Assembly: GCF_001522585.2 (NCBI RefSeq)
Contig: NZ_CP013372.1
Coordinates: forward strand, 2,666,001-2,730,000
From: Burkholderia sp. NRF60-BP8
Lineage (GTDB): Bacteria; Pseudomonadota; Gammaproteobacteria; Burkholderiales; Burkholderiaceae
Direction of reading: 5' to 3'
Length of the DNA: 64,000 nt
A program made the position numbers and the translations under genes. Positions 1 to 64,000 of this stretch are shown one piece after another (position 1 is the first letter of the stretch; each line of letters opens with the position of its first letter). The notes beneath the pieces were generated by a model. The model saw nothing but the letters and a program-made list of their open reading frames with translations, made no database searches and was not told where the DNA came from.

Positions 1-129
1 CCCGCCGGCCGCCGGCGGACCCATGTCCGGCGGCGCAATCCGGCCGATGGCACGAAACCTGCACGAACCTGAGCCGGTCCGCGGCGCACCGCGCGATCGA
101 ACAACAACCAAAGCCATTAGGAGACTCCC

Positions 130-1533
130 TTGTCTTTCGTGATCGTCCTCGCCGCGCTGGCGTTCCTGATGTTTGCCGCGTATCGCGGCTACAGCGTGAT
201 CCTGTTCGCGCCGATCGCCGCGCTCGGTGCGGTGCTGCTGACCGACCCCGCCGCCGTCGCACCGGTCTTCTCCGGCATCTTCATGGAGAAGATGGTCGGC
301 TTCGTCAAACTGTATTTCCCGGTCTTCATGCTCGGCGCCGTGTTCGGCAAGGTGATCGAACTGTCCGGGTTCTCCGAGTCGATCGTCCACGCGGCGATCC
401 GCTACATCGGCCGCTCGCGCGCGAATGCGGTGATCGTCGCGGTGTGCGCGCTGCTCACCTATGGCGGCGTATCGCTGTTCGTCGTGGTGTTCGCGGTCTA
501 TCCGTTCGCGGCCGAACTCTATCGTCAGAGCAACATCCCGAAACGGCTGATGCCCGGCGCGATTGCACTCGGCGCGTTCTCGTTCACGATGGATTCGCTG
601 CCCGGCACGCCGCAGATCCAGAACATCATCCCGACCACGTTCTTCAAGACGACTGCCTGGGCCGCGCCCGCGCTCGGCACGATCGGCTCGCTGTTCATCA
701 TCGTCGTCGGCCTCGCGTATCTCGAATGGCGTCGCCGTTCGGCGATGGCGAAGGGCGAAGGCTACGGCACGTCGCTCGTCAACGAGCCGGAGCGCGTCGA
801 GGCAACGGCGCTGCCGCATCCCGCGCTGGCGATCCTGCCGCTGATCCTCGTCGGCGTGTCGAACTTCGCGTTCACGAAGCTGATCCCGCAGTGGTACGGC
901 GCCGCGTCGTACACGGTCGCGCCGGAAGTGCTGCCGGGCGTGCACGCGCCGGTCACGACGTCGATCAAGACGGTCGTCGCGATCTGGTCGGTCGAGGCCG
1001 CGCTGCTGCTCGGGATCGTGCTGGTCTTGCTGACCGCATTCAAGCGCGTCAGCGGTCGCTTCGCGGCCGGCTCGAAGGCCGCCGTCGCCGGCGCGCTGCT
1101 CGCCGCGATGAACACCGCGTCGGAATACGGCTTCGGCGGCGTGATCGCCGCGCTGCCGGGCTTCCTCGTCGTCAGCGATGCGCTGAAGAGCATCCCGAAC
1201 CCGCTCGTCAACGCAGCCGTGTCGGTCAGCTCGCTCGCGGGCATCACGGGCTCCGCGTCCGGCGGCATGAGCATCGCGCTCGCCGCGATGTCGGACCTGT
1301 TCATCAAGGGCGCGCAGGCGGCCAACATCCCGATGGACGTGCTGCACCGGGTCGTCGCGATGGCGAGCGGCGGCATGGACACGCTGCCGCACAACGGCGC
1401 GGTCATCACGCTGCTCGCCGTCACGGGCCTCACGCACCGCGAGTCGTATCGCGACATCTTCGCGGTCACCGTCATCAAGACGCTCGCGGTGTTCTTCGTG
1501 ATCGCCGTGTACTACGCGACGGGGCTCGTGTAA
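130..1533 (+). CDS. GntP-family organic acid permease
   Basis: A 467-residue polytopic inner-membrane protein made almost entirely of hydrophobic helices, the usual length for GntP-type permeases, which import gluconate or related hydroxy acids with protons. The start is TTG; an AGGAG ribosome site lies about 6 bases upstream and no ATG fits better. The interior carries the Gly/Ser-rich re-entrant stretches typical of the family (for example SSLAGITGSASGG near residue 380). No sugar-acid kinase or dehydrogenase sits beside it in the window, so the substrate cannot be named. A strong hairpin terminator follows, so it is probably the last or only gene of its transcript. Confidence 0.85.
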   Translation: MSFVIVLAALAFLMFAAYRGYSVILFAPIAALGAVLLTDPAAVAPVFSGIFMEKMVGFVKLYFPVFMLGAVFGKVIELSGFSESIVHAAIRYIGRSRANAVIVAVCALLTYGGVSLFVVVFAVYPFAAELYRQSNIPKRLMPGAIALGAFSFTMDSLPGTPQIQNIIPTTFFKTTAWAAPALGTIGSLFIIVVGLAYLEWRRRSAMAKGEGYGTSLVNEPERVEATALPHPALAILPLILVGVSNFAFTKLIPQWYGAASYTVAPEVLPGVHAPVTTSIKTVVAIWSVEAALLLGIVLVLLTAFKRVSGRFAAGSKAAVAGALLAAMNTASEYGFGGVIAALPGFLVVSDALKSIPNPLVNAAVSVSSLAGITGSASGGMSIALAAMSDLFIKGAQAANIPMDVLHRVVAMASGGMDTLPHNGAVITLLAVTGLTHRESYRDIFAVTVIKTLAVFFVIAVYYATGLV

Positions 1534-1843
1534 GTCTCGGCATCAAGGCGGCGTTTCGTGCGCCGCCGTCTCGCTTTCAGGATCGGACCGCATGCGCACC
1601 GGAACGGATTCCGGCAAGCGCATCCGGTCCGATTTTCATTTCCCTACGCCAAATCGACACGCCGGCAGTCGTCCGGGCCATCGCTCGCCCCCGCCCCCAC
1701 GCATTGTTACCCGCAGCAAAACACTGCGTTGGGCGCGATCGCATTTTTCAGGCGCCCGCCCCGGCCTACACTGATTTCAACGTCTCGCGGCGCTTCGACG
1801 AACGAAGCGCCGCGATTCACCGGAAATCGTGGAGGTCCCCATC
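1534..1843. other. Intergenic region, 310 bp
   Basis: The gap between the permease and the DUF4148 gene holds a small GC hairpin (1547-1553 with 1561-1567) and a long nested terminator hairpin (1582-1637). The remainder should hold the promoter of the DUF4148 gene, but no clear -35/-10 pair was seen. Short open frames here look like chance. Confidence 0.6.
1582..1637 (+). terminator. Nested rho-independent terminator after the permease
   Basis: Arms of 16 bases (1582-1597 and 1618-1633) pair with one mismatch. Inside them a second perfect hairpin forms (CCGGAA, loop CGGA, TTCCGG). The outer stem is followed by a short T run (GATTTTCATTT). Confidence 0.75.
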
Positions 1844-2095
1844 ATGAAGCGCCTGATCCCAGCCATTGCCGTCGTCCTGGCCGTGTCGGCCCCGCTTGCC
1901 GCACAGGCCCAGTCGAACCAGCCGCTCACGCGCGCGCAGGTCCACGCCGAAGTCAAGGCGCTCAAGCAGGCCGGCTTCCAGTCGAGCGACTGGTTCTATC
2001 CGGCCAGCATCGTCTCCGCCGAAGCGAAGATCGCCCGTCAGCACGACGCCGGATACGGAAGCGATCGCGGCGCGTCGTCGGAGTCGGGCCGGTAA
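1844..2095 (+). CDS. DUF4148 small secreted protein
   Basis: An 83-residue protein with a clear Sec signal peptide (MKRLIPAIAVVLAVSAPLAA, then QAQS) and a short mature part with the DUF4148 pattern LTRAQVHAEVKALKQAGF followed by YPAS. This family is abundant in Burkholderia and its function is unknown. The start at 1844 is preferred over an in-frame GTG 15 bases upstream because a GGAGG ribosome site lies 8 bases before it. It converges with the thioredoxin-fold gene only 34 bases downstream. Confidence 0.8.
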   Translation: MKRLIPAIAVVLAVSAPLAAQAQSNQPLTRAQVHAEVKALKQAGFQSSDWFYPASIVSAEAKIARQHDAGYGSDRGASSESGR

Positions 2096-2129
2096 TCGTC
2101 GGCCCGCCCGGCGATCCCTCCGCGCGCCG

Positions 2130-3725
2130 TTACGCCTTCACGGGCTGGATCAGCTTCGCGCACGCCGCCGCCTGCGGATCGCCCGCCGGCAACTTGCCGC
2201 ACACGCCGTCGAACTGCTTCACGACCGACCTGACCGACGCATCGTGCGCGCCGCTGCCGCGCCAGCGGTTCAGTTGCGTGACGACCTTGGTCAGCGCGCG
2301 CAGGTTCGCGCCGTAGAACGCGTCCCGGGTCTTGTCGGCCTGCGCGAGCACACTGGCTGCGATCCCTTCGATGCGCGCCGAATCGTCCGGCGCCAGTTCG
2401 ACCGCATTCGCAAAGTAGGTCGCGCCCCAGCGCAGCTTCGTCGCCGGCCCGCTCGCCGCGTCGTACGCCTTGCGATACCAGTCGAGCGCGGCCGCCTTGT
2501 CGCCGCGCGCCTTCGCGTTCGCGGCCAGCCCCGACATGAAGTAGTACGGCGTGGACGAACGCGGCAACTCGGCCTTCAGCAACGCATCCGATTCGTCGTA
2601 CAGCCCCGCGTCGGTCAGCGTATCCGCGCCTTCGCTGACGAGCGCCTGCCGCTCGTACGCGTTCGCCGCGCGCTGCACCGACGCGGCGATCTGTTTGCGC
2701 GCGGTGTCGGCCAGCGCCGGTGCGGCGGGCGGTGCGCCCTTGCGCGCGTCGCCGCGCGCGAGCAGCACGCGGCCGTGCAGCGCCATCAGCCGGTCGATAG
2801 ACGACAGCGTGCCGTCGGTCGACAGGCGCGCCAGCGCCGCGTCGTACGCGCCGCGCAACTTCGCGCGCTGCGCGTCGTCGCCGCCGAGATACGCGACCAC
2901 GCGCGCGGGCGCCGCGACCAGCACGTCCGAATCGGCCCGCGACAGCGCCGGATCGCGCAGCACCGTGCGCAGCGAATCGGCAAGCGCGGCCTTGTCGAGC
3001 GCACCGGCCTGCGCCGGGTCGTCCGACGCGGCGACCACCGCCGACTTCAGCGCGAAGCGCGCCGATTCGGCTTTCGCACCGGCCGCCCGGGCGCGTTGCG
3101 CGAGCGACTGCAGCGTCTCGGCGACGCGATCGGCCGGCACCGGCAACGCGCCGTCGGTATCCCATGAATAGTCGGCCAGCAGGCGCCATTCGTCCGGCGT
3201 CAACGACGCGCCGTTCTTCAGCGCCGTCGCAAGCGTCTGCCGCACCGGATGCGCGGCCGTCATCCCGAGCGACAGCGCCTGCATGTAGCGGTCGAGATCG
3301 GCTTCGCCCGGCAGCCGCGTCACTTCGGTGCCGTCGGGGCGGAACAGGATCATCGTCGGATAGCCGTGCACCTTGAAACGCTCGCCGAGCTTCTGCGCGC
3401 TTTCGGTGTCGCCGTCGAGATACACGGGCACGAAGAACGATGAACGCGTCTTGAATGCCTGCTGGCTGAAGATCGTCGACTTCACCTGGTTGCACGACGG
3501 ACACCATACCGCGCCCCAGTACAGCAGCAGCGGCTTGCCCTCGCGCTTCGCGAGCGCGAACGCGGCATCGACGTCGCCGTGTTGCCACGCGATGCCGGGC
3601 GGCAGATGCGCGCCGTCGGGCGACGCGTTCGCCACCGGAGCGCCGGCGGGCGCGGCAGCGGCAAGCGCGGCACTGGCGGCAGCGAACAGACAGGCGGCGG
3701 TGAGATTGCGAAGAACGGTTTTCAT
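2130..3725 (-). CDS. Exported thioredoxin-fold protein
   Basis: 531 residues. An N-terminal signal peptide (about residues 1-25) is followed by a thioredoxin-like domain with active site WCPSC (Cys75 and Cys78) and the downstream cis-Pro region GYPTMILF. The remaining 350 residues are alpha-helical and Ala-rich, resembling TPR-like helices, with no motif I recognise. It is probably a periplasmic disulfide reductase or isomerase. The reading frame stays open for 127 codons upstream, but the signal peptide fixes the start at 3725. It is monocistronic as far as can be seen. The partner protein is unknown. Confidence 0.8.
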   Translation of the reverse strand: MKTVLRNLTAACLFAAASAALAAAAPAGAPVANASPDGAHLPPGIAWQHGDVDAAFALAKREGKPLLLYWGAVWCPSCNQVKSTIFSQQAFKTRSSFFVPVYLDGDTESAQKLGERFKVHGYPTMILFRPDGTEVTRLPGEADLDRYMQALSLGMTAAHPVRQTLATALKNGASLTPDEWRLLADYSWDTDGALPVPADRVAETLQSLAQRARAAGAKAESARFALKSAVVAASDDPAQAGALDKAALADSLRTVLRDPALSRADSDVLVAAPARVVAYLGGDDAQRAKLRGAYDAALARLSTDGTLSSIDRLMALHGRVLLARGDARKGAPPAAPALADTARKQIAASVQRAANAYERQALVSEGADTLTDAGLYDESDALLKAELPRSSTPYYFMSGLAANAKARGDKAAALDWYRKAYDAASGPATKLRWGATYFANAVELAPDDSARIEGIAASVLAQADKTRDAFYGANLRALTKVVTQLNRWRGSGAHDASVRSVVKQFDGVCGKLPAGDPQAAACAKLIQPVKA

Positions 3726-3981
3726 CGAAGCGGGTTCCGTTGAAAAGACGGTTTCAGGGGGATGCCGCGCGCGCAACGAGGGCCGCGATGCGATGGCGAT
3801 GAAGCCGGCCGACCTGCAGCGCCGCGCATGCATCGATACGAAAAAACGAAGCCGGCCGCAGCGACCGGCAAATCGTTCGACGATACGACGGATACAGCCG
3901 AAGGAAAACGAACGAATTCTCGATTGAATATGACGCGCGGCGTCGTGCCCGCGTGCCGTCACGTCCGCAACGGCCGGCCCT

Positions 3982-4482
3982 TCATTGCCGCGTCCTGATG
4001 CGGGCCATGTGATACACGGACGCATGCACGCCGTCGCGCAACGCGTAATCCGGCGATTCGCCCTCGATGCGGAAACCGTGTTGCTCGTAGAGTGCGATCG
4101 CCGCACGGTTGTCGGTAAACACGGTCAGTTCGAGACGCGTGATGTTCAACCAGTTCTCCGCGAGATCGATCGCGGCCGCGAGCAGCCGGCCGCCGATGCC
4201 GCGCCCGTGATGGGCCGCGTCGACCATCATGCCGAGCGCCGCCGCGTGGCGCCGGCGCGGATTCGGCTCGGGATGCAGGCCGAGATGGCCGACCACCGTG
4301 CCGTCGATTTCGGCAACGAGGCTCACGCCGTGCTCGCGCACGTCGTCGAGCCGCTTCCGCCATTTTTCGAGCGACGGAAATGGCTGCTGCAACGTATTCG
4401 TGTACACCGCGGGATGCGCGGCGATCTGCCGGATCGCGTCGACGTCGTGCGTCTCGCTATGCCTGATCCTGATATCGGTCAT
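3982..4482 (-). CDS. GNAT N-acetyltransferase, AaaT/YhhY-like
   Basis: 166 residues, closely matching the E. coli L-amino-acid N-acetyltransferase AaaT (YhhY) from memory. Shared features are the opening IRHSET, DAIRQI, the TNTLQ segment, WLNITRLELTVFTDNRAAIALYEQHGF and the ending YHMARI. The acetyl-CoA-binding loop is seen at HGRGIGGRLL. It should acetylate free amino acids or a small amine in the cytosol. It stands alone between the thioredoxin-fold gene and the long upstream region of the phospholipase gene, from which it diverges. Confidence 0.85.
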   Translation of the reverse strand: MTDIRIRHSETHDVDAIRQIAAHPAVYTNTLQQPFPSLEKWRKRLDDVREHGVSLVAEIDGTVVGHLGLHPEPNPRRRHAAALGMMVDAAHHGRGIGGRLLAAAIDLAENWLNITRLELTVFTDNRAAIALYEQHGFRIEGESPDYALRDGVHASVYHMARIRTRQ

Positions 4483-4678
4483 GGGTGGGCCGGTTCCGAA
4501 AAGTCGCGCCGAACGCGCGGACTGCGCACGTGCGCAGCAACGCGTCGAGCTTAGCCGATTTCACGCATTTGAAACATGGGCGTCACGCCGTCGCGCGTCA
4601 GGTTGTATCCGCAACGAAGCGAGTGCATGCCATCCCCGCGAAATCCGGAAAATTCTGACCGGTCGCACCTGCGACGAC

Positions 4679-4694
4679 CGGTAATTTATTACCG
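4679..4694. repeat. Perfect palindrome CGGTAA-TTTA-TTACCG
   Basis: A 6-bp inverted repeat with a 4-base AT spacer, followed by GTTTTCG. Just upstream is a second imperfect inverted repeat built on ACCGGT. It could be an operator for the divergent acetyltransferase gene or a weak hairpin; the sequence does not decide. Confidence 0.4.
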
Positions 4695-4759
4695 TTTTCG
4701 ATCTCGCATTCGCGCGTGAACGAATCGTTGCGCACGCAACGTCACGCACGCGACACGCG

Positions 4760-4804
4760 ATGTCATTTCTTCATCACGTCGACGTCATGTCGCGTCCCTA
4801 GACT
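4760..4804 (+). promoter_or_regulatory. Pho-box-like array and -10 of phospholipase C
   Basis: Seven-base units ATGTCAT, TCATCAC, ACGTCAT and CGTCCCT repeat at exact 11-base steps (4760, 4771, 4782, 4793), the layout of PhoB boxes (CTGTCAT-like units separated by 4 bases). A -10-like TAGACT begins at 4799, ten bases after the third unit, which is the spacing expected when PhoB replaces a -35. PhoB control of phospholipase C is known in Pseudomonas. Here it is inference. Confidence 0.55.
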
Positions 4805-5062
4805 GGGCGCCGCCCCAGCCCGGCGTGCGTCGGGCCGGTGTGTGCCGATACTGCCCCGCGCATCACGCGCGCGCGGCGCGCAGGATCGCGACGGCGAGGC
4901 CGCGGCATCCGCGCGACGTCGCGCGTCGGGCGCGATACGCGCCGCGACGCACGGCCGATACCCCAGGCACGCACGCATCGCGGATCGTCCCGGGGCGGGA
5001 CGCCGCGCGGGCACCGCCGGACGAACTCACGAACGCTCCCACCCTCACAGGATCCGAACGCC

Positions 5063-7414
5063 ATGACGTCACGCCGCAAATTCCTTCAGCAGACCGCCGG
5101 CTCCGGCCTCGCCGCCGCCGCGCTGTCCGCGTTTCCGCCGAGCATTCGCCGCGCGCTCGCCATTCCCGCCTTCCACGAAACGGGGACCATCCAGGACGTC
5201 AAGCACGTCGTGCTGCTGATGATGGAGAACCGCGCGTTCGACAGCTACTTCGGCACGTTCAAGGGCGTGCGCGGCTATGGCGACCGCTTCGCGGTGCCGT
5301 CGCCGAACGGCCGCGACGTGTTCTATCAGACGTACACGAAGGCGGCGCCCGCCGCGACCGTGACGCCGTATCACCTCGACGCGCGCCAGGGCAACGCGCA
5401 GCGCGCGGGCGGCACGCCGCACACGTGGGCCGACGCGCAGGCCGCGTGGGATCACGGCCGGATGAACCGCTGGCCCGACGCGAAGACGCCGCTGTCGATG
5501 GGCTATTACGACGCGGCCGAAGTGCCGTTCCAGCGCGCGCTGGCCGATGCGTTCACGCTGTGCGACCACTATCACTGCGGGATGCACACGGGCACGATCG
5601 CGAACCGCCTGTTCTACTGGAGCGGCACCAACGGCCCGAACGGCATCAGCCCGGCCGATGGCAGCCGTGTGAAGATCGCCGCGCTGAACAACCAGTTCAA
5701 CGGCGGCAACGACATCGGCCCGTCGAGCCAGGGCTGGACCTGGACGACCTATGCCGACCGGCTGCAACGGGCGGGCGTGAGCTGGAAGGTCTACCAGAGC
5801 CTGATCGACAATTTCGGCTGCAACGAGATGATGAGCTTCCGCCACTGGCGTGCGGCGATCGAGCAGATGCCGGCCGCGCGCCGGCCCGCGTACGTCGCGT
5901 CGACCGATATCACGCAGCCGGTCACGGCGGCCGGTGCGTTCTACGACCCCGCGATCGACGATCCGCTGAGCCCGCTCGCGAAGGGCTTCGGCAACACGAT
6001 GCCGTACGGCTTTCTCGAAACGTTCCGCGACGACATCCGCAACGGCAAGCTGCCGGAAGTGTCGTGGATCATCCCGCCGTCCGCGTACAGCGAGCACCCG
6101 GGGCCGTCGAGCCCCGCGCAGGGCGGCTGGTACGTGCAGGCCGTGCTCGACGCGCTGACGGCGAACCCGGAGGTCTGGAGCAAGACCGTGCTGCTGGTCA
6201 ACTACGACGAGAACGACGGCTTCTTCGATCACATGCCGTCGCCGGCCGTGCCGTCGCGCAACGCCGACGGCACGCTCGCGGGCGGCCATACGCTGTCGGC
6301 CGCCGACGTCGCGGTCGAGTACCACGACTTCACGCCGGCCACGTCGAGCCAGCCGGCCACCGACGGCCGTCCGTACGGCCCGGGCCCGCGCGTGCCGATG
6401 TGGATCGTGTCGCCGTGGAGCCGCGGCGGCTGGGTCAACTCGCAGGTGTTCGACCATACGTCGACGCTGCGCTTCCTCGAGACGCGCTTCGGCGTCGCGG
6501 AGCCGCAGATCGGCGCGTACCGCCGCGCGGTGTGCGGCGACCTGACGAGCGCGTTCAATTTCCGCACGCCGAACAACGAGCCGCTGCCGACGCTCGCGGG
6601 CCGGACGACGAAAAGCCAGGTCGACGCACTGAGCGCCGCGCAGCAAACCGCGCCGAAGATCGTGCCGCCCGCGACGCCCGCGCTGCCCGCACAGGCGACC
6701 GGCGTGCGTCCGTCGCGCGCGTTGCCGTACGAACTGCACGCGAGCGCGCGCACCGATGCCGGCGCCGGCACGGTCACGCTGAAGTTCGCGAACACCGGCC
6801 GCGCCGCCGCCGTGTTTCACGTCTATGACAAGCTGCACCTCGACCGGCTGCCGCGGCGCTACGTCGTCGAGCCCGGCAAGACGCTGCGCGGCGACTGGGC
6901 CGCGCGCGCCGACGATGGCGGTAAATATGACCTGTGGGTGCTCGGCCCGAACGGCTATCACCGCCGCTTCACCGGCGACCTGAGTCGCCTGGCCGGCGCG
7001 CGCGCGCCGCAACCGGAAGTACGCGTCGGCTATGCGGGCGCGAGCGGCAACCTCCACCTGCGGCTGCGCAACGACGGCGGCGGCACGGTACGCTTCACGG
7101 TGAAGTCGAACCAGGTCTACGGGCCGCTGCCAGGACACGGCGGAAACGACGACCACGGTCATGGCCGCGACAACGAAAACGGTCACGGCCCGGGTCGGGG
7201 CAACGGCCATGGCGCCGGCACCACGTGGACCGTCACGGTGCGCGCCGGCGACCAGTCCGAACTGCACTGGAAGCTCGACTCGACCGGCTACTGGTACGAC
7301 TTCATCGTCACCGCCGACAGCGACGCGAGCTTCTCGCGCCGCGTGGCCGGCCGCGTGGAAACCGGCCGGCACTCGGTCAGCGACCCGGCGATGGGGCTCG
7401 CCGACCGCTTCTGA
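5063..7414 (+). CDS. Tat-exported phosphocholine-specific phospholipase C
   Basis: 783 residues. A twin-arginine signal (SRRKFLQ, residues 3-9) is followed by the bacterial phospholipase C/acid phosphatase fold with the metal and nucleophile motif ENRAFDSYFG (residues 55-64). Two C-terminal repeat domains (DUF756 type) start near residue 555. The family hydrolyses phosphatidylcholine and sphingomyelin outside the inner membrane, releasing phosphocholine and diacylglycerol. Burkholderia usually carries several copies. An odd Gly/His/Asp/Asn-rich insert (about residues 691-719) interrupts the last domain. The promoter region carries a Pho-box-like array. An in-frame extension upstream of 5063 lacks a signal and is not coding. 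Confidence 0.92.
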   Translation: MTSRRKFLQQTAGSGLAAAALSAFPPSIRRALAIPAFHETGTIQDVKHVVLLMMENRAFDSYFGTFKGVRGYGDRFAVPSPNGRDVFYQTYTKAAPAATVTPYHLDARQGNAQRAGGTPHTWADAQAAWDHGRMNRWPDAKTPLSMGYYDAAEVPFQRALADAFTLCDHYHCGMHTGTIANRLFYWSGTNGPNGISPADGSRVKIAALNNQFNGGNDIGPSSQGWTWTTYADRLQRAGVSWKVYQSLIDNFGCNEMMSFRHWRAAIEQMPAARRPAYVASTDITQPVTAAGAFYDPAIDDPLSPLAKGFGNTMPYGFLETFRDDIRNGKLPEVSWIIPPSAYSEHPGPSSPAQGGWYVQAVLDALTANPEVWSKTVLLVNYDENDGFFDHMPSPAVPSRNADGTLAGGHTLSAADVAVEYHDFTPATSSQPATDGRPYGPGPRVPMWIVSPWSRGGWVNSQVFDHTSTLRFLETRFGVAEPQIGAYRRAVCGDLTSAFNFRTPNNEPLPTLAGRTTKSQVDALSAAQQTAPKIVPPATPALPAQATGVRPSRALPYELHASARTDAGAGTVTLKFANTGRAAAVFHVYDKLHLDRLPRRYVVEPGKTLRGDWAARADDGGKYDLWVLGPNGYHRRFTGDLSRLAGARAPQPEVRVGYAGASGNLHLRLRNDGGGTVRFTVKSNQVYGPLPGHGGNDDHGHGRDNENGHGPGRGNGHGAGTTWTVTVRAGDQSELHWKLDSTGYWYDFIVTADSDASFSRRVAGRVETGRHSVSDPAMGLADRF

Positions 7415-7680
7415 CGCCACCGCGGCGACGCGCGGCGCGTGTCGCCGCCCGCGTCGGCGTGGCCGCGAATGCCGCTCGGGCACCGGTTCCCGCCGGTGCC
7501 CGATCCAGCGCAGACGCCCGCCCGGCGTGGCTCAAACATCAGAAGGATCGGTGGTTCAGCCCTCATTTCACCCCCACGAAAATGCTCCGTGTTGCGGCCC
7601 GTTCGCGTTAAACTGCATCAAGCCGTATTCAACAAAGACATCTTTGCCGCCAAGGCATCCACGACACGAGGATAGGTTCG

Positions 7681-7950
7681 ATGCGCACTACCGGCTCATC
7701 CGGGGCAATGACCCTGCTCACCGAACACGACGCGGCCGACGGCCGCGAACTGCGCTCGCTCCGGCTCGAAGCGACCGGCGACGGCAAGAGCGTGCTGCTG
7801 ATCGAGATCGACGAACGCAAGCCCGGCATCCACCGCGAAGTCCGCTACGAGATCACCCCGGCCGAACTGATCGCGGCGATCCGCTCGCACGGCGCCGAGC
7901 TGCCCGGCGAAAACCACGGCGCCGCATCGCTCGCCCGCACGCCCTCCTGA
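7681..7950 (+). CDS. Conserved small cytosolic protein, function unknown
   Basis: 89 residues, ATG start, no signal peptide or membrane segment. Charged beta-rich segments (LRLEATGDGKSVLLIEIDERK) are followed by ITPAELIAAIRSHG. It could be a small regulatory or adaptor protein, but no known domain was recognised. It is codirectional with its neighbours, with a 266-base gap before it and about 150 bases after it. Amino-acid composition and GC3 pattern are consistent with a real gene. Confidence 0.6.
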   Translation: MRTTGSSGAMTLLTEHDAADGRELRSLRLEATGDGKSVLLIEIDERKPGIHREVRYEITPAELIAAIRSHGAELPGENHGAASLARTPS

Positions 7951-8045
7951 TTCCGAACGGTGAGCCGCGCGCAATGCGTCGGCTCACCCCCATCCCCCTG
8001 TCGCCGTCAGGCGCTTTGCATCATTCCCGCCGCTGCGTTGAAAAA

Positions 8046-8060
8046 GGCCGATAATCGGCC
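8046..8060. promoter_or_regulatory. Palindrome GGCCGAT-A-ATCGGCC before the DedA-rhodanese gene
   Basis: A perfect 7-bp inverted repeat around one central base, 44 bases upstream of the start codon. It includes GATAAT, which could serve as a -10. A repressor operator overlapping the promoter is possible. Confidence 0.35.
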
Positions 8061-8104
8061 CATCTGCATTTCCCGCCCACGCGTTTCCTTTTCGGCCAGC
8101 CGTC

Positions 8105-9100
8105 ATGCTCCTACGTGACCTCGTCGCCCAGTACGGGCCGCTTCTCGTGTTCGCCAACGTGCTCGCGGCGGCCATCGGCCTGCCGGTGCCCGCGATGCCG
8201 ACGCTCGTGCTGTTCGGCGCGATGTCGGCGATGCATCCGGCGATGATCGGCTCGCAGCTCGTGACGGTCGTGGTGCTGTCGGTGCTCGGCGCGCTGATCG
8301 GCGACACGGTCTGGTACGTCGCCGGGCGGCGTTACGGCGGCACGACGCTGAAGACGATCTGTCGGCTGTCGCTGTCGCGCGATACCTGCGTGAAAAAGAC
8401 CGAACGCTTCTTCGGCCGCTACGGCGTGCGCGTGCTCGCGGTCGCGCGCTTCATTCCCGGATTGTCGCTGGTGTCGGTGCCGATGGCCGGTGCGCTCGGC
8501 ACGCGCTATCGCACGTTCGCCGGCTACGACGCGCTCGGCGCCGCGCTGTGGACGATCGTCGGGCTGATCGCCGGCCTCGTGTTCTACCGGCAGATCGACT
8601 GGCTGTTCGCCGGCGCGAGCCGTCTCGGCCGCGCGGCGCTGCTCGTCATCGTCGCGCTGCTCGCCATCTATGCGGCCGTGCGCTGGATGCGCCGCCGCGC
8701 GCTGATCCGCCAGCTCGCGAACGCGCGGATCGGCGTCGACGAGCTCGACGCGCTGCTGCGCGACACCGCCGCCCCGGTGGTGCTCGACGTCCGCTCGCCC
8801 GAGCACCGCAAGCTCGACCCGTTCGCGATTCCCGGCGCGCAGTTCGCCGACGAGCGCCAGATCGGCGACATCGTCGCGCGCTACCCGCTCACGCAGAAGT
8901 TCGTCGTGTATTGCTCGTGCCCGAACGAAGTGACGGCCGCGCTGATGGCGAAGCGCCTGCTCGATGCAGGCTTCACCGACGCACTCGCGCTGCGCGGCGG
9001 CCTCGACGCATGGCGCGATACGGGCCGCCAGCTCACGTCGCTCGTGGAAGAGGTGCCCGCCGCGAACGATTCCGTCGCGGGATGGCACAAGCCGGCCTGA
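8105..9100 (+). CDS. DedA-family membrane protein fused to a rhodanese domain
   Basis: 331 residues in two parts. Residues 1 to about 200 are a DedA/SNARE-associated membrane domain with the family signature RFIPGLSLVSVPMAGA. DedA proteins are implicated in undecaprenyl phosphate or phospholipid flipping, proton-motive force and antimicrobial-peptide resistance. Residues about 215-325 form a rhodanese-like domain with VVLDVRSPEH and active-site loop YCSCPNEVTAA, so the persulfide-forming Cys is present. The fusion suggests sulfur or redox chemistry at the inner face of the membrane. The substrate is unknown. Confidence 0.85.
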   Translation: MLLRDLVAQYGPLLVFANVLAAAIGLPVPAMPTLVLFGAMSAMHPAMIGSQLVTVVVLSVLGALIGDTVWYVAGRRYGGTTLKTICRLSLSRDTCVKKTERFFGRYGVRVLAVARFIPGLSLVSVPMAGALGTRYRTFAGYDALGAALWTIVGLIAGLVFYRQIDWLFAGASRLGRAALLVIVALLAIYAAVRWMRRRALIRQLANARIGVDELDALLRDTAAPVVLDVRSPEHRKLDPFAIPGAQFADERQIGDIVARYPLTQKFVVYCSCPNEVTAALMAKRLLDAGFTDALALRGGLDAWRDTGRQLTSLVEEVPAANDSVAGWHKPA

Positions 9101-9131
9101 TCGCGTCGATCGCGGGCCGGCCGTGCGAGAC

Positions 9132-9150
9132 AGGGGGCCTTGCGCCCCCT
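9132..9150. terminator. Hairpin between convergent DedA and OprD genes
   Basis: AGGGGGC and GCCCCCT form a 7-bp stem with a 5-base loop between two converging genes. The T run is poor on both strands, so function as a terminator is tentative. Confidence 0.45.
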
Positions 9151-9154
9151 TCCA

Positions 9155-10627
9155 TCAGAACGCGTGCAGCGGCAGGTTCACGACCAGACGGTACTCGGTG
9201 TTCGACGCGTCCGAGTAGTGCGCCGAGCCGTTGTGCCACATCGCGATGAACGTGACCTTCGTGTTCTTCAGCTTGCCGCTCTGGAACGTGTACGACGGGA
9301 TGAAGCCGAACTCGTGGTGACGGCCCTGCACCGGCGCGCCGTTGCTCCAGTAGATGCTCGACTTGCTCGGGTCGTTCGCCGCGCCCGCGCTGCCGTCCGC
9401 CCCCCAGCCCGTCACGCCCCACACCATCGCCTTGAAGCCCGGCAGGCCCGCTTCCTTGCCGTAGAACGTGTAACGCAGCTGCAGCGATTTCTCGTGCGGG
9501 GCGTTGTAGTCGACGTCCATCGAGTTGGTCAGGAAGATGCCGTTCGTTTCGTTCAGGTAGTCGAAGAACTGGTCGCCGAGCACTTGCTGGAAGCCGAGCA
9601 GCAGTTCGTGCGGGCCATGCTGGGCCGCCAGCGACAGGCTGTACGCGTTGTTGTTGATCTTGCCTTGCAGCGCATCGCCCGTGTCGTGCGTCGAGTAGAC
9701 GTTGCCGAAGCCGGTCCACTTGATCGTCTGCGGGCTGCCGATGCTGTGCTTCACCGACGCGTAGTACTGGTGCCACACGTCGTCGGCCTGGTTCGCGTAC
9801 AGCGCGACTTCGCCGTTCGGCGAGTAGTCCCACGTGCCGCCGACATAGGTCAGGCGATTGATGCGCGTGCCGCCGTATTGCGTCGTCAGGTTGGTGAGCG
9901 TCGTATGGCCGCGCGCGTCGGTCTTCGTGAAGCTGCCGGCCTCGAGCATCACGTTCTTGAATTCATTGCTGACGAGCGTCGCGCCGAGGAACGTCGGCGG
10001 CAGCGCACGGTTGTCGTGCTGCTCCATGAACGGGTTGTCGACGGCCTGCAGACCGTACTTGACCACCGTGTTCGAAATGCGCGCCTTGACGTCGTAGATG
10101 CCCGGGTAGGCCCACGCGAGCTGGTTGCCGCCGCCGCCGCCCTTCGCGATGTGCACCATGCTGCCGGCGCCCTGACCGCCGTCGAGCTTCAGCGCCGCAT
10201 ACAGCGACGCGTCGAAGCCGATCCCGATCAGGCCGGTCGTATAGCCCGACTCGAAGTTCGCCATCGCGCCCTGGACCCACGCATGGCGATGCGGCCCGCC
10301 CTTGGCGTCGAGCACGTCCGCATAGTTGCGGAACAGGAAGTCGAGATGGCTGTCGGCGATGAAGCCGTTCGATTTCGACTGCGCCGACGGCTCGTCGGGC
10401 GGCGTGACGGCCTGGGTCGCCTCGGCGTTGACAATGGCGTTCGGAGTCGTTGCCTGCGCAACGGTTGCGCCGGTACCTGAAGCCGGCGCGGCCTGCGCGA
10501 CCGTCAGCGGCGCGCTCGCCGCGTCGTCGGCGTGCGCGACGCCCGTCAGCGAGACGCCGGCGAGCGCCGGCAGTCCCCATGCGAGCAGCATCTTCGATGC
10601 CGTCGCGATCGTCTTCTGCTTTTTCAT
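9155..10627 (-). CDS. OprD-family outer-membrane porin
   Basis: 490 residues. A signal peptide ends at AHA near residue 33, then comes an Ala/Thr-rich linker, then an OprD-type beta-barrel beginning FIADSHLDFLFRNY and closing with alternating strands that end in a terminal aromatic (LHAF). OprD porins admit small basic amino acids, dipeptides or aromatic acids. It lies 168 bases downstream of oppF on the same strand, so it probably supplies the outer-membrane step for the peptide ABC transporter next to it. It could be read from the opp transcript or its own promoter. Confidence 0.88.
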   Translation of the reverse strand: MKKQKTIATASKMLLAWGLPALAGVSLTGVAHADDAASAPLTVAQAAPASGTGATVAQATTPNAIVNAEATQAVTPPDEPSAQSKSNGFIADSHLDFLFRNYADVLDAKGGPHRHAWVQGAMANFESGYTTGLIGIGFDASLYAALKLDGGQGAGSMVHIAKGGGGGNQLAWAYPGIYDVKARISNTVVKYGLQAVDNPFMEQHDNRALPPTFLGATLVSNEFKNVMLEAGSFTKTDARGHTTLTNLTTQYGGTRINRLTYVGGTWDYSPNGEVALYANQADDVWHQYYASVKHSIGSPQTIKWTGFGNVYSTHDTGDALQGKINNNAYSLSLAAQHGPHELLLGFQQVLGDQFFDYLNETNGIFLTNSMDVDYNAPHEKSLQLRYTFYGKEAGLPGFKAMVWGVTGWGADGSAGAANDPSKSSIYWSNGAPVQGRHHEFGFIPSYTFQSGKLKNTKVTFIAMWHNGSAHYSDASNTEYRLVVNLPLHAF

Positions 10628-10795
10628 CGTAATAATTCTCGTCTTGTGTTGATATCGTCCACACCGGTTGCGATCCGCTCCCGGCCCCCCGGCGAGCCCG
10701 GCTAAGGGCGCGCCTGTACCCGCGGCGCGAAGATCGTTCGCGCCGCACCTACCCCTGTTGACCTGCCTTGGTTATGTTTGCTGCGTCACTTCACA

Positions 10796-11811
<1,016 letters not shown>

Positions 11812-11815
<4 letters not shown>

Positions 11816-12804
11816 CGCAGACCTCCCGTCAGATCGGCCACCGGGCGGTGGCATGCGCGCACCGCGCCCGCGGCGCCATAGGTTTCGAGCGCCGGACGCG
11901 CGGCGGCGCAGCGTTCTTCCGCATACGTGCAGCGCTTCGCGAACGCACAGCCGGCCGGCGCGGCGCCGGGCATCGGCGGGTTGCCGGGAATCGCGACGAG
12001 CGGCGCATCGTCCGCGTCGGTCAGCCGCGGCAGCGCGTTGAGCAGCCCGATCGTGTACGGATGCGACGGCGCCGCGAAGATCGATTCGGCCGGCGCGTAT
12101 TCGACGGTGCGGCCCGCGTACATGACCATCACGTCGTCGGCGAGGCCGGCGACCACGCCCATGTCGTGCGTGATCAGCACGATCGCGGTGCCGCGCTCGC
12201 GGTTCAGCTCGCGCAGCAGGTCGATGATCTGCGCCTGCACGGTCACGTCGAGCGCGGTGGTCGGTTCGTCCGCGATCAGGATTTCCGGCTCGGACAAGAG
12301 CGCCATCGCGATCATCACGCGCTGCCGCATGCCGCCCGAGAACTCGTGCGGATACATGCGGATGCGGCGCGCCGCATCGGGAATGCGCACCGATTCGAGC
12401 GCCTCGATCGCGCGCTTGATCGCCGCCTTGCGCGACAGCTTGCGATGCAGCTGCAGCGTCTCCGTCATCTGCCGCTCGATCGTCAGGAACGGGTTGAGCG
12501 ACGTCATCGGATCCTGGAAGATCATCGCGATCCGGTCGCCGCGCACCGCGTTCAGCGCGCGCGTATCCATGTCGAGCAGGTTCTCGCCGCGGTAGCGCGC
12601 GGCGCCGGTCGTCGTGCCGTTGCCGGCCAGGAGGCCGAGCAGCGCCATCACGGTCTGGCTCTTGCCCGAGCCCGATTCGCCGACGATGCCGAGCGTCTTG
12701 CCGGCTTCGAGCGAGAACGACACGCCGTTCACGGCGTCGATCGGCGGCGCGTCCTTGCGCGTGAAGCGCACGCCGAGGTTTTCAACTTCCAGCAGTGCAG
12801 CCAT
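11812..12804 (-). CDS. oppD: Oligopeptide ABC transporter ATP-binding protein OppD
   Basis: 330 residues. Walker A GESGSGKSQT (residues 42-51), signature FSGGMRQRVMIAMAL, Walker B ILIADEPTTALD and the C-terminal Cys-rich oligo_HPY extension (CAFAKRCTYAEERC). It pairs with OppF as the ATPase heterodimer. The start at 12804 sits one base from the end of oppC, so the genes are one transcript. A longer open frame upstream runs into oppC and is not used. Confidence 0.92.
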
Positions 12805-12805
12805 T

Positions 12806-13708
12806 TCAGCGATCCTTCGGGTCGAGCGCGTCACGCAGGCCGTCGCCGACGAAGTTCACGCAGTAGAGCGTCACGCACAGCATGACGGCCGGGGCCAGCA
12901 GCAGCCACGGCATCGATTCCAGTTTCTGCGCGCCGTCCTGGATCAGCACGCCCCAGCTCGTCATCGGCTCCTGCACGCCGAGGCCGAGGAACGACAGCAC
13001 CGATTCGGTCAGCACGATATTGGGCACCGAGACCGTCGCGTACACGACGACCACGCCGAGCAGGTTCGGCACGACGTGACGCAGCACGATCGACGCCGGC
13101 GACACGCCGATCGCGCGCGCCGCATCGACGAACTCGCGGTTGCGCAGCGACAGCGTCTGGCCGCGCACGACGCGCGCCATGTCGATCCACGAGAATGCGC
13201 TGATGGTCAGCACGACCAGCATGAACGAGCGGCCGAACAGGGTCATCATCAGGATCGCGATCAGCAGGTACGGGATCGCGTACATCATGTCGACGATGCG
13301 CATCATCACGGAGTCGACGCGGCCGCCCGCGAAGCCCGCGGTCGCGCCCCATGCGACGCCGAACAGGCCCGACACGAGCGTGCCGAGCAGGCCGACCTCG
13401 ATCGATACGCGGCCGCCGATCAGCGTGCGCACGAGCAAGTCGCGGCCGAGCTCGTCGGTGCCGAACCAGTGCTGGTTCGCCCAGGTCGGCGGCAGGCTGA
13501 TCGAGGCCCAGTCGCTCGCGGCGGGATCGGCCGCGAGCAGCCACGGGCCGACGAAACAGGCGAGCGTGATCAACGCGAGCAGCACGAGGCTGAACACGGC
13601 CGCGCGGTTGTGAAGGAAGCGCGCGAACGCGAGCTCGAGCGGCGAGCGCGAACGCGGCGGCGAATCGGTCTGCACGGGCAGGCCGACGACGGGAGTGGTC
13701 GGGGTCAT
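12806..13708 (-). CDS. oppC: Oligopeptide ABC transporter permease OppC
   Basis: 300 residues with an N-terminal cytosolic arm, then about six membrane helices. The binding-protein-dependent permease motif (EAA loop) is at REFVDAARAIGVSPASIVLRHV. It forms the peptide channel with OppB. It starts 13 bases after the oppB stop. Confidence 0.92.
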   Translation of the reverse strand: MTPTTPVVGLPVQTDSPPRSRSPLELAFARFLHNRAAVFSLVLLALITLACFVGPWLLAADPAASDWASISLPPTWANQHWFGTDELGRDLLVRTLIGGRVSIEVGLLGTLVSGLFGVAWGATAGFAGGRVDSVMMRIVDMMYAIPYLLIAILMMTLFGRSFMLVVLTISAFSWIDMARVVRGQTLSLRNREFVDAARAIGVSPASIVLRHVVPNLLGVVVVYATVSVPNIVLTESVLSFLGLGVQEPMTSWGVLIQDGAQKLESMPWLLLAPAVMLCVTLYCVNFVGDGLRDALDPKDR

Positions 13709-13721
13709 CGCTGTGCCTCGC

Positions 13722-14660
13722 TCAATAACGGATGCGCGGATCGAGCCACGCGTACGCGAGGTCGACCAGCAGGTTGAACAGCACCGCGAAAACGGTCGTC
13801 AGCACGACGAGGCCGAGCACCAGCGTGTAGTCGCGGTTGATGGCGCCGTTCACGACGAGTTGCCCGAGACCCGGCAGCGCGAACACCGATTCGGTGACGA
13901 CGGCCGCCGTGATCGACGTGATGCAGACCGTGCCGAACAGCGACACGACCGGCATCAGCGCGGGCTTGAGCGCGTGGCGCAGCACGATCGTCGAGCCCGG
14001 CAGGCCCTTCGCGCGCGCGGTGCGGATGTAGTTGCTCGACAGCGTCTCGATCATCGAGCCGCGCATCACGCGCGCGAGCAGCGACACGTTGATGAAGGTG
14101 AGCAGCACGATCGGCAGCAGCCGGTACCGCCAGCCGCCATCGCCCCAGCCGCCTGCCGGCAGCCAGCCGTTGCCGGCCGACGTCTTCAGCAGGATCGCGA
14201 AGATCCACACCAGCACCGGGCCGAGCACGAACGGCGGCACGACGTTGCCGAAGTTGCCGATCAGCATCACGAAACGATCGATCACGCTGTCGCGGCGCAC
14301 GGCCGCGACGGTGCCGAGCAGCACGCCGAGCACGATCGAGATCGGGATCGACACGCCGCCCACGCCGAGGCTCACGGGCAGCGCCTTCTTCACGAGATCG
14401 TTCACCGACCAGTCGACGTAGCGGAACGACGGGCCGAGATCGCCGTGCAGCAGCGAGCCGAGATACAGCAGGTACTGCTTCCACAGCGGCTCGTCGAGGT
14501 GATACTTCGCGTTCAGGTTCGCGAGCGTCGCGGCGGACAACTGCTTCTCCGTATCGAACGGGCCGCCGGGCGTGAAGTGCAGCAGCAGGTAGCAGACGGT
14601 GATGACCGCGAGGATCGTCGGCACCGCCCACAACGTGCGCCTCAATGCGTAGGCCAGCAT
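13722..14660 (-). CDS. oppB: Oligopeptide ABC transporter permease OppB
   Basis: 312 residues. It starts MLAYALRRTLWAVPTILAVI, typical of OppB, with the EAA loop near NYIRTARAKGLPGSTIVLRH and about six membrane helices. It starts 11 bases after the oppA stop. The frame is open well upstream into oppA, but the hydrophobic start fixes the ATG at 14660. Confidence 0.92.
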   Translation of the reverse strand: MLAYALRRTLWAVPTILAVITVCYLLLHFTPGGPFDTEKQLSAATLANLNAKYHLDEPLWKQYLLYLGSLLHGDLGPSFRYVDWSVNDLVKKALPVSLGVGGVSIPISIVLGVLLGTVAAVRRDSVIDRFVMLIGNFGNVVPPFVLGPVLVWIFAILLKTSAGNGWLPAGGWGDGGWRYRLLPIVLLTFINVSLLARVMRGSMIETLSSNYIRTARAKGLPGSTIVLRHALKPALMPVVSLFGTVCITSITAAVVTESVFALPGLGQLVVNGAINRDYTLVLGLVVLTTVFAVLFNLLVDLAYAWLDPRIRY

Positions 14661-14671
14661 GATCGCTCCGC

Positions 14672-16285
14672 TCAGTGCTTGATCAGGTACATGTCCTGCG
14701 AAGCACGCATGTCGATCACGTTCTTCAGCGAATAGCCGCCCACGTAGGGCTTCACGAGACGGTCGGCCGAATACTGGAACAGCGGCACCATCGGCGTGTC
14801 GTTCATCGCCATGTCGTGCGCCTGCGTGAGCAGCGCGGCGCGCGCCTTGTCGTCGAGCTTCTGGTTGCCTTCGTCGACCAGCGCGTCCATCTGCTTGTTG
14901 CAATAGCCGACGGTGTTCTGCGAGCTGCCGCAGCGGATCAGGTCGAAGAAGGTCATCGCATCGTTGTAGTCGGCGAACCAGCCGTCGCGCGCGATCTGTA
15001 CCTTGCCGTCATGCCGCTGCTTCATCAGCACCTTGAACTCGACGTTCTCGAGCTTCGTGGTGACGCCGAGCTTCGTGCGCCATTCCGATGCGGTGAACAG
15101 TGCGACCTTCTTGTGCAGGTCGTTGGTGTTGTACGTGAGCGTGAACGACAGCGGCTTCGCGTCCGAATAGCCGGCCTGCTTCAGCAGGTCCTTCGCGGTC
15201 GCGATGCGCTTGGCCATCGGCCACGACGCCCATTCCGGCGTGAACGGCTGCACGCCCTTCGTGCCGTTCGGCATCAGCCCGTACATCGGCTTCTCGCCGG
15301 CCTGCGTGAGCTTCGACGTGAGGACGTCGCGATCGATCACCATCGACAGCGCCTGGCGTACGCGCTTGTCCTTCAGCGCCGCGTCGCTGTTGTTCAGGTA
15401 GTAGTAGTAGGTCGCGAGTTGCAGGCCCGGGCGCAGTTCGCTGCCGAACTGCTTGCTCACCTGCTGGAAGATGCCCGACGGAATCGAGTAGCTGTAGTCG
15501 ATCTGGCCGGCCTGGTACATGCGCATCGCGGTTTCGTCGCTTTCGATCGGCAGGTACGTGACCTTGTTGATCACGACCTTCGACGCGTTCCAGTACTTCG
15601 CGTCCTTCGTCGCCACGATGCGGTTGTTCGGCTGCCAGTCGACGAGCTGGTACGCGCCGTTGCTGACGATGTTGCCCGGGCGCGTCCATGCGTCGCCGAA
15701 TTTCGCGACCACGTCCTTGTTCACCGGCGCGAGCGGCGCCATCGCGGTCAGTTCGGGGAAGAACGCGACCGGCACGTCGGTCGTCACCTCGAGCGTGTAC
15801 GGATCGACCGCGCGCACGCCGAGCGTCGACGGCGCGGCCTTGCCGGCGATGATGTCCTTCGAGTTCTTGATGAACTCGACGAGGATCGTGTATTTCGAGC
15901 CCGTCTTCGGATCGACGAGGCGCTGCCACGAATAGACGAAATCGGCGGCCGTCACCGGCTGGCCATTGCTCCACTTCGCGTCGTGGCGAAGCTTGAAGAT
16001 CCACGTCTGCGGCGTCTTGCGTTCCCACGACAGCGCGACGCCCGGCACGACCTGGCCGGCCGCATCGATGCGCGCAAGCCCTTCGAACAGGTCGAGGCCG
16101 ATCGTGTTGCCGGTCCACGATTCGATGTGCGCCGGGTCGAGCGACTCGACTTCGGCCGGCACCTGACGCGTCAGGTCCTGTTGGGAAGCGAGCGCGACGT
16201 TCGACGGAACGGTTACGGCGTGGGCGACGGGCGTCGTCAGGGCGAGCGCGGCCAGCACGGCCGACATGGCATGCAAGGATTTCAT
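14672..16285 (-). CDS. oppA: Periplasmic oligopeptide-binding protein OppA
   Basis: 537 residues. A signal peptide (residues 1-23, ending AHA) is followed by an SBP type 5 fold with ESLDPAHIES near the N-terminus, ARDGWFADYNDAMTFFDLI in the ligand region and NMPMVPLF-like text close to the end. It captures peptides for OppBCDF. It is the first gene of the operon. A large inverted repeat (16404-16456) lies in its upstream region and an XRE-cupin regulator gene lies beyond that, so this regulator may control it. Confidence 0.92.
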   Translation of the reverse strand: MKSLHAMSAVLAALALTTPVAHAVTVPSNVALASQQDLTRQVPAEVESLDPAHIESWTGNTIGLDLFEGLARIDAAGQVVPGVALSWERKTPQTWIFKLRHDAKWSNGQPVTAADFVYSWQRLVDPKTGSKYTILVEFIKNSKDIIAGKAAPSTLGVRAVDPYTLEVTTDVPVAFFPELTAMAPLAPVNKDVVAKFGDAWTRPGNIVSNGAYQLVDWQPNNRIVATKDAKYWNASKVVINKVTYLPIESDETAMRMYQAGQIDYSYSIPSGIFQQVSKQFGSELRPGLQLATYYYYLNNSDAALKDKRVRQALSMVIDRDVLTSKLTQAGEKPMYGLMPNGTKGVQPFTPEWASWPMAKRIATAKDLLKQAGYSDAKPLSFTLTYNTNDLHKKVALFTASEWRTKLGVTTKLENVEFKVLMKQRHDGKVQIARDGWFADYNDAMTFFDLIRCGSSQNTVGYCNKQMDALVDEGNQKLDDKARAALLTQAHDMAMNDTPMVPLFQYSADRLVKPYVGGYSLKNVIDMRASQDMYLIKH

Positions 16286-16403
16286 CGTGGCGGTCTTGAG
16301 AAGGTGGTTCGGTGGGCGTCGCGCGGCGGATGCCGCGGCTTACGCGTGAGACGCTGACGGGGACAGCGATCGAGGAGGCCCGTGGTTCTCGTATTGCATG
16401 TTA

Positions 16404-16456
16404 GTATTCCTTACATTTCTTTCGACGGGCATTCCATCGAAGAAACGAAGGAATAC
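16404..16456. promoter_or_regulatory. Large inverted repeat upstream of oppA
   Basis: Arms at 16404-16425 (starting GTATTCCTT) and 16437-16456 (ending AAGGAATAC) are imperfect inverted copies separated by 11 bases. The site is AT-rich compared with its surroundings, and sits between the end of the XRE-cupin gene and oppA, both on the minus strand. It could be the operator/promoter of oppA or a terminator hairpin of the regulator gene; there is no T run, which favours an operator. Confidence 0.45.
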
Positions 16457-16463
16457 CCGTGCG

Positions 16464-17042
16464 TTAGAACAGTCGCGGCGTACCGACCCAGACCACCACC
16501 GACTCGATCTTCGCGGTGTTGACCCAGCTGTGCGGGACCGTCGACTGATAGTGCGAACTGTCGCCGGCTTGCAGGACGAACGTCTTGCCTTCCAGCGTCA
16601 GCGACACTTCCCCTTCAATCACGTACAGGAACTCCTCTCCTGCATGTGTCGTCACCTCCGACCGTTTCTGCCCCGGCGGCATCCTCACGAGGATCGCCTC
16701 CAGCTGGCGCCCTTCGGACACGTTCGTCAGCCTCGCGAACAGGTTCGCCGAATCGGCAAACCCGAAGAAGCGCAACTGATCGCCTCGGCAAACCGAGCGT
16801 TCCTCGCTCGGCGTATCCACGAAGTACTGCACCGTCACACCGAGCGCATGCGCGATACCGGCCAGCGACGTCAGCGACGGCGACGCGAGCCCGCGCTCGA
16901 CTTGAGACAGAAACGGCTTCGAAATCCCCGCGGCGGTAGCGGTGTCGTCGAGCGTGCGCTTCAGACGTTGGCGCAACGCGCGAATCTTGCTGCCGAGTGC
17001 GACAGCGTCTGCCGATCGCGAGTTTTCAGTGGGGGGAATCAT
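16464..17042 (-). CDS. XRE-family regulator with C-terminal cupin domain
   Basis: 192 residues. Residues about 20-75 form a helix-turn-helix (LDDTATAAGISKPFLSQVER); residues about 110-190 form a cupin barrel (HAGEEFLYVIEGEVSLTLEG, then AGDSSHYQSTVPHSW). This architecture is used by regulators of amino-acid, polyamine and peptide metabolism, with a small ligand bound in the cupin. It lies upstream of oppA on the same strand and divergent from a POT peptide symporter, so peptide or amino-acid control is likely. An alternative TTG start lies 24 bases upstream; neither has a strong ribosome site. Confidence 0.85.
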   Translation of the reverse strand: MIPPTENSRSADAVALGSKIRALRQRLKRTLDDTATAAGISKPFLSQVERGLASPSLTSLAGIAHALGVTVQYFVDTPSEERSVCRGDQLRFFGFADSANLFARLTNVSEGRQLEAILVRMPPGQKRSEVTTHAGEEFLYVIEGEVSLTLEGKTFVLQAGDSSHYQSTVPHSWVNTAKIESVVVWVGTPRLF

Positions 17043-17539
17043 AGCAGGCCGAAAAGTGGTCGTCAAAAAATGTTTGATGGAAAGTAACTAAGTTAATACG
17101 AGATGGCTTAATCTTCGGGTTCGCACACGCCTTCGGCGTTGAGCCCGGTGCACTAAACAGGGCCCGAAGCGAGCGAAACGACGCGCTATCTTGCCAGACT
17201 CGCCGGCTTCACAGGCAAGCTGCAAGCGGCTCTCCGGGAATCTGCGGAGAACGCGCGCCAAGCTTACAAGTAGATGATGAGACAAATGTTCCTGAAAGCT
17301 GCTGCCACATCGGGAGTTTCCCTAAGTGGCGCGGACCTGACGCACCGGACCGGCAAACGTTACCATTCGCGCGCCGGTCGGGGCCGCGCTCCGCCTTCCC
17401 GGGCGGAGTCCGACCCCGGCCCGGGCCAACCGCCCGACTGCTCCATCGCCGACGCAAGCCTACCCGGCCCCAGTGCTCCGGCGCCAGTTCGACCCTCAAG
17501 GCGACGCGCGATCCGCGCCGTCCGTTTCAAACGAGATTG
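17043..17539. other. Intergenic region, 497 bp, with a structured segment
   Basis: Divergent region between the XRE-cupin gene and the POT symporter gene. An AT-rich part next to the regulator probably holds its promoter. From 17113 to 17169 two small hairpins nest inside an outer stem, CTTCGGG (17113-17119) with CCCGAAG (17163-17169). The rest is GC-rich leader. No tRNA or known riboswitch was recognised, and the small open frames look accidental. Confidence 0.45.
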
Positions 17540-19057
17540 ATGATGCACGCACCTGTTTCACAGACCCGATCGTTTACGACGGTCTTCCTCATCGAAATGT
17601 GGGAGCGCTTCGGCTACTACGGCATGGCCGCGCTCCTGGTCCTCTTCATGGTCGACCGCCTCGGCTTCACCGACAGCCACGCGAACCTGACCTGGGGGGC
17701 ATTCACCGCACTCGTCTACGCCGCGCCGTCGATCGGCGGCTGGATCGGCGACAAGGTGCTCGGCGCGCGCCGCACGATGATCATCGGCGCGTGCGTGCTG
17801 TGCGCCGGCTACCTGATGCTCGCGGTGCCGAACGATCGCCTGACGTACATGTACGCGTCGCTCGGCGTGATCGTCGTCGGCAACGGCCTGTTCAAGGCCA
17901 ACGCGGCAAACCTCGTGCGCCGCATCTACGAAGGCGACGACGCGCGCATCGACAGCGCGTTCACGATCTATTACATGGCGGTCAACATCGGCTCGACGGT
18001 ATCGATGCTCGCGACGCCGTGGATCAAGGATCACTGGGGCTGGCACACCGCGTTCGCGGTCTGCTGCGGCGGCATGCTGCTCGCGATCCTCAACTTCATG
18101 CTGATGCACCGTACGCTCGCGCACGTCGGCTCGCAGCCGGACGACGAACCGATCCGCTGGAAGCGCCTCGGCGCGGTCGCGGCCGGCGGCGTCGCGCTCG
18201 CGCTGATCACGCTGTACGTGCTGCAGCACAAGCAGCTCGCGGTCGCCAGCGTGTGGACGGCCGCGTTCGCGATCCTCGCGATCTTCGCGTACATGATCGC
18301 GAAGTCGGAGCGCTCGGAACGCGCGGGCCTGATCGCGGCGCTCGTGCTGATCGGCCAGGTGATCCTGTTCTTCATCTTCTACGTGCAGATGTCGACGTCG
18401 CTGACGCTGTTCGCGCTGCGCAACGTCGATCCGCGCTTCATGCTGTTCGGCACGACGCTGTTCACGTGGAGCGCCGCGCAGTTCCAGGCGCTGAACCCGA
18501 TCTGGATCATGCTGCTGAGCCCGGTGCTCGTGTGGGTCTACAACGCCGTCGCGAAGGGCGGCCGCGACCTGCCGGTCGCCGCGAAGTACGCGCTCGGTTT
18601 CGGCGCGGTCGCCGCGGGCTACCTGGTGTTCACGATCAGCGGCCGCTACGCCGTCGACGGCCGCGTGTCGTCGTGGTTCATGGTGTGGGGCTACGGCCTG
18701 TACTCGCTCGGCGAGCTGCTGGTGAGCGGCCTCGGCCTCGCGATGATCGCCCGCTACGTGCCGGCGCGCATGAGCGGCTTCATGATGGGCGCGTATTTCG
18801 TCGCGACGGGCGTGTCGCAGTATCTGGGCAGCGTCGTCGCGAACTTCGCGCAGATGCCGTCGCACGAACTGCCGGCCACCGAATCGCTGCCGCTCTACCT
18901 GTCGCTGTTCGAGAAGCTCGGCTGGCTCGCCGCGATCGGCATGCTGCTCGCGCTGCTGCTGCTGCCGCTGATGAACCGCCTGTCGCGCCAGCATCAGCGC
19001 TGCGCGGAAGAGCGCCGCGAGGAAGCGCTGCAGACGCAGGTCGCCGCCGCGCAGTAA
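17540..19057 (+). CDS. POT-family proton-coupled di/tripeptide symporter
   Basis: 505 residues, about 14 membrane helices. The proton-site motif ExxERFxYY reads EMWERFGYYGMAALL near residue 20, and the PTR2 signature region follows around NGLFKANAANLVRRIY. It resembles E. coli DtpA/DtpB. It imports di- and tripeptides using the proton gradient. Three start codons overlap (TTG-ATG-ATG); 17540 is taken. It completes a set of peptide-uptake genes with OprD and Opp. Confidence 0.9.
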   Translation: MMHAPVSQTRSFTTVFLIEMWERFGYYGMAALLVLFMVDRLGFTDSHANLTWGAFTALVYAAPSIGGWIGDKVLGARRTMIIGACVLCAGYLMLAVPNDRLTYMYASLGVIVVGNGLFKANAANLVRRIYEGDDARIDSAFTIYYMAVNIGSTVSMLATPWIKDHWGWHTAFAVCCGGMLLAILNFMLMHRTLAHVGSQPDDEPIRWKRLGAVAAGGVALALITLYVLQHKQLAVASVWTAAFAILAIFAYMIAKSERSERAGLIAALVLIGQVILFFIFYVQMSTSLTLFALRNVDPRFMLFGTTLFTWSAAQFQALNPIWIMLLSPVLVWVYNAVAKGGRDLPVAAKYALGFGAVAAGYLVFTISGRYAVDGRVSSWFMVWGYGLYSLGELLVSGLGLAMIARYVPARMSGFMMGAYFVATGVSQYLGSVVANFAQMPSHELPATESLPLYLSLFEKLGWLAAIGMLLALLLLPLMNRLSRQHQRCAEERREEALQTQVAAAQ

Positions 19058-19177
19058 GTACTATCCCTCGGCGTGCGGCTTGCACGCCACATTCTCCCGC
19101 CAGGTGCGCGAACGCGTCCTACACTGGTTGCAGGCAATGCATCCGCTTCGCGAGATGCGCACGGGTGGGAGAGCACG

Positions 19178-19384
19178 ATGAAAAGCAAGACGACGCGGCT
19201 TTTGAGGATCCTGTCGGACATCCGGCACGCGCAGCGCTGCACCGCGATGCGCGCCGCCCGGGCCGCGGCCGAAGCCGACGCGGTCCTCGCGGAGCGCGAC
19301 GACCCGGCGCAGGACGAACGCGACGACGCCGAAGCCGACGACGCAACCGCCCCGCCCCGCTCCCGTATCGGCTCACCTCACTGA
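19178..19384 (+). CDS. Small charged hypothetical protein
   Basis: 68 residues beginning MKSKTTRLLRILSDIRHAQR, then Ala-rich helix and an acidic Asp/Glu-rich tail. A GGGAGAG ribosome site precedes the ATG. No domain was recognised. The pattern of a basic N-terminus and acidic C-terminus suggests a small soluble helix. It converges with the OpgC-like gene. Confidence 0.45.
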   Translation: MKSKTTRLLRILSDIRHAQRCTAMRAARAAAEADAVLAERDDPAQDERDDAEADDATAPPRSRIGSPH

Positions 19385-19427
19385 CGCCGCGCGGCGCCTG
19401 CCGCGCCGCATGCCCCCTTACGCGCGC

Positions 19428-20552
19428 CTACGCCGCCGCGCCGCGCCATCGCGCGATCCACGTTCCCGAACCGGCCACCGCCATCATCAGCCCGAGCGCG
19501 CACGCGTCGGCCACGAGGCCCACGCCGACATGCCGCAGATCGGCGCCGCGCACGACCGGGTGCAGCAGCGAGTCGATCACGAGCGAGATCGCCGCACCCG
19601 CGACGAAGCAGATCAGCCCGCGCTGGCCGACCGCCACGACGGGCCGCACGCCCTGCGCGATCCGCGCGATCCAGCCGAAGCGCACGCAATCGGCCATCAG
19701 CCACGCGACGGCCGCGAAGCTCACGACGCGCGGCAGCGCGAGATCGCGCTTGAGCACGCCTTCGGGCACCGGCAGCCCCGAGAACAGCTTGTAGCTCGCA
19801 CAGCCGAGCACGATCGCGCACGCGAGCCCGGTTGCCGCGGCGCCCCAGCGGCCGAGCGCGATGCGCCGGTAGAACGGCTGGCAGCGCGCGAGCACGCCGG
19901 CGACGAACATCAGTTGCCACGCGAACGGGTTGAAGCTCCAGCGGAAGCCGTCGGTGTCGAGCAGCTCCGGGCCGAGCCAGCCCGCCGCGAGCCACGACGC
20001 GGCGCTGATCGCGACGAGCAGCCACGGATGGCGCCGCGCGAACGGCACCAGCACCGGCGACGCCAGCGCGAACAGCACGTACATCGGCAGCACCGACGCG
20101 AGATACGGCTGGCGCTGGAACGTCAGCAGCTCGGCTGCGCCCGTGAGCGGCGACGCGAGCATCACGCTGACGTCGTCGAGCGCGAGGTTCGGCGCCTCGA
20201 TGCCGTAGTGGTCGAGCACGGCCGACACGACGAGCATCAGCGTCGACGTCGCGAGAAACGCGCGGTAGATCTGCATCGCGCGCCGCACGAAACGCCGTTG
20301 CGCGGCGCGCGCGCCGTGCCGCTCTGCAATCGCGCCGTATGCGCTCGCGGTCGCGAAGCCGCCGAGGAACACGAACACCTCGGCCGCATCGCACAGCGCG
20401 AACGCGTGCAGCGTCACGCGCGACAGCACGCTCGCGCCGATGTGATCGACGACGATCATCAACAACACGAGCCCGCGGAAGAAATCGACTTCGATGAGGC
20501 GGCCGCTGCGCGACGACGGCACCGTGGCGGAATGCAACGGCCTCAACGACAT
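19428..20552 (-). CDS. OpgC-like membrane acyltransferase
   Basis: 374 residues with about ten membrane helices. It opens RLIEVDFFRGLVLLMIVVDH, the signature of the OpgC family, which adds succinyl or related acyl groups to periplasmic glucans. The ATG at 20552 is chosen because the first 50 residues of the longer frame are Arg-rich and non-conserved. No opgG/opgH genes for glucan synthesis are nearby, so the acceptor could be another cell-envelope glycan. Confidence 0.8.
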   Translation of the reverse strand: MSLRPLHSATVPSSRSGRLIEVDFFRGLVLLMIVVDHIGASVLSRVTLHAFALCDAAEVFVFLGGFATASAYGAIAERHGARAAQRRFVRRAMQIYRAFLATSTLMLVVSAVLDHYGIEAPNLALDDVSVMLASPLTGAAELLTFQRQPYLASVLPMYVLFALASPVLVPFARRHPWLLVAISAASWLAAGWLGPELLDTDGFRWSFNPFAWQLMFVAGVLARCQPFYRRIALGRWGAAATGLACAIVLGCASYKLFSGLPVPEGVLKRDLALPRVVSFAAVAWLMADCVRFGWIARIAQGVRPVVAVGQRGLICFVAGAAISLVIDSLLHPVVRGADLRHVGVGLVADACALGLMMAVAGSGTWIARWRGAAA

Positions 20553-20961
20553 GAGCGCACCTGTGCGGCGGCGGTGCGACGCGCACCGGAGAAGGGATCG
20601 GAAAAAAGCAGGCGAGCGCGATCGGCGGCGATACGCGTATGCTCGCATCGCGCCAACCCGGCCGGCCCGGCACGGAGATGACCGTTCATTGAAAAGCCGC
20701 ATACGAAGGGAAGTCGGTCAGATCAGTTTAATGACCGATCAGGGGAGACCCTAAGTAACAAAGTGCAACCGAATCTTCTCTTCGATTACAAGCGCGCGTG
20801 TTGCGCGGCGAAGCAGGCAGCGTCGCCAGATTCGCGTCAGCGCGGCGCCAGTCGGCGGTCAGTATCGAGGGATTCGGCGGAGCAACGAGCACGACTCGGC
20901 GGTCGACGATGCACGCGATGCGCGCCACGTTCCGCACGGCCGGCGCATCGTGACGACGCGC

Positions 20962-21861
20962 TTATCCGCGCGCGGGCAGGCGCCGCATCAGCATCGCGCT
21001 GTGCCAAGCGGTCAGCGCGACGGCGACCCAGATCGGTCCGTACGTCGCGAGCTGCGCGACGCTGAGCGTCTCGCCGAGCAGCAGCAGCGACACCACGACG
21101 AGCAGCACGGGCTCGACGTAGCCGAGAATGCCGAACAGCGCCATCGGCAGCATCCGGCTCGCCTTCAGATAGCTCGCGAGCGCGAGCGTGCTGAGAATGC
21201 CGAGCCCCGGCAGCAACGCGGCCCACAGCGTCGGATGGCCGGCGACACGCGTCGTGCTCGTCGCGACCATCGCCAACGCGATCGGGCACAGCAGCACGAT
21301 CTCGATCGCGAAGGCGGCCAGCGAATCGGCGTTGATGCGCCGGCGCAGCACGAAATACGGCGGATAGCCGAGCGCGACGACCAGCGTCGGCCATGCGAAC
21401 GCGCGCGTCGCCCACACCTCGTGCGCGACGCCGAGCGCCGCGCACGCGACCGCCGCCCATTGCAGCGGGTCGAGCCGTTCGCGATAGTAGAAGCGGCCGA
21501 CGAGCACCATCGTCAGCGGCAGCAGGAAATAGCCGAGCGACACTTCGAGCATGCGCCCGTGCAGCGGCGCCCACAGGAACAGCCACAGCTGCACGCCGAG
21601 CAACGCCGCGCTCGCCGGCAGCGCGATCAGCAGGCGCCAGTCGCGCGCACCGCGCCGCGCAAGCTCGGCGAGCGCCGGCCAGCGGCCGCGCAGCGCGATC
21701 AGCGCAAGCGCGCCCGGCGCGGTCCACACGACGCGCCACGCGAAGATGTCGAGCCCCGTGAGCGGCGCGAGCAGTTTCGCGTAAGCCGACATCAGCGCGA
21801 ACAGCGTCGACGCCATCACCGACAGCATGAGGCCGCGCCCGGCTTCCGGATACCCCGTCAT
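20962..21861 (-). CDS. rarD: EamA/DMT transporter, RarD-like
   Basis: 299 residues and ten predicted helices in two EamA halves. The N-terminal LMSAYAKLLAPLTGLDIFAW followed by RVVWTAP matches the RarD pattern. RarD proteins are annotated as chloramphenicol-sensitivity proteins, but their real substrate is unsettled. It ends 12 bases before the acylphosphatase gene would begin on the other side; the two are on the same strand and could be cotranscribed. Confidence 0.78.
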   Translation of the reverse strand: MTGYPEAGRGLMLSVMASTLFALMSAYAKLLAPLTGLDIFAWRVVWTAPGALALIALRGRWPALAELARRGARDWRLLIALPASAALLGVQLWLFLWAPLHGRMLEVSLGYFLLPLTMVLVGRFYYRERLDPLQWAAVACAALGVAHEVWATRAFAWPTLVVALGYPPYFVLRRRINADSLAAFAIEIVLLCPIALAMVATSTTRVAGHPTLWAALLPGLGILSTLALASYLKASRMLPMALFGILGYVEPVLLVVVSLLLLGETLSVAQLATYGPIWVAVALTAWHSAMLMRRLPARG

Positions 21862-21873
21862 GATCCGTGCCGC

Positions 21874-22170
21874 TTACTGCTGCTGAAAGCGCTCGAAGCG
21901 CCGCTCGGTCTGGCGTTCCTCGAAGGTCACCTCGGTCACGCGCGCGGCGGGCGGCCCGTGACGCAGCCATGCGAGCATCCGGTCGATCTGCGCGCCCGGC
22001 CCCTGGATCATCGCCTCGACGGTGCCGTCCTCGAGATTCGCGACCCAGCCGCGCAGCTTCAGCGCATGCGCCTCGCGCACCGTCGCATGACGAAAGCCGA
22101 CGCCCTGCACGACGCCGCGCACCCGCACGTAGTAGGTCTCGATCCGTTCGTCCAGTTCATTGCGGCTCAT
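21874..22170 (-). CDS. acyP: Acylphosphatase
   Basis: 98 residues. The active-site arginine loop is VRGVVQGVGFRH and the catalytic Asn lies in GWVANLEDGTVE, both intact. The enzyme hydrolyses acyl phosphates in the cytosol. The start at 22170 has an excellent GGGAGG ribosome site; a start 21 bases upstream is in frame but has none. It lies 12 bases upstream of the RarD-like gene on the same strand. Confidence 0.92.
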   Translation of the reverse strand: MSRNELDERIETYYVRVRGVVQGVGFRHATVREAHALKLRGWVANLEDGTVEAMIQGPGAQIDRMLAWLRHGPPAARVTEVTFEERQTERRFERFQQQ

Positions 22171-22322
22171 CGCGTCGCCCTCCCGTTGCATTCAAGCCCG
22201 GCATTGTATTCGCGTCGGCCGCTTCGCACACGCGCCGGCCGGGCGTCGCCGCGCACGCCGACCACGTACAATCTCGCCGATGCCCAACCGCCGCGCCGCG
22301 CGCGCGGCCCTGAAGGAAACGC

Positions 22323-23330
22323 ATGACTGATACTTCCCGCGATCTCGTTCTCGTCACCGGCGCGTCCGGTTTCGTCGGCTCGGCCGTCGCGCGCATCGCG
22401 CAGCAGAAAGGCTATGCGGTGCGCGTGCTCGTGCGCCCGACCAGCCCGCGCACGAACGTCGCGGATCTCGATGCCGAGATCGTCACCGGCGACATGCGCG
22501 ACGAGGCGTCGATGCGCGCCGCGCTGCGCGGCGTGCGCTACCTGCTGCACGTGGCCGCCGACTACCGGCTGTGGGCGCCCGACCCCGACGAGATCGAGCG
22601 CGCGAACCTCGAAGGCGCGGTCGCGACGATGCGCGCCGCCCGCGCGGAAGGCGTCGAGCGGATCGTCTACACGAGCAGCGTCGCGACGCTGAAGGTGACG
22701 AGCGCCGGCGACCCGTCCGACGAGAACCGGCCGCTCACGGCCGAGCAGGCGATCGGCGTCTACAAGCGCAGCAAGGTGCTCGCGGAGCGCGCGGTCGAGC
22801 GGATGATCGCCGACGAAGGATTGCCCGCCGTGATCGTCAATCCGTCGACGCCGATCGGCCCGCGCGACGTCAAGCCGACGCCGACCGGCCGCATCATCGT
22901 CGAGGCCGCGCTCGGCAAGATTCCCGCGTTCGTCGACACGGGGCTGAACCTCGTGCACGTCGACGACGTCGCGCACGGCCACTTCCTCGCGCTCGAGCGC
23001 GGCCGGATCGGCGAGCGCTACATCCTCGGCGGCGAGAACCTGCCGCTGCAGCAGATGCTCGCCGACATCGCGCAGATGACGGGCCGCAAGGCGCCGACGA
23101 TCGCGCTGCCGCGCTGGCCGCTGTACCCGCTCGCGGTCGGCGCCGAAGCGGTCGCGAAGTTCACGAAGAAGGAGCCGTTCGTCACCGTGGACGGGCTGCG
23201 GATGTCGAAGAACAAGATGTATTTCACGTCCGCGAAGGCCGAGCGCGAGCTCGGCTACCGTGCGCGCCCGTACCGCGAAGGGCTGCGCGATGCGCTGGAC
23301 TGGTTCGGCGCGGCGGGCTACCTGAAGTAA
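22323..23330 (+). CDS. hpnA: Hopanoid-associated sugar epimerase HpnA
   Basis: 335 residues with an extended SDR fold: NAD(P) loop VTGASGFVGSAVA, catalytic Ser in YTSSVATL and YKRSK (YxxxK). The text LLHVAADYRLWAPDP, NLVHVDDVAHGHFLALERG and the closing GYRARPYREGLRDALDWF are characteristic of HpnA. It acts in modification of hopanoid side chains; its precise step is not settled. An AAGGA ribosome site precedes the ATG and a terminator hairpin follows. Confidence 0.9.
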   Translation: MTDTSRDLVLVTGASGFVGSAVARIAQQKGYAVRVLVRPTSPRTNVADLDAEIVTGDMRDEASMRAALRGVRYLLHVAADYRLWAPDPDEIERANLEGAVATMRAARAEGVERIVYTSSVATLKVTSAGDPSDENRPLTAEQAIGVYKRSKVLAERAVERMIADEGLPAVIVNPSTPIGPRDVKPTPTGRIIVEAALGKIPAFVDTGLNLVHVDDVAHGHFLALERGRIGERYILGGENLPLQQMLADIAQMTGRKAPTIALPRWPLYPLAVGAEAVAKFTKKEPFVTVDGLRMSKNKMYFTSAKAERELGYRARPYREGLRDALDWFGAAGYLK

Positions 23331-23334
23331 CACA

Positions 23335-23357
23335 AAGCGGCGCACCTCGCGCCGCTT
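23335..23357 (+). terminator. Terminator after hpnA
   Basis: AAGCGGCGC and GCGCCGCTT form a perfect 9-bp stem around a 5-base loop, starting 4 bases after the hpnA stop. Outer CACAAAG/CTTTGTT bases could extend it. Confidence 0.65.
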
Positions 23358-23402
23358 CGCGCACTTTGTTACACGTCGCGCACGGACCGGTATCGGCGCA
23401 GC

Positions 23403-23411
23403 GGTTAAAAT
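23403..23411 (+). promoter_or_regulatory. -10-like element GGTTAAAAT
   Basis: Located 27 bases upstream of the repeat-protein ATG. The same nine bases occur at 26408-26416 upstream of ispH. No convincing -35 was seen for either. Confidence 0.35.
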
Positions 23412-23438
23412 CGCGGGTCTTACGCAGAGAAGACACGC

Positions 23439-24836
23439 ATGAACCTGAACGATCAGATCGCTTCGCTCGCCACGGGCGTCGATCAGCTCCTCCACGATCA
23501 CCACGCCGCCCAGCAGGCGGCCCGCAGCGCGGAAGCCTTCGCGCGCGCCGCGGCGGCGGAAGCCCGGGCCGCGGCCGAGCGCCACGCGGCGGCGGAAGCC
23601 GAAGCGCAGGCCGCCGCGCAGCGCCACACGGCCGCTGCCGCCGATGCCGAAGCCGCGCAGCGGCGCCACGCCGACGCCACCGCCGCCGCCGAAGCGGCTG
23701 CCCAACGTCATACGGATGCAGCCGCGCAAGCCGAAGCCGCTTCCCAGCGCCATGCGGAAGCCACCGCGCTGACCGAAGCGCTCGCGCAACGTCACGCGGA
23801 TGCCGAAGCCGCATCGCAGCGCCACGCGGCGGCGATCGCCGAAGCCGAGGCCGCCGCGCAGCGCCATCACGCCGCCGCGACCGAAGCCGAAGCGGCTGCG
23901 CAACGCCATGCCGCGGCGACCGCCGAAGCCGAATCCGCCGCGAAGCGCCACGCGGAAGCGACCGCCGAAGCCGAGGCCGCCGCGCAACGCCACGCGGCCG
24001 CGATCGCCGAGGCCGAGGCGCTCGCCCAGCGTCACGCGCAGGCGCTCGCCGACACGCAGGCGGCCGCCCAGCGCCACGCCGAAGCCACCGCCGAGGCCGA
24101 AGCGATCACGCGGCGTCACGCCGAAGCGATCGCGCAGGCCGAAGCCGCCGCGCAACGCCACGCCGAAGCAACCGCCGAAGCCGAAGCCATCACGCGGCGC
24201 CATACCGAAGCGATCGCCCAGGCCGAAGCGGCCGCGCAGCACCACGCGAAGGCCATCGCCGACGCCGAAGCGCTGGTCGAGGCCGTCGTCACGGAAGCCG
24301 CGACGAGCGCGGTTACCGCCTCGGCCGCGACAGCCGACGTCGTCGAGCCGGCAGCGGCGGCACAAGCGCCCGTGAGCCCGGCCGCGCCGGCTGTGGTTGA
24401 TGCGGTCGAAACGGTCGAAGCAGCCGACGCCCCCGCCGATACCGAGACCGCACCGATCCCGGCTGCACAAGCCGAAACCGCGGTTGAAGCCGGCGCTGCT
24501 GAGCCCGCCGACAAGGCGACGCTGCAAGTCGCGCGCCCGTCCCAGAATGAACTCACGCTGACCATCAACGGCGAATCGATCACGCTGCATCCGGAGCAAC
24601 TGGGCCAATTGATTGAGGAACTCGCGCACGCGCGCGCGTCGATGCAGCCGGAGCCGCCGCCCGGCATCCCGGCCGGCTGGCGTTTCGTGACGACGAAGAA
24701 CCCGATGATGGCCGTGCAGAAGCAGTCGAACGGCGACCGCCTGCTGGTCGCCCGCCATACGGGCTACGGTTGGGTGCCGTTCACGTTCTCGCCGGACGTC
24801 GTGATCCAGATGTACATGATGCTGACGCAGCGGTAA
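23439..24836 (+). CDS. Ala/Glu/His-rich 14-residue-repeat coiled-coil protein
   Basis: 465 residues, not recognised. Residues about 45-280 are 17 copies of a 14-residue unit, consensus QRHAEATAEAEAAA, with an RH or HH pair in each and one 10-residue copy; two heptads per unit imply a long coiled coil. Then comes a Pro/Ala/Val/Glu linker, and a compact C-terminal domain (about 355-465: ELTLTINGESITLHPEQLGQ, GWRFVTTKNPMMAVQ, GYGWVPFTFSPDVV). No signal peptide or membrane helix was seen. It lies between hpnA and hpnB, which hints at a hopanoid or envelope role, but a terminator separates it from hpnA and it may have its own promoter. The conserved C-terminal domain and consistent frame argue it is expressed. 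Confidence 0.8.
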   Translation: MNLNDQIASLATGVDQLLHDHHAAQQAARSAEAFARAAAAEARAAAERHAAAEAEAQAAAQRHTAAAADAEAAQRRHADATAAAEAAAQRHTDAAAQAEAASQRHAEATALTEALAQRHADAEAASQRHAAAIAEAEAAAQRHHAAATEAEAAAQRHAAATAEAESAAKRHAEATAEAEAAAQRHAAAIAEAEALAQRHAQALADTQAAAQRHAEATAEAEAITRRHAEAIAQAEAAAQRHAEATAEAEAITRRHTEAIAQAEAAAQHHAKAIADAEALVEAVVTEAATSAVTASAATADVVEPAAAAQAPVSPAAPAVVDAVETVEAADAPADTETAPIPAAQAETAVEAGAAEPADKATLQVARPSQNELTLTINGESITLHPEQLGQLIEELAHARASMQPEPPPGIPAGWRFVTTKNPMMAVQKQSNGDRLLVARHTGYGWVPFTFSPDVVIQMYMMLTQR

Positions 24837-24871
24837 GCGCGCGCATCGGCCGGAAGCCGGCCGGAAAGCAA

Positions 24872-24911
24872 ACAGCCCGAATCGGCTTGCGTCGATCCGG
24901 GCTGTGTGTTT
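24872..24911. terminator. Terminator between the repeat-protein gene and hpnB
   Basis: Thirteen-base arms (24872-24884 and 24893-24905) pair with one mismatch around an 8-base loop. GTGTTTT follows on the plus strand. It lies between two converging genes and may serve both. Confidence 0.7.
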
Positions 24912-24956
24912 TCAGGGTTCCGGTTGATCGGGACGGCCGGTATCCGTCGGCGTAAC

Positions 24957-26144
24957 TCAGCGCTCCACCGGCGCCTGCACGCGCGCCTTCCACTGGCCGC
25001 CCTTGCCGCGCCAGTAACGCCACGCGGACGCGAACGTCGCGCCGACGTAGAACAGCGCGACGAGCGGCAGCGCGGGCGCCCACAGCGGCGAGCGACGGTA
25101 ATAGCGTAGCATCGGCGCATACGCGGCGCACATCGACGCCCACGCGAGCCACGCCGGCCACGCGCGCGCGCCGTAGGCGAGCGCGGCGACGGGCGGCACC
25201 AGGTAGATGATCGTCATCCCGAGCAGCGTGCCGGCCAGCAGCAGCGGCGAATAGTGGAGCTGCGTGAACGCGGTGCGCGCGATCATGTTCCAGATGTCGC
25301 GCCAGCTGTCGTACGGGCGCAGCGACACGCTGCGATCGGCGAGATCGAGCCGGATCGGATGGTGGCCGCTGCCGCGATGCTTGATCTGCGCGGCGAGGCT
25401 GCAGTCGTCGATCAGCGCGCCGCGAATCGATTCGATGCCGCCCGCTTCCTCGAGCGCCGTGCGCTTCACGAGCATGCAGCCGCCGGCCGCGCCGGCCGTC
25501 CGATTGCGCGGGTTGTTGATCCACGAGAACGGATACAGCTTCGCGAAGAAGAACACGAACGCCGGGATCAGCGCCTTTTCCCAGAACGAGTCGCAGCGCA
25601 GCCGCACCATCAGCGACACGAGATCGCGATTCTCGGCCTGCGCGCGCGTAACGAGCTGCGCGACGGCATCGGCCGGATGGCCGATGTCGGCATCCGTCAG
25701 CAGCAGGTAGTCGGCCGGCAGGCCGAGCGTCTGCACCGCCGCGATCCCCTGCGACTGCGCCCACACCTTGCCCGACCAGCCGGCCGGCAGCGGCTTCGCG
25801 CTCAGCACCGTCAGCCGGTCGGCGCGGTTGATCGCGAGCGCGGCCGCGCGTGCCGCATCGGCGGTGCCGTCGTCGCTGTGGTCGTCGACGATGATCAGAT
25901 GGAACGCGCCCGGATAATCCTGCTCGAGCAGCGAAGTCGCCGCGCGGGCAATCACGTCGGCTTCGTTGCGTGCCGGCACGACCGCCACGACGGCCGGCCA
26001 GCCGGCTTCGGCCGCGGCGCCGCGGGCGTCGGGCGGCAGCGGCCGCGCGGGCTGCGCGCGCCAGAAGCCGCCGCGCGCGACGAGCAGCACGATCCAGATC
26101 GCCAGCGACAGGCCGGACACCAGGAAAGCGATCGCCAGCATCAT
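24957..26144 (-). CDS. hpnB: Hopene-associated glycosyltransferase HpnB
   Basis: 395 residues. An N-terminal membrane helix (residues 1-25) is followed by a GT2 family domain: VVAVVPARNEADVI, HLIIVDDHSDDGT, LLLTDADIGHP and DDCSLAAQIKHRG. Several C-terminal membrane helices end the protein. This arrangement with the FSWINNPRNRTAGAAGGCML region matches HpnB, which belongs to hopanoid gene clusters with an uncertain sugar-transfer step. The start at 26144 (ATG ATG) is chosen because the upstream 29 residues are Arg-rich and lack a ribosome site. Confidence 0.88.
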   Translation of the reverse strand: MMLAIAFLVSGLSLAIWIVLLVARGGFWRAQPARPLPPDARGAAAEAGWPAVVAVVPARNEADVIARAATSLLEQDYPGAFHLIIVDDHSDDGTADAARAAALAINRADRLTVLSAKPLPAGWSGKVWAQSQGIAAVQTLGLPADYLLLTDADIGHPADAVAQLVTRAQAENRDLVSLMVRLRCDSFWEKALIPAFVFFFAKLYPFSWINNPRNRTAGAAGGCMLVKRTALEEAGGIESIRGALIDDCSLAAQIKHRGSGHHPIRLDLADRSVSLRPYDSWRDIWNMIARTAFTQLHYSPLLLAGTLLGMTIIYLVPPVAALAYGARAWPAWLAWASMCAAYAPMLRYYRRSPLWAPALPLVALFYVGATFASAWRYWRGKGGQWKARVQAPVER

Positions 26145-26544
26145 CGGCCTGCCTCCTGCCGGGCGCCGGCTTCGGCGGCGCGAATAAGGGTCGGAAACGA
26201 AACACCCAAATCCGCATGGGCGGACGGGCAATACGCGTAAGAATCGACGGTCATCGAATGGCCTTGAAATGAGCGCGATGGCGGGCAGCCGGAGCGGCCG
26301 ACCGCGAAACCGCGCAGTTTACCGGGTTCCGCGCGGGCCAGCGCCGACGCCGCTCTCCCGCAATTGCAACGGTTCGACACGGCACCAAAGCAAGGACGGC
26401 GCGATAGGGTTAAAATGCGCGATTAATTCGGGGTTCCGGGGCCTGGCCGGCCGGTTCGTTCCTGCCTTCATAACACCAAGCCGGGGCGAGCAAGCGTGTG
26501 CCAGCGCCTCGACCCCGGCGTCTGTCGTCGGAGTTCGCTCACTT
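26145..26544. other. Divergent hpnB/ispH intergenic region, 400 bp
   Basis: GC-rich DNA with a -10-like GGTTAAAAT (26408-26416) about 130 bases before ispH. No other motif, RNA or gene was recognised. The open frame continuing upstream of ispH has no conserved text. Confidence 0.5.
26408..26416 (+). promoter_or_regulatory. -10-like element GGTTAAAAT before ispH
   Basis: Identical nine bases to those at 23403-23411 upstream of the repeat-protein gene. Located about 129 bases before the ispH ATG. The -35 is unclear. Confidence 0.35.
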
Positions 26545-27486
26545 ATGCGAGTCATCCTTGCCCAGCCCCGCGGCTTCTGTGCGGGGGTTGTCCGTGCGAT
26601 CGAGATCGTCGATCGCGCGCTGCAACAGCACGGTGCGCCGGTCTATGTGCGTCACGAGATCGTGCATAACCGGCATGTCGTCGAAAATCTGCGTAATAAA
26701 GGGGCACGATTCGTTGAGGAACTCGACGAGGTGCCGCACGGCGCCGTCGCGATCTTCAGCGCGCACGGTGTCGCCCAGACGGTCGAGCACGACGCGCAAG
26801 CGCGCGGGCTCGACGTGCTCGACGCGACCTGCCCGCTCGTCACGAAAGTGCACGTGCAGGGCCGCCAGTACGTCGCGGCGGGCCGCCGGCTGATCCTGAT
26901 CGGCCACGCGGGCCACCCGGAAGTCGAGGGTACGATCGGCCAGATTCCGGCCGAGGTGATCCTCGTGCAGAGCGAAGCCGAAGTCGATACGCTGACGCTG
27001 CCCGTCGATACGCCGGTCGCGTACATCACGCAGACCACGCTGTCGGTCGACGACACGCGCGGCATCATCGAAGCGCTGCAGCGTCGGTTCACCGACCTCG
27101 TCGGCCCGGACACGCGCGACATCTGCTACGCCACGCAGAATCGCCAGGCCGCCGTGCGCGAGCTGAGCGAACAGGTTGACGTGCTGCTCGTCGTCGGTGC
27201 GACGAACAGCTCGAACTCGAACCGCCTGCGCGAGATCGGCACCGAAAGCGGTGTGCCGAGCTATCTCGTCGCCGACGGCTCGGAAGTGAAGCCCGAATGG
27301 TTCGCGGGCGTGCAGACGGTCGGCCTGACCGCCGGTGCGTCGGCGCCCGAGGAAATGGTCGAGGATGTAATCGGCGCGCTGCGCGCGCTGGGGCCCGTCG
27401 ATGTCGCGACGATGGCGGGCCGTGAAGAAAAAGTCGAATTCAAGTTGCCGGCGAAGCTCACGCAAGCTGTCGCCCGCGAAGTTTAA
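26545..27486 (+). CDS. ispH: 4-Hydroxy-3-methylbut-2-enyl diphosphate reductase
   Basis: 313 residues. IspH (LytB) is the last enzyme of the MEP pathway; it uses a [4Fe-4S] cluster to make IPP and DMAPP. The three cluster cysteines are present: PRGFCAGV (Cys12), DATCPLV and ICYATQNRQ. The active-site segments HNRHVVENL and TNSSNSNRL are also intact. The frame is open upstream, but similarity begins at the ATG at 26545. It sits 12 bases before hpnH on the same strand, tying isoprenoid supply to hopanoid synthesis. Confidence 0.96.
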
Positions 27487-27498
27487 GGAGGACATCCC

Positions 27499-28659
27499 TT
27501 GTCTATTCCGCTGCTCCAGCAAGTCCGTGTCGGCGCCTACATCGTGCGCCAGCACCTGTCCGGCAACAAACGCTATCCGCTCGCGCTGATGCTCGAGCCG
27601 CTGTTCCGCTGCAACCTCGCGTGCAACGGCTGCGGCAAGATCGACTATCCGGATCCGATCCTGAACCAGCGCCTGTCCGTCGAGGAATGCCTGCAGGCCG
27701 TCGACGAGTGCGGCGCGCCCGTCGTGTCGATCGCCGGCGGCGAGCCGCTGCTCCACAAGGAGATGCCGGAAATCGTCAAGGGCATCATGAAGCGCAAGAA
27801 GTTCGTGTACCTGTGCACGAACGCGCTCCTGATGGAAAAGAAGATGGACGACTACCAGCCGAGCCCGTATTTCGTCTGGTCGGTCCACCTCGACGGCGAC
27901 AAGGACATGCACGACCATTCCGTGTCGCAGGAAGGCGTGTACGACAAGGCGGTCGCGGCGATCAAGGAAGCGAAGCGCCGCGGCTTCCGCGTGAACATCA
28001 ACTGCACGCTGTTCAACGATGCGATCCCCGAGCGCGTCGCGAAGTTCTTCGACACGCTGGGCCCGATCGGCGTCGACGGCATTACCGTGTCGCCGGGCTA
28101 TGCATACGAGCGCGCGCCGGATCAGCAGCACTTCCTGAACCGCGACAAGACGAAGAACCTGTTCCGCGAAATCCTGAAGCGCGGCGAAGGCGGCAAGCGC
28201 TGGTCGTTCAGCCAGTCGTCGCTGTTCCTCGACTTCCTGGCCGGCAACCAGACGTACAAGTGCACGCCGTGGGGCAACCCGGCGCGTACGGTGTTCGGCT
28301 GGCAGAAGCCGTGCTATCTGGTCGGCGAAGGTTACGTGAAGACCTTCAAGGAACTGATGGAAACGACCGAGTGGGACAACTACGGCGTCGGCAACTACGA
28401 GAAGTGCGCGGACTGCATGGTCCACTGCGGCTTCGAGGCCACGGCCGTGATGGACACGATCTCCAACCCGCTGAAGGCGCTGCGCGTGAGCCGCAAGGGC
28501 ATCAAGACCGACGGCCCGTTCGCACCGGACATCTCGATCGCGAAGCAGCGTCCGGCCGAGTACGTGTTCTCGCGCCACGTCGAGATCAAGCTCGAGGAAA
28601 TCCAGCGCGCCGGCAAGGGCAAGCTGCAGAAGCCGGCGAAGTCGGCGACGGCCGCTTAA
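27499..28659 (+). CDS. hpnH: Adenosyl-hopene transferase HpnH (radical SAM)
   Basis: 386 residues. The radical-SAM cluster motif CxxxCxxC is Cys38-Cys42-Cys45 in FRCNLACNGCGKIDYP, followed by IAGGEPLLHKE. A C-terminal Cys-bearing segment (KCADCMVHCGFEA) is typical of HpnH. The enzyme joins a 5'-deoxyadenosyl group to diploptene to give adenosylhopane, the first step of side-chain extension. The start is TTG with an AAGGAGG site overlapping the ispH stop codon, so the two genes form one transcript. A strong terminator follows. Confidence 0.94.
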   Translation: MSIPLLQQVRVGAYIVRQHLSGNKRYPLALMLEPLFRCNLACNGCGKIDYPDPILNQRLSVEECLQAVDECGAPVVSIAGGEPLLHKEMPEIVKGIMKRKKFVYLCTNALLMEKKMDDYQPSPYFVWSVHLDGDKDMHDHSVSQEGVYDKAVAAIKEAKRRGFRVNINCTLFNDAIPERVAKFFDTLGPIGVDGITVSPGYAYERAPDQQHFLNRDKTKNLFREILKRGEGGKRWSFSQSSLFLDFLAGNQTYKCTPWGNPARTVFGWQKPCYLVGEGYVKTFKELMETTEWDNYGVGNYEKCADCMVHCGFEATAVMDTISNPLKALRVSRKGIKTDGPFAPDISIAKQRPAEYVFSRHVEIKLEEIQRAGKGKLQKPAKSATAA

Positions 28660-28709
28660 GCGCGCCGCGCCGTGCGAAGGTTCGCGCCTTCGCAGCGGCC
28701 ACGCATCGA

Positions 28710-28746
28710 AAAGCGCCACGGAGTTCGCTCCGTGGCGCTTTTTGTT
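28710..28746 (+). terminator. Strong rho-independent terminator after hpnH
   Basis: A perfect 14-bp stem (28710-28723 with 28728-28741) capped by a TTCG tetraloop and followed by TTTTTGTTTTG. This closes the ispH-hpnH transcript. Confidence 0.92.
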
Positions 28747-28808
28747 TTGACGGACGCCGAGTGACGCATTTGCGCTGGCGCGCCTGCGCGGAGGCGACCG
28801 TCGATTGC

Positions 28809-29069
28809 CTAGCTTCGCGACTCCGCTGCGGCGATCAGTTGCCACGCGGTCGGCCCCGGATCGAGCAGCGGGTCGGACGGCGGATCGAGATCGTGCGGAT
28901 GCGCCTCCTCGGACGGCAACGTCTGCGCTTTCGCAATACCGATCTCGTCGCCGCACACGGTGCATCGATAGATGCCCGCCACCGTCACCTTGCTGCCCGG
29001 CGGCAGGTTCTCGCTGAATGCGCGGCCACTTCCGCACGTGAAGTAGCCGCCGCTCCTGTATAGCGCCAT
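28809..29069 (-). CDS. Small zinc-ribbon-like protein
   Basis: 86 residues. Two cysteine clusters are seen, FTCGSG and YRCTVCGDEIG, separated by about 30 residues, followed by an acidic His/Asp tail (EEAHPHDLDPPSD). It could bind one zinc. No signal peptide. AGGAGG precedes the ATG at 29069; the upstream extension is not conserved. Function unknown. Confidence 0.6.
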   Translation of the reverse strand: MALYRSGGYFTCGSGRAFSENLPPGSKVTVAGIYRCTVCGDEIGIAKAQTLPSEEAHPHDLDPPSDPLLDPGPTAWQLIAAAESRS

Positions 29070-29238
29070 CGCTCCTCCTGACTGAAACGAATGCGTTCGC
29101 GTCGACACGCACGTTCGTCGCCAACGCGAGGATGGATCGTCATCGCCCGGCTCGCCGGGGTTCCAGTCATGTCATTAAACGGCGCGCGGCCGCGCGAAGG
29201 AATCAGACGCGTATGAAACACGGCCCGCGGGCCGCCAC

Positions 29239-29718
29239 TCAATGCAGAACGGCCGGTTCCCGCATCTTCGCCGCGGCCTGCGCGACCAGCCCCGGCTGTT
29301 CGGCCGTAGCGAACGTGCAGACATGACGCCACAGCTCCGCCAGCCGATGCCGCGTGAGCGTCGCGACGCATGCGTCGTTCGCGGCGAGCACGCGTTCGAG
29401 CACCGCGCATTCGTCGTCGTGCAGCGTCCACGCCCCGCTTTGCGCGGCGCGCGCCACGCTCGCGTCCAGCGCGCGCTCCGCGTCGACGCACAGGTCGACG
29501 GTCGCATCGGGACAGACTGCATCGTCGAGCGCGAGGAACACCAGATACACGCTCGTGCGCAGCCGCATCAGCAACGTTTCGCTACCGTGCTCGCCGCGCA
29601 GCGCGACCAGCGCCATGTGGCACTTCAGCGAGATGTCGCGTGCATGCGCGGGCGGCAGCGGCAGCAGCCATTCGCGCGTCAACGGCGGATGGCGGCGGCC
29701 TTTTCGGGCAGCTTTCAT
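29239..29718 (-). CDS. Helical hypothetical protein
   Basis: 159 residues, mostly helix, starting with a basic segment (MKAARKGRRHPPLTREWLLP). It contains ALRGEHGSETLLMRLRTSVY. No signal, membrane segment or known domain. It might be a small regulator, but this is only a guess from the basic N-terminus. The open frame extends 68 codons upstream in Arg-rich low-complexity text that is unlikely to be translated. Confidence 0.55.
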   Translation of the reverse strand: MKAARKGRRHPPLTREWLLPLPPAHARDISLKCHMALVALRGEHGSETLLMRLRTSVYLVFLALDDAVCPDATVDLCVDAERALDASVARAAQSGAWTLHDDECAVLERVLAANDACVATLTRHRLAELWRHVCTFATAEQPGLVAQAAAKMREPAVLH

Positions 29719-29941
29719 GATTCGCCCTCGCGCGCGGACGCGCCGTCCTCCGCCGCCCCGGGCCACGCGCTGCGGCACGCGACGGCGCTGCGGCCCGCGT
29801 CGCGCAGGGCGTTCGCCCGGCGTCGCATGCCGTGCACATCGGCGCGCCGTCGCGTCGCGCACGCTTGCGGCAGCCTGCGTATCGCCGACGCACGCAACAC
29901 GCCGCACCATCGGTCGGGGCATGCCATGTTCGTCTCCTGCG

Positions 29942-30319
29942 TCAAAACGTGTTCTCGCCCTTCAGGTAGTACGCGGTTTTCACGAAGAACGCCTTCACCG
30001 GATGGCCGCTCTGCGCGTCGCGGGCCGCCCGCGCTTCCATCGCGGCCTTTTCGTCGCGCCACCGGTCGGGCATCGGGTTGTTCACGCGCTCGAGCGCCCG
30101 CTGCATCGCGAGCGGATAGTTCTGGTTGCCGACCGTCGTCGCGCGATAGCCGGCACGCGTCATCTGCATCAGTTGCACATCGGTTTCGGCACGTGCCGCC
30201 GACCAGGTCAACGGCGCGGCATGCGGCGTGTCGCCGGCGCCGATCGACTGCGCGAAGCCGACGGCCGGCAGCGCAGCGAGTGCGCAGGAAAGAACGGTAA
30301 CGGGAACGAGGGATCGCAT
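29942..30319 (-). CDS. DUF4148-like secreted protein
   Basis: 125 residues with a signal peptide (ending near AVGFAQS). The mature part contains LMQMTRAGYRATTVGNQNYP, similar in pattern to DUF4148 proteins, then an Ala/Arg-rich helix and a closing FFVKTAYYLKGENTF. GGAGGCC precedes the ATG at 30319. Function unknown. Confidence 0.7.
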   Translation of the reverse strand: MRSLVPVTVLSCALAALPAVGFAQSIGAGDTPHAAPLTWSAARAETDVQLMQMTRAGYRATTVGNQNYPLAMQRALERVNNPMPDRWRDEKAAMEARAARDAQSGHPVKAFFVKTAYYLKGENTF

Positions 30320-30805
30320 AGTGGCCTCCAGATGGTTGTCCCCGCATCGATCCATCATCGATGCGTTGAAATCATCGTATGTCGGGGCGCATGTCGCTTG
30401 AATAGCCGAATCCGCAATTGTTATTTTCAGCCGCGCATTCGGCGTGCGGACGGCGTCGCTCGCGAATCCCGTCGAAATGGAATTTCTTTATTTCATTCAA
30501 CGATCTGATCGGATCTTTACCGGCGATTCGGTAGGTGCTCATTCCGCTCTTTCGATTTCGGAAATGACGTGTTGCCGGTGCGATTCCGGCCGGCGCGCCT
30601 GCCCGCAAGGCTGCGGCGTGCTATCGCGCACACGGATACCGCGGAGACGACCTCATCGGATCAACCGATTCTTCGATATAGGACAAATCATCCGCATCGG
30701 CTTGCCGGATCGAGACGCGACGCAATCGACTAGGACGCGCGATAATCACGCATCGGCCGTTTCGCACGGCATCTCCGGCATTTCCCTTTTTAATCGAGTC
30801 TCTCC
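30320..30805. other. Intergenic region, 486 bp, with a riboswitch-like leader
   Basis: Divergent region between the DUF4148-like gene and the DOPA-dioxygenase-family gene. An AT-rich stretch at about 30410-30520 could hold promoters. The segment 30530-30655 resembles a cobalamin riboswitch. Short open frames lack support. Confidence 0.5.
30530..30655 (+). ncRNA. Cobalamin-riboswitch-like leader (candidate)
   Basis: Elements appear in the order expected for the cobalamin aptamer: AGGTGC (30533-30538), a hairpin ending CGGAAATG, a GCCGG/CCGGC stem around TGCGATT (30574-30590), CCCGCAA (30602-30608), and GGATACCG (30634-30641) before GGAGACGACCTC. The last block is a poor match to the B12 box, so the aptamer may be degenerate or a short class. 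The next gene, 150 bases on, is not a known B12 gene. Confidence 0.45.
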
Positions 30806-31159
30806 ATGGCCGCCCTCGACACTACCGCCATCGACAGCTGGCACGCGCACGTCTATTTCGATGCGGCGAGCCGCGACGCGGCCTGGGCGTTTCGCCAGGT
30901 CGTCGACGCGCGGTTCGGCGCGGTCATCGAACTCGGCCGCTTTCATGAACGCCTCGTCGGCCCGCATCCGGCCTGGTCGTACCAGATCGCGTTCGGCGCC
31001 GCGCGATTCGACGACATCGTGCCGTGGCTCGTGCTGAACCACGGCGCGCTCGACATCTTCCTGCATCCGAATACCGGCGACGACCTGCGCGATCATCGCG
31101 ATTGCGCGGTGTGGATCGGCAAGTCGCATGAGCTGAACCTCGGCGCGCTGGGCGGCTGA
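30806..31159 (+). CDS. DOPA 4,5-dioxygenase family protein
   Basis: 117 residues, the usual length. It shows the family pattern SWHAHVYFD near the N-terminus and LVLNHGALDIFLHPNTGDD followed by DHRDCAVWIG, with the His residues used to hold iron in extradiol-type cleavage. In bacteria this family is of unknown substrate, though fungal relatives cleave DOPA. It is followed by a SnoaL-like gene, and its leader resembles a cobalamin riboswitch. Confidence 0.82.
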   Translation: MAALDTTAIDSWHAHVYFDAASRDAAWAFRQVVDARFGAVIELGRFHERLVGPHPAWSYQIAFGAARFDDIVPWLVLNHGALDIFLHPNTGDDLRDHRDCAVWIGKSHELNLGALGG

Positions 31160-31310
31160 CGTCCGGACCGAGCTGCCTTGGGCGCGAGGGGCTTGCGGGC
31201 GGCACGATCGTGTCCGGCACATGCGGCATCCACGTTTCGGCCCGCGCTGAAACGTCTGGCGGCATCGCGCCGATACAGTGGTTCCGTTATCCACGCGTGC
31301 CGCCACCGCC

Positions 31311-31745
31311 ATGACCCTCGCCGACCACACCGATGCGCACCGCATTCATCAGAACTGGCACGCCGCCGTCGTCGCGCGCGATCTCGACGCGCTGATGTCG
31401 CTCTACACGGACGACGCGATACTCGAAACGCCGCTGATCGTCGTCGCGCTGCCCGGCCACGGCTCCGGCATGCTGCGCGGCAAGCCCGCGATCGGCGAAT
31501 TCTTCGCGGCCGGCCTGCGCAATCCGGGAAACCGGCTCGGACGCTGGTACCGCACCGGCGTGTTCTTTTCGAACGGACGGCAACTGACGTGGGAATATCC
31601 GCGCGCAACGCCGGACGGCGATCAGGTGGATCTCGTCGAGGTGATGGATCTGCGCGACGGGTTGATCGCGCATCATCGCGTGTACTGGGGATGGGTCGGG
31701 TTCAACGTGCTGCGCGGCGCAGCATCGACGGCCGAGCGCGCATGA
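31311..31745 (+). CDS. SnoaL-like (NTF2 superfamily) protein
   Basis: 144 residues. The opening HQNWHAAVVARDLDALMSLY and the alternating strands that end HRVYWGWVGFNVL fit the SnoaL-like cone fold. Such proteins bind small molecules or catalyse isomerisations; no catalytic set is clear. The ATG at 31311 is used; an in-frame GTG 33 bases upstream is possible. A -10-like AACGTCT shared with the LysR promoter at 38080 lies about 55 bases upstream. Confidence 0.72.
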   Translation: MTLADHTDAHRIHQNWHAAVVARDLDALMSLYTDDAILETPLIVVALPGHGSGMLRGKPAIGEFFAAGLRNPGNRLGRWYRTGVFFSNGRQLTWEYPRATPDGDQVDLVEVMDLRDGLIAHHRVYWGWVGFNVLRGAASTAERA

Positions 31746-31790
31746 CCGCCGCCGCGCCGAAGCGCTCGCCCATGCGGCACCGCGCGCTGC

Positions 31791-32435
31791 TCACGCGACA
31801 TACATCGCGACGCTGACGAACTGGCACAGGCTGCCGGCCAGCACGAACAGATGCCAGATGCCGTGCCCGTGGCGAATGCGTTCGTCGTTGATGAAGAAGT
31901 AGATCCCCGCGCTGTAGATCACGCCGCCGGCCACGAGCCACGCGGTGCCGATCGGCGGCAGCGCATGGATCAGCGGCCGCACGGCGACGAGCGCGAGCCA
32001 GCCCATCAGCACGTACAGGATCATCGACAGCAGGCGCGTGCGACGCCCGAGCGTGAGTTCCTGCACGATGCCGAACACGGCAAGCCCCCAGCTCACGCCG
32101 AACAGCGACCAGCCCCACGGGCCGCGCAGCGTGACCAGCGTGAACGGCGTGTAGCTGCCGGCGATCAGCAGGTAGATCGCCGAATGGTCGCATTTCTGCA
32201 GGATCGCCTTCAGGCGCGGGTTGCGCACGCTGTGATACGCCGTCGAGATCGCGTAGAGCAGGATCAGCATCGCGCCGTACACGCTGAAGCTCACCACCTT
32301 GTACGGATCGCCTTCGAGCGCGCCCATCGTCACGAGCGCGACGAGACCTGCCACCGACAGCACCGCGCCGACGAGATGGGAAATGCTGTTGAAACGCTCA
32401 CCGACATGCACGACGTGTTCTCCTGCGGGGGCCAT
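31791..32435 (-). CDS. trhA: TrhA/hemolysin III family membrane protein
   Basis: 214 residues with seven membrane helices. The family features are GERFNSISHLVGAVLS at the start, YAISTAYHS, KCDHSAIYLLIAGSYTPF and the final GHGIWHLFVLAG, with the His residues of PAQR-type metal sites. Bacterial members are linked to membrane energetics or lipid homeostasis; hemolysis is not a dependable property. It stands alone. Confidence 0.9.
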   Translation of the reverse strand: MAPAGEHVVHVGERFNSISHLVGAVLSVAGLVALVTMGALEGDPYKVVSFSVYGAMLILLYAISTAYHSVRNPRLKAILQKCDHSAIYLLIAGSYTPFTLVTLRGPWGWSLFGVSWGLAVFGIVQELTLGRRTRLLSMILYVLMGWLALVAVRPLIHALPPIGTAWLVAGGVIYSAGIYFFINDERIRHGHGIWHLFVLAGSLCQFVSVAMYVA

Positions 32436-32540
32436 CGGGAAAAAAAGAAGCCCTATGATACCGGCGGCCGGATATCGCCGTGCTGCGCCCCGGCAAACGG
32501 CTGGCGTGCGCCGTGTGATGCGCGGCCGGCCCGCCCCCCC

Positions 32541-32570
32541 AAAAAAAACGCCGCGATAGCCATCGCGGCG
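32541..32570 (-). terminator. Terminator of the cstA-ybdD operon
   Basis: CGCCGCGAT and ATCGCGGCG form a perfect 9-bp stem with a 4-base loop. On the minus strand a run of eight T follows, the best T tract in the window. Confidence 0.9.
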
Positions 32571-32629
32571 CTTTCCGTTTCGATACCGAACCGATTCGTC
32601 AGTTCATTGCAACATTGCAACGACCCGGT

Positions 32630-32836
32630 TCAGCAACACTTCCCCGCCCCCGACCCGTACCGCGCATTCTGACGCTCGCGGAAGAATTCCTCGTACGTCA
32701 TCGGCTCGCGGTCCGGATGGGTGTCGCGCATGTGCGCGACGTAGGTATCGTAGTCGGGCAGGCCGACCATCAGCCGCAACGCCTGCCCGAGGTAACGCCC
32801 CGCGCTGCGCAGGTCGCTGCCAAGATCGGTGAACAT
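32630..32836 (-). CDS. ybdD: YbdD/YjiX family small protein
   Basis: 68 residues. The text [35 protein letters not shown] and the C-terminal ending GAGKCC match the YbdD/YjiX family, which almost always follows a CstA-type transporter and is thought to assist pyruvate/peptide uptake. It begins 12 bases after the cstA stop. Confidence 0.93.
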
Positions 32837-32848
32837 CGCGGCCTCCCG

Positions 32849-34927
32849 TTATCGTCCGCTGCCGAGCGCCTGCGCGGCCGGCATCGCTTCGTACGGCGTC
32901 TCGCGCACGGTCGGCTTCGCTTCGCGGCGCGCGCGCAGCACGGCGATCAGCCCGTATACCGCGATGCTGACCACGACGAAGATGAACAGCCCGGCCAGCG
33001 CCGCATCGATGTAGTCGTTGAAGATGATGCGCTTCATCTGCGCGATCGACTTCGCCGGCGCGAGCACCTTGCCTTCGTCCACCGCGGCCTGCAGCTTCGC
33101 GGCGTGCGCGAGGAAGCTGACCTTCGGGTTCGCGTCGAAAATCTTCTGCCAGCCTGCCGTCAGCGTGCAGATCAGCAGCCACGCGGTCGGCACGATCGTC
33201 ACCCACGCATAGCGCTCGCGCTTCATCTTGAACAGCACGACGGTGCCGAGCACCAGCGCGATCGCGGCGAGCATCTGGTTCGAGATGCCGAACAGCGGCC
33301 ACAGCGTGTTGATGCCGCCGAGCGGATCGACCACGCCCTGGTACAGGAAGTAGCCCCACGCAGCCACGCACAGCGCGGTGGCGACGAGGTTCGCCGGCAG
33401 CGATTCGGTGCGCTTGAGCGCCGGGTGGAACGTGCCGAGCAGATCCTGCAGCATGAAGCGTCCCGCACGCGTGCCCGCATCGACGGCCGTCAGGATGAAC
33501 AGCGCCTCGAACAGGATCGCGAAGTGATACCAGAACGCCATCATCGCTTCGCCGCCGATCACCTGGTGCAGGATGTGCGCCATGCCGACGGCCAGCGTCG
33601 GCGCGCCGCCCGCGCGCGCGATGATCGTCGTTTCGCCGACGGCCTTCGCGGTCTGCGTGAGCATGTCGGGCGTCAGCACGAAGCCCCATTGCGTGACGGT
33701 GTTCGCGACGGCTTCCGGCGTCGAGCCGAGCACGGCGGCCGGTGCGTTCATCGCGAAGTAGATGCCCGGCTCGATCACGCACGCGGCCACCAGCGCCATG
33801 ATCGCGACGAACGATTCCATCAGCATCGCGCCATAACCGATGAAGCGCGCGTTGGTTTCGTTGTCGATCAGCTTCGGCGTCGTGCCCGACGAGATCAGCG
33901 CGTGGAAGCCCGACACCGCGCCGCACGCGATCGTGATGAACAGGAACGGAAACAGGTTGCCCGACCACACGGGGCCGGTGCCGTCGACGAACTTCGTCAG
34001 CGCGGGCATCTTCAGCTCCGGTGCGACGACCAGGATGCCGATCGCAAGGCCGAGGATCGTGCCGATCTTCAGGAACGTCGACAGGTAGTCGCGCGGCGCG
34101 AGCAGCAGCCACACCGGCAGCACCGACGCGACGAAGCCGTAGCCGATCAGGATCCACGTGAGCTGCGTGCCGCTGAACGTGAACCACGCGGCGAGGGTCG
34201 GCGAATCGTGCACGTGCTGACCGAACGCGATCGACGCCATCAGCAGCACGAAGCCGATGATCGACACTTCGCCGATGCGGCCCGGACGGATGAAGCGCGT
34301 ATAGACGCCCATGAACAGCGCGATCGGAATCGTCGCGGCGACGGTGAACGTACCCCACGGCGAATTGGTCAGCGCCTTCACGACGATCAGCGCGAGCACC
34401 GCGAGGATGATCACCATGATCAGGAACGCGCCGAACAGCGCGATCACGCCGGGCACCGTGCCGAGTTCCATCTTGACGAGGTCGCCGAGCGAGCGGCCGT
34501 CGCGGCGCGTCGAGATGAACAGCACGATGAAGTCCTGCACCGCGCCGGCGAACACGACGCCGGCCAGGATCCACAGCATGCCGGGCGTGTAGCCCATCTG
34601 CGCGGCGAGCACGGGGCCGACCAGCGGCCCGGCGCCGGCGATCGCGGCGAAGTGATGGCCGAACAACACGTACTTGTTGGTCGGCACGTAGTCGAGGCCG
34701 TCGTTGTACTTGACCGCCGGCGTCATCCGCAGCCCGTCGAGCTGCATGACCTTGCTGGCGATGAAACGGCTGTAGAAGCGATACGCGATCAGATACACGC
34801 AGACTGCGGCGATCACGATCCAGAGGGCACTGACGCGCTCGCCGTGTGCAAGCGCGATCGTGCCGAATGCGAACGCGCCGAGCAGCGCGACCGCGATCCA
34901 GAGCAGGGTACTGGAAGCCCGATTCAT
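32849..34927 (-). CDS. cstA: Carbon starvation protein CstA (pyruvate/peptide transporter)
   Basis: 692 residues, about 18 membrane helices. The CstA patterns include NDGLDYVPTNKYVLFGHHFAA, GAGPLVGPVLAAQMGYTPG and ISSGTTPKLIDNETNARFIG. CstA and its relatives BtsT/YjiY import pyruvate and possibly peptides during nutrient stress. It forms an operon with ybdD. Three TACGTA cores in the region upstream (35077-35107) may be an activator or response-regulator site. Confidence 0.95.
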   Translation of the reverse strand: MNRASSTLLWIAVALLGAFAFGTIALAHGERVSALWIVIAAVCVYLIAYRFYSRFIASKVMQLDGLRMTPAVKYNDGLDYVPTNKYVLFGHHFAAIAGAGPLVGPVLAAQMGYTPGMLWILAGVVFAGAVQDFIVLFISTRRDGRSLGDLVKMELGTVPGVIALFGAFLIMVIILAVLALIVVKALTNSPWGTFTVAATIPIALFMGVYTRFIRPGRIGEVSIIGFVLLMASIAFGQHVHDSPTLAAWFTFSGTQLTWILIGYGFVASVLPVWLLLAPRDYLSTFLKIGTILGLAIGILVVAPELKMPALTKFVDGTGPVWSGNLFPFLFITIACGAVSGFHALISSGTTPKLIDNETNARFIGYGAMLMESFVAIMALVAACVIEPGIYFAMNAPAAVLGSTPEAVANTVTQWGFVLTPDMLTQTAKAVGETTIIARAGGAPTLAVGMAHILHQVIGGEAMMAFWYHFAILFEALFILTAVDAGTRAGRFMLQDLLGTFHPALKRTESLPANLVATALCVAAWGYFLYQGVVDPLGGINTLWPLFGISNQMLAAIALVLGTVVLFKMKRERYAWVTIVPTAWLLICTLTAGWQKIFDANPKVSFLAHAAKLQAAVDEGKVLAPAKSIAQMKRIIFNDYIDAALAGLFIFVVVSIAVYGLIAVLRARREAKPTVRETPYEAMPAAQALGSGR

Positions 34928-35076
34928 GGCGTCTCCTGGTCTCCAATGTGTTTTTGAGTGGATGCGGCGAGAGGCCGAACCCGCGTGACGTCGATGCGTC
35001 GTGCCGCGGCCTCGCAGAGACCGCGGCGATGGGCCGTAGTATTCCGCGCGACGGGGGCCCCTTACAAGCGGATAAC

Positions 35077-35107
35077 TACGTATGAGGATCTACGTAGAAT
35101 TACGTAG
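35077..35107. promoter_or_regulatory. Triple TACGTA operator candidate
   Basis: The core TACGTA occurs at 35077, 35091 and 35101, the central one as the palindrome CTACGTAG. It is AT-rich within GC-rich DNA and lies 150 bases upstream of cstA and 90 bases upstream of the divergent DapF-like gene, so it could control either. Confidence 0.5.
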
Positions 35108-35196
35108 ATGCGTGGCGCCTGCATGCCGTCAGGCCGCGATTGCCCGCGACCGGCGAGCCACGTACAGTATTTGCCTGCCTCCATTCCGGAACCGCC

Positions 35197-36006
35197 ATGC
35201 CGATCGGATTTCAGAAGATGAACGCGAATGGCGATGACTTCGTCATCGTCGACCTGCGCGGCCGGGAACACGATCCCGCGCAGCGCATCGATCGCGACCT
35301 CGTGCGGCGCATGGGCGACCGGCGTCGCGGCATCGGCTTCAACCAGCTCGCGGCGATCTCGAACGACGACGACGCAGCCGCGCGCGTCGCGTTCTGGAAT
35401 CCCGACGGCTCGGCGCTCGATACCTGCGGCAGCGCGACGCGCGGCGTCGCATGGAAGCTGATGCGGGAAACCGGCGCGGCGTCGGTCGTGCTGCGCACGA
35501 ATCGCGGGCGCCTGCACTGTGCGCAGGCGGCGGATGGGCTGATCGAGGTCGAAATGGGCGCGCCGCGGCTCGGCTGGCAGGACGTGCCGCTCTCGGAAGC
35601 CGTCGACACGCTCGCGCTGCCGCTGCCCGGTGCGCCGGCCGCCTGCAGCATGGGCAATCCGCACTGCACGTTCTTCGTCGACGACGTCGCTGCGCTCGAC
35701 ATCGAAGCGCTCGGCCCGCCGATCGAAGCGCATCCGCTGTTTCCGCTGAAGACCAACGTCCATTTCGTGCAGGTCCTCAGCCGCACGCATGTCCGTCTAC
35801 GTATCTGGGAACGCGGCGGCGGCGTGCCGCTCGGCTCCGGCTCGTGTTCGTGCGGCGCGGTGGTCAACGGCGTCCGGCGCGGGCTGCTCGACGACACCGT
35901 GCGGGTGACGTGCGACGGCGGCGACGTCACCGTTCGATGGGACGGCGCAGGCAGCGCGTTCCTGAGCGGGCCGGTGACGTTCGGGTTCGACGGAGTGTGG
36001 CTGTGA
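35197..36006 (+). CDS. Diaminopimelate-epimerase-like protein with altered active site
   Basis: 269 residues with the two-lobed DapF fold. The first catalytic cysteine is present (Cys77 in WNPDGSALDTCGSATRG). In the second lobe the DapF pattern ERGxGETxACGTG reads ERGGGVPLGSGSCSCG, so the position of the second catalytic Cys holds Ser214 and the Gly-Glu-Thr substrate loop is Gly-Val-Pro. Loss of one thiol usually abolishes two-base racemisation; in the related proline-racemase family a Cys-to-Thr change makes a dehydratase. It is therefore probably not the DAP epimerase of lysine synthesis. It overlaps the ECF41 sigma gene by 4 bases (GTGA). Confidence 0.8.
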   Translation: MPIGFQKMNANGDDFVIVDLRGREHDPAQRIDRDLVRRMGDRRRGIGFNQLAAISNDDDAAARVAFWNPDGSALDTCGSATRGVAWKLMRETGAASVVLRTNRGRLHCAQAADGLIEVEMGAPRLGWQDVPLSEAVDTLALPLPGAPAACSMGNPHCTFFVDDVAALDIEALGPPIEAHPLFPLKTNVHFVQVLSRTHVRLRIWERGGGVPLGSGSCSCGAVVNGVRRGLLDDTVRVTCDGGDVTVRWDGAGSAFLSGPVTFGFDGVWL

Positions 36007-36890
36007 CGCCCGACGACGCACGAACTTTCCACGCGCTGCGCCCGCGCCTGCAGAAGATCGCGTACCGGATGCTCGGTTCCGTCGCGGATGCCGAGGACAT
36101 CGTGCAGGACGTGTGGCTGCGCTGGCACGACGCGGCGCGCGACAGCATCGAGAACGCCGAGGCGTGGCTCGTCGCGGTCACGACGCGGACGTCGATCGAT
36201 CGCCTGCGCGCGGCGAAGCTCCGGCGCGAGCACTATACGGGTATCTGGCTGCCCGAACCGGAGCTCGGCGAATCGCCCGCGACGCCCGAGGAAATGACGG
36301 AGCGCGCGAACGACGTGTCGGTGGCGTACCTGCTGTTGCTCGAACGGCTGACGCCGGAAGCGCGCGCGGCGTTCCTGCTGCACGAAGTCTTCGAGTTCGA
36401 CTATGACCGGATCGCCGACGCGATCGGCAAGACCGAAGCCGCGTGCCGGCAGCTCGTCAGCCGGGCCCGGGCGCGGCTGCGCGACGATACCCTGCCGCGG
36501 CATGCGGTGCCGCACGAAACGCATCGCCGGCTCCTGAAGACGTTCACGCAGGCGCTCGCGCAAGGCGACTTCCCGTCGATCCAGGCACTGCTCGCCGAAG
36601 ATGCGATGCTGATCGGCGACGGCGGCGGTCACGTCCAGAGCTTCCCGAAACCGATGGTCGGCGGCCGGCGCATCGCTCAACTGTTCTATGCGACGTGGTT
36701 GCGCTGCGGCAGCGGTGTCGAGATGCGGCCGGTCGTGCTCAACGGCCAGTGGGCGCTGCTGCGCTTCATCGACGGGCGGCTCGAAGCGGCGATGGCGTTC
36801 GAGACCGACGGTACGCGCATCGGCCGGATTCTCGTGCAGCGCAACCCCGACAAGCTCGCCCGGATCGCGGCTGCCTCCGCCGCCGGCTGA
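36003..36890 (+). CDS. ECF41-type RNA polymerase sigma factor
   Basis: 295 residues. Sigma region 2 (AYRMLGSVADAEDIVQDVWL) and region 4 are followed by a C-terminal SnoaL-like domain that controls activity in place of an anti-sigma factor. The three ECF41 hallmarks are present: WLPEP in the linker (residues 82-86), DGGGH (206-210) and NPDKL (281-285). GTG start at 36003 overlaps the stop of the DapF-like gene, so they are translationally coupled. ECF41 factors recognise TGTCACA-N16-CGTC and are linked to COE genes (carboxymuconolactone decarboxylase, oxidoreductase, epimerase); these lie directly downstream. Confidence 0.93.
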   Translation: MTPDDARTFHALRPRLQKIAYRMLGSVADAEDIVQDVWLRWHDAARDSIENAEAWLVAVTTRTSIDRLRAAKLRREHYTGIWLPEPELGESPATPEEMTERANDVSVAYLLLLERLTPEARAAFLLHEVFEFDYDRIADAIGKTEAACRQLVSRARARLRDDTLPRHAVPHETHRRLLKTFTQALAQGDFPSIQALLAEDAMLIGDGGGHVQSFPKPMVGGRRIAQLFYATWLRCGSGVEMRPVVLNGQWALLRFIDGRLEAAMAFETDGTRIGRILVQRNPDKLARIAAASAAG

Positions 36891-37069
36891 CGCGTGCATC
36901 GCGCGCCGGCCGCGGTCGAGCGCGGATTGGTGCAGCGCGCGCAACACGATGCGTCCCCGTGCGTGGCTACCGCCCGCTAGCGCACACTCCTAAGATGATT
37001 TCGCGCGGCGCCCTGCCGCCCACGACACCCGCGCAGCGCGGGCCAGCCTCTTCGTCGCCAGGAGAAATC

Positions 37070-37549
37070 ATGACGCAGCGTATCAACTACATTCAACAGT
37101 CGCCCGAGCTGTTCAAGAAATTCCTCGAACTCAGCAATCAGCTGCGCAACAGCGCGATCGAGGAATCGATCCGGGATCTCGTGTCGCTCCGCGCATCCCA
37201 GATCAACGGCTGCGCGTTCTGCGTCGACATGCACGTGAAGGAAGCGCGCATCCACGGCGAGCGCGAGCTGCGTCTGCACCATCTGACGACGTGGCGCGAA
37301 TCGACGCTCTTCTCGCCGCGCGAGCGGGCCGCGCTCGCATGGACCGAAGTCCTGACGACACTGCCCGAGCACGGCGTACCGGACGACCTTTACGATCGCG
37401 TGCGCGGCCAGTTCTCCGAGAAGGAATTGTCGGACCTGACCTTCGAAGTGATGGCGATCAACGGCTGGAACCGCGCGAACGTCGCGTTCCGGACCGTGCC
37501 GGGCTCGTCCGACAAGGCGTTCGGCCTCGACAAGGCGAATCTCGCCTGA
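37070..37549 (+). CDS. Carboxymuconolactone decarboxylase/AhpD-like protein
   Basis: 159 residues, all helical. The redox motif CxxC with following His is seen at NGCAFCVDMH (Cys48, Cys51, His55), as in AhpD-type alkylhydroperoxidases. This is the usual partner of ECF41 sigma factors, here 179 bases downstream of the sigma gene. An AGGAGA ribosome site precedes the ATG. It probably reduces a peroxide or acts in a small-molecule redox step; the substrate is unknown. Confidence 0.9.
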   Translation: MTQRINYIQQSPELFKKFLELSNQLRNSAIEESIRDLVSLRASQINGCAFCVDMHVKEARIHGERELRLHHLTTWRESTLFSPRERAALAWTEVLTTLPEHGVPDDLYDRVRGQFSEKELSDLTFEVMAINGWNRANVAFRTVPGSSDKAFGLDKANLA

Positions 37550-37612
37550 CGGCCGCCCACCGCCCTCCTTCGCTGCCGGCCGTCGGCCGGCGGCCCACCG
37601 GAAGCCACCACC

Positions 37613-38017
37613 ATGATTCGCAAGACACACGTGATCGCGTCCGCGCTCGTCGTCGCGAGCGCCGCGACCGACGCCGCTCGCGCGGCGCCCTCGGCCATCG
37701 TCACGCCGCTGATGACGAAGCCGCTCGACGCGTACCCGGGCAAGGAAGCGCTGATGATCTCAGTCGAGTATCCGCCCGGCGCGGTCGATCCCGTCCACCG
37801 CCACCACGCCGACGCGTTCGTCTATGTGGTCGAGGGTTCGATCGTGATGCAGGTGAAGGGCAGCGAGCCCGTCACGCTGAAGCCGGGCGACACCTTCTAC
37901 GAGGGCCCGAACGACTTGCACACGGTCGGACGCAACGCGAGCCGGACCCGGCCCGCGAAGTTCATCGTGCTGCTGTTGAAGGACAAGGGCGCACCCGTGC
38001 TCGTGCCGGAAAAATAG
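37613..38017 (+). CDS. Exported cupin-domain protein
   Basis: 134 residues. A signal peptide (about residues 1-24) is followed by a single cupin barrel with the metal-binding pattern HRHHADAFVYVVEG and PGDTFYEGPNDLH. It is probably a periplasmic metal-binding enzyme or small-molecule binding protein. It lies 63 bases after the AhpD-like gene and belongs to the ECF41 cluster by position. Confidence 0.8.
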   Translation: MIRKTHVIASALVVASAATDAARAAPSAIVTPLMTKPLDAYPGKEALMISVEYPPGAVDPVHRHHADAFVYVVEGSIVMQVKGSEPVTLKPGDTFYEGPNDLHTVGRNASRTRPAKFIVLLLKDKGAPVLVPEK

Positions 38018-38065
38018 CCGGCTCGCACGTCGCCCGCACCCTGTTTGAAAAAATGCGGCGGGCGG

Positions 38066-38092
38066 TGTCACAGGCAGCAGCGCTGAAACGTC
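38066..38092 (+). promoter_or_regulatory. ECF41-type promoter
   Basis: TGTCACA (38066-38072) and CGTC (38089-38092) are separated by exactly 16 bases, the published consensus of ECF41 sigma factors. It points to the LysR gene, whose ATG lies 35 bases beyond. No other TGTCACA-N16-CGTC was noticed in the gaps of this cluster. An ECF41 gene lies 1.2 kb upstream. Confidence 0.75.
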
Positions 38093-38127
38093 TAGTCGCA
38101 TACGGACACCACGATTCCAGCGCCTCC

Positions 38128-39132
38128 ATGCCCGACACCTCCATTCGCCGCCCCGATGCCGACGATCCGTTCGCGCGCAGCTTCTCGACCTGCTATGCCG
38201 GCGTGGTCACCTTTCTGGCCGTCGTCACCGAAGGCAGCTTCGCGCGCGCCGCCGATCGCCTCGGCGTCGGCCGCTCGTCCGTCAGCCGCCACGTGCAACG
38301 GCTCGAGGACCGGCTCGACGCACGCCTGTTCCAGCGCACGACCCGCAGCGTGTCGCTGACGCGCGAAGGCGAGCTCTTCTACGAAAACTGCCGGCCCGGC
38401 ATCGAGCGTCTGGCGCAGGCGCTCGAGGACATGCGCGAGCTGCGCAGCGGGCCGCCGAGCGGGCACCTGCGCATCGGCTCGACGCCGGGTTTCGGCCGCA
38501 AGGTCGTCGCGCCGCTGCTGCGCGATTTCCATGCGCGGTATCCGGACATCACGCTCGACCTGCTGCTGAACGACCGGCCGGCCGATTTCTCCGCCGACCG
38601 CATCGACGTCGCGTTTCGCGACGGCCGCATGGAGGACAGCGCGATCGTCGCGCGCCGGCTGATTCCGATGCAGATGATCGTCTGTGCGTCGCCGGCTTAC
38701 GCGCACCGGCACGGCTTGCCGCGCCACGTCGACGATCTCGCCCGGCATCGCTGCATCAACCTGTGCACCGCGTCGGGCCGCGTGACGGAATGGGAATTCA
38801 GGATCGACGGACTGACGCAGCAGCGTCAGGTCGCCGCGCATCACACGTTCAACGACATCGACCTCGTCGTGCGCGCGGCGCTCGACGGGCTCGGCATCGC
38901 GCAACTGCCGGCGTATCAGGTGTGCGACCTGCTCGCCGACGGCCGGCTGGTAAGCTGTCTCGGCCAGCATGCGCCGGACGACGGCGGACACTACCTCTGC
39001 TACCTGAGCCGCAAGCACCTGCCCACGCGCATCCGCGTGTTCATCGACTACATGATCGAACAGACGCGTGCGCGCGACCTGCAGTGCCCGGCCACGATGA
39101 CGACGATGGCGCCGCTGGAGACGATCGATTGA
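38128..39132 (+). CDS. LysR-family transcriptional regulator
   Basis: 334 residues. The N-terminal winged helix reads SFARAADRLGVGRSSVSRHV, unusual in having a 20-residue lead before the domain; the rest is a LysR substrate-binding domain (GHLRIGSTPGFGRKVVAPLL). Its ATG lies just downstream of the ECF41-type promoter, so the sigma factor may switch on this second-tier regulator. The NmrA, Ohr and SDR genes follow on the same strand. Confidence 0.9.
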   Translation: MPDTSIRRPDADDPFARSFSTCYAGVVTFLAVVTEGSFARAADRLGVGRSSVSRHVQRLEDRLDARLFQRTTRSVSLTREGELFYENCRPGIERLAQALEDMRELRSGPPSGHLRIGSTPGFGRKVVAPLLRDFHARYPDITLDLLLNDRPADFSADRIDVAFRDGRMEDSAIVARRLIPMQMIVCASPAYAHRHGLPRHVDDLARHRCINLCTASGRVTEWEFRIDGLTQQRQVAAHHTFNDIDLVVRAALDGLGIAQLPAYQVCDLLADGRLVSCLGQHAPDDGGHYLCYLSRKHLPTRIRVFIDYMIEQTRARDLQCPATMTTMAPLETID

Positions 39133-39337
39133 TGCATTCGCAGCAACACGGTGAGGGCTTGCAGGCCTCTACCGGATCACGCGGCGCATGCCTACGATGC
39201 GGGCTGTTCGACACGCACGCGAGTACGGCGCTGCGCCGTTCGGCAAGATACCGGCCCGGTCGCGCGAGCGCGACGGTCGCCGGTTTCGGCAGGTTCAAGC
39301 GGCGTGCATGTCGCGCGCCCGTTCAAGGAGAGCAATC

Positions 39338-40093
39338 GTGAAAATCGTCGTGATTGGCGGTACCGGCCTCATCGGCAGCAAGGTCGTCAGGAACCTCATC
39401 GCACGCGGCCACGACGCGGTGGCGGCCGCGCCGTCGACCGGCGTCGATACGATCACGGGTACGGGACTGGACGACGCGCTCGCCGGCGCGGAAGTCGTCG
39501 TCGATCTCGCGAATTCGCCGTCGTTCGAAGAAGCGGCCGTGAAGGCCTTCTTCGAGGCGTCGGGGCGCAACCTGTTCGCCGCGGAGCGCGCGGCCGGCGT
39601 GCGCCATCACGTCGCGCTGTCGGTGGTCGGCACCGACCGGCTGCAGCAGAGCGCGTATTTCCGCGGCAAGATCATTCAGGAAAACCTGATCCGCGATGCA
39701 GGCGTGCCGTACACGATCGTGCGCTCGACGCAGTTCTTCGAATTCGTCGGGGCGATCGCGCAGGCTGGCACGCAAGGCGACACGGTCCGGTTGACCACCG
39801 CGCACTTCCAGCCGATCGCATCGGACGACGTCGCGGCCGCCGTGACCGACTTCGCGCTCGACGCGCCGCGCAACGGCATCGCCGAGATCGGCGGCCCCGA
39901 GCGCGTGCGGATCGCGGATCTGGTCGAGCGTTTCCTGGCGGCCACGCACGACGCGCGGACGGTGACGCGCGATGCGGGCGCCGACTACTTCGGCGCGATG
40001 CTGCAGGACGACACGCTCGTGCCGGCGCCCGGCGCACGCCTCGGCGCGACGACCTTCGACGCATGGTTCCGGCAGAACGCGCTCGTACGCTGA
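39338..40093 (+). CDS. NmrA-like NAD(P)-binding epimerase/reductase
   Basis: 251 residues. An NAD(P) loop GGTGLIGSKVVRNL starts at residue 6, followed by VVVDLANSPSFEE and YTIVRSTQFFEF, typical of NmrA-like SDRs, the epimerase part of COE sets. The start is GTG at 39338 with an AGGAG site; the longer ATG frame lacks one. Its substrate is unknown. It is 205 bases after LysR and 25 bases before the Ohr gene. Confidence 0.85.
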   Translation: MKIVVIGGTGLIGSKVVRNLIARGHDAVAAAPSTGVDTITGTGLDDALAGAEVVVDLANSPSFEEAAVKAFFEASGRNLFAAERAAGVRHHVALSVVGTDRLQQSAYFRGKIIQENLIRDAGVPYTIVRSTQFFEFVGAIAQAGTQGDTVRLTTAHFQPIASDDVAAAVTDFALDAPRNGIAEIGGPERVRIADLVERFLAATHDARTVTRDAGADYFGAMLQDDTLVPAPGARLGATTFDAWFRQNALVR

Positions 40094-40118
40094 ACGCCGC
40101 AGCCGGATCACGCACGCC

Positions 40119-40634
40119 ATGACGCCGCTGCGCCCGCCGCCGCTGTCGCTGCTCGACCGGTATCGCGGACGGGAACCGCAGACGCTGTACTCGACGACGG
40201 TGACCGTCACGGGCGGGGCGGCCGAGCACGGCCGCGCATCGGGCGTCGCCCGTTCCGACGACGGGCGCCTGGACATCGAGCTGCGCCTGCCGTCCGCGCT
40301 GGGCGGGCCCGGCGACGGCCCGAACCCGGAACAGTTGTTCGCCGCCAGCTATGCGGCGTGCTTTCACGGCGCGCTGAGCCTGCTGGCTGCACGGGCGGGC
40401 GTGTCGATCGCCGGCGCATCGGTATCCGCATCGATCGACTTCTGTCGCGATCCGATGGACGGGCTGTTCATGCTGAACGCGAACATTCGCGTGCGGCTGC
40501 CAGGCGTCGAGCGCGCGGTGGCGGAAGAACTCGTCCGCAATACGGAGCGTTTCTGTCCGTACACGAAGATGGCGCACGAGGGAATCAGCCACGTCGTGGC
40601 GCTCGCGCCGGCGGACGATGCGCCCGAACGCTAA
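40119..40634 (+). CDS. ohr: Organic hydroperoxide resistance protein (Ohr/OsmC)
   Basis: 171 residues. The peroxidatic and resolving cysteines lie in AACFHGAL and FCPYTKMA, with the Ohr pattern GPNPEQLFAASYAACF. The enzyme reduces organic hydroperoxides using lipoyl-type dithiols. A 30-residue N-terminal extension is longer than usual. It is probably cotranscribed with the NmrA-like gene 25 bases upstream. No OhrR gene is present, in line with control by LysR or ECF41. Confidence 0.88.
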   Translation: MTPLRPPPLSLLDRYRGREPQTLYSTTVTVTGGAAEHGRASGVARSDDGRLDIELRLPSALGGPGDGPNPEQLFAASYAACFHGALSLLAARAGVSIAGASVSASIDFCRDPMDGLFMLNANIRVRLPGVERAVAEELVRNTERFCPYTKMAHEGISHVVALAPADDAPER

Positions 40635-40674
40635 ACGGCGCGCACATTCAACCCATCGTCTTCACGAGAAAGTC

Positions 40675-41427
40675 ATGCAGTCATTCGACAACAAGGTGGT
40701 CCTCATTACCGGCGGCGGTGCCGGCATCGGGCTGGCAGCGGCCGTCGCGTTCGCACGCGAAGGCGCGCGCGTCGTCATCACGGGCCGCCGCGAAGATGCG
40801 CTGTCCGCGGCCGCGCGCAGCGCGCCGGGCATCGACTACGTGGTCGCGGATGCCGGCGATCCGGCCGACGCCGCGCGCACGATCGACGAAGCGGTCGCCC
40901 TGGCGGGGCGGCTCGACGTGCTGGTCAACAATGCGGGCGCGGGTGCAATCCTGCCGCTCGAGTCGGCTACCTTCGAAGCGATCAGTGCGATCTTCTCGGT
41001 CAATACGCTCGGACCGTCGATGCTCGCGACCGCCGCGTTGCCGCACCTGAAAGCAGCCCGCGGCAGCATCGTCAACGTGTCGAGCACGTTCGGACACAAG
41101 GCCGCGGCGCTGTTGTCGCACTATGCGGCGAGCAAGGCCGCGCTCGAGCATCTGACGCGCTGCTGGGCGCTCGAGCTCGCATCGGCGGGCGTACGCGTGA
41201 ACGCCGTCGCGGCGGGTCCGACGGAAACGGATTTCCTGTCGGAACGGATGAAGCTGTCGGCACCCGAGATCGAAGCGATCAAGGCGCAGGAGCGCGCGCG
41301 CATTCCGCTTGGCCGGCGCGGCGAGCCCGCGGACGTCGCGAACTGGATCGTGTCGCTCGCGTCGCCACAGGCGGCATGGATGACGGGGCAGGTGATCACG
41401 GTCGACGGCGGACTCGACGCAACCTGA
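40675..41427 (+). CDS. Short-chain dehydrogenase/reductase
   Basis: 250 residues, classical SDR: cofactor loop TGGGAGIGLA, NNAGAG, catalytic Ser in NVSSTFG, YAASKAAL (YxxxK), and the closing GQVITVDGG. It probably oxidises or reduces a hydroxyl or carbonyl of an unidentified substrate. It starts 40 bases after the Ohr gene and ends the cluster, with a hairpin downstream. Confidence 0.9.
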   Translation: MQSFDNKVVLITGGGAGIGLAAAVAFAREGARVVITGRREDALSAAARSAPGIDYVVADAGDPADAARTIDEAVALAGRLDVLVNNAGAGAILPLESATFEAISAIFSVNTLGPSMLATAALPHLKAARGSIVNVSSTFGHKAAALLSHYAASKAALEHLTRCWALELASAGVRVNAVAAGPTETDFLSERMKLSAPEIEAIKAQERARIPLGRRGEPADVANWIVSLASPQAAWMTGQVITVDGGLDAT

Positions 41428-41440
41428 CCGTCGCGAGAAC

Positions 41441-41472
41441 GCGCGGCACGCGACGGACGACGCGTGCCGCGC
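41441..41472. terminator. Hairpin between convergent SDR and PRC-barrel genes
   Basis: Perfect 12-bp stem (41441-41452 with 41461-41472) around an 8-base loop; no T run. It lies between convergent genes, so termination or RNA stabilisation is likely. Confidence 0.6.
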
Positions 41473-41483
41473 GAGGTGGCAGA

Positions 41484-41912
41484 TCAGTGCTTTTCGTCGA
41501 GCTTCTTCGGCTTCGGCGGCGACGGCACCTTCGCGTACTGGAACGCCGGCGTGGCCTTCAGCGCCTCCTTGGTCGCACCGGGCAGGTAGATGTTGCCGTT
41601 GCGCACGTCGAGCGACGCGATCGGCACCGCGACGTCGTGCGCGGCCACGCCGAGGAAGCCGCCGGCCGACACGATCGCGGCCGACACCGAGCCGTCCGGC
41701 GCGACGATCAGGTCGCGGACCTTGCCTACTTTCTGGTTCTCGTCGTTGTACACGGTCTTGCCGAGCACGCTCTTCTTCACGCTCCAGCCTTCGAGCAGCG
41801 CCTGCGATTGCTCGACGGTCACGCTGATCGGCTGCGCGCCCGCGATCTGCGCGTGCGCGCCGACGCTCGACGCGAGGACGGTTGCTGCGAGGAGGGTCTT
41901 GTAGAACTTCAT
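41484..41912 (-). CDS. Exported PRC-barrel domain protein
   Basis: 142 residues. A signal peptide (residues 1-22, AHA site) is followed by a PRC-barrel fold (GKTVYNDENQKVGKVRDLIV, then GGFLGVAAHDVAVPIASLDV) and a short Pro/Lys tail. PRC barrels are small surface or periplasmic modules with unknown ligand. The ATG at 41912 fits the signal. The same frame stays open for 140 codons upstream through a tandem repeat, but that text is not conserved-looking. Confidence 0.85.
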   Translation of the reverse strand: MKFYKTLLAATVLASSVGAHAQIAGAQPISVTVEQSQALLEGWSVKKSVLGKTVYNDENQKVGKVRDLIVAPDGSVSAAIVSAGGFLGVAAHDVAVPIASLDVRNGNIYLPGATKEALKATPAFQYAKVPSPPKPKKLDEKH

Positions 41913-42389
41913 ATGCGTTGCACTCCGGTTCGGTTGTTGTGGATTCCGGGAACGAAGCGACGCGGGTGCAAAGGCCGATCGGTGAGCACCCTGCGGGTGG
42001 CCGCCCCGCGGGTGACCGCCCCGCGGATGGCCGCCCCGCGGATGGCCGCCCCGCGGATGGCCGCCCCGCGGATGGCCGCCCCGCGCTTCGTCAGTCGCGT
42101 GGCGGCCGACCGCGCCGCCACGGCGTGTGTGCGTGGCGGACCGACATGGCCGGGCCGCAGCGTGCAACACGGCGTTCATGGTAGCGGCAAACGACGGATC
42201 GTGCGTTCGGAGTGCGATGCAGCAGGTAGGGCGAACCGGATCGGGATCAAAGATCACGCAGAACAGACGGGCGCGCGGCACGAAAAAATGACGCCGCGGC
42301 CCGTCGATCAGGACAACCTCGCAGACGGCCACCCGATCTTCGCGGCGCGCCGAACGACGCGGTGGCCGGCACGCCGCCGCCCCGCTGCG
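41913..42389. other. Intergenic region, 477 bp, with tandem repeat
   Basis: The region between the PRC-barrel gene and aroG, both on the minus strand. It holds a 15-bp tandem repeat (41986-42085). The long minus-strand frame across it is a product of repeat and GC bias. No promoter was resolved. Confidence 0.5.
41986..42085. repeat. 15-bp tandem repeat (about 6.5 units)
   Basis: Units based on CCGCCCCGCGGATGG run in register from 42001 (with one CCGCCCCGCGGGTGA unit), with a partial unit before and after. Three copies at 42031-42075 are identical. Length in codons (15 bp = 5) leaves the crossing frame open, and the repeat would be hypervariable. Confidence 0.9.
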
Positions 42390-43520
42390 TCACGCATTGC
42401 GCGAATACACCCTGCGATGCCGCACCGCCTCCGCCAGCACGTCGAGCACCGGCTCGGTCTGCGTCCAGCTCAGGCACGCATCGGTGATCGACACGCCGTA
42501 CTGCAACGGCACGCCCGGCTTCAGATCCTGGCGGCCGGCCTCGAGATGGCTCTCCACCATCACGCCGACGATCCGGTGCTCGCCCTGCGACAGTTGCCGC
42601 GCGAGATCCTGCGCCACCTCGATCTGCCGCTCGTGCGACTTGTTCGAGTTCGCATGCGAGCAGTCGACCATCACCTGCTCGCGCAGGCCGGCCTTGCGCA
42701 GCACCGCGCAGCTCGCTTCGACGTGCGCCGCATCGTAGTTCGGCCCGTTCTTGCCGCCGCGCAGGATCACGTGCGCATCGTCGTTGCCGCGCGTCTCGAA
42801 GATCGCGGCCATCCCCATCTTCGTCATCCCCATGAACGCATGGCTCGCGGCTGCGGCGACGATCGCGTCCGACGCGACCTGCACGCCGCCGTCGGTGCCG
42901 TTCTTGAAGCCGATCGGGCAGCTCAGGCCAGACGCGAGCTGGCGATGGCTCTGGCTCTCGGTCGTGCGCGCGCCGATCGCGCCCCACGCGATCAGGTCGG
43001 CGATGTACTGCGGGCTCAGCAGATCGAGGAATTCGGTCGACGCCGGCAGGCCGAGCGCGTTGATGTCGAGCAGCAGTTGCCGCGCGGCGCGCAGCCCTTC
43101 GTTGATGCGGAAGCTGCCGTCGAGACGCGGATCGTTGATGTACCCCTTCCAGCCGACCGTCGTGCGCGGCTTCTCGAAGTAGACGCGCATCGTGATCAGC
43201 AGGTCGTCCTTTAACGCGTCGGCGGCGACCTTCAGGCGGCGCGCGTAATCGAGCGCCTGTTCGTGATCGTGGATCGAGCACGGGCCGACGACGAGCAGCA
43301 GCCGGTCGTCGCGGCCGTGCAGGATATCGCCGATCGCGCGGCGCGTATCCTCGACGAGCGTCTGCGTGGCGGCCGGCACCGGCAGTTCGTCGAGCAACAG
43401 CGCCGGGGAAATCAGCGGACGCACGGCGCCGATGCGGACGTCGTCGATGCGCGTGGTGTCCTGCGTCGCGTCGGCGCTGCCTACCTCGCGATCGTGGGAA
43501 GGATTGTCGAGGTTCTGCAT
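42390..43520 (-). CDS. aroG: 3-Deoxy-7-phosphoheptulonate synthase (DAHP synthase)
   Basis: 376 residues, class I. It condenses PEP and erythrose 4-phosphate, the first step of aromatic amino-acid synthesis. The catalytic signatures are LLVVGPCSIHDHEQAL, LITMRVYFEKPRTTVGWKG, GFKNGTDG, ILRGGKNGPNYD and VMVDCSHANSNK. The metal Cys in VVGPCSIHD is intact. It appears to stand alone, with 252 bases between it and yceH. Confidence 0.95.
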   Translation of the reverse strand: MQNLDNPSHDREVGSADATQDTTRIDDVRIGAVRPLISPALLLDELPVPAATQTLVEDTRRAIGDILHGRDDRLLLVVGPCSIHDHEQALDYARRLKVAADALKDDLLITMRVYFEKPRTTVGWKGYINDPRLDGSFRINEGLRAARQLLLDINALGLPASTEFLDLLSPQYIADLIAWGAIGARTTESQSHRQLASGLSCPIGFKNGTDGGVQVASDAIVAAAASHAFMGMTKMGMAAIFETRGNDDAHVILRGGKNGPNYDAAHVEASCAVLRKAGLREQVMVDCSHANSNKSHERQIEVAQDLARQLSQGEHRIVGVMVESHLEAGRQDLKPGVPLQYGVSITDACLSWTQTEPVLDVLAEAVRHRRVYSRNA

Positions 43521-43730
43521 GGCGATTCTCCGGGGACGTCTATCTGGAATGATGGGCAGGCTCGATTATGGCACCCGGGAGAGGCAGCAGCCGACACGCC
43601 GGCCGAAGACGCGCTGCATGGCATCGTCCACGACCTGTCGGAACAAGTTCGCACGGAACAGGGGTGGCGCGTCAACGCAGACTCGGCTCCACGCCCGAGA
43701 CGGCCGCCGACGACATCGCGCTGAAGTAAC

Positions 43731-43754
43731 GCGATGGTGCGCGCGCACCATCGC
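43731..43754. promoter_or_regulatory. 24-bp perfect palindrome between aroG and yceH
   Basis: Perfectly symmetric sequence built on GATGGTGCGCGC/GCGCGCACCATC, 19 bases after the yceH stop. There is no T run on either strand, so it may be an operator, an mRNA 3' hairpin or a recombination-type site rather than a classical terminator. Confidence 0.55.
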
Positions 43755-43772
43755 CATTGCGTCAGGAAGGGA

Positions 43773-44480
43773 TCAGCCCGCGTCGCCCTGCGCGCCGACG
43801 TCGATCCCCAGTTCGCCGGCCATCCGCTGCACCAGCGCATTCAGCCGCGCCACTTCGTCCGCGAGGCGTTTCTGTTCGGCCTTCAGCGCTTCGAATTCGG
43901 AAGGCGGCACCGCCTCCGCACCGCCGGCATCCGTGCTCGCGAAATCGGCCACGTTCACCGCGCCGCACATCAGGTGCATCCAGCGGTTCTCACGCGCGCC
44001 CGGTGCACGCGGCAGCCGGACGACGAGGGGTTGCGCGCGCGCCGCGAGTTCGTCGAGGAACGCCTCGACCGACGAGATATCCGCGAAGCCGTGCAGGCGC
44101 GCGCTGTTCAGGCGCAACTCGGCGGCCGTCTGCGGGCCGCGCAGCAACAGGATCGTCAACAGCGCGATCGCCTGGCTCGGAATGCCGAGTACGCGGTTCA
44201 TGTTGTGCTCGAAACGCGGCACGCGGCTGCTGCTGCCCTCCATCACGAGGCTCAAGTGCTTCAGCCCGTCGAGCGCGGTCGTGACTTCGTCCTCGCTGAC
44301 GTTCATCACCGGCGAGCGCGCGGTTTTCTGGTTGCAGCCCGCGGTCAGCGCGTTCAGCGACAGCGGGTAGGTATCCGGCACCGTGTGCTGTTTCTCGACG
44401 AGCACGCCGAGAATGCGGGCCTCGAGAGGCGTGAGTTCGCGAAGAGCGCGGGGCGTGGGCGTATCCGGCGTGGTGTTCAT
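43773..44480 (-). CDS. yceH: YceH-family (DUF480) protein
   Basis: 235 residues. It matches YceH: LTPLEARILGVLVEKQHTVPDTYPLSLNAL, then NQKTARSPVMNVSEDEV, two winged-helix halves. A C-terminal coiled-coil tail (ALKAEQKRLADEVARLNALV) resembles other YceH proteins. The function is not established; a DNA-binding or scaffold role is inferred. Confidence 0.93.
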   Translation of the reverse strand: MNTTPDTPTPRALRELTPLEARILGVLVEKQHTVPDTYPLSLNALTAGCNQKTARSPVMNVSEDEVTTALDGLKHLSLVMEGSSSRVPRFEHNMNRVLGIPSQAIALLTILLLRGPQTAAELRLNSARLHGFADISSVEAFLDELAARAQPLVVRLPRAPGARENRWMHLMCGAVNVADFASTDAGGAEAVPPSEFEALKAEQKRLADEVARLNALVQRMAGELGIDVGAQGDAG

Positions 44481-44881
44481 GAGTGGCGTCGCAGCGTGCA
44501 GCAGGTGAAGGGAAACGGTCGCGGCCCGTCCGGCGTCGCGCACGGGCGAGCCATATGATAGCTCGCGACGCGCGGCCCGGCGCCACTCGCCGCACCGGCG
44601 CGCGCACGCGCCGCAGCGGGCTTTCGTCGGACGTAGCGGCGCGCCCGATAGCGGGCGACGACGCGGCGACCCATGTGCACGGCGCCGCAGATTCGTCCTT
44701 CGCGCACGCCCGGGCGTTTGCGCGATGCGCATGCCGGCGCTACGATAGACGTTCATCCCGATATCAGCGGCGCCGCGCGCGGCCTTCACACGTCGATACC
44801 ACGCATCGCTCGCGTTGAACGCGCTGCACCATACCGCGCGCCGCTCGCCAAACCCGTTCACGTCCTCACCGGTTCACCACC
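44481..44881. other. Divergent yceH/SDR intergenic region, 401 bp
   Basis: GC-rich DNA carrying the promoters of two divergent genes. A TACGAT at about 44740 could be a -10 of the SDR gene. No repeat, RNA or gene was recognised. Confidence 0.4.
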
Positions 44882-45643
44882 ATGACTGCATCTTCTCCCG
44901 CACCCGTGCGCGCCATCGTCACCGGACACACGCGCGGCGTCGGCGCGGCGCTCGCCGAACAACTACTGCAGGAAGGCATCGCCGTGCTCGGCGTGTCGCG
45001 CAGCCGTCATCCGTCGCTCGCGTCGCAGGCCGGCGAGCGCTTCGCCGAAGTCGAACTCGACCTGTCGGACTCGAAGACCATCGCGACCTGGCTGGCCGGC
45101 GACACCCTGCGCCACTTCGTCGACGGCGCGTCGCTCGTGCTGCTGTTCAACAACGCGGGCATCGTCGATCCGATCGGCCCGCTCGCCGCGCAGGACCCGG
45201 CGATCGTCGCCCGCGCGGTCGGCCTGAACGTCGCCGCGCCGCTGATGTTGTCGGCCGCGCTCGCACAGGCCGCGTCGGCCGCGACCGAATGCCGGATCGT
45301 GCACTTGTCGAGCGGTGCGGCCCGCAACGCGTATGCGGGCTGGAGCGTCTACTGCGCGACCAAGGCCGCGCTCGATCACCATGCGCGCGCCGTCGCGCTC
45401 GACACGAACGGCGCGCTGCGCATCTGCAGCGTCGCGCCGGGCGTCGTCGACACGGGCATGCAGGCCACGATCCGCGCGACCGGCAAAGACGATTTCCCGA
45501 TGCGCGAGAAATTCGACGCGCTGAAGTCGAGCGGCGCGCTCGCGACGCCCGAGGCAACCGCCCGACAGCTGATCGGCTATGCGCTGAGCGACGCATTCGG
45601 CAACGAGCCGACGGCCGACGTGCGCAACCTGCCGACGAAGTAA
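44882..45643 (+). CDS. Short-chain dehydrogenase (sepiapterin-reductase-like)
   Basis: 253 residues. SDR cofactor loop reads TGHTRGVGAALAEQL (first Gly is followed by HTR in place of the usual GxxxGxG spacing), then LLFNNAGIV, HLSSGAA and the YCATKAAL (YxxxK) active site. The pattern resembles benzil reductase/sepiapterin-reductase-like SDRs. The substrate is unknown. It converges with the MOSC gene, 17 bases away. Confidence 0.85.
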   Translation: MTASSPAPVRAIVTGHTRGVGAALAEQLLQEGIAVLGVSRSRHPSLASQAGERFAEVELDLSDSKTIATWLAGDTLRHFVDGASLVLLFNNAGIVDPIGPLAAQDPAIVARAVGLNVAAPLMLSAALAQAASAATECRIVHLSSGAARNAYAGWSVYCATKAALDHHARAVALDTNGALRICSVAPGVVDTGMQATIRATGKDDFPMREKFDALKSSGALATPEATARQLIGYALSDAFGNEPTADVRNLPTK

Positions 45644-45660
45644 GCATCGGACGCAGCGCG

Positions 45661-46365
45661 TCACCCTTCGAGCCGCTTCGTCCAGTCTTCGACCTGCCGC
45701 GCCGTCCGGCGCTTTTCCAGCATCCTGCGCCAGCCGGGCGGCAGCAACGGCACGTCGCACAGCGCATCGAGCGCGGCCATGTCGAGCGTGCGTCGATACA
45801 GCACGTCGAGCACCGTCGACAGCGGCCATTGCGGGTAGCGGCGCTCGTGCAGCGCCAGCACATCGCCCGCCGCCACCCAGCCCTCCTGCAACACGCGGTA
45901 GTACCAGCCGGTCCGGCCGCTTTGCTGCACGAGCGCCGCCATCCGCGGATGATCGAAACGCGCGTTGAGCTTCCAGCACGGCTGCCGCGACTGCGACACC
46001 TGGAGCACCGCGCCGCCGAGCATGAATACGTCGCCGAGACACACGTCGTGCTCGGTGATGCCGCGCGTCGACAGGTTCTCGCCGAACGCGCCCGGCCGGG
46101 CGAGCACGTCGCGCGCGCCGATCTGCCCGGCCCACCACGCATAGTGATCGTGCGCATAGTGATGAACGGCCTTGTCGGGGCCGCCGTGATGCCGCGCATC
46201 GGCCTGCGCGTCGCCGGCGAAGCCGAGCGCGCCCAGCCACAGGCGTGCATCCACCGGCTGCTTGTCGATCGCGCTTGCGTGCGGCGTGCCGGCGAGCGGA
46301 CGGCTCGCGCCGATCCGCACCGCGCCGATGGCGGCCGCGATCGCCGGCCGGGCGTCGTCGCTCAT
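45661..46365 (-). CDS. MOSC-domain protein (YiiM-like)
   Basis: 234 residues. The MOSC Cys lies in SRQPCWKLNARF; HHGGPDKAVHHYAHDHYAWW and FGENLSTRG are the other family motifs. YiiM-type MOSC proteins handle molybdenum cofactor-dependent reduction of N-hydroxylated bases. It overlaps the DapA-like gene by 4 bases (ATGA), so translation is coupled though no functional tie is obvious. Confidence 0.9.
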   Translation of the reverse strand: MSDDARPAIAAAIGAVRIGASRPLAGTPHASAIDKQPVDARLWLGALGFAGDAQADARHHGGPDKAVHHYAHDHYAWWAGQIGARDVLARPGAFGENLSTRGITEHDVCLGDVFMLGGAVLQVSQSRQPCWKLNARFDHPRMAALVQQSGRTGWYYRVLQEGWVAAGDVLALHERRYPQWPLSTVLDVLYRRTLDMAALDALCDVPLLPPGWRRMLEKRRTARQVEDWTKRLEG

Positions 46366-47258
46366 GCGGCCACACCGTCCGGCAGCGCCGCGAGCAGTCG
46401 TTCGAGTTCGCGCGTGCGTGCTTCGCCGAGCGGCAGCAGCGGCCGCCTCGGTTCGCCGGCGTCGAAGCCGCGCAGCCTCAACCCGGCCTTCACGGTCACC
46501 GGCAACCCGCCGTTGACGATGAACTGCAGCAACGGCAACTGCGCGTGAAAAACCGATCGGGCGCGTGCGAGATCGCCAGTGCGCATCGCATCGAACAACG
46601 CGAGCGGCAACGCGGCATTCAGGTTCGGCGCGGCCGTGCACCATCCGGCCGCGCCCGCGGCCAGCGCGGCGAGCGCCATCGGATTGCTGCCGTTGTAGAA
46701 CGGGATCGTCCCGTCGCTCAATTGCGCGAGCCGATGCATCCGGCCGATGTCGCCGGTGCTCTCCTTGACCATCGTCACGTTGTCGACGGTGCGGCAGATC
46801 GTCGTGATCAGGTCCGGCGACATGTCGACGCCGCTCGTCGCCGGGTTGTTGTACAGCATGATCGGGATGCCGATCGCTGCACCGATCGCGCGGTAGTGCG
46901 CGACGATCTCGTCGTTCCCGAGCTTCCAGTACGACACCGGCAGCACCATCACCGCATCGGCGCCGGCCTGCTCGGCGAAGCGGGCACGGCGCACCGCGCC
47001 CGCCGTGGTGAGATCGGAAATGCCGACGACGGTCGGCACGCGCCGGCGCACCGCGCGAATCGACGCGGTGGCGACGGCCTCCCATTCGGCATCGGACAGG
47101 TAGGCGCTTTCGCCGGTACTGCCCAGCGGCGCGATCGCGTGAACGCCGTCGGCGATCAGGCGCTCGATCAGCGCATCGAGCGCTGTCAGGTCGACGCCGC
47201 CGTCGGCGGAGAACGGCGTAACCGGGTAGGCAATGATGCCCTTCAACAGAATCGTCAC
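46362..47258 (-). CDS. DapA/N-acetylneuraminate lyase family aldolase
   Basis: 298 residues. (beta/alpha)8 barrel. The GSTGE loop (PLGSTGESAYLS), the Tyr of LYNNPATSG and the Schiff-base Lys of VTMVKEST are present. Relatives include DHDPS and various keto-acid or sugar-acid aldolases; the presence of a class II aldolase upstream and MOSC downstream argues for catabolic use over lysine synthesis. It begins 50 bases after the aldolase stop. Confidence 0.85.
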   Translation of the reverse strand: MTILLKGIIAYPVTPFSADGGVDLTALDALIERLIADGVHAIAPLGSTGESAYLSDAEWEAVATASIRAVRRRVPTVVGISDLTTAGAVRRARFAEQAGADAVMVLPVSYWKLGNDEIVAHYRAIGAAIGIPIMLYNNPATSGVDMSPDLITTICRTVDNVTMVKESTGDIGRMHRLAQLSDGTIPFYNGSNPMALAALAAGAAGWCTAAPNLNAALPLALFDAMRTGDLARARSVFHAQLPLLQFIVNGGLPVTVKAGLRLRGFDAGEPRRPLLPLGEARTRELERLLAALPDGVAA

Positions 47259-47308
47259 GATTCGTATTCCTCAATGATTGTCTGACAGGAGCGGAACAGC
47301 ACGCCCGC

Positions 47309-48091
47309 TTATGCGACGCAGTCCCGATGCGTCCGCAACGCGCGGCGCGCGTAGTAGTCGAACGTCACCGCATCGCGCTTCGGCTTGGAGATCCAGTCGT
47401 GCGCTTCGCGCGCGAGCGCCGGCGGCACCGGCTTGATCTCGCCGGCCGACATCGCGAGCAGTTGCAGCTTCGCGGCGCGCTCGATCAGCAGCGCGAGCAT
47501 GCACGCCTCCTCGATCGTCTTGCCGACCACGAGCTGGCCGTGATGCGACAGCAGGATCGCGCGCTTGCTGCCGAGCGCCTTCGAGATGATCTCGCCCTCC
47601 TCGTTGCCGACCGGCACGCCCGGCCAGTCCTTCAGGAACGCGCAATCGTCGTACAGCGGGCAGGTGTCCATGTGCGACACCACGAGCGGCTGCTCGAGCA
47701 TCGACAGCGCCGCGACATGCGCCGGATGCGTGTGGATGATGCAGTTCACGTCCGGGCGCTCGCGATAGATCCACGTATGGAACCGGTTGGCCGGGTTCGG
47801 AATGCCTTCGCCATCGACGACGTCGAGATCCTCGTTCACGCGCAGCAGGTTCGCGGCCGAGATCTCGTCGAAGCCGAGCCCGAGCCGCTGCGTGTAGTAG
47901 GTGCCGGCCGCATCCGCGCGGCAGGTGATCTGCCCGGCCAGGCCCGAGTCGTGGCCGGCGTCGAACAGGATCCGGCACGTCAGCGCGAGCTTTTGCCGCG
48001 CGGACCAGCCGCTGTCACCCACTTCGTTTTCAAGGCGCCGCTCCGCCAGCGCGACCAGCGCTTCCTTCGTCAAATTCAGCGTTTCCGCCAT
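47309..48091 (-). CDS. Class II aldolase/adducin family protein
   Basis: 260 residues. Zinc-binding His motif is IIHTHPAHV, with a later His in LLSHHGQLVVG. These enzymes cleave sugar phosphates or decarboxylate tetronate phosphates. The ATG at 48091 is preceded by AGGAGG; the longer frame is rejected. It is the first gene of a minus-strand operon with the DapA-like and MOSC genes, divergent from an XRE-cupin regulator gene across a palindromic operator. Confidence 0.88.
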   Translation of the reverse strand: MAETLNLTKEALVALAERRLENEVGDSGWSARQKLALTCRILFDAGHDSGLAGQITCRADAAGTYYTQRLGLGFDEISAANLLRVNEDLDVVDGEGIPNPANRFHTWIYRERPDVNCIIHTHPAHVAALSMLEQPLVVSHMDTCPLYDDCAFLKDWPGVPVGNEEGEIISKALGSKRAILLSHHGQLVVGKTIEEACMLALLIERAAKLQLLAMSAGEIKPVPPALAREAHDWISKPKRDAVTFDYYARRALRTHRDCVA

Positions 48092-48149
48092 GTTCGCCTC
48101 CTGAATGCACCGGGTCTGCCACGCCGTCCGCGGCCGTTTCCCCGAGCGC

Positions 48150-48185
48150 ATGACACACAATACACCGAATGACACTTTGTGTCAT
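48150..48185. promoter_or_regulatory. Operator candidate between aldolase operon and XRE-cupin gene
   Basis: ATGACAC-TTT-GTGTCAT (48169-48185) is a perfect 7-bp inverted repeat with a 3-base spacer. ATGACAC is repeated at 48150-48156, two helical turns (19 bases) upstream. The site lies between divergent genes and is likely bound by the XRE-cupin protein. Confidence 0.7.
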
Positions 48186-48224
48186 GCGTTACAATCGATT
48201 CTTCGAAGGACACTTGGCGCCCCC

Positions 48225-48767
48225 ATGACGATTCGCCTGAAGCTGCTCAGAAAACAGAAAGGCTGGACGCTCGACGTGCTGGCCGACGAGACCGGCCTCA
48301 CCAAGAGCTACCTGTCGAAGGTCGAGCGCGGCCTGAGCGTGCCGTCGATCGCGGTCGCGCTGAAGCTGTCGAAGGCGCTGAACGTCGACGTCGAGCAACT
48401 GTTCTCGGAAAGCCGCAACCGCGAGCTGATCACGGTCACGCGCGCCGGCGAGCGCACCGCGATGGGTGCAGCGGCCGACAGCCACGCCCACCGTTTCGAG
48501 AGCATCGCGGCCGGGGTCGCGCCGAAGAAGATGCTGCCGTTCGTCGTGCATCCGCCGCACGAATTCGTCGCGTCGACGTTCCGCGAGCACGAAGGCGAGG
48601 AATTCCTGTTCGTGCACAAGGGGCGGGTCGAAATCGAATTTCCGAACGAGACGGTGCAACTCAGGGCCGGCGATTCAGTCTATTTCAACGCACTCATTCC
48701 CCACCGCACGCGCAGCCTCGGCACCGCGCAGGCGGAGATTCTGGTCATCGTCAGCCACGACGACTAG
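48225..48767 (+). CDS. XRE-family regulator with cupin domain
   Basis: 180 residues. Helix-turn-helix at LDVLADETGLTKSYLSKVER (about residues 16-35), then a cupin barrel with HEGEEFLFVHKGRVEIEF and the closing SVYFNALIPHRTRS. It should sense a small ligand and control the divergent aldolase operon and itself. Its N-terminus starts directly at the HTH. It is followed 31 bases on by a GntR-family gene. Confidence 0.9.
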   Translation: MTIRLKLLRKQKGWTLDVLADETGLTKSYLSKVERGLSVPSIAVALKLSKALNVDVEQLFSESRNRELITVTRAGERTAMGAAADSHAHRFESIAAGVAPKKMLPFVVHPPHEFVASTFREHEGEEFLFVHKGRVEIEFPNETVQLRAGDSVYFNALIPHRTRSLGTAQAEILVIVSHDD

Positions 48768-48798
48768 CCTCGTCACTTCTTCGCGCAAGGATCTTCCG

Positions 48799-49536
48799 AT
48801 GGTCACCAGGGCCACCGCACCGTTCCAGCAGATCAAGACGCTCGTTCGCCAGAACGTCGAGTCCGGCGACTGGCGCCCCGGCGACCGCATTCCGTCCGAA
48901 CTCGATCTCGCCGCGCAGTTCGGCGTCGCGCGCATGACGGTCAACCGCGCACTGCGCGAGCTGACCGAGGAAGGCGTGCTGAAGCGCATCGCGGGCGTCG
49001 GCACGTTCGTCGCCGAGGTGAAGCCGCAGTCGAACCTGCTGATGATCGCGCATATCCGCGACGAGATCCGTGCGCGCGGGCACGAGTACCGCTGCCGCGT
49101 GCTCAGCCAGGCGCGCGAGCCCGCGTCGTTCGACGTCGCGGCCGCGTTCGGCCTGCCGGTCAATACGCCGGTCTTTCACGTGGTGTGCGTACACGAGGAA
49201 AACGGCCGCCCGATCCAGCTCGAGGATCGCTACGTCAATCCGGCTGCCGCGCCCGGCTTCATCGATCAGGATTTCCGGGTCGAGCCGCCATCCGAATACC
49301 TGTACAACAACGTGTCGCACTACGAACTGGAAATCGAGCACGTCGTCGACGCGTCGCTGCCCACCGGCGAACAGGCGCGGCTGCTCGACATGCGCGCCGA
49401 CGAGCCGTGCCTCACGCTCACGCGCCGCACGTGGACGGACGGGCTGCCCGTCACGTTCGTGCACTTCCTGCATCCGGGCAACCGCTACCGGCTCGGCTCG
49501 CGCTTCAAGCCGGGCGCGGGGCGCCACCCGACCTGA
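48799..49536 (+). CDS. GntR-family regulator of the HutC/UTRA type
   Basis: 245 residues. A GntR winged helix (PSELDLAAQFGVARMTVNRA) is followed by a UTRA effector domain (LMIAHIRDEIRARGHEYRCRV, YVNPAAAPGF). It most resembles HutC histidine-utilisation repressors, but no hut genes lie here. The nearby PhyH, amidohydrolase and solute-binding genes are candidates for its targets. It is codirectional with the XRE-cupin gene and could be in its transcript. Confidence 0.85.
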   Translation: MVTRATAPFQQIKTLVRQNVESGDWRPGDRIPSELDLAAQFGVARMTVNRALRELTEEGVLKRIAGVGTFVAEVKPQSNLLMIAHIRDEIRARGHEYRCRVLSQAREPASFDVAAAFGLPVNTPVFHVVCVHEENGRPIQLEDRYVNPAAAPGFIDQDFRVEPPSEYLYNNVSHYELEIEHVVDASLPTGEQARLLDMRADEPCLTLTRRTWTDGLPVTFVHFLHPGNRYRLGSRFKPGAGRHPT

Positions 49537-49561
49537 TCCTTCGTCGCACACCCCCGACGCG

Positions 49562-49596
49562 CACGGCGGCCGTTTCGTCCTGAAACGGCCGCCGTG
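49562..49596. terminator. Bidirectional terminator between GntR and PhyH genes
   Basis: Perfect 15-bp stem (49562-49576 with 49582-49596), loop GTCCT, followed by TTCATTC. Positioned between converging genes. Confidence 0.8.
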
Positions 49597-49613
49597 TTCA
49601 TTCACTCCTCGAG

Positions 49614-50462
49614 TCAGATCGCGCCAACCTGCCCCGCCTCGCGCGACCACACGACCGGAAACAGCGGGTGATCGAGCGGCGCGCCGTCGGCCAGCTGTTC
49701 CGCGAGCCCGGGAAAATCGGGCGACGTTTTCCAGCGGCGCGGCGCGTGACGGACATCGTCGCCGACGAAGCGGATCGAGAACGCGCGCCGGCGGTTCCGC
49801 GTGCCGCCCGACGCATGCAGCGTGAGCATCCGGAAGCACACCATGTCGCCGGGTTCGAGCGCCCAGCGGCGGATCGGGAAGGCCGCACGGTCGGCTTCGA
49901 TGTCGGGCAGATCGGCGAGGCTGCCTTCCGGGAACCACTTCGCCTCCTTGTCCATGAACGTGCGCGGCATCAGCCACGGCCCGCGATGCGAGCCGGCGAC
50001 GAATTCCAGCGTCGATTCGAGCGGCACCGGGTCGACCGGAATCCACATGCTGACGTTGTCGTCGCCTTCGATGTTGTAGTACGGCTGGTCCTGATGCCAC
50101 GGCGTGCGCTGCCGCGTGCCGGGCTCCTTCACGAGCAGATGGTCGTGATGCAGCCGCACGTTGTCCGTGCCCATCAGCGCGGCGGCGACCGACGGCGCCG
50201 GCGAGCGCACGATGAAGTCGCGATACGCGTCGTTGTGCTGCCAGTTGCAGAAATCCTCGAAGAACCAGCCCGGATCGTCGGGCCGGCTCGCGACTTTCGC
50301 GCGTTCGCTCGGCTGCGCGAGGTTCGCGTCGATGCCGGCCCGCAACGCGGCCACTTCGTCGGGCGAAAAAATGCCCTTGATGCAGACCGCGCCTTCGTCG
50401 CGGAACGCGGCGATCAGTTCGGGCGTCACGGCTTGCGCGACGCGCTCCTGGATACTCGTCAT
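49614..50462 (-). CDS. Phytanoyl-CoA dioxygenase (PhyH) family protein
   Basis: 282 residues. The Fe(II)/2-oxoglutarate facial triad is HxD in TPWHQDQPYY and a later His in TLHASGG, followed by the Arg of NRRRAFSIRF. It hydroxylates an unknown small substrate. The ATG at 50462 is chosen (MTSIQERV); the upstream 9 residues are optional. It lies 31 bases after the solute-binding protein gene on the same strand, so the two are likely cotranscribed. Confidence 0.85.
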   Translation of the reverse strand: MTSIQERVAQAVTPELIAAFRDEGAVCIKGIFSPDEVAALRAGIDANLAQPSERAKVASRPDDPGWFFEDFCNWQHNDAYRDFIVRSPAPSVAAALMGTDNVRLHHDHLLVKEPGTRQRTPWHQDQPYYNIEGDDNVSMWIPVDPVPLESTLEFVAGSHRGPWLMPRTFMDKEAKWFPEGSLADLPDIEADRAAFPIRRWALEPGDMVCFRMLTLHASGGTRNRRRAFSIRFVGDDVRHAPRRWKTSPDFPGLAEQLADGAPLDHPLFPVVWSREAGQVGAI

Positions 50463-50493
50463 GGTGTACCTGTCGATCGAATGGGTCACGGGG

Positions 50494-51297
50494 TCACGGC
50501 GCCGAAGTCAGTTGCTGCTTCGCGCCGTAGATGTCGAAGTCGAAGTATTTCGCGGCGATCTTCTGGTACGTGCCGTTCGCGCGAATCGCGGCGATCGCGT
50601 CGTTCAGCCGCTTCTTCATGTCGGCGTCGCCCTTGCGTATGCCCATCGCGACGCCGTAGCCGGTGATCCGCACGTCGGTCACGTCCGGGCCCGCGAACGC
50701 GTAGCCCTTGCCGCGCGGCGTCTTCAGGAACGAGTAGCCGGCTTGCGTCTTGTCCTGGAAGGTCGCGTCGAGGCGGCCGTTGACGAGATCCTGATACACC
50801 TGGTCCTGATTCTGGTACGAGACGATCGTCACGCCCTTGGTCGCCCATTCGGCCTTCGCGTACGCCTCCTGCGTCGTGCCCTGGTCGATCCCGACGCGCT
50901 TGCCGGCGAGCGACGCGGCGGTCGGCAGCAGCTTCGAGCCGACCGGCGCGACGAGCGCGCCCGGCGACGCATACAGCTTGTTCGAGAAGTCGATCTGCTT
51001 GAGCCGCTCGTCGGTGGCCGTCATCGCGGACATGATCACGTCGAACTTGCGCGCGCGCAGCGCCGGGATCATCCCGTCGAAGCCCTGCTCGACCCACACG
51101 CACTTCGCATGCAGTTGCTCGCAGATCGCATTGCGCAGGTCGATGTCGAAACCGGCGAGCGAGCCGTCGGGCTGCTTCGCCTCGAACGGCGGATACGTGG
51201 GATCGATACCCCAGCGGATCGTCGACGTGTCCTGCGCGAACGATGCGAGCGGCGCGAACGCCAGCGCGGTAACGAGGAACTTGGCGATACGGTTCAT
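50494..51297 (-). CDS. Amino-acid-type ABC solute-binding protein (orphan)
   Basis: 267 residues with a signal peptide (MNRIAKFLVTALAFAPLA, then SFAQ) and a family 3 fold: GIDPTYPPFEAKQPDG, GFDIDLRNAICEQL, IMSAMTATDERLKQIDFS. It resembles HisJ/ArtJ-type lysine/arginine/histidine-binding proteins. No permease or ATPase genes accompany it in the window, so it may deliver ligand to a transporter encoded elsewhere. Probably forms a transcript with the PhyH gene. Confidence 0.9.
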   Translation of the reverse strand: MNRIAKFLVTALAFAPLASFAQDTSTIRWGIDPTYPPFEAKQPDGSLAGFDIDLRNAICEQLHAKCVWVEQGFDGMIPALRARKFDVIMSAMTATDERLKQIDFSNKLYASPGALVAPVGSKLLPTAASLAGKRVGIDQGTTQEAYAKAEWATKGVTIVSYQNQDQVYQDLVNGRLDATFQDKTQAGYSFLKTPRGKGYAFAGPDVTDVRITGYGVAMGIRKGDADMKKRLNDAIAAIRANGTYQKIAAKYFDFDIYGAKQQLTSAP

Positions 51298-51765
51298 GGC
51301 GTGTCCTTGAAAGTCTCGACGCGGCGGGCGACGCCGGCGTCCGGTGAAGGCGCCGCGACGGACTGCCGGCGCGAGGCGCGAAAGACGGGGGACTTCGATG
51401 AAACTGCGATGCAGTCTAGACCGCCAGATTTCCGAGTGCAAGCGGAAGGAAGCGGAGACAGGATGGATGGAGGTCCAGCGGACGCGGAAAGACGGGGCGA
51501 CGCTTTATTTATGGCCGATTTACGGGACTGTCAGGGTGTTTACCCTGTGCGTCGCGCGTCCCCCATAGCGGGCGTTTTTCCGGATGTCCACGGGGCAATG
51601 ATGTCTATATATGCGATCTGAGCGACGCCTCGAACGAGGCGTGCCTCAGCGAAATCACGATGCGACCTATACCGCCTTGAAAACTCCCTGGGAGGCAGTA
51701 ACCCGGTCGAAAATGTAATATATACTTTACATTGAAGCGCGACGAATCCGCGTGGGGAGGTGAAC
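51298..51765. other. Divergent intergenic region, 468 bp
   Basis: The part near the solute-binding gene is GC-rich with no seen motif. The part near the antitoxin gene is distinctly AT-rich for this genome and holds its inverted-repeat operator (51712-51733). No gene or RNA was recognised. Confidence 0.5.
51712..51733 (+). promoter_or_regulatory. Inverted-repeat operator of the toxin-antitoxin pair
   Basis: AATGTAA and TTACATT form a perfect 7-bp inverted repeat with an 8-base AT spacer, 32 bases before the antitoxin ATG. This is the expected site of antitoxin autorepression. The local AT-richness also suits a promoter. Confidence 0.65.
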
Positions 51766-52245
51766 ATGCAACTCTATGAAATCGGTCAGGCCATCGCCAG
51801 GCGGCGAGCCGAACTCGATCTCACGCAGGCCCAACTTGCCAAGCTCGCCGGGCTGTCTCGTCTTACCATCAACCAGCTCGAAAGCGGTAAGGTGAAGGAT
51901 CTCGGCATCAACAAGCTCATCCCGTTGCTCAGCGTGCTCGGCATCGAACTCCTGGCGCTGCCGCGGCAGGCTCAAAACGGTCTCCACAAGGCCGTCGTGA
52001 GTGCGAACGTGAGCTACAAGGGCGAATTGACCGAAGGACTGCTGGCCGACGCATTGACCACCGGACGGATTCCTGAAGGATACGAATCGCAGTTCTCCGT
52101 CATCCTCGACGAAGTGCCGCTGCCTGTCGTCGTGAAAGCGGCCGAGGAAGCCGCCGAGCGCTCGGGCACCCCGCTTCGGACCATCTGGAAAAACCTTGCC
52201 GCGTGGTCGAAGGATCTCCATCTGTATCGGGAGGTATGGGTATGA
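51766..52245 (+). CDS. XRE-type antitoxin of an AbiEii-like system
   Basis: 159 residues. The N-terminal helix-turn-helix (DLTQAQLAKLAGLSRLTINQ) is followed by an all-alpha C-terminal half with no known domain. ATG at 51766 is preceded by GGGGAGG; the GTG 6 bases upstream is less likely. Its stop overlaps the toxin start as ATGA, the coupling typical of toxin-antitoxin pairs. The gene and its promoter are more AT-rich than the surroundings, suggesting transfer. Confidence 0.82.
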   Translation: MQLYEIGQAIARRRAELDLTQAQLAKLAGLSRLTINQLESGKVKDLGINKLIPLLSVLGIELLALPRQAQNGLHKAVVSANVSYKGELTEGLLADALTTGRIPEGYESQFSVILDEVPLPVVVKAAEEAAERSGTPLRTIWKNLAAWSKDLHLYREVWV

Positions 52246-52930
52246 CCGCACCATCCACGTTGCCCGACGGACCGTGGCAGGGTCTTTTTCGCCACGCGCT
52301 GACACTGGTCGACGAGATACGGAAGCACGGCATGCCGAATCCGTTCTGGACGTTCGGTGGGGCACGGTTCTCATGCTGCGCCACGGCCATCGCGTCAGCA
52401 AGGACGTGGACATCTTCGTACCCGACCCGCAGTATCTCGGGTACGTGAATCCCCGCATCAGCGACGCCGCGTCCGACATCACGATGGACTACGAGGAACA
52501 CGCCAGCTTCGTGAAGCTGGTGCTGCTCAACGGCGAAATCGACTTCGTCGTCTGCCGGAATCTGACGTCTCCCGGCTACGACGAATGGATGCTGATGAAT
52601 CATGTCGTCAAGGTGGAGACTTCCGCGGAAATCGTCGCCAAGAAAATGTGGCATCGCGGCGATCGTCCGACCGCGCGGGATCTGTTCGACCTGTGCGTGG
52701 TCATCGAGCGCGAGCCGGAAAGCCTGATGGAAGCCGGTGCGTTCCTCGTTCGGCATCGCGACACGTTTCTGCGTCTGCTCAACGAACATCGCGCGTTCGT
52801 ACAGCCGCGCTTCGACGCCATCCGGACACTCGACTACACGCCATCGTTCGACTATTGCGTCGAACTGGCCGAAGCGTTCCTGCGGAAACTCCCCGACAGC
52901 ACGCCCGAACCAAAATCGCGCGCCCGCTAA
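52242..52930 (+). pseudogene. AbiEii-like nucleotidyltransferase toxin, frameshifted
   Basis: The reading frame begins MTAPSTLPDGPWQGLF at 52242 and reads to NPFWTFGG, then shifts frame in a G run (52359-52362). The remainder continues as TVLMLRHGHRVSKDVDIF, which carries the AbiEii/DUF1814 nucleotidyltransferase motif (HRxSxDxD), to 52930. The unshifted frame stops at 52448. One missing G in the run, or a -1 slip at GGTGGGGC, would restore the protein. The gene is thus a pseudogene, a sequencing error or a programmed frameshift. Relatives transfer nucleotides to tRNA or other RNA. Confidence 0.75.
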
Positions 52931-53090
52931 GACTTGCGCCCCTCCCGCCCCCACCCGATCTCCGCCGCCAGTGGCGTCGCGCCCCCCCCGCCGGGTCCGG
53001 CGAAACCGCGATTGCCTGCGATGGGCGGCCATGTTAAAAGTCGTCGCACGCATTTGAAAACGAAATGCTCGAATTCACAGAAGTACAAAA

Positions 53091-53954
53091 ATGAATAGAC
53101 CCCTGTTCGACATCGACCTGTTGCGCGCGCTGGTGATGGTCGCCGACTGCGGCAGTTTCACGACGGCTTCCGCGCGCCTGCATTCGACGCAATCGACGGT
53201 CAGCCAGAAGGTGCGCCGGCTCGAGGAAATCGCCGGCCACCGCTTGCTCGACCGCGGCACGCGCGACGTGCGGCCGACCGACGCGGGCGTGACGGTGCTC
53301 AGCTATGCGCGGCGCATGCTCGCGCTGAACGACGAGATGCTGGAAGCGCTGTCGGGCGCGACGGTCGCGCTGACGATCCGGCTCGGCGTGCCCGACGATT
53401 TCGCGGCGGGCCGCACGACCCATGCGCTCGCGGCGTTCAAGCGCGAGCATCCGCAGGTGAAGCTCGAAGTGACGTGCGGATTGAGCCGCGACATCAGCGC
53501 CGCGTACGACCGCGGCGAACTCGATCTCGTATTGATCAAGCAGCGGCGCGACAGCCGCGAGGCGGTCGTGCGCTGGCCCGAGAAGCTGCGCTGGATCGAC
53601 AGCGCGAAGCATCCGTCGATCGATCTCGACCCGGTGCCGATCGTCGTGTTCCCGCCGCGCGGGCTGTACCGCGACGACATGATCAAGGCGATCGAGGAGC
53701 GCGGCCGCCGCTGGCGGATCAGCTTCACGACGTCGAGCCTGAGCGGGATCCAGGCAGCCGTCGCGGACGGCCTCGGCATCAGCGTGCTGCCCGCGCGCGT
53801 GGTGACGGACGAGCACGTGGTGCTGACCGCGAAGCAGGGCTTCGCACCGATCGAGCACATGGACATCGCGATCCTGCACCGGCCGACGGCCGACCCGATG
53901 GTCGGCGCGCTGACGAAGACGCTCGCGGCGATGCTGGAACTCGAAGGGCGGTAA
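53091..53954 (+). CDS. LysR-family transcriptional regulator
   Basis: 287 residues. Winged helix SFTTASARLHSTQSTVSQKV at the N-terminus, then the ligand domain with LTIRLGVPDDFAAG and FTTSSLSGIQAAVADGLGIS. No unusual feature. It converges with the SnoaL-like gene. It may control the amidohydrolase pair nearby or the solute-binding/PhyH genes. Confidence 0.9.
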   Translation: MNRPLFDIDLLRALVMVADCGSFTTASARLHSTQSTVSQKVRRLEEIAGHRLLDRGTRDVRPTDAGVTVLSYARRMLALNDEMLEALSGATVALTIRLGVPDDFAAGRTTHALAAFKREHPQVKLEVTCGLSRDISAAYDRGELDLVLIKQRRDSREAVVRWPEKLRWIDSAKHPSIDLDPVPIVVFPPRGLYRDDMIKAIEERGRRWRISFTTSSLSGIQAAVADGLGISVLPARVVTDEHVVLTAKQGFAPIEHMDIAILHRPTADPMVGALTKTLAAMLELEGR

Positions 53955-53991
53955 GCGAGACGCGCCCCCGATCCGGCCGCACGGCCGCGCG

Positions 53992-54465
53992 TCAGAACAT
54001 CGTGTTGCCGTTCGCCGCCTGCTCGGGCACCGGCTGGTTGACGTCCCAGTGTTCGACGATCTTGCCGTGCTCGAGCCGGAAGATGTCCATGATCGCGCTG
54101 CCGCGCGTGCCGGGTTCGCGCACCGCGTGCACGTGCAGGATCACGTAGTCGCCGTCGACGAACGCGCGCTTGATCTCGCTGTGCGACTGCGGATATTTGT
54201 CGCGCAGAAACGCGACGAACTGGCGAAAACCGTCGCGCCCGTCGGCCGCGTTCGGATTGTGCTGCACGTAGCGATCGCCGACATACGCGAGCGCGGCGTC
54301 CGCATCCTTCTCGTTCAAGCCTTTCTCATAGAACGCCAGCACCGTCCGGCGATTGGCCTCCTGCTGCGTGTCGCTCGCGCCGGCGGCCGCAGCATGCGCG
54401 GCCGTCACCGCGAACGTCGCCGCCGCGATCCATCGTGTCGTCCGTCCTGCTGCCATGCGTCGCAT
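53992..54465 (-). CDS. Exported SnoaL-like protein
   Basis: 157 residues. A signal peptide (ending near AAAAGAS) is followed by a SnoaL-like fold: ANRRTVLAFYEKGLNEKDAD, YVQHNPNAADGRDGF and IFRLEHGKIVEHWDVNQPV, a common pattern for uncharacterised periplasmic NTF2-like proteins. The function is unknown. Confidence 0.85.
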   Translation of the reverse strand: MRRMAAGRTTRWIAAATFAVTAAHAAAAGASDTQQEANRRTVLAFYEKGLNEKDADAALAYVGDRYVQHNPNAADGRDGFRQFVAFLRDKYPQSHSEIKRAFVDGDYVILHVHAVREPGTRGSAIMDIFRLEHGKIVEHWDVNQPVPEQAANGNTMF

Positions 54466-54563
54466 CTCGATCTCCCGGTCGAATCGTTGAAGGCCCGATC
54501 ATACCGAGGACACCGCCCATGCACGCCCGGACGCGTTGACGCACCCGAGCGGGCCGCCCGCAC

Positions 54564-55748
54564 TCACACCAGCACGCCGTTGCGCGCGACGATCTTCCCG
54601 GACGACACGACGAGACGCCGCACCGGCCGCGCGACGACGGCCTCGGCGAACGTCAGCGCATCGACGAGCACGACGTCCGCGCGGCAGCCTGGCTGCAGCC
54701 CGTAATCCGCGAACCCGCAGCCGCGCGCCGCACCGTGCGTCACGCAGTCGAGCGCGACTTCGAGCGCATCGTCGCGGCGGAAATCGTTGCGCATGCCGAT
54801 CAGCATCGCGCGCTCGAGCATGTCGGGCGAGCCGTACGGCGTCCACGTATCGCGCACGCCGTCGTTGCCGCCGATCACGGTCACGCCCGCCGCACGGCAC
54901 GCGGCCACCGGCGGCACCGGCACTGCGGCCGGCGCAGTCGTGACGATCGCGACGCCGAGCTCGGCCATCCGCGCGAGCAGCGCATCGCGCTCGCGTTCGG
55001 CGATATCGCCGAGGCAGAAACCGTGGCTGATCGTGACCTTTCCCTGCATGCCGTGAGCCGCGGTACGCTGCAGGATCAGGTCGAGCGAGTACGCGCCCAT
55101 CGACCCGCGCTCGTGCAGATGGATATCGAGCCCGCGGCCGTGGCGCGCGGCGATCGCGAACAGCACGTCCACCGCCTCGACCGGATCGCCTTCGATCGCA
55201 CACGGATCGAGCCCGCCGAGCAGGTCGGCGCCGGCGTCGAGCGCGTCCGACAACAGCGCATCGGTGCCCGGCCGCTTAAGGACACCCGATTGCGGAAACG
55301 CGACGATCTGGATCTCGACCTGCCCGCGCAGCGTCTCGCGCGTGGCCAGCACGCCGTTCAGGTGGCGCAGCCCGGCCTGGGTATCGACGTCGACGTGGGT
55401 ACGAATGCGCGTCGTGCCGGCCGCGAGGAATGCGCGCGCCAGCGCGAGCGATGCGGCGCCCGCGTCATGGCCGCTCGTCGCGCGATAGTGGCGCTCGTTC
55501 TCGATGCGGTCGACGAGGCGCGGCCCGACCTGGTTGCGATACCACGGCATCCCCCAGTGGGTCTTGTCGAGGTGCGTATGGCCTTCGACGAGGCCGGGCA
55601 GCGCCAACGCGCCCGCGCCGTCATCGATCGCGCAGCCGGCGGGCGCATCGAGCGACGGGCCGACGCGCGCGATGCGATCGCGTTCGATCAGGATATCGAG
55701 CGTGGCGTCGGCATTCGTGCGGACATTGCGGATCAGCAGGTTCGTCAT
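54564..55748 (-). CDS. Cytosine-deaminase-like amidohydrolase 1
   Basis: 394 residues with an amidohydrolase barrel. The metal motif HxH reads VEGHTHLDK, and later His/Asp ligands lie in DIHLHERG, VTISHGFCLG and VIGGNDGVRDTW. This is the cytosine deaminase/isocytosine-type subgroup (CodA-like). Its neighbour at 55816 is a diverged copy. It is probably a deaminase of a pyrimidine- or triazine-like ring. Confidence 0.87.
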   Translation of the reverse strand: MTNLLIRNVRTNADATLDILIERDRIARVGPSLDAPAGCAIDDGAGALALPGLVEGHTHLDKTHWGMPWYRNQVGPRLVDRIENERHYRATSGHDAGAASLALARAFLAAGTTRIRTHVDVDTQAGLRHLNGVLATRETLRGQVEIQIVAFPQSGVLKRPGTDALLSDALDAGADLLGGLDPCAIEGDPVEAVDVLFAIAARHGRGLDIHLHERGSMGAYSLDLILQRTAAHGMQGKVTISHGFCLGDIAERERDALLARMAELGVAIVTTAPAAVPVPPVAACRAAGVTVIGGNDGVRDTWTPYGSPDMLERAMLIGMRNDFRRDDALEVALDCVTHGAARGCGFADYGLQPGCRADVVLVDALTFAEAVVARPVRRLVVSSGKIVARNGVLV

Positions 55749-55815
55749 GTCGGGTCCGGTCGGGTCGGTCGGTGCAAGGCGGGCACGGCGCGCGCCGTGC
55801 CGCCGCTCGGGTGGG

Positions 55816-57015
55816 TCAGCGCGTAAAGCGCAGCGACGGCGCGAACGGCGCGTCCGTATCGCTTTCGCCGCGGCGGAATACCCAGCGTTCGGCCGGCACG
55901 CCCGCGACGGCCGCCGCCGCATTCGGCGCGCGCACCGCGACGAAGCTCGCGTCGCAGCCGACCGCGATTCCGTAGTTCTCCTTGCCGATTGCGCGCGCGC
56001 CGGCGTGCGTCGCCATGTCGAGCGCGACGCCGAGCGCCTCGTCGGTGTAGAAGCCCGACCGGTAGCCGACCATCATCGCGCGCTGCAACATGTCGCCGTT
56101 GCCGTACGGCCACCACGCGTCGCGGATGTTGTCGTTGCCCGCGAACACGTGCACGCCCGCGTCGCGCAGCCGTTGCACCGGCGGGAACGCGCAGTCGCCC
56201 GGCGCATTCGTCAGGATCGATACGCCGGCTTCGGCCAACACCGCGGCCGTACGCCGCACGTCGTCATCGCTCACCTGGCCGAGCGCGTACGCATGGCTCA
56301 CGTTCACACGCCCGCCGAGCCCGGCCGCGCGCGTGCGCGCCGCGATTCGCAGCAGTTGCGCGATGCCCGTTTCTCCCGGCTCGTGCAGGTGGATGTCGAT
56401 TTTCGCGCCACGCTTCTCGGCGATGCCGAACACGATGTCGAGCTGGCCGTCCGCGTCGCCGTCGAGCGTCGTCGGGTCGATCCCGCCGACCACGTCCGCG
56501 CCTTCGCGCACGGCGGCATCGAGTATCTCGGCGGTGCCCGGGCACGTGATCACGCCGGCCTGCGGAAACGCGACCAGTTCGATGTCGACGATCCCGCGCC
56601 ATCGTTCGCGCGCGGCCATCACCGCGTGCAGGTTCGACAGGCCCGTCGTCGCGTCGACGTCGACGTGGCTGCGCATCGCGATCGTGCCGAACGCGGCGGC
56701 CTGCGCGATCAACGCGTTCGCACGCTCGACGATCGGCGGCGCAGCCGCGAGCTGGCGCTTCTCGGCCGCGAGCCGCTCGCGCAGCGAGCCGGCCGGTTCG
56801 TGCGGCACCCAGCGATCGCCGACGAAGCTCTTGTCGAGATGGATATGGCCGTCGACGAAACCGGGCAGCACGACGCGGCCGTCGAGGTCGATCGTCTGCG
56901 CGCCGGGCGCGGCTGTGCAATCGGCGCCGATCGTGGCGAAGCGGCCGTCGCGGACGACGAGGTTGACGGGTTGGCCGCCGGCGTCGACGGCATTGATGAA
57001 GAATCGTTCGGTCAT
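55816..57015 (-). CDS. Cytosine-deaminase-like amidohydrolase 2
   Basis: 399 residues; the same motifs as its neighbour: FVDGHIHLDKSFVG, KIDIHLHEPG, VNVSHAYALGQ and VFAGNDNIRDAWWPYGNGDM. The two are about 68 bases apart and clearly related but different. The ATG at 57015 (MTERFF) is chosen over one 33 bases upstream. It is the upstream gene, so the two are probably one transcript. Confidence 0.87.
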   Translation of the reverse strand: MTERFFINAVDAGGQPVNLVVRDGRFATIGADCTAAPGAQTIDLDGRVVLPGFVDGHIHLDKSFVGDRWVPHEPAGSLRERLAAEKRQLAAAPPIVERANALIAQAAAFGTIAMRSHVDVDATTGLSNLHAVMAARERWRGIVDIELVAFPQAGVITCPGTAEILDAAVREGADVVGGIDPTTLDGDADGQLDIVFGIAEKRGAKIDIHLHEPGETGIAQLLRIAARTRAAGLGGRVNVSHAYALGQVSDDDVRRTAAVLAEAGVSILTNAPGDCAFPPVQRLRDAGVHVFAGNDNIRDAWWPYGNGDMLQRAMMVGYRSGFYTDEALGVALDMATHAGARAIGKENYGIAVGCDASFVAVRAPNAAAAVAGVPAERWVFRRGESDTDAPFAPSLRFTR

Positions 57016-57521
57016 GGCCTGGAATAGGAGGTGGTCGCGGCGCGACACCGACGCGGACAGGGGAAGGAACCGCAGCCGGCGCGGCGCGACCGTTGGCAGG
57101 GAATCCGGCCACGATATCGGACGCCGCTGCCCGAGGCCAATTAAATGTCGCGATGCCGCGCATTCGATTTCGCGATGTGCGGCGCGCAGGCGCCCCGGAC
57201 CGGGTGCGACGGCGGGCGCGATCGACGGGGAAAGGGCCGACCGGTCGGCGGCCGCGCATCACCCATCGCCCGTATCGCCCGTATCGCCCGTATCGCCTGC
57301 GTCGTCTTCGTCGTCCGCATGCGAGCGCCGGGAAGCCGCGTCGCCGCGTTGCCGGACGGGGTTTCGGCGCCCCGTCCGACCGGCGATTTACGCGGCAACA
57401 GACTTTACACGTTGTTACCCGGCCGCACCGGACGCGCATTCGCCCATTCCTTATACTCACGCCGAGTTCGCCACCCGTGTCGGGAATCCATCGGCGGACA
57501 CGTTGCCGATGCAGGAAACAC
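57016..57521. other. Divergent intergenic region, 506 bp
   Basis: Holds a 9-bp tandem repeat (57262-57298) and, close to the lipoprotein gene, a -10-like TATACT (57452-57457) without a good -35. No RNA or gene was recognised. Confidence 0.5.
57262..57298. repeat. 9-bp tandem repeat
   Basis: CGTATCGCC occurs three times in tandem at 57271-57297, preceded by a near copy (57262-57270). Confidence 0.85.
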
Positions 57522-58172
57522 ATGATGCGCATGCCTTCCACGAAGACCGTACTGTTCGCCTCGCTCGTCGCCGTGGCGGCGCTTCCGCTCACCGCGTGCG
57601 TCGCGCCGGGCTACTACGGCGCGCAGCCGGGCTATCCGCAGCAGCAGCAATACGCGACGCCCGGCTATGCGCAGCCCGCGTATTCGCAACCGGGCTACGT
57701 GCAGCAGCAGCCGGCGTATCCGAACCAGGCGCCGCAACCGTACGATCAATACGGCAACCCGTCGCAGTACGGCTCGCAGCCGTATGACCAGTACGGCAAT
57801 CAGCAACAGCAATACGCGAACCCGTACGGCACGCAATACGGCACCGTCGCGAACATCCAGCCGGTCAACGGCTCGGTCGGCCCGTCGGGTGTCGCCGGCA
57901 CCGTCGTCGGTGCGCTGGTCGGCGGCCTGGTGGGCAACCAGTTCGGCCGCGGTCATGGCCGCGATGCGGCAACGGTGATCGGCGCGCTCGGCGGTGCGGT
58001 GGCGGGCAACCAGATCGGCCAGCAGATGGGCGCCGCGCAAGGCCCCAGCAGCTACCGGATCGACGTGCAGGTCAGCGACGGCTCGATGCGCTCGTTCGAC
58101 GTGCAGTCGCCGGGCAACCTGCGTCCGGGCGACCGCGTGCAGATCAACGGCAATCAGTTGTCGCGCTATTGA
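57522..58172 (+). CDS. Glycine-zipper lipoprotein with Tyr/Gln/Pro-rich region
   Basis: 216 residues. A lipoprotein signal ends LPLTAC (lipobox). Residues about 30-110 are Tyr/Gln/Pro/Gly-rich with GYxQPxY-like repeats. Residues about 125-170 form a glycine-zipper hairpin (GTVVGALVGGLVGNQFG, then VIGALGGAVAGNQIG). This is the 17-kDa surface-antigen-like architecture of outer-membrane lipoproteins. AGGAA precedes the ATG pair at 57522/57525. Confidence 0.88.
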   Translation: MMRMPSTKTVLFASLVAVAALPLTACVAPGYYGAQPGYPQQQQYATPGYAQPAYSQPGYVQQQPAYPNQAPQPYDQYGNPSQYGSQPYDQYGNQQQQYANPYGTQYGTVANIQPVNGSVGPSGVAGTVVGALVGGLVGNQFGRGHGRDAATVIGALGGAVAGNQIGQQMGAAQGPSSYRIDVQVSDGSMRSFDVQSPGNLRPGDRVQINGNQLSRY

Positions 58173-58438
58173 TTCCCGTCGCGCGCGCGTGAGCGGATCT
58201 CGCGCGTGCCGAGCCTTCGGCGTCGGGCGCCGGTTCGGCGCAACGGCACATGTGCCAGGCGTTCCCTCGTCGATGGTGGCGCGCCCCGCCGTCTTCACCG
58301 TCTTCCCGGTTCACGATCGCGCCCGCACCGGGCATCGCCACGCGACATCCGGATTCCCGTTAGGATAAGGACGATGCATCCCGCGACCGCCGCGGCGGCG
58401 CGCGCGGGCATGCGCGTCCCTCAACCGGAATGCCCCCG

Positions 58439-58948
58439 ATGACGATCACGATCCGCCTGCTCGACGCGGCCGACGCCGCCTCTTTCCGGACCGTCCGCCT
58501 GCGTGCGGTCGACACCGCGCCCACCTCCTTTCTGCCGACGCTCGACGAAGAATCGCAGGTGCCGGTCGACGAATTCGCGAAGCGCCTCACGCCGACGCAG
58601 GTACAGGCGGTGTTCGGCGCGTTCGACGGCGACACGCTCGTCGGCATCACCGGCGTGCGCCGCGATGCGCGCACGAAGATCGCGCACAAGGCAACGATCT
58701 GGGGCGTCTACGTCGACGCCGCATATCGCGGGCAACGCATCGCGCAGGCACTGCTCGACAGCGCGACCGCGCATGCGGCGAACGCGTGGGGATGCAGCCA
58801 ACTGATGCTGTGCGTGAACGAGGCCAACCACACCGCGGAGCGGCTGTATGCCTCGCAGGGGTTCGTGCGGTTCGGCACGGAGCCGCGCTCGATGTGCGTC
58901 GACGACCGCTTCTACGACGAGCACTACATGATCAAGATGCTGGCATGA
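58439..58948 (+). CDS. GNAT-family N-acetyltransferase
   Basis: 169 residues. The acetyl-CoA loop is seen at AAYRGQRIAQALLDSA (RGxG is altered to RGQR) and QLMLCVNEANHTAERLYASQGF closes the fold. The substrate is unknown. The ATG at 58439 fits a GGAA site 9 bases upstream; an ATG at 58430 is in frame. It converges with the polygalacturonase gene. Confidence 0.82.
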   Translation: MTITIRLLDAADAASFRTVRLRAVDTAPTSFLPTLDEESQVPVDEFAKRLTPTQVQAVFGAFDGDTLVGITGVRRDARTKIAHKATIWGVYVDAAYRGQRIAQALLDSATAHAANAWGCSQLMLCVNEANHTAERLYASQGFVRFGTEPRSMCVDDRFYDEHYMIKMLA

Positions 58949-58953
58949 CGCAT

Positions 58954-58996
58954 CGGCGTTCGCGTGCAGGCGCCGACCGGTTGCACGCGAACGCCG
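58954..58996. terminator. Hairpin between GNAT and polygalacturonase genes
   Basis: Perfect 15-bp stem (58954-58968 with 58982-58996) around a 13-base loop, between convergent genes. No T run, so the hairpin may act with Rho or protect the 3' ends. Confidence 0.7.
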
Positions 58997-59011
58997 CGAC
59001 GTGACGTCATC

Positions 59012-61009
59012 TCATCGCGTGTCGGCGATCGTCGCGTTGACGACCTTCCCGGCGATCGTCACGTTCGTCAGCGTCATCGCGCTCACGTTGAACGCATAGA
59101 TCGGCCCCGGCGACGTGACCGTCGGCGTGCCCGAAGCCACCGGCGTGCCGAAGTCGCAATTGGCGATCGTCACGCCGGAGATCGGCTGCACCGCAGGCGC
59201 GGGCGGCGTGCCGTTGTAGTCGAACGCGACCGGCCCCTGCGCGACGATCGCCTGGAAGCACGACGCGCTCACGCCGTTCAGCGTCACGTTGCTCGCCTTC
59301 ACGTCGGCGATCGTCACGTTCTGCACGACCGGCGCGCGCGTGCGCACCGCGTCGTTCGCCGGCTGATAGTCGCAGTCGAACGTGACGATGCCGCCCTGCG
59401 CCGCGGACGGATTGCCGGCCGACGGCGTGACGACGCCGAGCGGGACGCTCGCGTTGACCGGGCTGCCCGCGAGCAGCGCACTGCCGTAGCCGCCGCCCTT
59501 CAGCGTCACGCCGTTCGGCAGCGTGACGCCCTTCACGTGGAAATCCTTCACGTAGCCGCCGCGGTTCATGTTGGTCTTCACGCGAATCGCGATGTTCAGC
59601 GGGTTGGTCTGCCAGTTCGCGTTCAGCATCGACAGGTTCGTCGCATAGATCTGCTCGACGCCGCCGCCCATCTCGCTGCCGAGCGTGATCCCGCCGTGCC
59701 CGCTGTTCATCGTGCAGTTGCGGATCAGGTGCCGCTTCGCGGGCCCGTATTCGGTGTCGCGGTCCTTGCCCGACTTGATCGCGATGCAGTCGTCGCCGGT
59801 GTTGAACGTGCAGTCCTCGCACAGCACGTCGGTGCACGCGTCCGGATCGAAGCCGTCGTTGTTCGGGCCGATGCTGTTGGTCGTCACGCCGCGGATCACG
59901 ACGTTGCGACTCGCGGTCGGATGGTGCTGCCAGAACGGCGTGTTCTGGGTCTGGTAGTTCGCCATCAGCACGTTCGTGCAGCCGATGAATTCGACCATGC
60001 ACGGCCGCAGGTAGTGGCCGAGGCCGAAGATGCGTTTCTCCACCGGCACGCCGGCCTCGGACAGCGCGGGCAGGTAGTTCTGGTCCTGCTGCCACGGCGT
60101 GACGGGCGACGTCAGCAGCGCATAGAGCGCGTCGGGAATCGCGGGCGCGACGATCCGCAGGTCGACGTTGTTCGGGTTCGCGTAGTTCTGGGCCGGCACC
60201 GTCGCGCCCGCGCCGTACGCGCCCGACGAGCCCTTGTAGGTCCACCAGCACACGCTGTTCGCGCCGCTGCCGGAGAACGGCGTCATCGCCTGCCCGTTGA
60301 GCACCGACGTCGGGCCTTCGCCGGTCAGCGCGATGTTCGTCGCGTTGCGCGCGTAGATGGGCGCACCGAAGTTCAGGCAATCGTTCGCCTGCCAGCGGCT
60401 GTAGTACAGCCGGCCGTTCGCGCCGCAATCGACCGGGCCGTCCTTCGCGTAATCGGCCGGGTTCGGGCTGAAGTAGATCGTGCAGTTCGCGCTCAGGTGG
60501 AACGTGACGTTGCTCTGCAGCACGATCGGCCCCGCGCAGTACCAGGTGCCGGATGGCACGACGACCCGGCCGCCGCCTTCACGCCGGCATGCATCGATTG
60601 CCGCGAGAAACGCCGGGCGCGCATCGAATGCGCCGGGCGCGACCGTCAGTTCGGAACCGGGGCTGACCGGCGATTTCGCTGCCGAGTACGGCGACGTCTG
60701 CGCGACCGTCGCGCACCGGCGCGCGCCGTACTGCGTCACGTCGAAGTCGCGCCCGCGCCGCGCGAGCCGCGACACGTGCGCGAGCGATGCCGCGATGCGC
60801 GCCGCCGCGCCGTGCTCGCCCCACACGAGATCGACCGCCGGCGCATTGGGCGTCGCGCCTGTCGCCAGCGCCCGGGTGGCCGCGAACGGACCGCCGAGCA
60901 TCGCGCCGCCGGCGAGCGCGCCGGTCCAGCCGATGAAAGCGCGGCGCGATACCCGTTTCGACGCGGGCGATCGGGCGGACGAAGACGAACGGCGGCGATG
61001 GGCGGCCAT
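59012..61009 (-). CDS. Tat-exported GH28 polygalacturonase
   Basis: 665 residues. A twin-arginine signal (SKRVSRRAFIG) sits about 20 residues in. The GH28 beta-helix shows the catalytic set: NNDGFDPDAC, TGDDCIAIKSG, SGHGGITLGSE and IAIRVKTN (the RIK-like site). It hydrolyses plant pectin, or is a galacturonan/rhamnogalacturonan enzyme. It has a long non-catalytic N-terminal part (before residue 110) and a C-terminal repeat. The ATG at 61009 has AAGGAG 5 bases upstream. Confidence 0.9.
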   Translation of the reverse strand: MAAHRRRSSSSARSPASKRVSRRAFIGWTGALAGGAMLGGPFAATRALATGATPNAPAVDLVWGEHGAAARIAASLAHVSRLARRGRDFDVTQYGARRCATVAQTSPYSAAKSPVSPGSELTVAPGAFDARPAFLAAIDACRREGGGRVVVPSGTWYCAGPIVLQSNVTFHLSANCTIYFSPNPADYAKDGPVDCGANGRLYYSRWQANDCLNFGAPIYARNATNIALTGEGPTSVLNGQAMTPFSGSGANSVCWWTYKGSSGAYGAGATVPAQNYANPNNVDLRIVAPAIPDALYALLTSPVTPWQQDQNYLPALSEAGVPVEKRIFGLGHYLRPCMVEFIGCTNVLMANYQTQNTPFWQHHPTASRNVVIRGVTTNSIGPNNDGFDPDACTDVLCEDCTFNTGDDCIAIKSGKDRDTEYGPAKRHLIRNCTMNSGHGGITLGSEMGGGVEQIYATNLSMLNANWQTNPLNIAIRVKTNMNRGGYVKDFHVKGVTLPNGVTLKGGGYGSALLAGSPVNASVPLGVVTPSAGNPSAAQGGIVTFDCDYQPANDAVRTRAPVVQNVTIADVKASNVTLNGVSASCFQAIVAQGPVAFDYNGTPPAPAVQPISGVTIANCDFGTPVASGTPTVTSPGPIYAFNVSAMTLTNVTIAGKVVNATIADTR

Positions 61010-61371
61010 GGGCACTCCTTCAGGGTAGAGGGTATCGATGCGCCGGTCGGCGGATCGTTATTTATACGTCGTCGTACTACATGACGCAGTCTAGACGCGA
61101 TCGGCGCGGCGTATGTATTTGTCGTTTACCCTGTTATCTATGGAGTTACGTATCGTATGTGTGCGCACACTCACATCAATGAATGAGGCTCAAGAGATAT
61201 GTTGTCGTATGTTTATGCGCAAAAACTTCCGCTCAATCCTCTCCGGCCAACACGCTCCAACGGTACGGTTCCTGCCCGTGCGCCGCCGACCCGCCTCGGT
61301 AATTTCGCCTCTGGTCAGCCCCGCGCCACCCGCGCTATCGTTTGTCCATTCCCACAGTCCAGGAGCTGCCT
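61010..61371. other. Divergent AT-rich intergenic region, 362 bp
   Basis: Markedly AT-rich for this genome. Contains GTGTGCGCACAC (perfect palindrome, 61159-61170), TATAAA on the minus strand (near 61063-61068) as a possible -10 for the polygalacturonase gene, and the leader of the aminotransferase gene. No gene was recognised. Confidence 0.5.
61159..61170. promoter_or_regulatory. Palindrome GTGTGCGCACAC
   Basis: A 12-bp perfect palindrome in the centre of the divergent region between polygalacturonase and aminotransferase genes, resembling a repressor operator. Confidence 0.4.
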
Positions 61372-62730
61372 TTGCCTACCCGCCACGGAGTCGACCTCAT
61401 CCGCGCCCGCGCGCTGTTCGATCGCGAGCGCCAGGCGTTCGCCGAAGCCATGCCGGTTTCCCGCGCGCTGTCCGCGGAAGCGTCCGAGCACTTGCTGTTC
61501 GGCGTGCCGTTGCACTGGATGCAGGACTGGTCGACCCCGTTCTCGCTCTACGTGAAGGAGGCCCGCGGCGCGACCTTCACCGACGTCGACGGTCATCGCT
61601 ACGTCGATTTCTGCCTCGGCGATACGGGCGCGATGTTCGGCCATGCGCCCGACCCCGTCGCCCGCGCGCTCGCCGAGCAGGCCACGCGCGGCTACACGAC
61701 GATGCTGCCGAGCGAGGACGCCGCCTGGGTGTCGCGCGAACTCGCGCGCCGCTTCCATCTGCCGGTCTGGCAATTCGCGCTGAGCGCGAGCGACGCGAAC
61801 CGCTTCGTGCTGCGCTGGGCGCGCGCGGCCACCGGCCGCAACACGATCGTCGTGTTCAACGGCTGCTATCACGGCACGGTCGACGACGTGTTCGTCGATC
61901 TCGTCGACGGCCGCCCGGTGCAGCGCGACAGCCTGCTCGGGCAGTCGTACGACCTGCTCGCGAACACGCGTGTCGTCGAATTCAACGATCTCGACGCGCT
62001 CGAAGCGGCGCTGCAGGACGGCGATGTCGCATGCGTGCTCGCCGAGCCCGCGATGACGAACATCGGCATGGTGCTGCCCGACCCGGGCTTCTGGGAGGCC
62101 GCACGCGCACTGACGCGCCGCCACGGCACGCTGCTGGTGATCGACGAGACGCACACGATCAGCAGCGGCCCCGGCGGCTACGCGGTCGCGCACGGTCTCG
62201 AACCGGACATGCTGGTGGTCGGCAAGCCGATCGCGGGCGGCGTGCCGTGCGCGGTGTACGGGTTCAGCGCCGAATTCGCGGAACGCGCGAAGCAGGCGAA
62301 GCTGAACGCGCCGCCCGGCCATTCGGGAATCGGCACGACGCTCACCGCGAACATGCTCGCGATGCATGCGATGCGCGCGACGCTCGCCGAAGTCGCGACC
62401 GACGCCGCGTATGCGCACATGTTCGCGCTTGCCGCGCGGCTCGCGACGGGCCTCGAACACGCGATCGCGAAACACGGGCTGCCGTGGTGCGTGACGCGCA
62501 TCGGCGCGCGCACCGAGTTTCAGTTCGCGCCCGTACCGCCGCGCAACGGCACGCTGGCCGGCGCGCAGCTCGACAGCGAACTCGAGCACATCGTGCACCT
62601 GTACCTGCTGAATCGCGGCGTGCTGATCACGCCGTTCCACAACATGATGCTCGTGTGCCCGCAAACGACCGCCGACGATGTCGACCGGCTCGTCGCGCAG
62701 TTCGATGCGTGTCTGGGCGAGCTGGTGTGA
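61372..62730 (+). CDS. Class III aminotransferase, GSA-aminomutase-like
   Basis: 452 residues, PLP fold type I. The PLP-Lys is in VVGKPIAGGVPCAVYG, the PLP-Asp in LLVIDETHTISSGPGGY, and GCYHGTVDD is also typical of the glutamate-1-semialdehyde aminomutase branch. It should transfer amino groups of an unidentified amino acid or amine. TTG start at 61372 with AGGAG 6 bases upstream is preferred over an in-frame TTG at 61342. Confidence 0.87.
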   Translation: MPTRHGVDLIRARALFDRERQAFAEAMPVSRALSAEASEHLLFGVPLHWMQDWSTPFSLYVKEARGATFTDVDGHRYVDFCLGDTGAMFGHAPDPVARALAEQATRGYTTMLPSEDAAWVSRELARRFHLPVWQFALSASDANRFVLRWARAATGRNTIVVFNGCYHGTVDDVFVDLVDGRPVQRDSLLGQSYDLLANTRVVEFNDLDALEAALQDGDVACVLAEPAMTNIGMVLPDPGFWEAARALTRRHGTLLVIDETHTISSGPGGYAVAHGLEPDMLVVGKPIAGGVPCAVYGFSAEFAERAKQAKLNAPPGHSGIGTTLTANMLAMHAMRATLAEVATDAAYAHMFALAARLATGLEHAIAKHGLPWCVTRIGARTEFQFAPVPPRNGTLAGAQLDSELEHIVHLYLLNRGVLITPFHNMMLVCPQTTADDVDRLVAQFDACLGELV

Positions 62731-62782
62731 GGTGACGCAAGGCACGGTACTCGCGCAAGCGCGTAGCGGGCCCACCCGCCCG

Positions 62783-63991
62783 CTACGCGGCCCGCAACGC
62801 GCGCCGCGCCACTTCCGCGAAATACCGGGCGCCGACCGGCAAAATGTCGTCATTGAAATCGTACGTCGCGTTGTGCAGCGGCACGCCGCCCTGCCCCGCT
62901 GCTTCGCCGTTGCCGATAAACATGAAATTGCCCGGCACCGCCTGCAGGAACGCGCCGAAATCCTCCGAGATCATCATCGGCTGCACGTCGGCGTTCACCG
63001 CGTCGGCGCCCGCGACCTGCGCGGCGGCCTGCACGGCCGTCTCGACCCATTCCGGCGAGTTCACCGTCGGCGCGAACTCGTGCGTGTACTCGAACGTGCA
63101 GGTCGCGCCGTGCGCGTGGCAGATTCCTTCGCCGATCTCGCGCATTCGCGTGGCCAGCAACGTCTGCACGTCGCACGAATAGCTGCGCGTGTCGCCCTTG
63201 ATCGTCACGGTCGACGGCAGCACGTTGCGCAGCCCGTCGGTGATGAATTCCGTGCACGACACCACCGCCTGCCGGCCCGGGTCGAGATTGCGCGACACGA
63301 TCGTCTGCAGCGCGAGCACGATCTGCGCGCCGATCACGATCGGGTCGATGCCCATGTGCGGCCGCGCCGCATGCGTGCCGCGCCCGTCGATCCGGATCAC
63401 GAAATTGTCTTCGCTCGCCATGATGCCGCCCGCACGCGTCGAGAACGTGCCCGCGCGCATGCCCGGCATGTTGTGCGCGCCGAAGATCGCGTCGACCGGA
63501 AAGCGCTCGAACAGCCCGTCGGCCATCATCGCCTTCGCGCCGCGGCCGTGCTCTTCCGCCGGCTGGAAAATGAAGCGCACCGTGCCGTCGAAATCCTTGC
63601 GTTCGGCCAGCAACTGCGCGGCGCCGAGCACCATCGACATGTGGCCGTCGTGCCCGCACGCATGCATCTTGCCCGGCGTGCGCGACGCGTGTTCGCGGCC
63701 CGGCGCGTGCTCGGCGATGTTCAGCGCGTCCATGTCCGCGCGAATGCCGATCGCGCGCGTGCCCGTGCCGGCCGTCAGGTTCGCGACGAGCCCGGTGCCG
63801 CCGATGCCGCGATGCACGTCGAGCCCGAGCGTGGTCAGGATGCGCGCGACGTAGTCCGACGTGTTCACCTCTTCGAAACCCGTCTCCGGGTACCGGTGCA
63901 GATGGCGGCGCCAGGTCTTCAGTTGGCCGTGCAGCGTGCTTGCTTCGATTGCGTCGGTTTCGTCCATCGCGTTCGCCTCGTCGGTCGTCAT
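62783..63991 (-). CDS. M20-family amidohydrolase (hippuricase/aminoacylase-like)
   Basis: 402 residues. The zinc motifs are intact: MHACGHDGHMSMVLGAA, FQPAEEHGRGAKAM and the central IFGAHNMPG, with the final HNATYDFNDDILPVGA. This group hydrolyses N-acyl or N-benzoyl amino acids. Two in-frame ATGs (63991 and 63967) are possible; the gene seems complete in the window. It converges with the aminotransferase gene, where a stem-forming repeat overlaps its stop codon. Confidence 0.9.
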   Translation of the reverse strand: MTTDEANAMDETDAIEASTLHGQLKTWRRHLHRYPETGFEEVNTSDYVARILTTLGLDVHRGIGGTGLVANLTAGTGTRAIGIRADMDALNIAEHAPGREHASRTPGKMHACGHDGHMSMVLGAAQLLAERKDFDGTVRFIFQPAEEHGRGAKAMMADGLFERFPVDAIFGAHNMPGMRAGTFSTRAGGIMASEDNFVIRIDGRGTHAARPHMGIDPIVIGAQIVLALQTIVSRNLDPGRQAVVSCTEFITDGLRNVLPSTVTIKGDTRSYSCDVQTLLATRMREIGEGICHAHGATCTFEYTHEFAPTVNSPEWVETAVQAAAQVAGADAVNADVQPMMISEDFGAFLQAVPGNFMFIGNGEAAGQGGVPLHNATYDFNDDILPVGARYFAEVARRALRAA

Positions 63992-64000
63992 GTCGTTCAG

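Follow-up and report, generated by a model that had tools for sequence, protein, structure and literature searches.

A mobile one-thiol DapF-like protein of Burkholderia, with Ser-type relatives that appear to be housekeeping DapFs in a Rhodobacterales family

A DapF-like gene at positions 35197..36006 (+ strand) of the window, the whole 64,000-nucleotide stretch of Burkholderia DNA analysed here, encodes a 269-residue protein of a one-thiol type, in which the first catalytic cysteine (Cys77) is retained and the second catalytic position is a serine (Ser214). Our main reading, to which we give a probability of roughly one half, is that this gene encodes a catalytically competent Ser-type epimerase of the DapF family, which would work mainly from L to D and probably on a diaminopimelate (DAP)-like substrate. 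A broader proposal, which we advance somewhat more tentatively, is that the protein represents a mobile one-way epimerase of soil and plant-associated bacteria, with a single thiol and a Ser-x-x-Cys motif replacing the second catalytic cysteine, that chemistry of this Ser-x-x-Ser/Cys kind supplies meso-DAP in the majority of genera of a Rhodobacterales family, and that the two-thiol rule is not general.

The source genome comprises 7.08 Mb in 3 contigs, and its relatives are Burkholderia. The gene was defined by translation of the open reading frame, Pfam, NCBIfam and alignment to structure chains. The protein scores 128.3 bits against the Pfam model DAP_epimerase (PF01678; cut-off 34.7) and 177.7 bits against the NCBIfam DapF equivalog model TIGR00652 (cut-off 114.65). 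Alignment to the DapF chains of solved structures places Cys77 (codon 35425..35427, + strand) on the first catalytic cysteine and Ser214 (35836..35838, +) on the second, equivalent to Cys73 and Cys217, respectively, of H. influenzae DapF. An earlier note on this DNA had described a DapF-like frame with Cys77 kept and a serine at the second catalytic position, and the alignment agrees, both residues being present in 81 of 81 sequences (the window protein and the best 80 of 173 relatives). Two nearby cysteines that could have taken the catalytic place were checked in the same alignment, and neither does: Cys217 (35845..35847, +), three residues past Ser214, aligns with a glycine, and Cys219 with an ordinary cysteine five past the catalytic one. 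The loop described in the note as a changed GET motif does read VPL here, but its glutamate is already replaced by isoleucine, valine or leucine in Cys-type alphaproteobacterial DapF, so this part of the change is not tied to the loss of the cysteine. The intact dapF expected elsewhere in the genome was found on a different contig, as a Cys/Cys DapF that is 38% identical to the window protein (G000:C2:3327246-3328088).

The predicted structure of the window protein (mean pLDDT 85.9, pTM 0.86) matches DapF structures, and a trans-3-hydroxyproline dehydratase structure is also among the fold matches. The distal-site residues N68, N154, N187, E205 and R206 are each present in 81 of 81 sequences (window protein and best 80 of 173 relatives); by motif they map to N66, N164, N197, E215 and R216 of Anabaena DapF, which bind the distal part of DAP (PMC12039745). 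Canonical Cys/Cys DapFs, such as those of H. influenzae, E. coli and the source genome itself, share with the window protein the predicted fold, Cys77 and the distal site, whereas they differ in having both catalytic cysteines, a glycine at position 217 and the N13/D49 pair.

The evidence that one thiol may suffice comes from a second tier of matches in a 398-genome sample of the phylum, mostly in one alphaproteobacterial family. Identical plasmid stretches link three of the genomes to Octadecabacter, Neotabrizicola and Qingshengfaniella, the first two of which belong to the Rhodobacterales; Octadecabacter sp. SW4 is of the Ser type. In a set of 120 genomes of this family, each from a different genus, a TIGR00652 match is present in 112, exactly one in 109, and absent from 8; in the 109 single-match genomes, position 214 of the sole DapF match is serine in 80 and cysteine in 29. 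A gene that a sequence motif suggests to be mtaB follows dapF at all 17 Ser-type loci, at 25 of the 26 Cys-type loci and at both loci of unassigned state, in a set of 45 higher-scoring loci with flanks that is not a random draw. No meso-DAP dehydrogenase scored above the cut-off in any of the 120 genomes, and weak matches below it occurred in 20. Given its standing as the sole DapF, the dapF–mtaB synteny and the lack of a meso-DAP dehydrogenase above the cut-off, the Ser-type protein is apparently the housekeeping DapF and appears to be the meso-DAP-making enzyme in these Rhodobacterales. An enzyme without the second thiol can thus, it seems, still serve as a DAP epimerase, and because the Ser-type relatives are apparently the sole DapF of most genera sampled, the Cys-to-Ser change has probably modified the enzyme without inactivating it. 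The premise that a two-base racemase needs both thiols, from which the earlier note had argued, is not supported, since the same serine occurs in the apparently housekeeping DapF of 80 of the 109 single-match genomes. Outside the family, position 214 is cysteine in 70 of 70 DapFs from 70 other alphaproteobacterial families, drawn from 80 such genomes with a match, and two of the ten remaining genomes, read separately, also have cysteine. Three of the eight family genomes with no DapF match (G746, G751 and G794) are 98–100% complete; these eight may use another route to meso-DAP or may reflect assembly gaps. We recognised no description of a Ser-type DapF in the titles and abstract openings of the open-access PMC papers that literature searches listed.

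The serine at 214 is accompanied by changes at two further positions. In the 132 sequences of the Rhodobacterales family, the residues at 214 and 217 are paired as C-G in 35, S-S in 89, S-C in 6 and S-G in 2, and all 55 rows of the mobile clade, to which the window protein belongs, have S-C. More broadly, position 217 is glycine or alanine in Cys-type DapF with one exception, and serine or cysteine in nearly all Ser-type sequences. In DapF, the backbone NH of the glycine at this position is described as close enough to the second catalytic sulfur for a hydrogen bond (PMC12039745), which puts the coupled side chain at 217 next to the lost thiol. Position 158 carries threonine or serine instead of valine or isoleucine in 94 of 97 Ser-type but 0 of 35 Cys-type rows of the family. 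A Burkholderiaceae DapF (locus L136, genome G086) has both catalytic cysteines plus a cysteine at 217, and Cys217 alone is therefore no marker of the clade.

A scan of species genomes with peptide patterns gave 173 confirmed places, and the best 80 comprise 56 from Pseudomonas, 20 from Burkholderia, 2 from Rhizobium and 1 each from Ensifer and Labrys. C77, S214, C217 and C219 are each present in 81 of 81 sequences (these 80 and the window protein) and are also invariant in 30 Burkholderia sequences found without the patterns. Since it is present in all 81, Ser214 is not drift. Cysteines 77, 108, 157, 217, 219 and 239 of the 269-residue clade protein are invariant, and Cys150 is nearly so. Across 435 pairs of the 30 Burkholderia sequences, the median pairwise dN/dS is 0.31 (range 0.14–0.58), and selection on the clade is purifying but not strong. 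A full-length relative (66–100% identity) occurs in 33 of 65 Burkholderia genomes, the source genome included; among 249 genomes of the wider family, matches of 483–503 bits were confined to 15, all of one genus, and the next matches reached at most 215 bits. Clade members are few in the plasmid collection, where one, from Paraburkholderia, is truncated, and none was seen among the 10 phage-collection matches listed.

The mobile gene accompanies another DapF rather than replacing it. A second DapF-family match (36–42% identity) is present in 32 of the 33 Burkholderia carriers, in one case as a partial match, and another TIGR00652 protein is present in 15 of 16 carrier genomes probed. The exception in both sets is one strain, B. 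cenocepacia NCTC13227; it was considered as a genome without another dapF and was rejected, since its match at the dapF locus stops exactly at a contig end. No genome relying on the mobile-clade enzyme alone was found among the 33 Burkholderia carriers and the 16 carrier genomes probed.

The active site of the clade carries a further set of fixed changes. A10, D13, N49, S79 and G83 occur in 55 of 55 clade rows, whereas the same positions are G, N, D, N and C in all 132 Rhodobacterales-family sequences and in 16 of 16 other DapFs; position 213 is glycine in the clade and alanine or serine in those 132 and 16. Asp13 (codon 35233..35235, +) stands where all other DapFs examined have asparagine, and Asn49 (35341..35343, +) where they have aspartate, or in one further Rhizobiales DapF glutamate, the two residues being swapped jointly. 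With the 70 of 70 DapFs from other alphaproteobacterial families that keep N13 and D49, the canonical pair is found in 218 DapFs. The peptide patterns behind the best 80 loci include D13 and N49, and their invariance among those loci is therefore partly built in; the pair is also invariant in the 30 pattern-free Burkholderia sequences and in plasmid copies from Pantoea, Sphingomonas and Rhizobium. By its motif position (PMC12039745), D13 replaces the asparagine that contacts the proximal amine. The fixed changes at 13, 49, 79 and 83 make it likely that the function of the clade has shifted. Clade copies score above the cut-off of the curated DapF model and are named dapF in both annotated plasmid records examined, but given the fixed active-site changes this name is probably incorrect or does not tell the whole function.

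These residues also bear on what the enzyme might act upon. One alternative is a plain additional DAP epimerase, perhaps retained because a one-thiol form would be immune to being switched off by a disulfide between the catalytic cysteines; such a reversible disulfide is reported to regulate C. glutamicum DapF (PMC5296763). The TIGR00652 cut-off is passed and the distal pocket is kept, as this alternative would have it, but the N13/D49 pair kept in the 218 DapFs of three sets is altered in the clade, and every carrier checked, bar the contig-end case, already has another DapF-family protein. We regard this alternative as unlikely. The D13/N49 swap together with S79, G83 and G213, all near the proximal amine and carboxylate, and the intact distal pocket suggest instead a DAP-like substrate, and our preferred epimerase would act on a DAP-like amino acid other than, or besides, DAP itself.

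Both phylogenetic trees recover the mobile clade as a single, fully supported group, and its nearest outside relatives are the DapFs of the Rhodobacterales family. Its exact placement depends on the columns used. When the motif columns are kept, the clade nests within the Ser-type Rhodobacterales group (SH-aLRT 98, quick search), and when they are removed, the Rhodobacterales family and the clade group together (97/98), so that a single clean placement was not obtained. On the motif-free tree, whose bootstrap had not converged, position 214 requires 3 changes. With the motif columns removed, AU tests rejected neither a grouping of the Rhodobacterales family by itself (p 0.776) nor one that unites all Ser rows (p 0.835); the motif-free tree and both tests exclude 7 rows judged to be long-branched, truncated or outlying. 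The serine at 214 may accordingly have had one or more origins.

A mechanism for the one-thiol epimerase can be outlined from work on two-thiol relatives. L,L-aziDAP alkylates the cysteine equivalent to Cys77, and D,L-aziDAP the cysteine that is serine here (PMC12039745); the kept thiol is therefore the one that faces the L centre. Cys77, as the counterpart of the thiol facing the alpha position of that centre, would act as the base, and Ser214 would return a proton from the opposite face, aided by the side chain at 217, which is serine in most of the Rhodobacterales family and cysteine in the mobile clade. Such an enzyme would run chiefly from L to D. An aspartate/glutamate racemase with a Cys/Thr pair is likewise reported to convert L-Asp to D-Asp irreversibly (PMC8142540). 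Against this mechanism, turnover is greatly reduced in Cys-to-Ser mutants of histidine racemase (PMC11602996), and activity is almost completely lost in Cys-to-Ala mutants of C. glutamicum DapF (PMC5296763). These impaired cysteine mutants would be consistent with an active Ser-type enzyme if such an enzyme required the coupled changes at 217 and 158.

The same single thiol could also support elimination, and the earlier note had pointed to the related proline-racemase family, in which loss of one cysteine creates a dehydratase. On the premise that no reprotonation occurs without the second thiol, Cys77 would take the alpha proton and a beta group would depart from a DAP-like amino acid bearing a hydroxyl or thioether group, making the protein a beta-eliminating dehydratase or lyase. 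Precedents make this possible: the human trans-3-hydroxyproline enzyme, with a Cys-to-Thr change, is a dehydratase, Cys-to-Ser mutants of glutamate racemase catalyse elimination from chloroglutamate, and with some fluorinated substrates DapF itself expels fluoride (PMC8142540). Moreover, the clade-specific Asp13 could provide an acid close to the amine of the substrate. The outcome is not implied by the loss of the cysteine alone, however, because the same Cys-to-Ser change occurs in apparently housekeeping DapF and the substitution itself is therefore no pointer to elimination; nor was a gene of a matching pathway conserved alongside in 86 loci. Taken together, we consider a dehydratase or lyase improbable, and the Rhodobacterales evidence favours a one-way epimerase.

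In the window, the DapF-like gene sits between cstA and a sigma factor gene (36003..36890, +). That the two genes overlap by four bases and that the sigma factor is of the ECF41 type, both claimed previously, were confirmed: the GTG start at 36003-36005 and the TGA stop at 36004-36006 share GTGA, and the sigma factor scores 387 bits with TIGR02957 and 298 bits with the SigJ model, above both cut-offs. A SnoaL-like domain, also attributed to the sigma factor, was not detected by Pfam at E 0.001. Downstream lies a carboxymuconolactone decarboxylase (AhpD-like) gene (37022..37549, +; Pfam/NCBIfam, start picked by eye), a usual type of ECF41 partner (PMC3426412).

The proposed coupling of enzyme and sigma factor holds locally, with an ECF41 gene overlapping or adjacent in 10 of 33 Burkholderia carriers, but does not extend beyond the genus, as none of 64 loci outside Burkholderia shows an ECF41 relative in its fetched flanks. 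Within the genus, 21 of the 33 carriers lack any ECF41 relative at E 1e-90, and of 18 genomes that carry the sigma gene 6 have no intact DapF-like gene, 2 of these with remnants beside the sigma gene. A general coupling to ECF41 was rejected on the 21 carriers and the 64 loci. The earlier suggestion that the enzyme might change the ligand of the sigma factor found no support in these data. These counts also weigh on the idea that the protein is non-catalytic or regulatory, for example one that supplies the ECF41 extension with a ligand or that interacts with another protein: the adjacency in Burkholderia would fit it, but the absences in both directions and the invariance of Cys77 and the substrate pocket speak against it, and we hold it to be very improbable. 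The overlap with the ECF41 gene is probably co-transcription in one lineage and not part of the mechanism of the epimerase.

Possible control elements were sought around the gene. A promoter-like TTGCCC-N17-TACAGT, read by eye, lies upstream at 35140..35168 (+), and its TACAGT is found in 28 of 30 Burkholderia sequences, the source genome's own included. Three copies of TACGTA at 35077-35106, just upstream of this site, have similar counterparts in many, though not all, Burkholderia orthologs and are a possible operator. The reported ECF41 promoter, TGTCACA-N16-CGTC (PMC3426412), has one exact pattern match in the window, at 38066..38092 (+), and it precedes not the DapF-like gene but a LysR-type gene, 62 bases before the start placed at 38128. 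The whole genome contains 2 matches, the other lying outside the window at G000:C1:2755451-2755477, against 1 for the reversed control pattern, and the number alone is therefore near chance. All six loci that bear ECF41 retain the match at 38066 ahead of the LysR gene; it is absent from 3 other loci checked, which also have no LysR gene in the fetched stretch. The LysR-type regulator gene is thus a candidate ECF41 target.

In 86 loci analysed with a home-made gene caller, the contexts of the DapF-like gene vary and no pathway gene is conserved beside it. In Pseudomonas, a GNAT-like gene extends some 20 bases into the beginning of the DapF-like gene in seven loci (L078, L086, L097, L098, L102, L104 and L110), and a glyoxalase-like gene does so by about 10 bases in three (L077, L095 and L114), suggesting local operons; these calls also come from the home-made caller, and one of each was checked with Pfam. 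A function from neighbours was rejected, the local overlaps in the 86 loci being too scattered to assign a pathway.

Other enzymes set the window clade in context. HisR, CntK and O-ureidoserine racemase have a DapF-like fold and act on compounds other than DAP, as the clade may do, and O-ureidoserine racemase is also a sequence match of the window protein. CntK and O-ureidoserine racemase have two catalytic cysteines. HisR, too, is unlike the clade in having two (PMC11602996). The Cys/Thr aspartate/glutamate racemase and trans-3-hydroxyproline dehydratase share with it the replacement of one thiol by a hydroxyl residue, but act on other substrates (PMC8142540). The closest likeness is to the Rhodobacterales Ser-type DapFs, which have Cys77, Ser214, a polar residue at 217, mostly threonine or serine at 158, and the distal pocket. 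Whereas these are usually single-copy, have N13, D49, N79 and C83, and lie in a dapF–mtaB locus, copies of the window clade are additional and mobile, carry D13, N49, S79, G83 and Cys217, and occur in varied contexts and not in dapF–mtaB.

DapF has been described both as an epimerase with two thiols and as a target for drugs. Should a large bacterial family make its cell-wall amino acid with one catalytic thiol, the mechanism of DapF and its thiol–thiolate pair would need re-examination, as would the proposed redox switch and inhibitors directed at the second cysteine. The observation opens the question of how a Ser-type DapF works.
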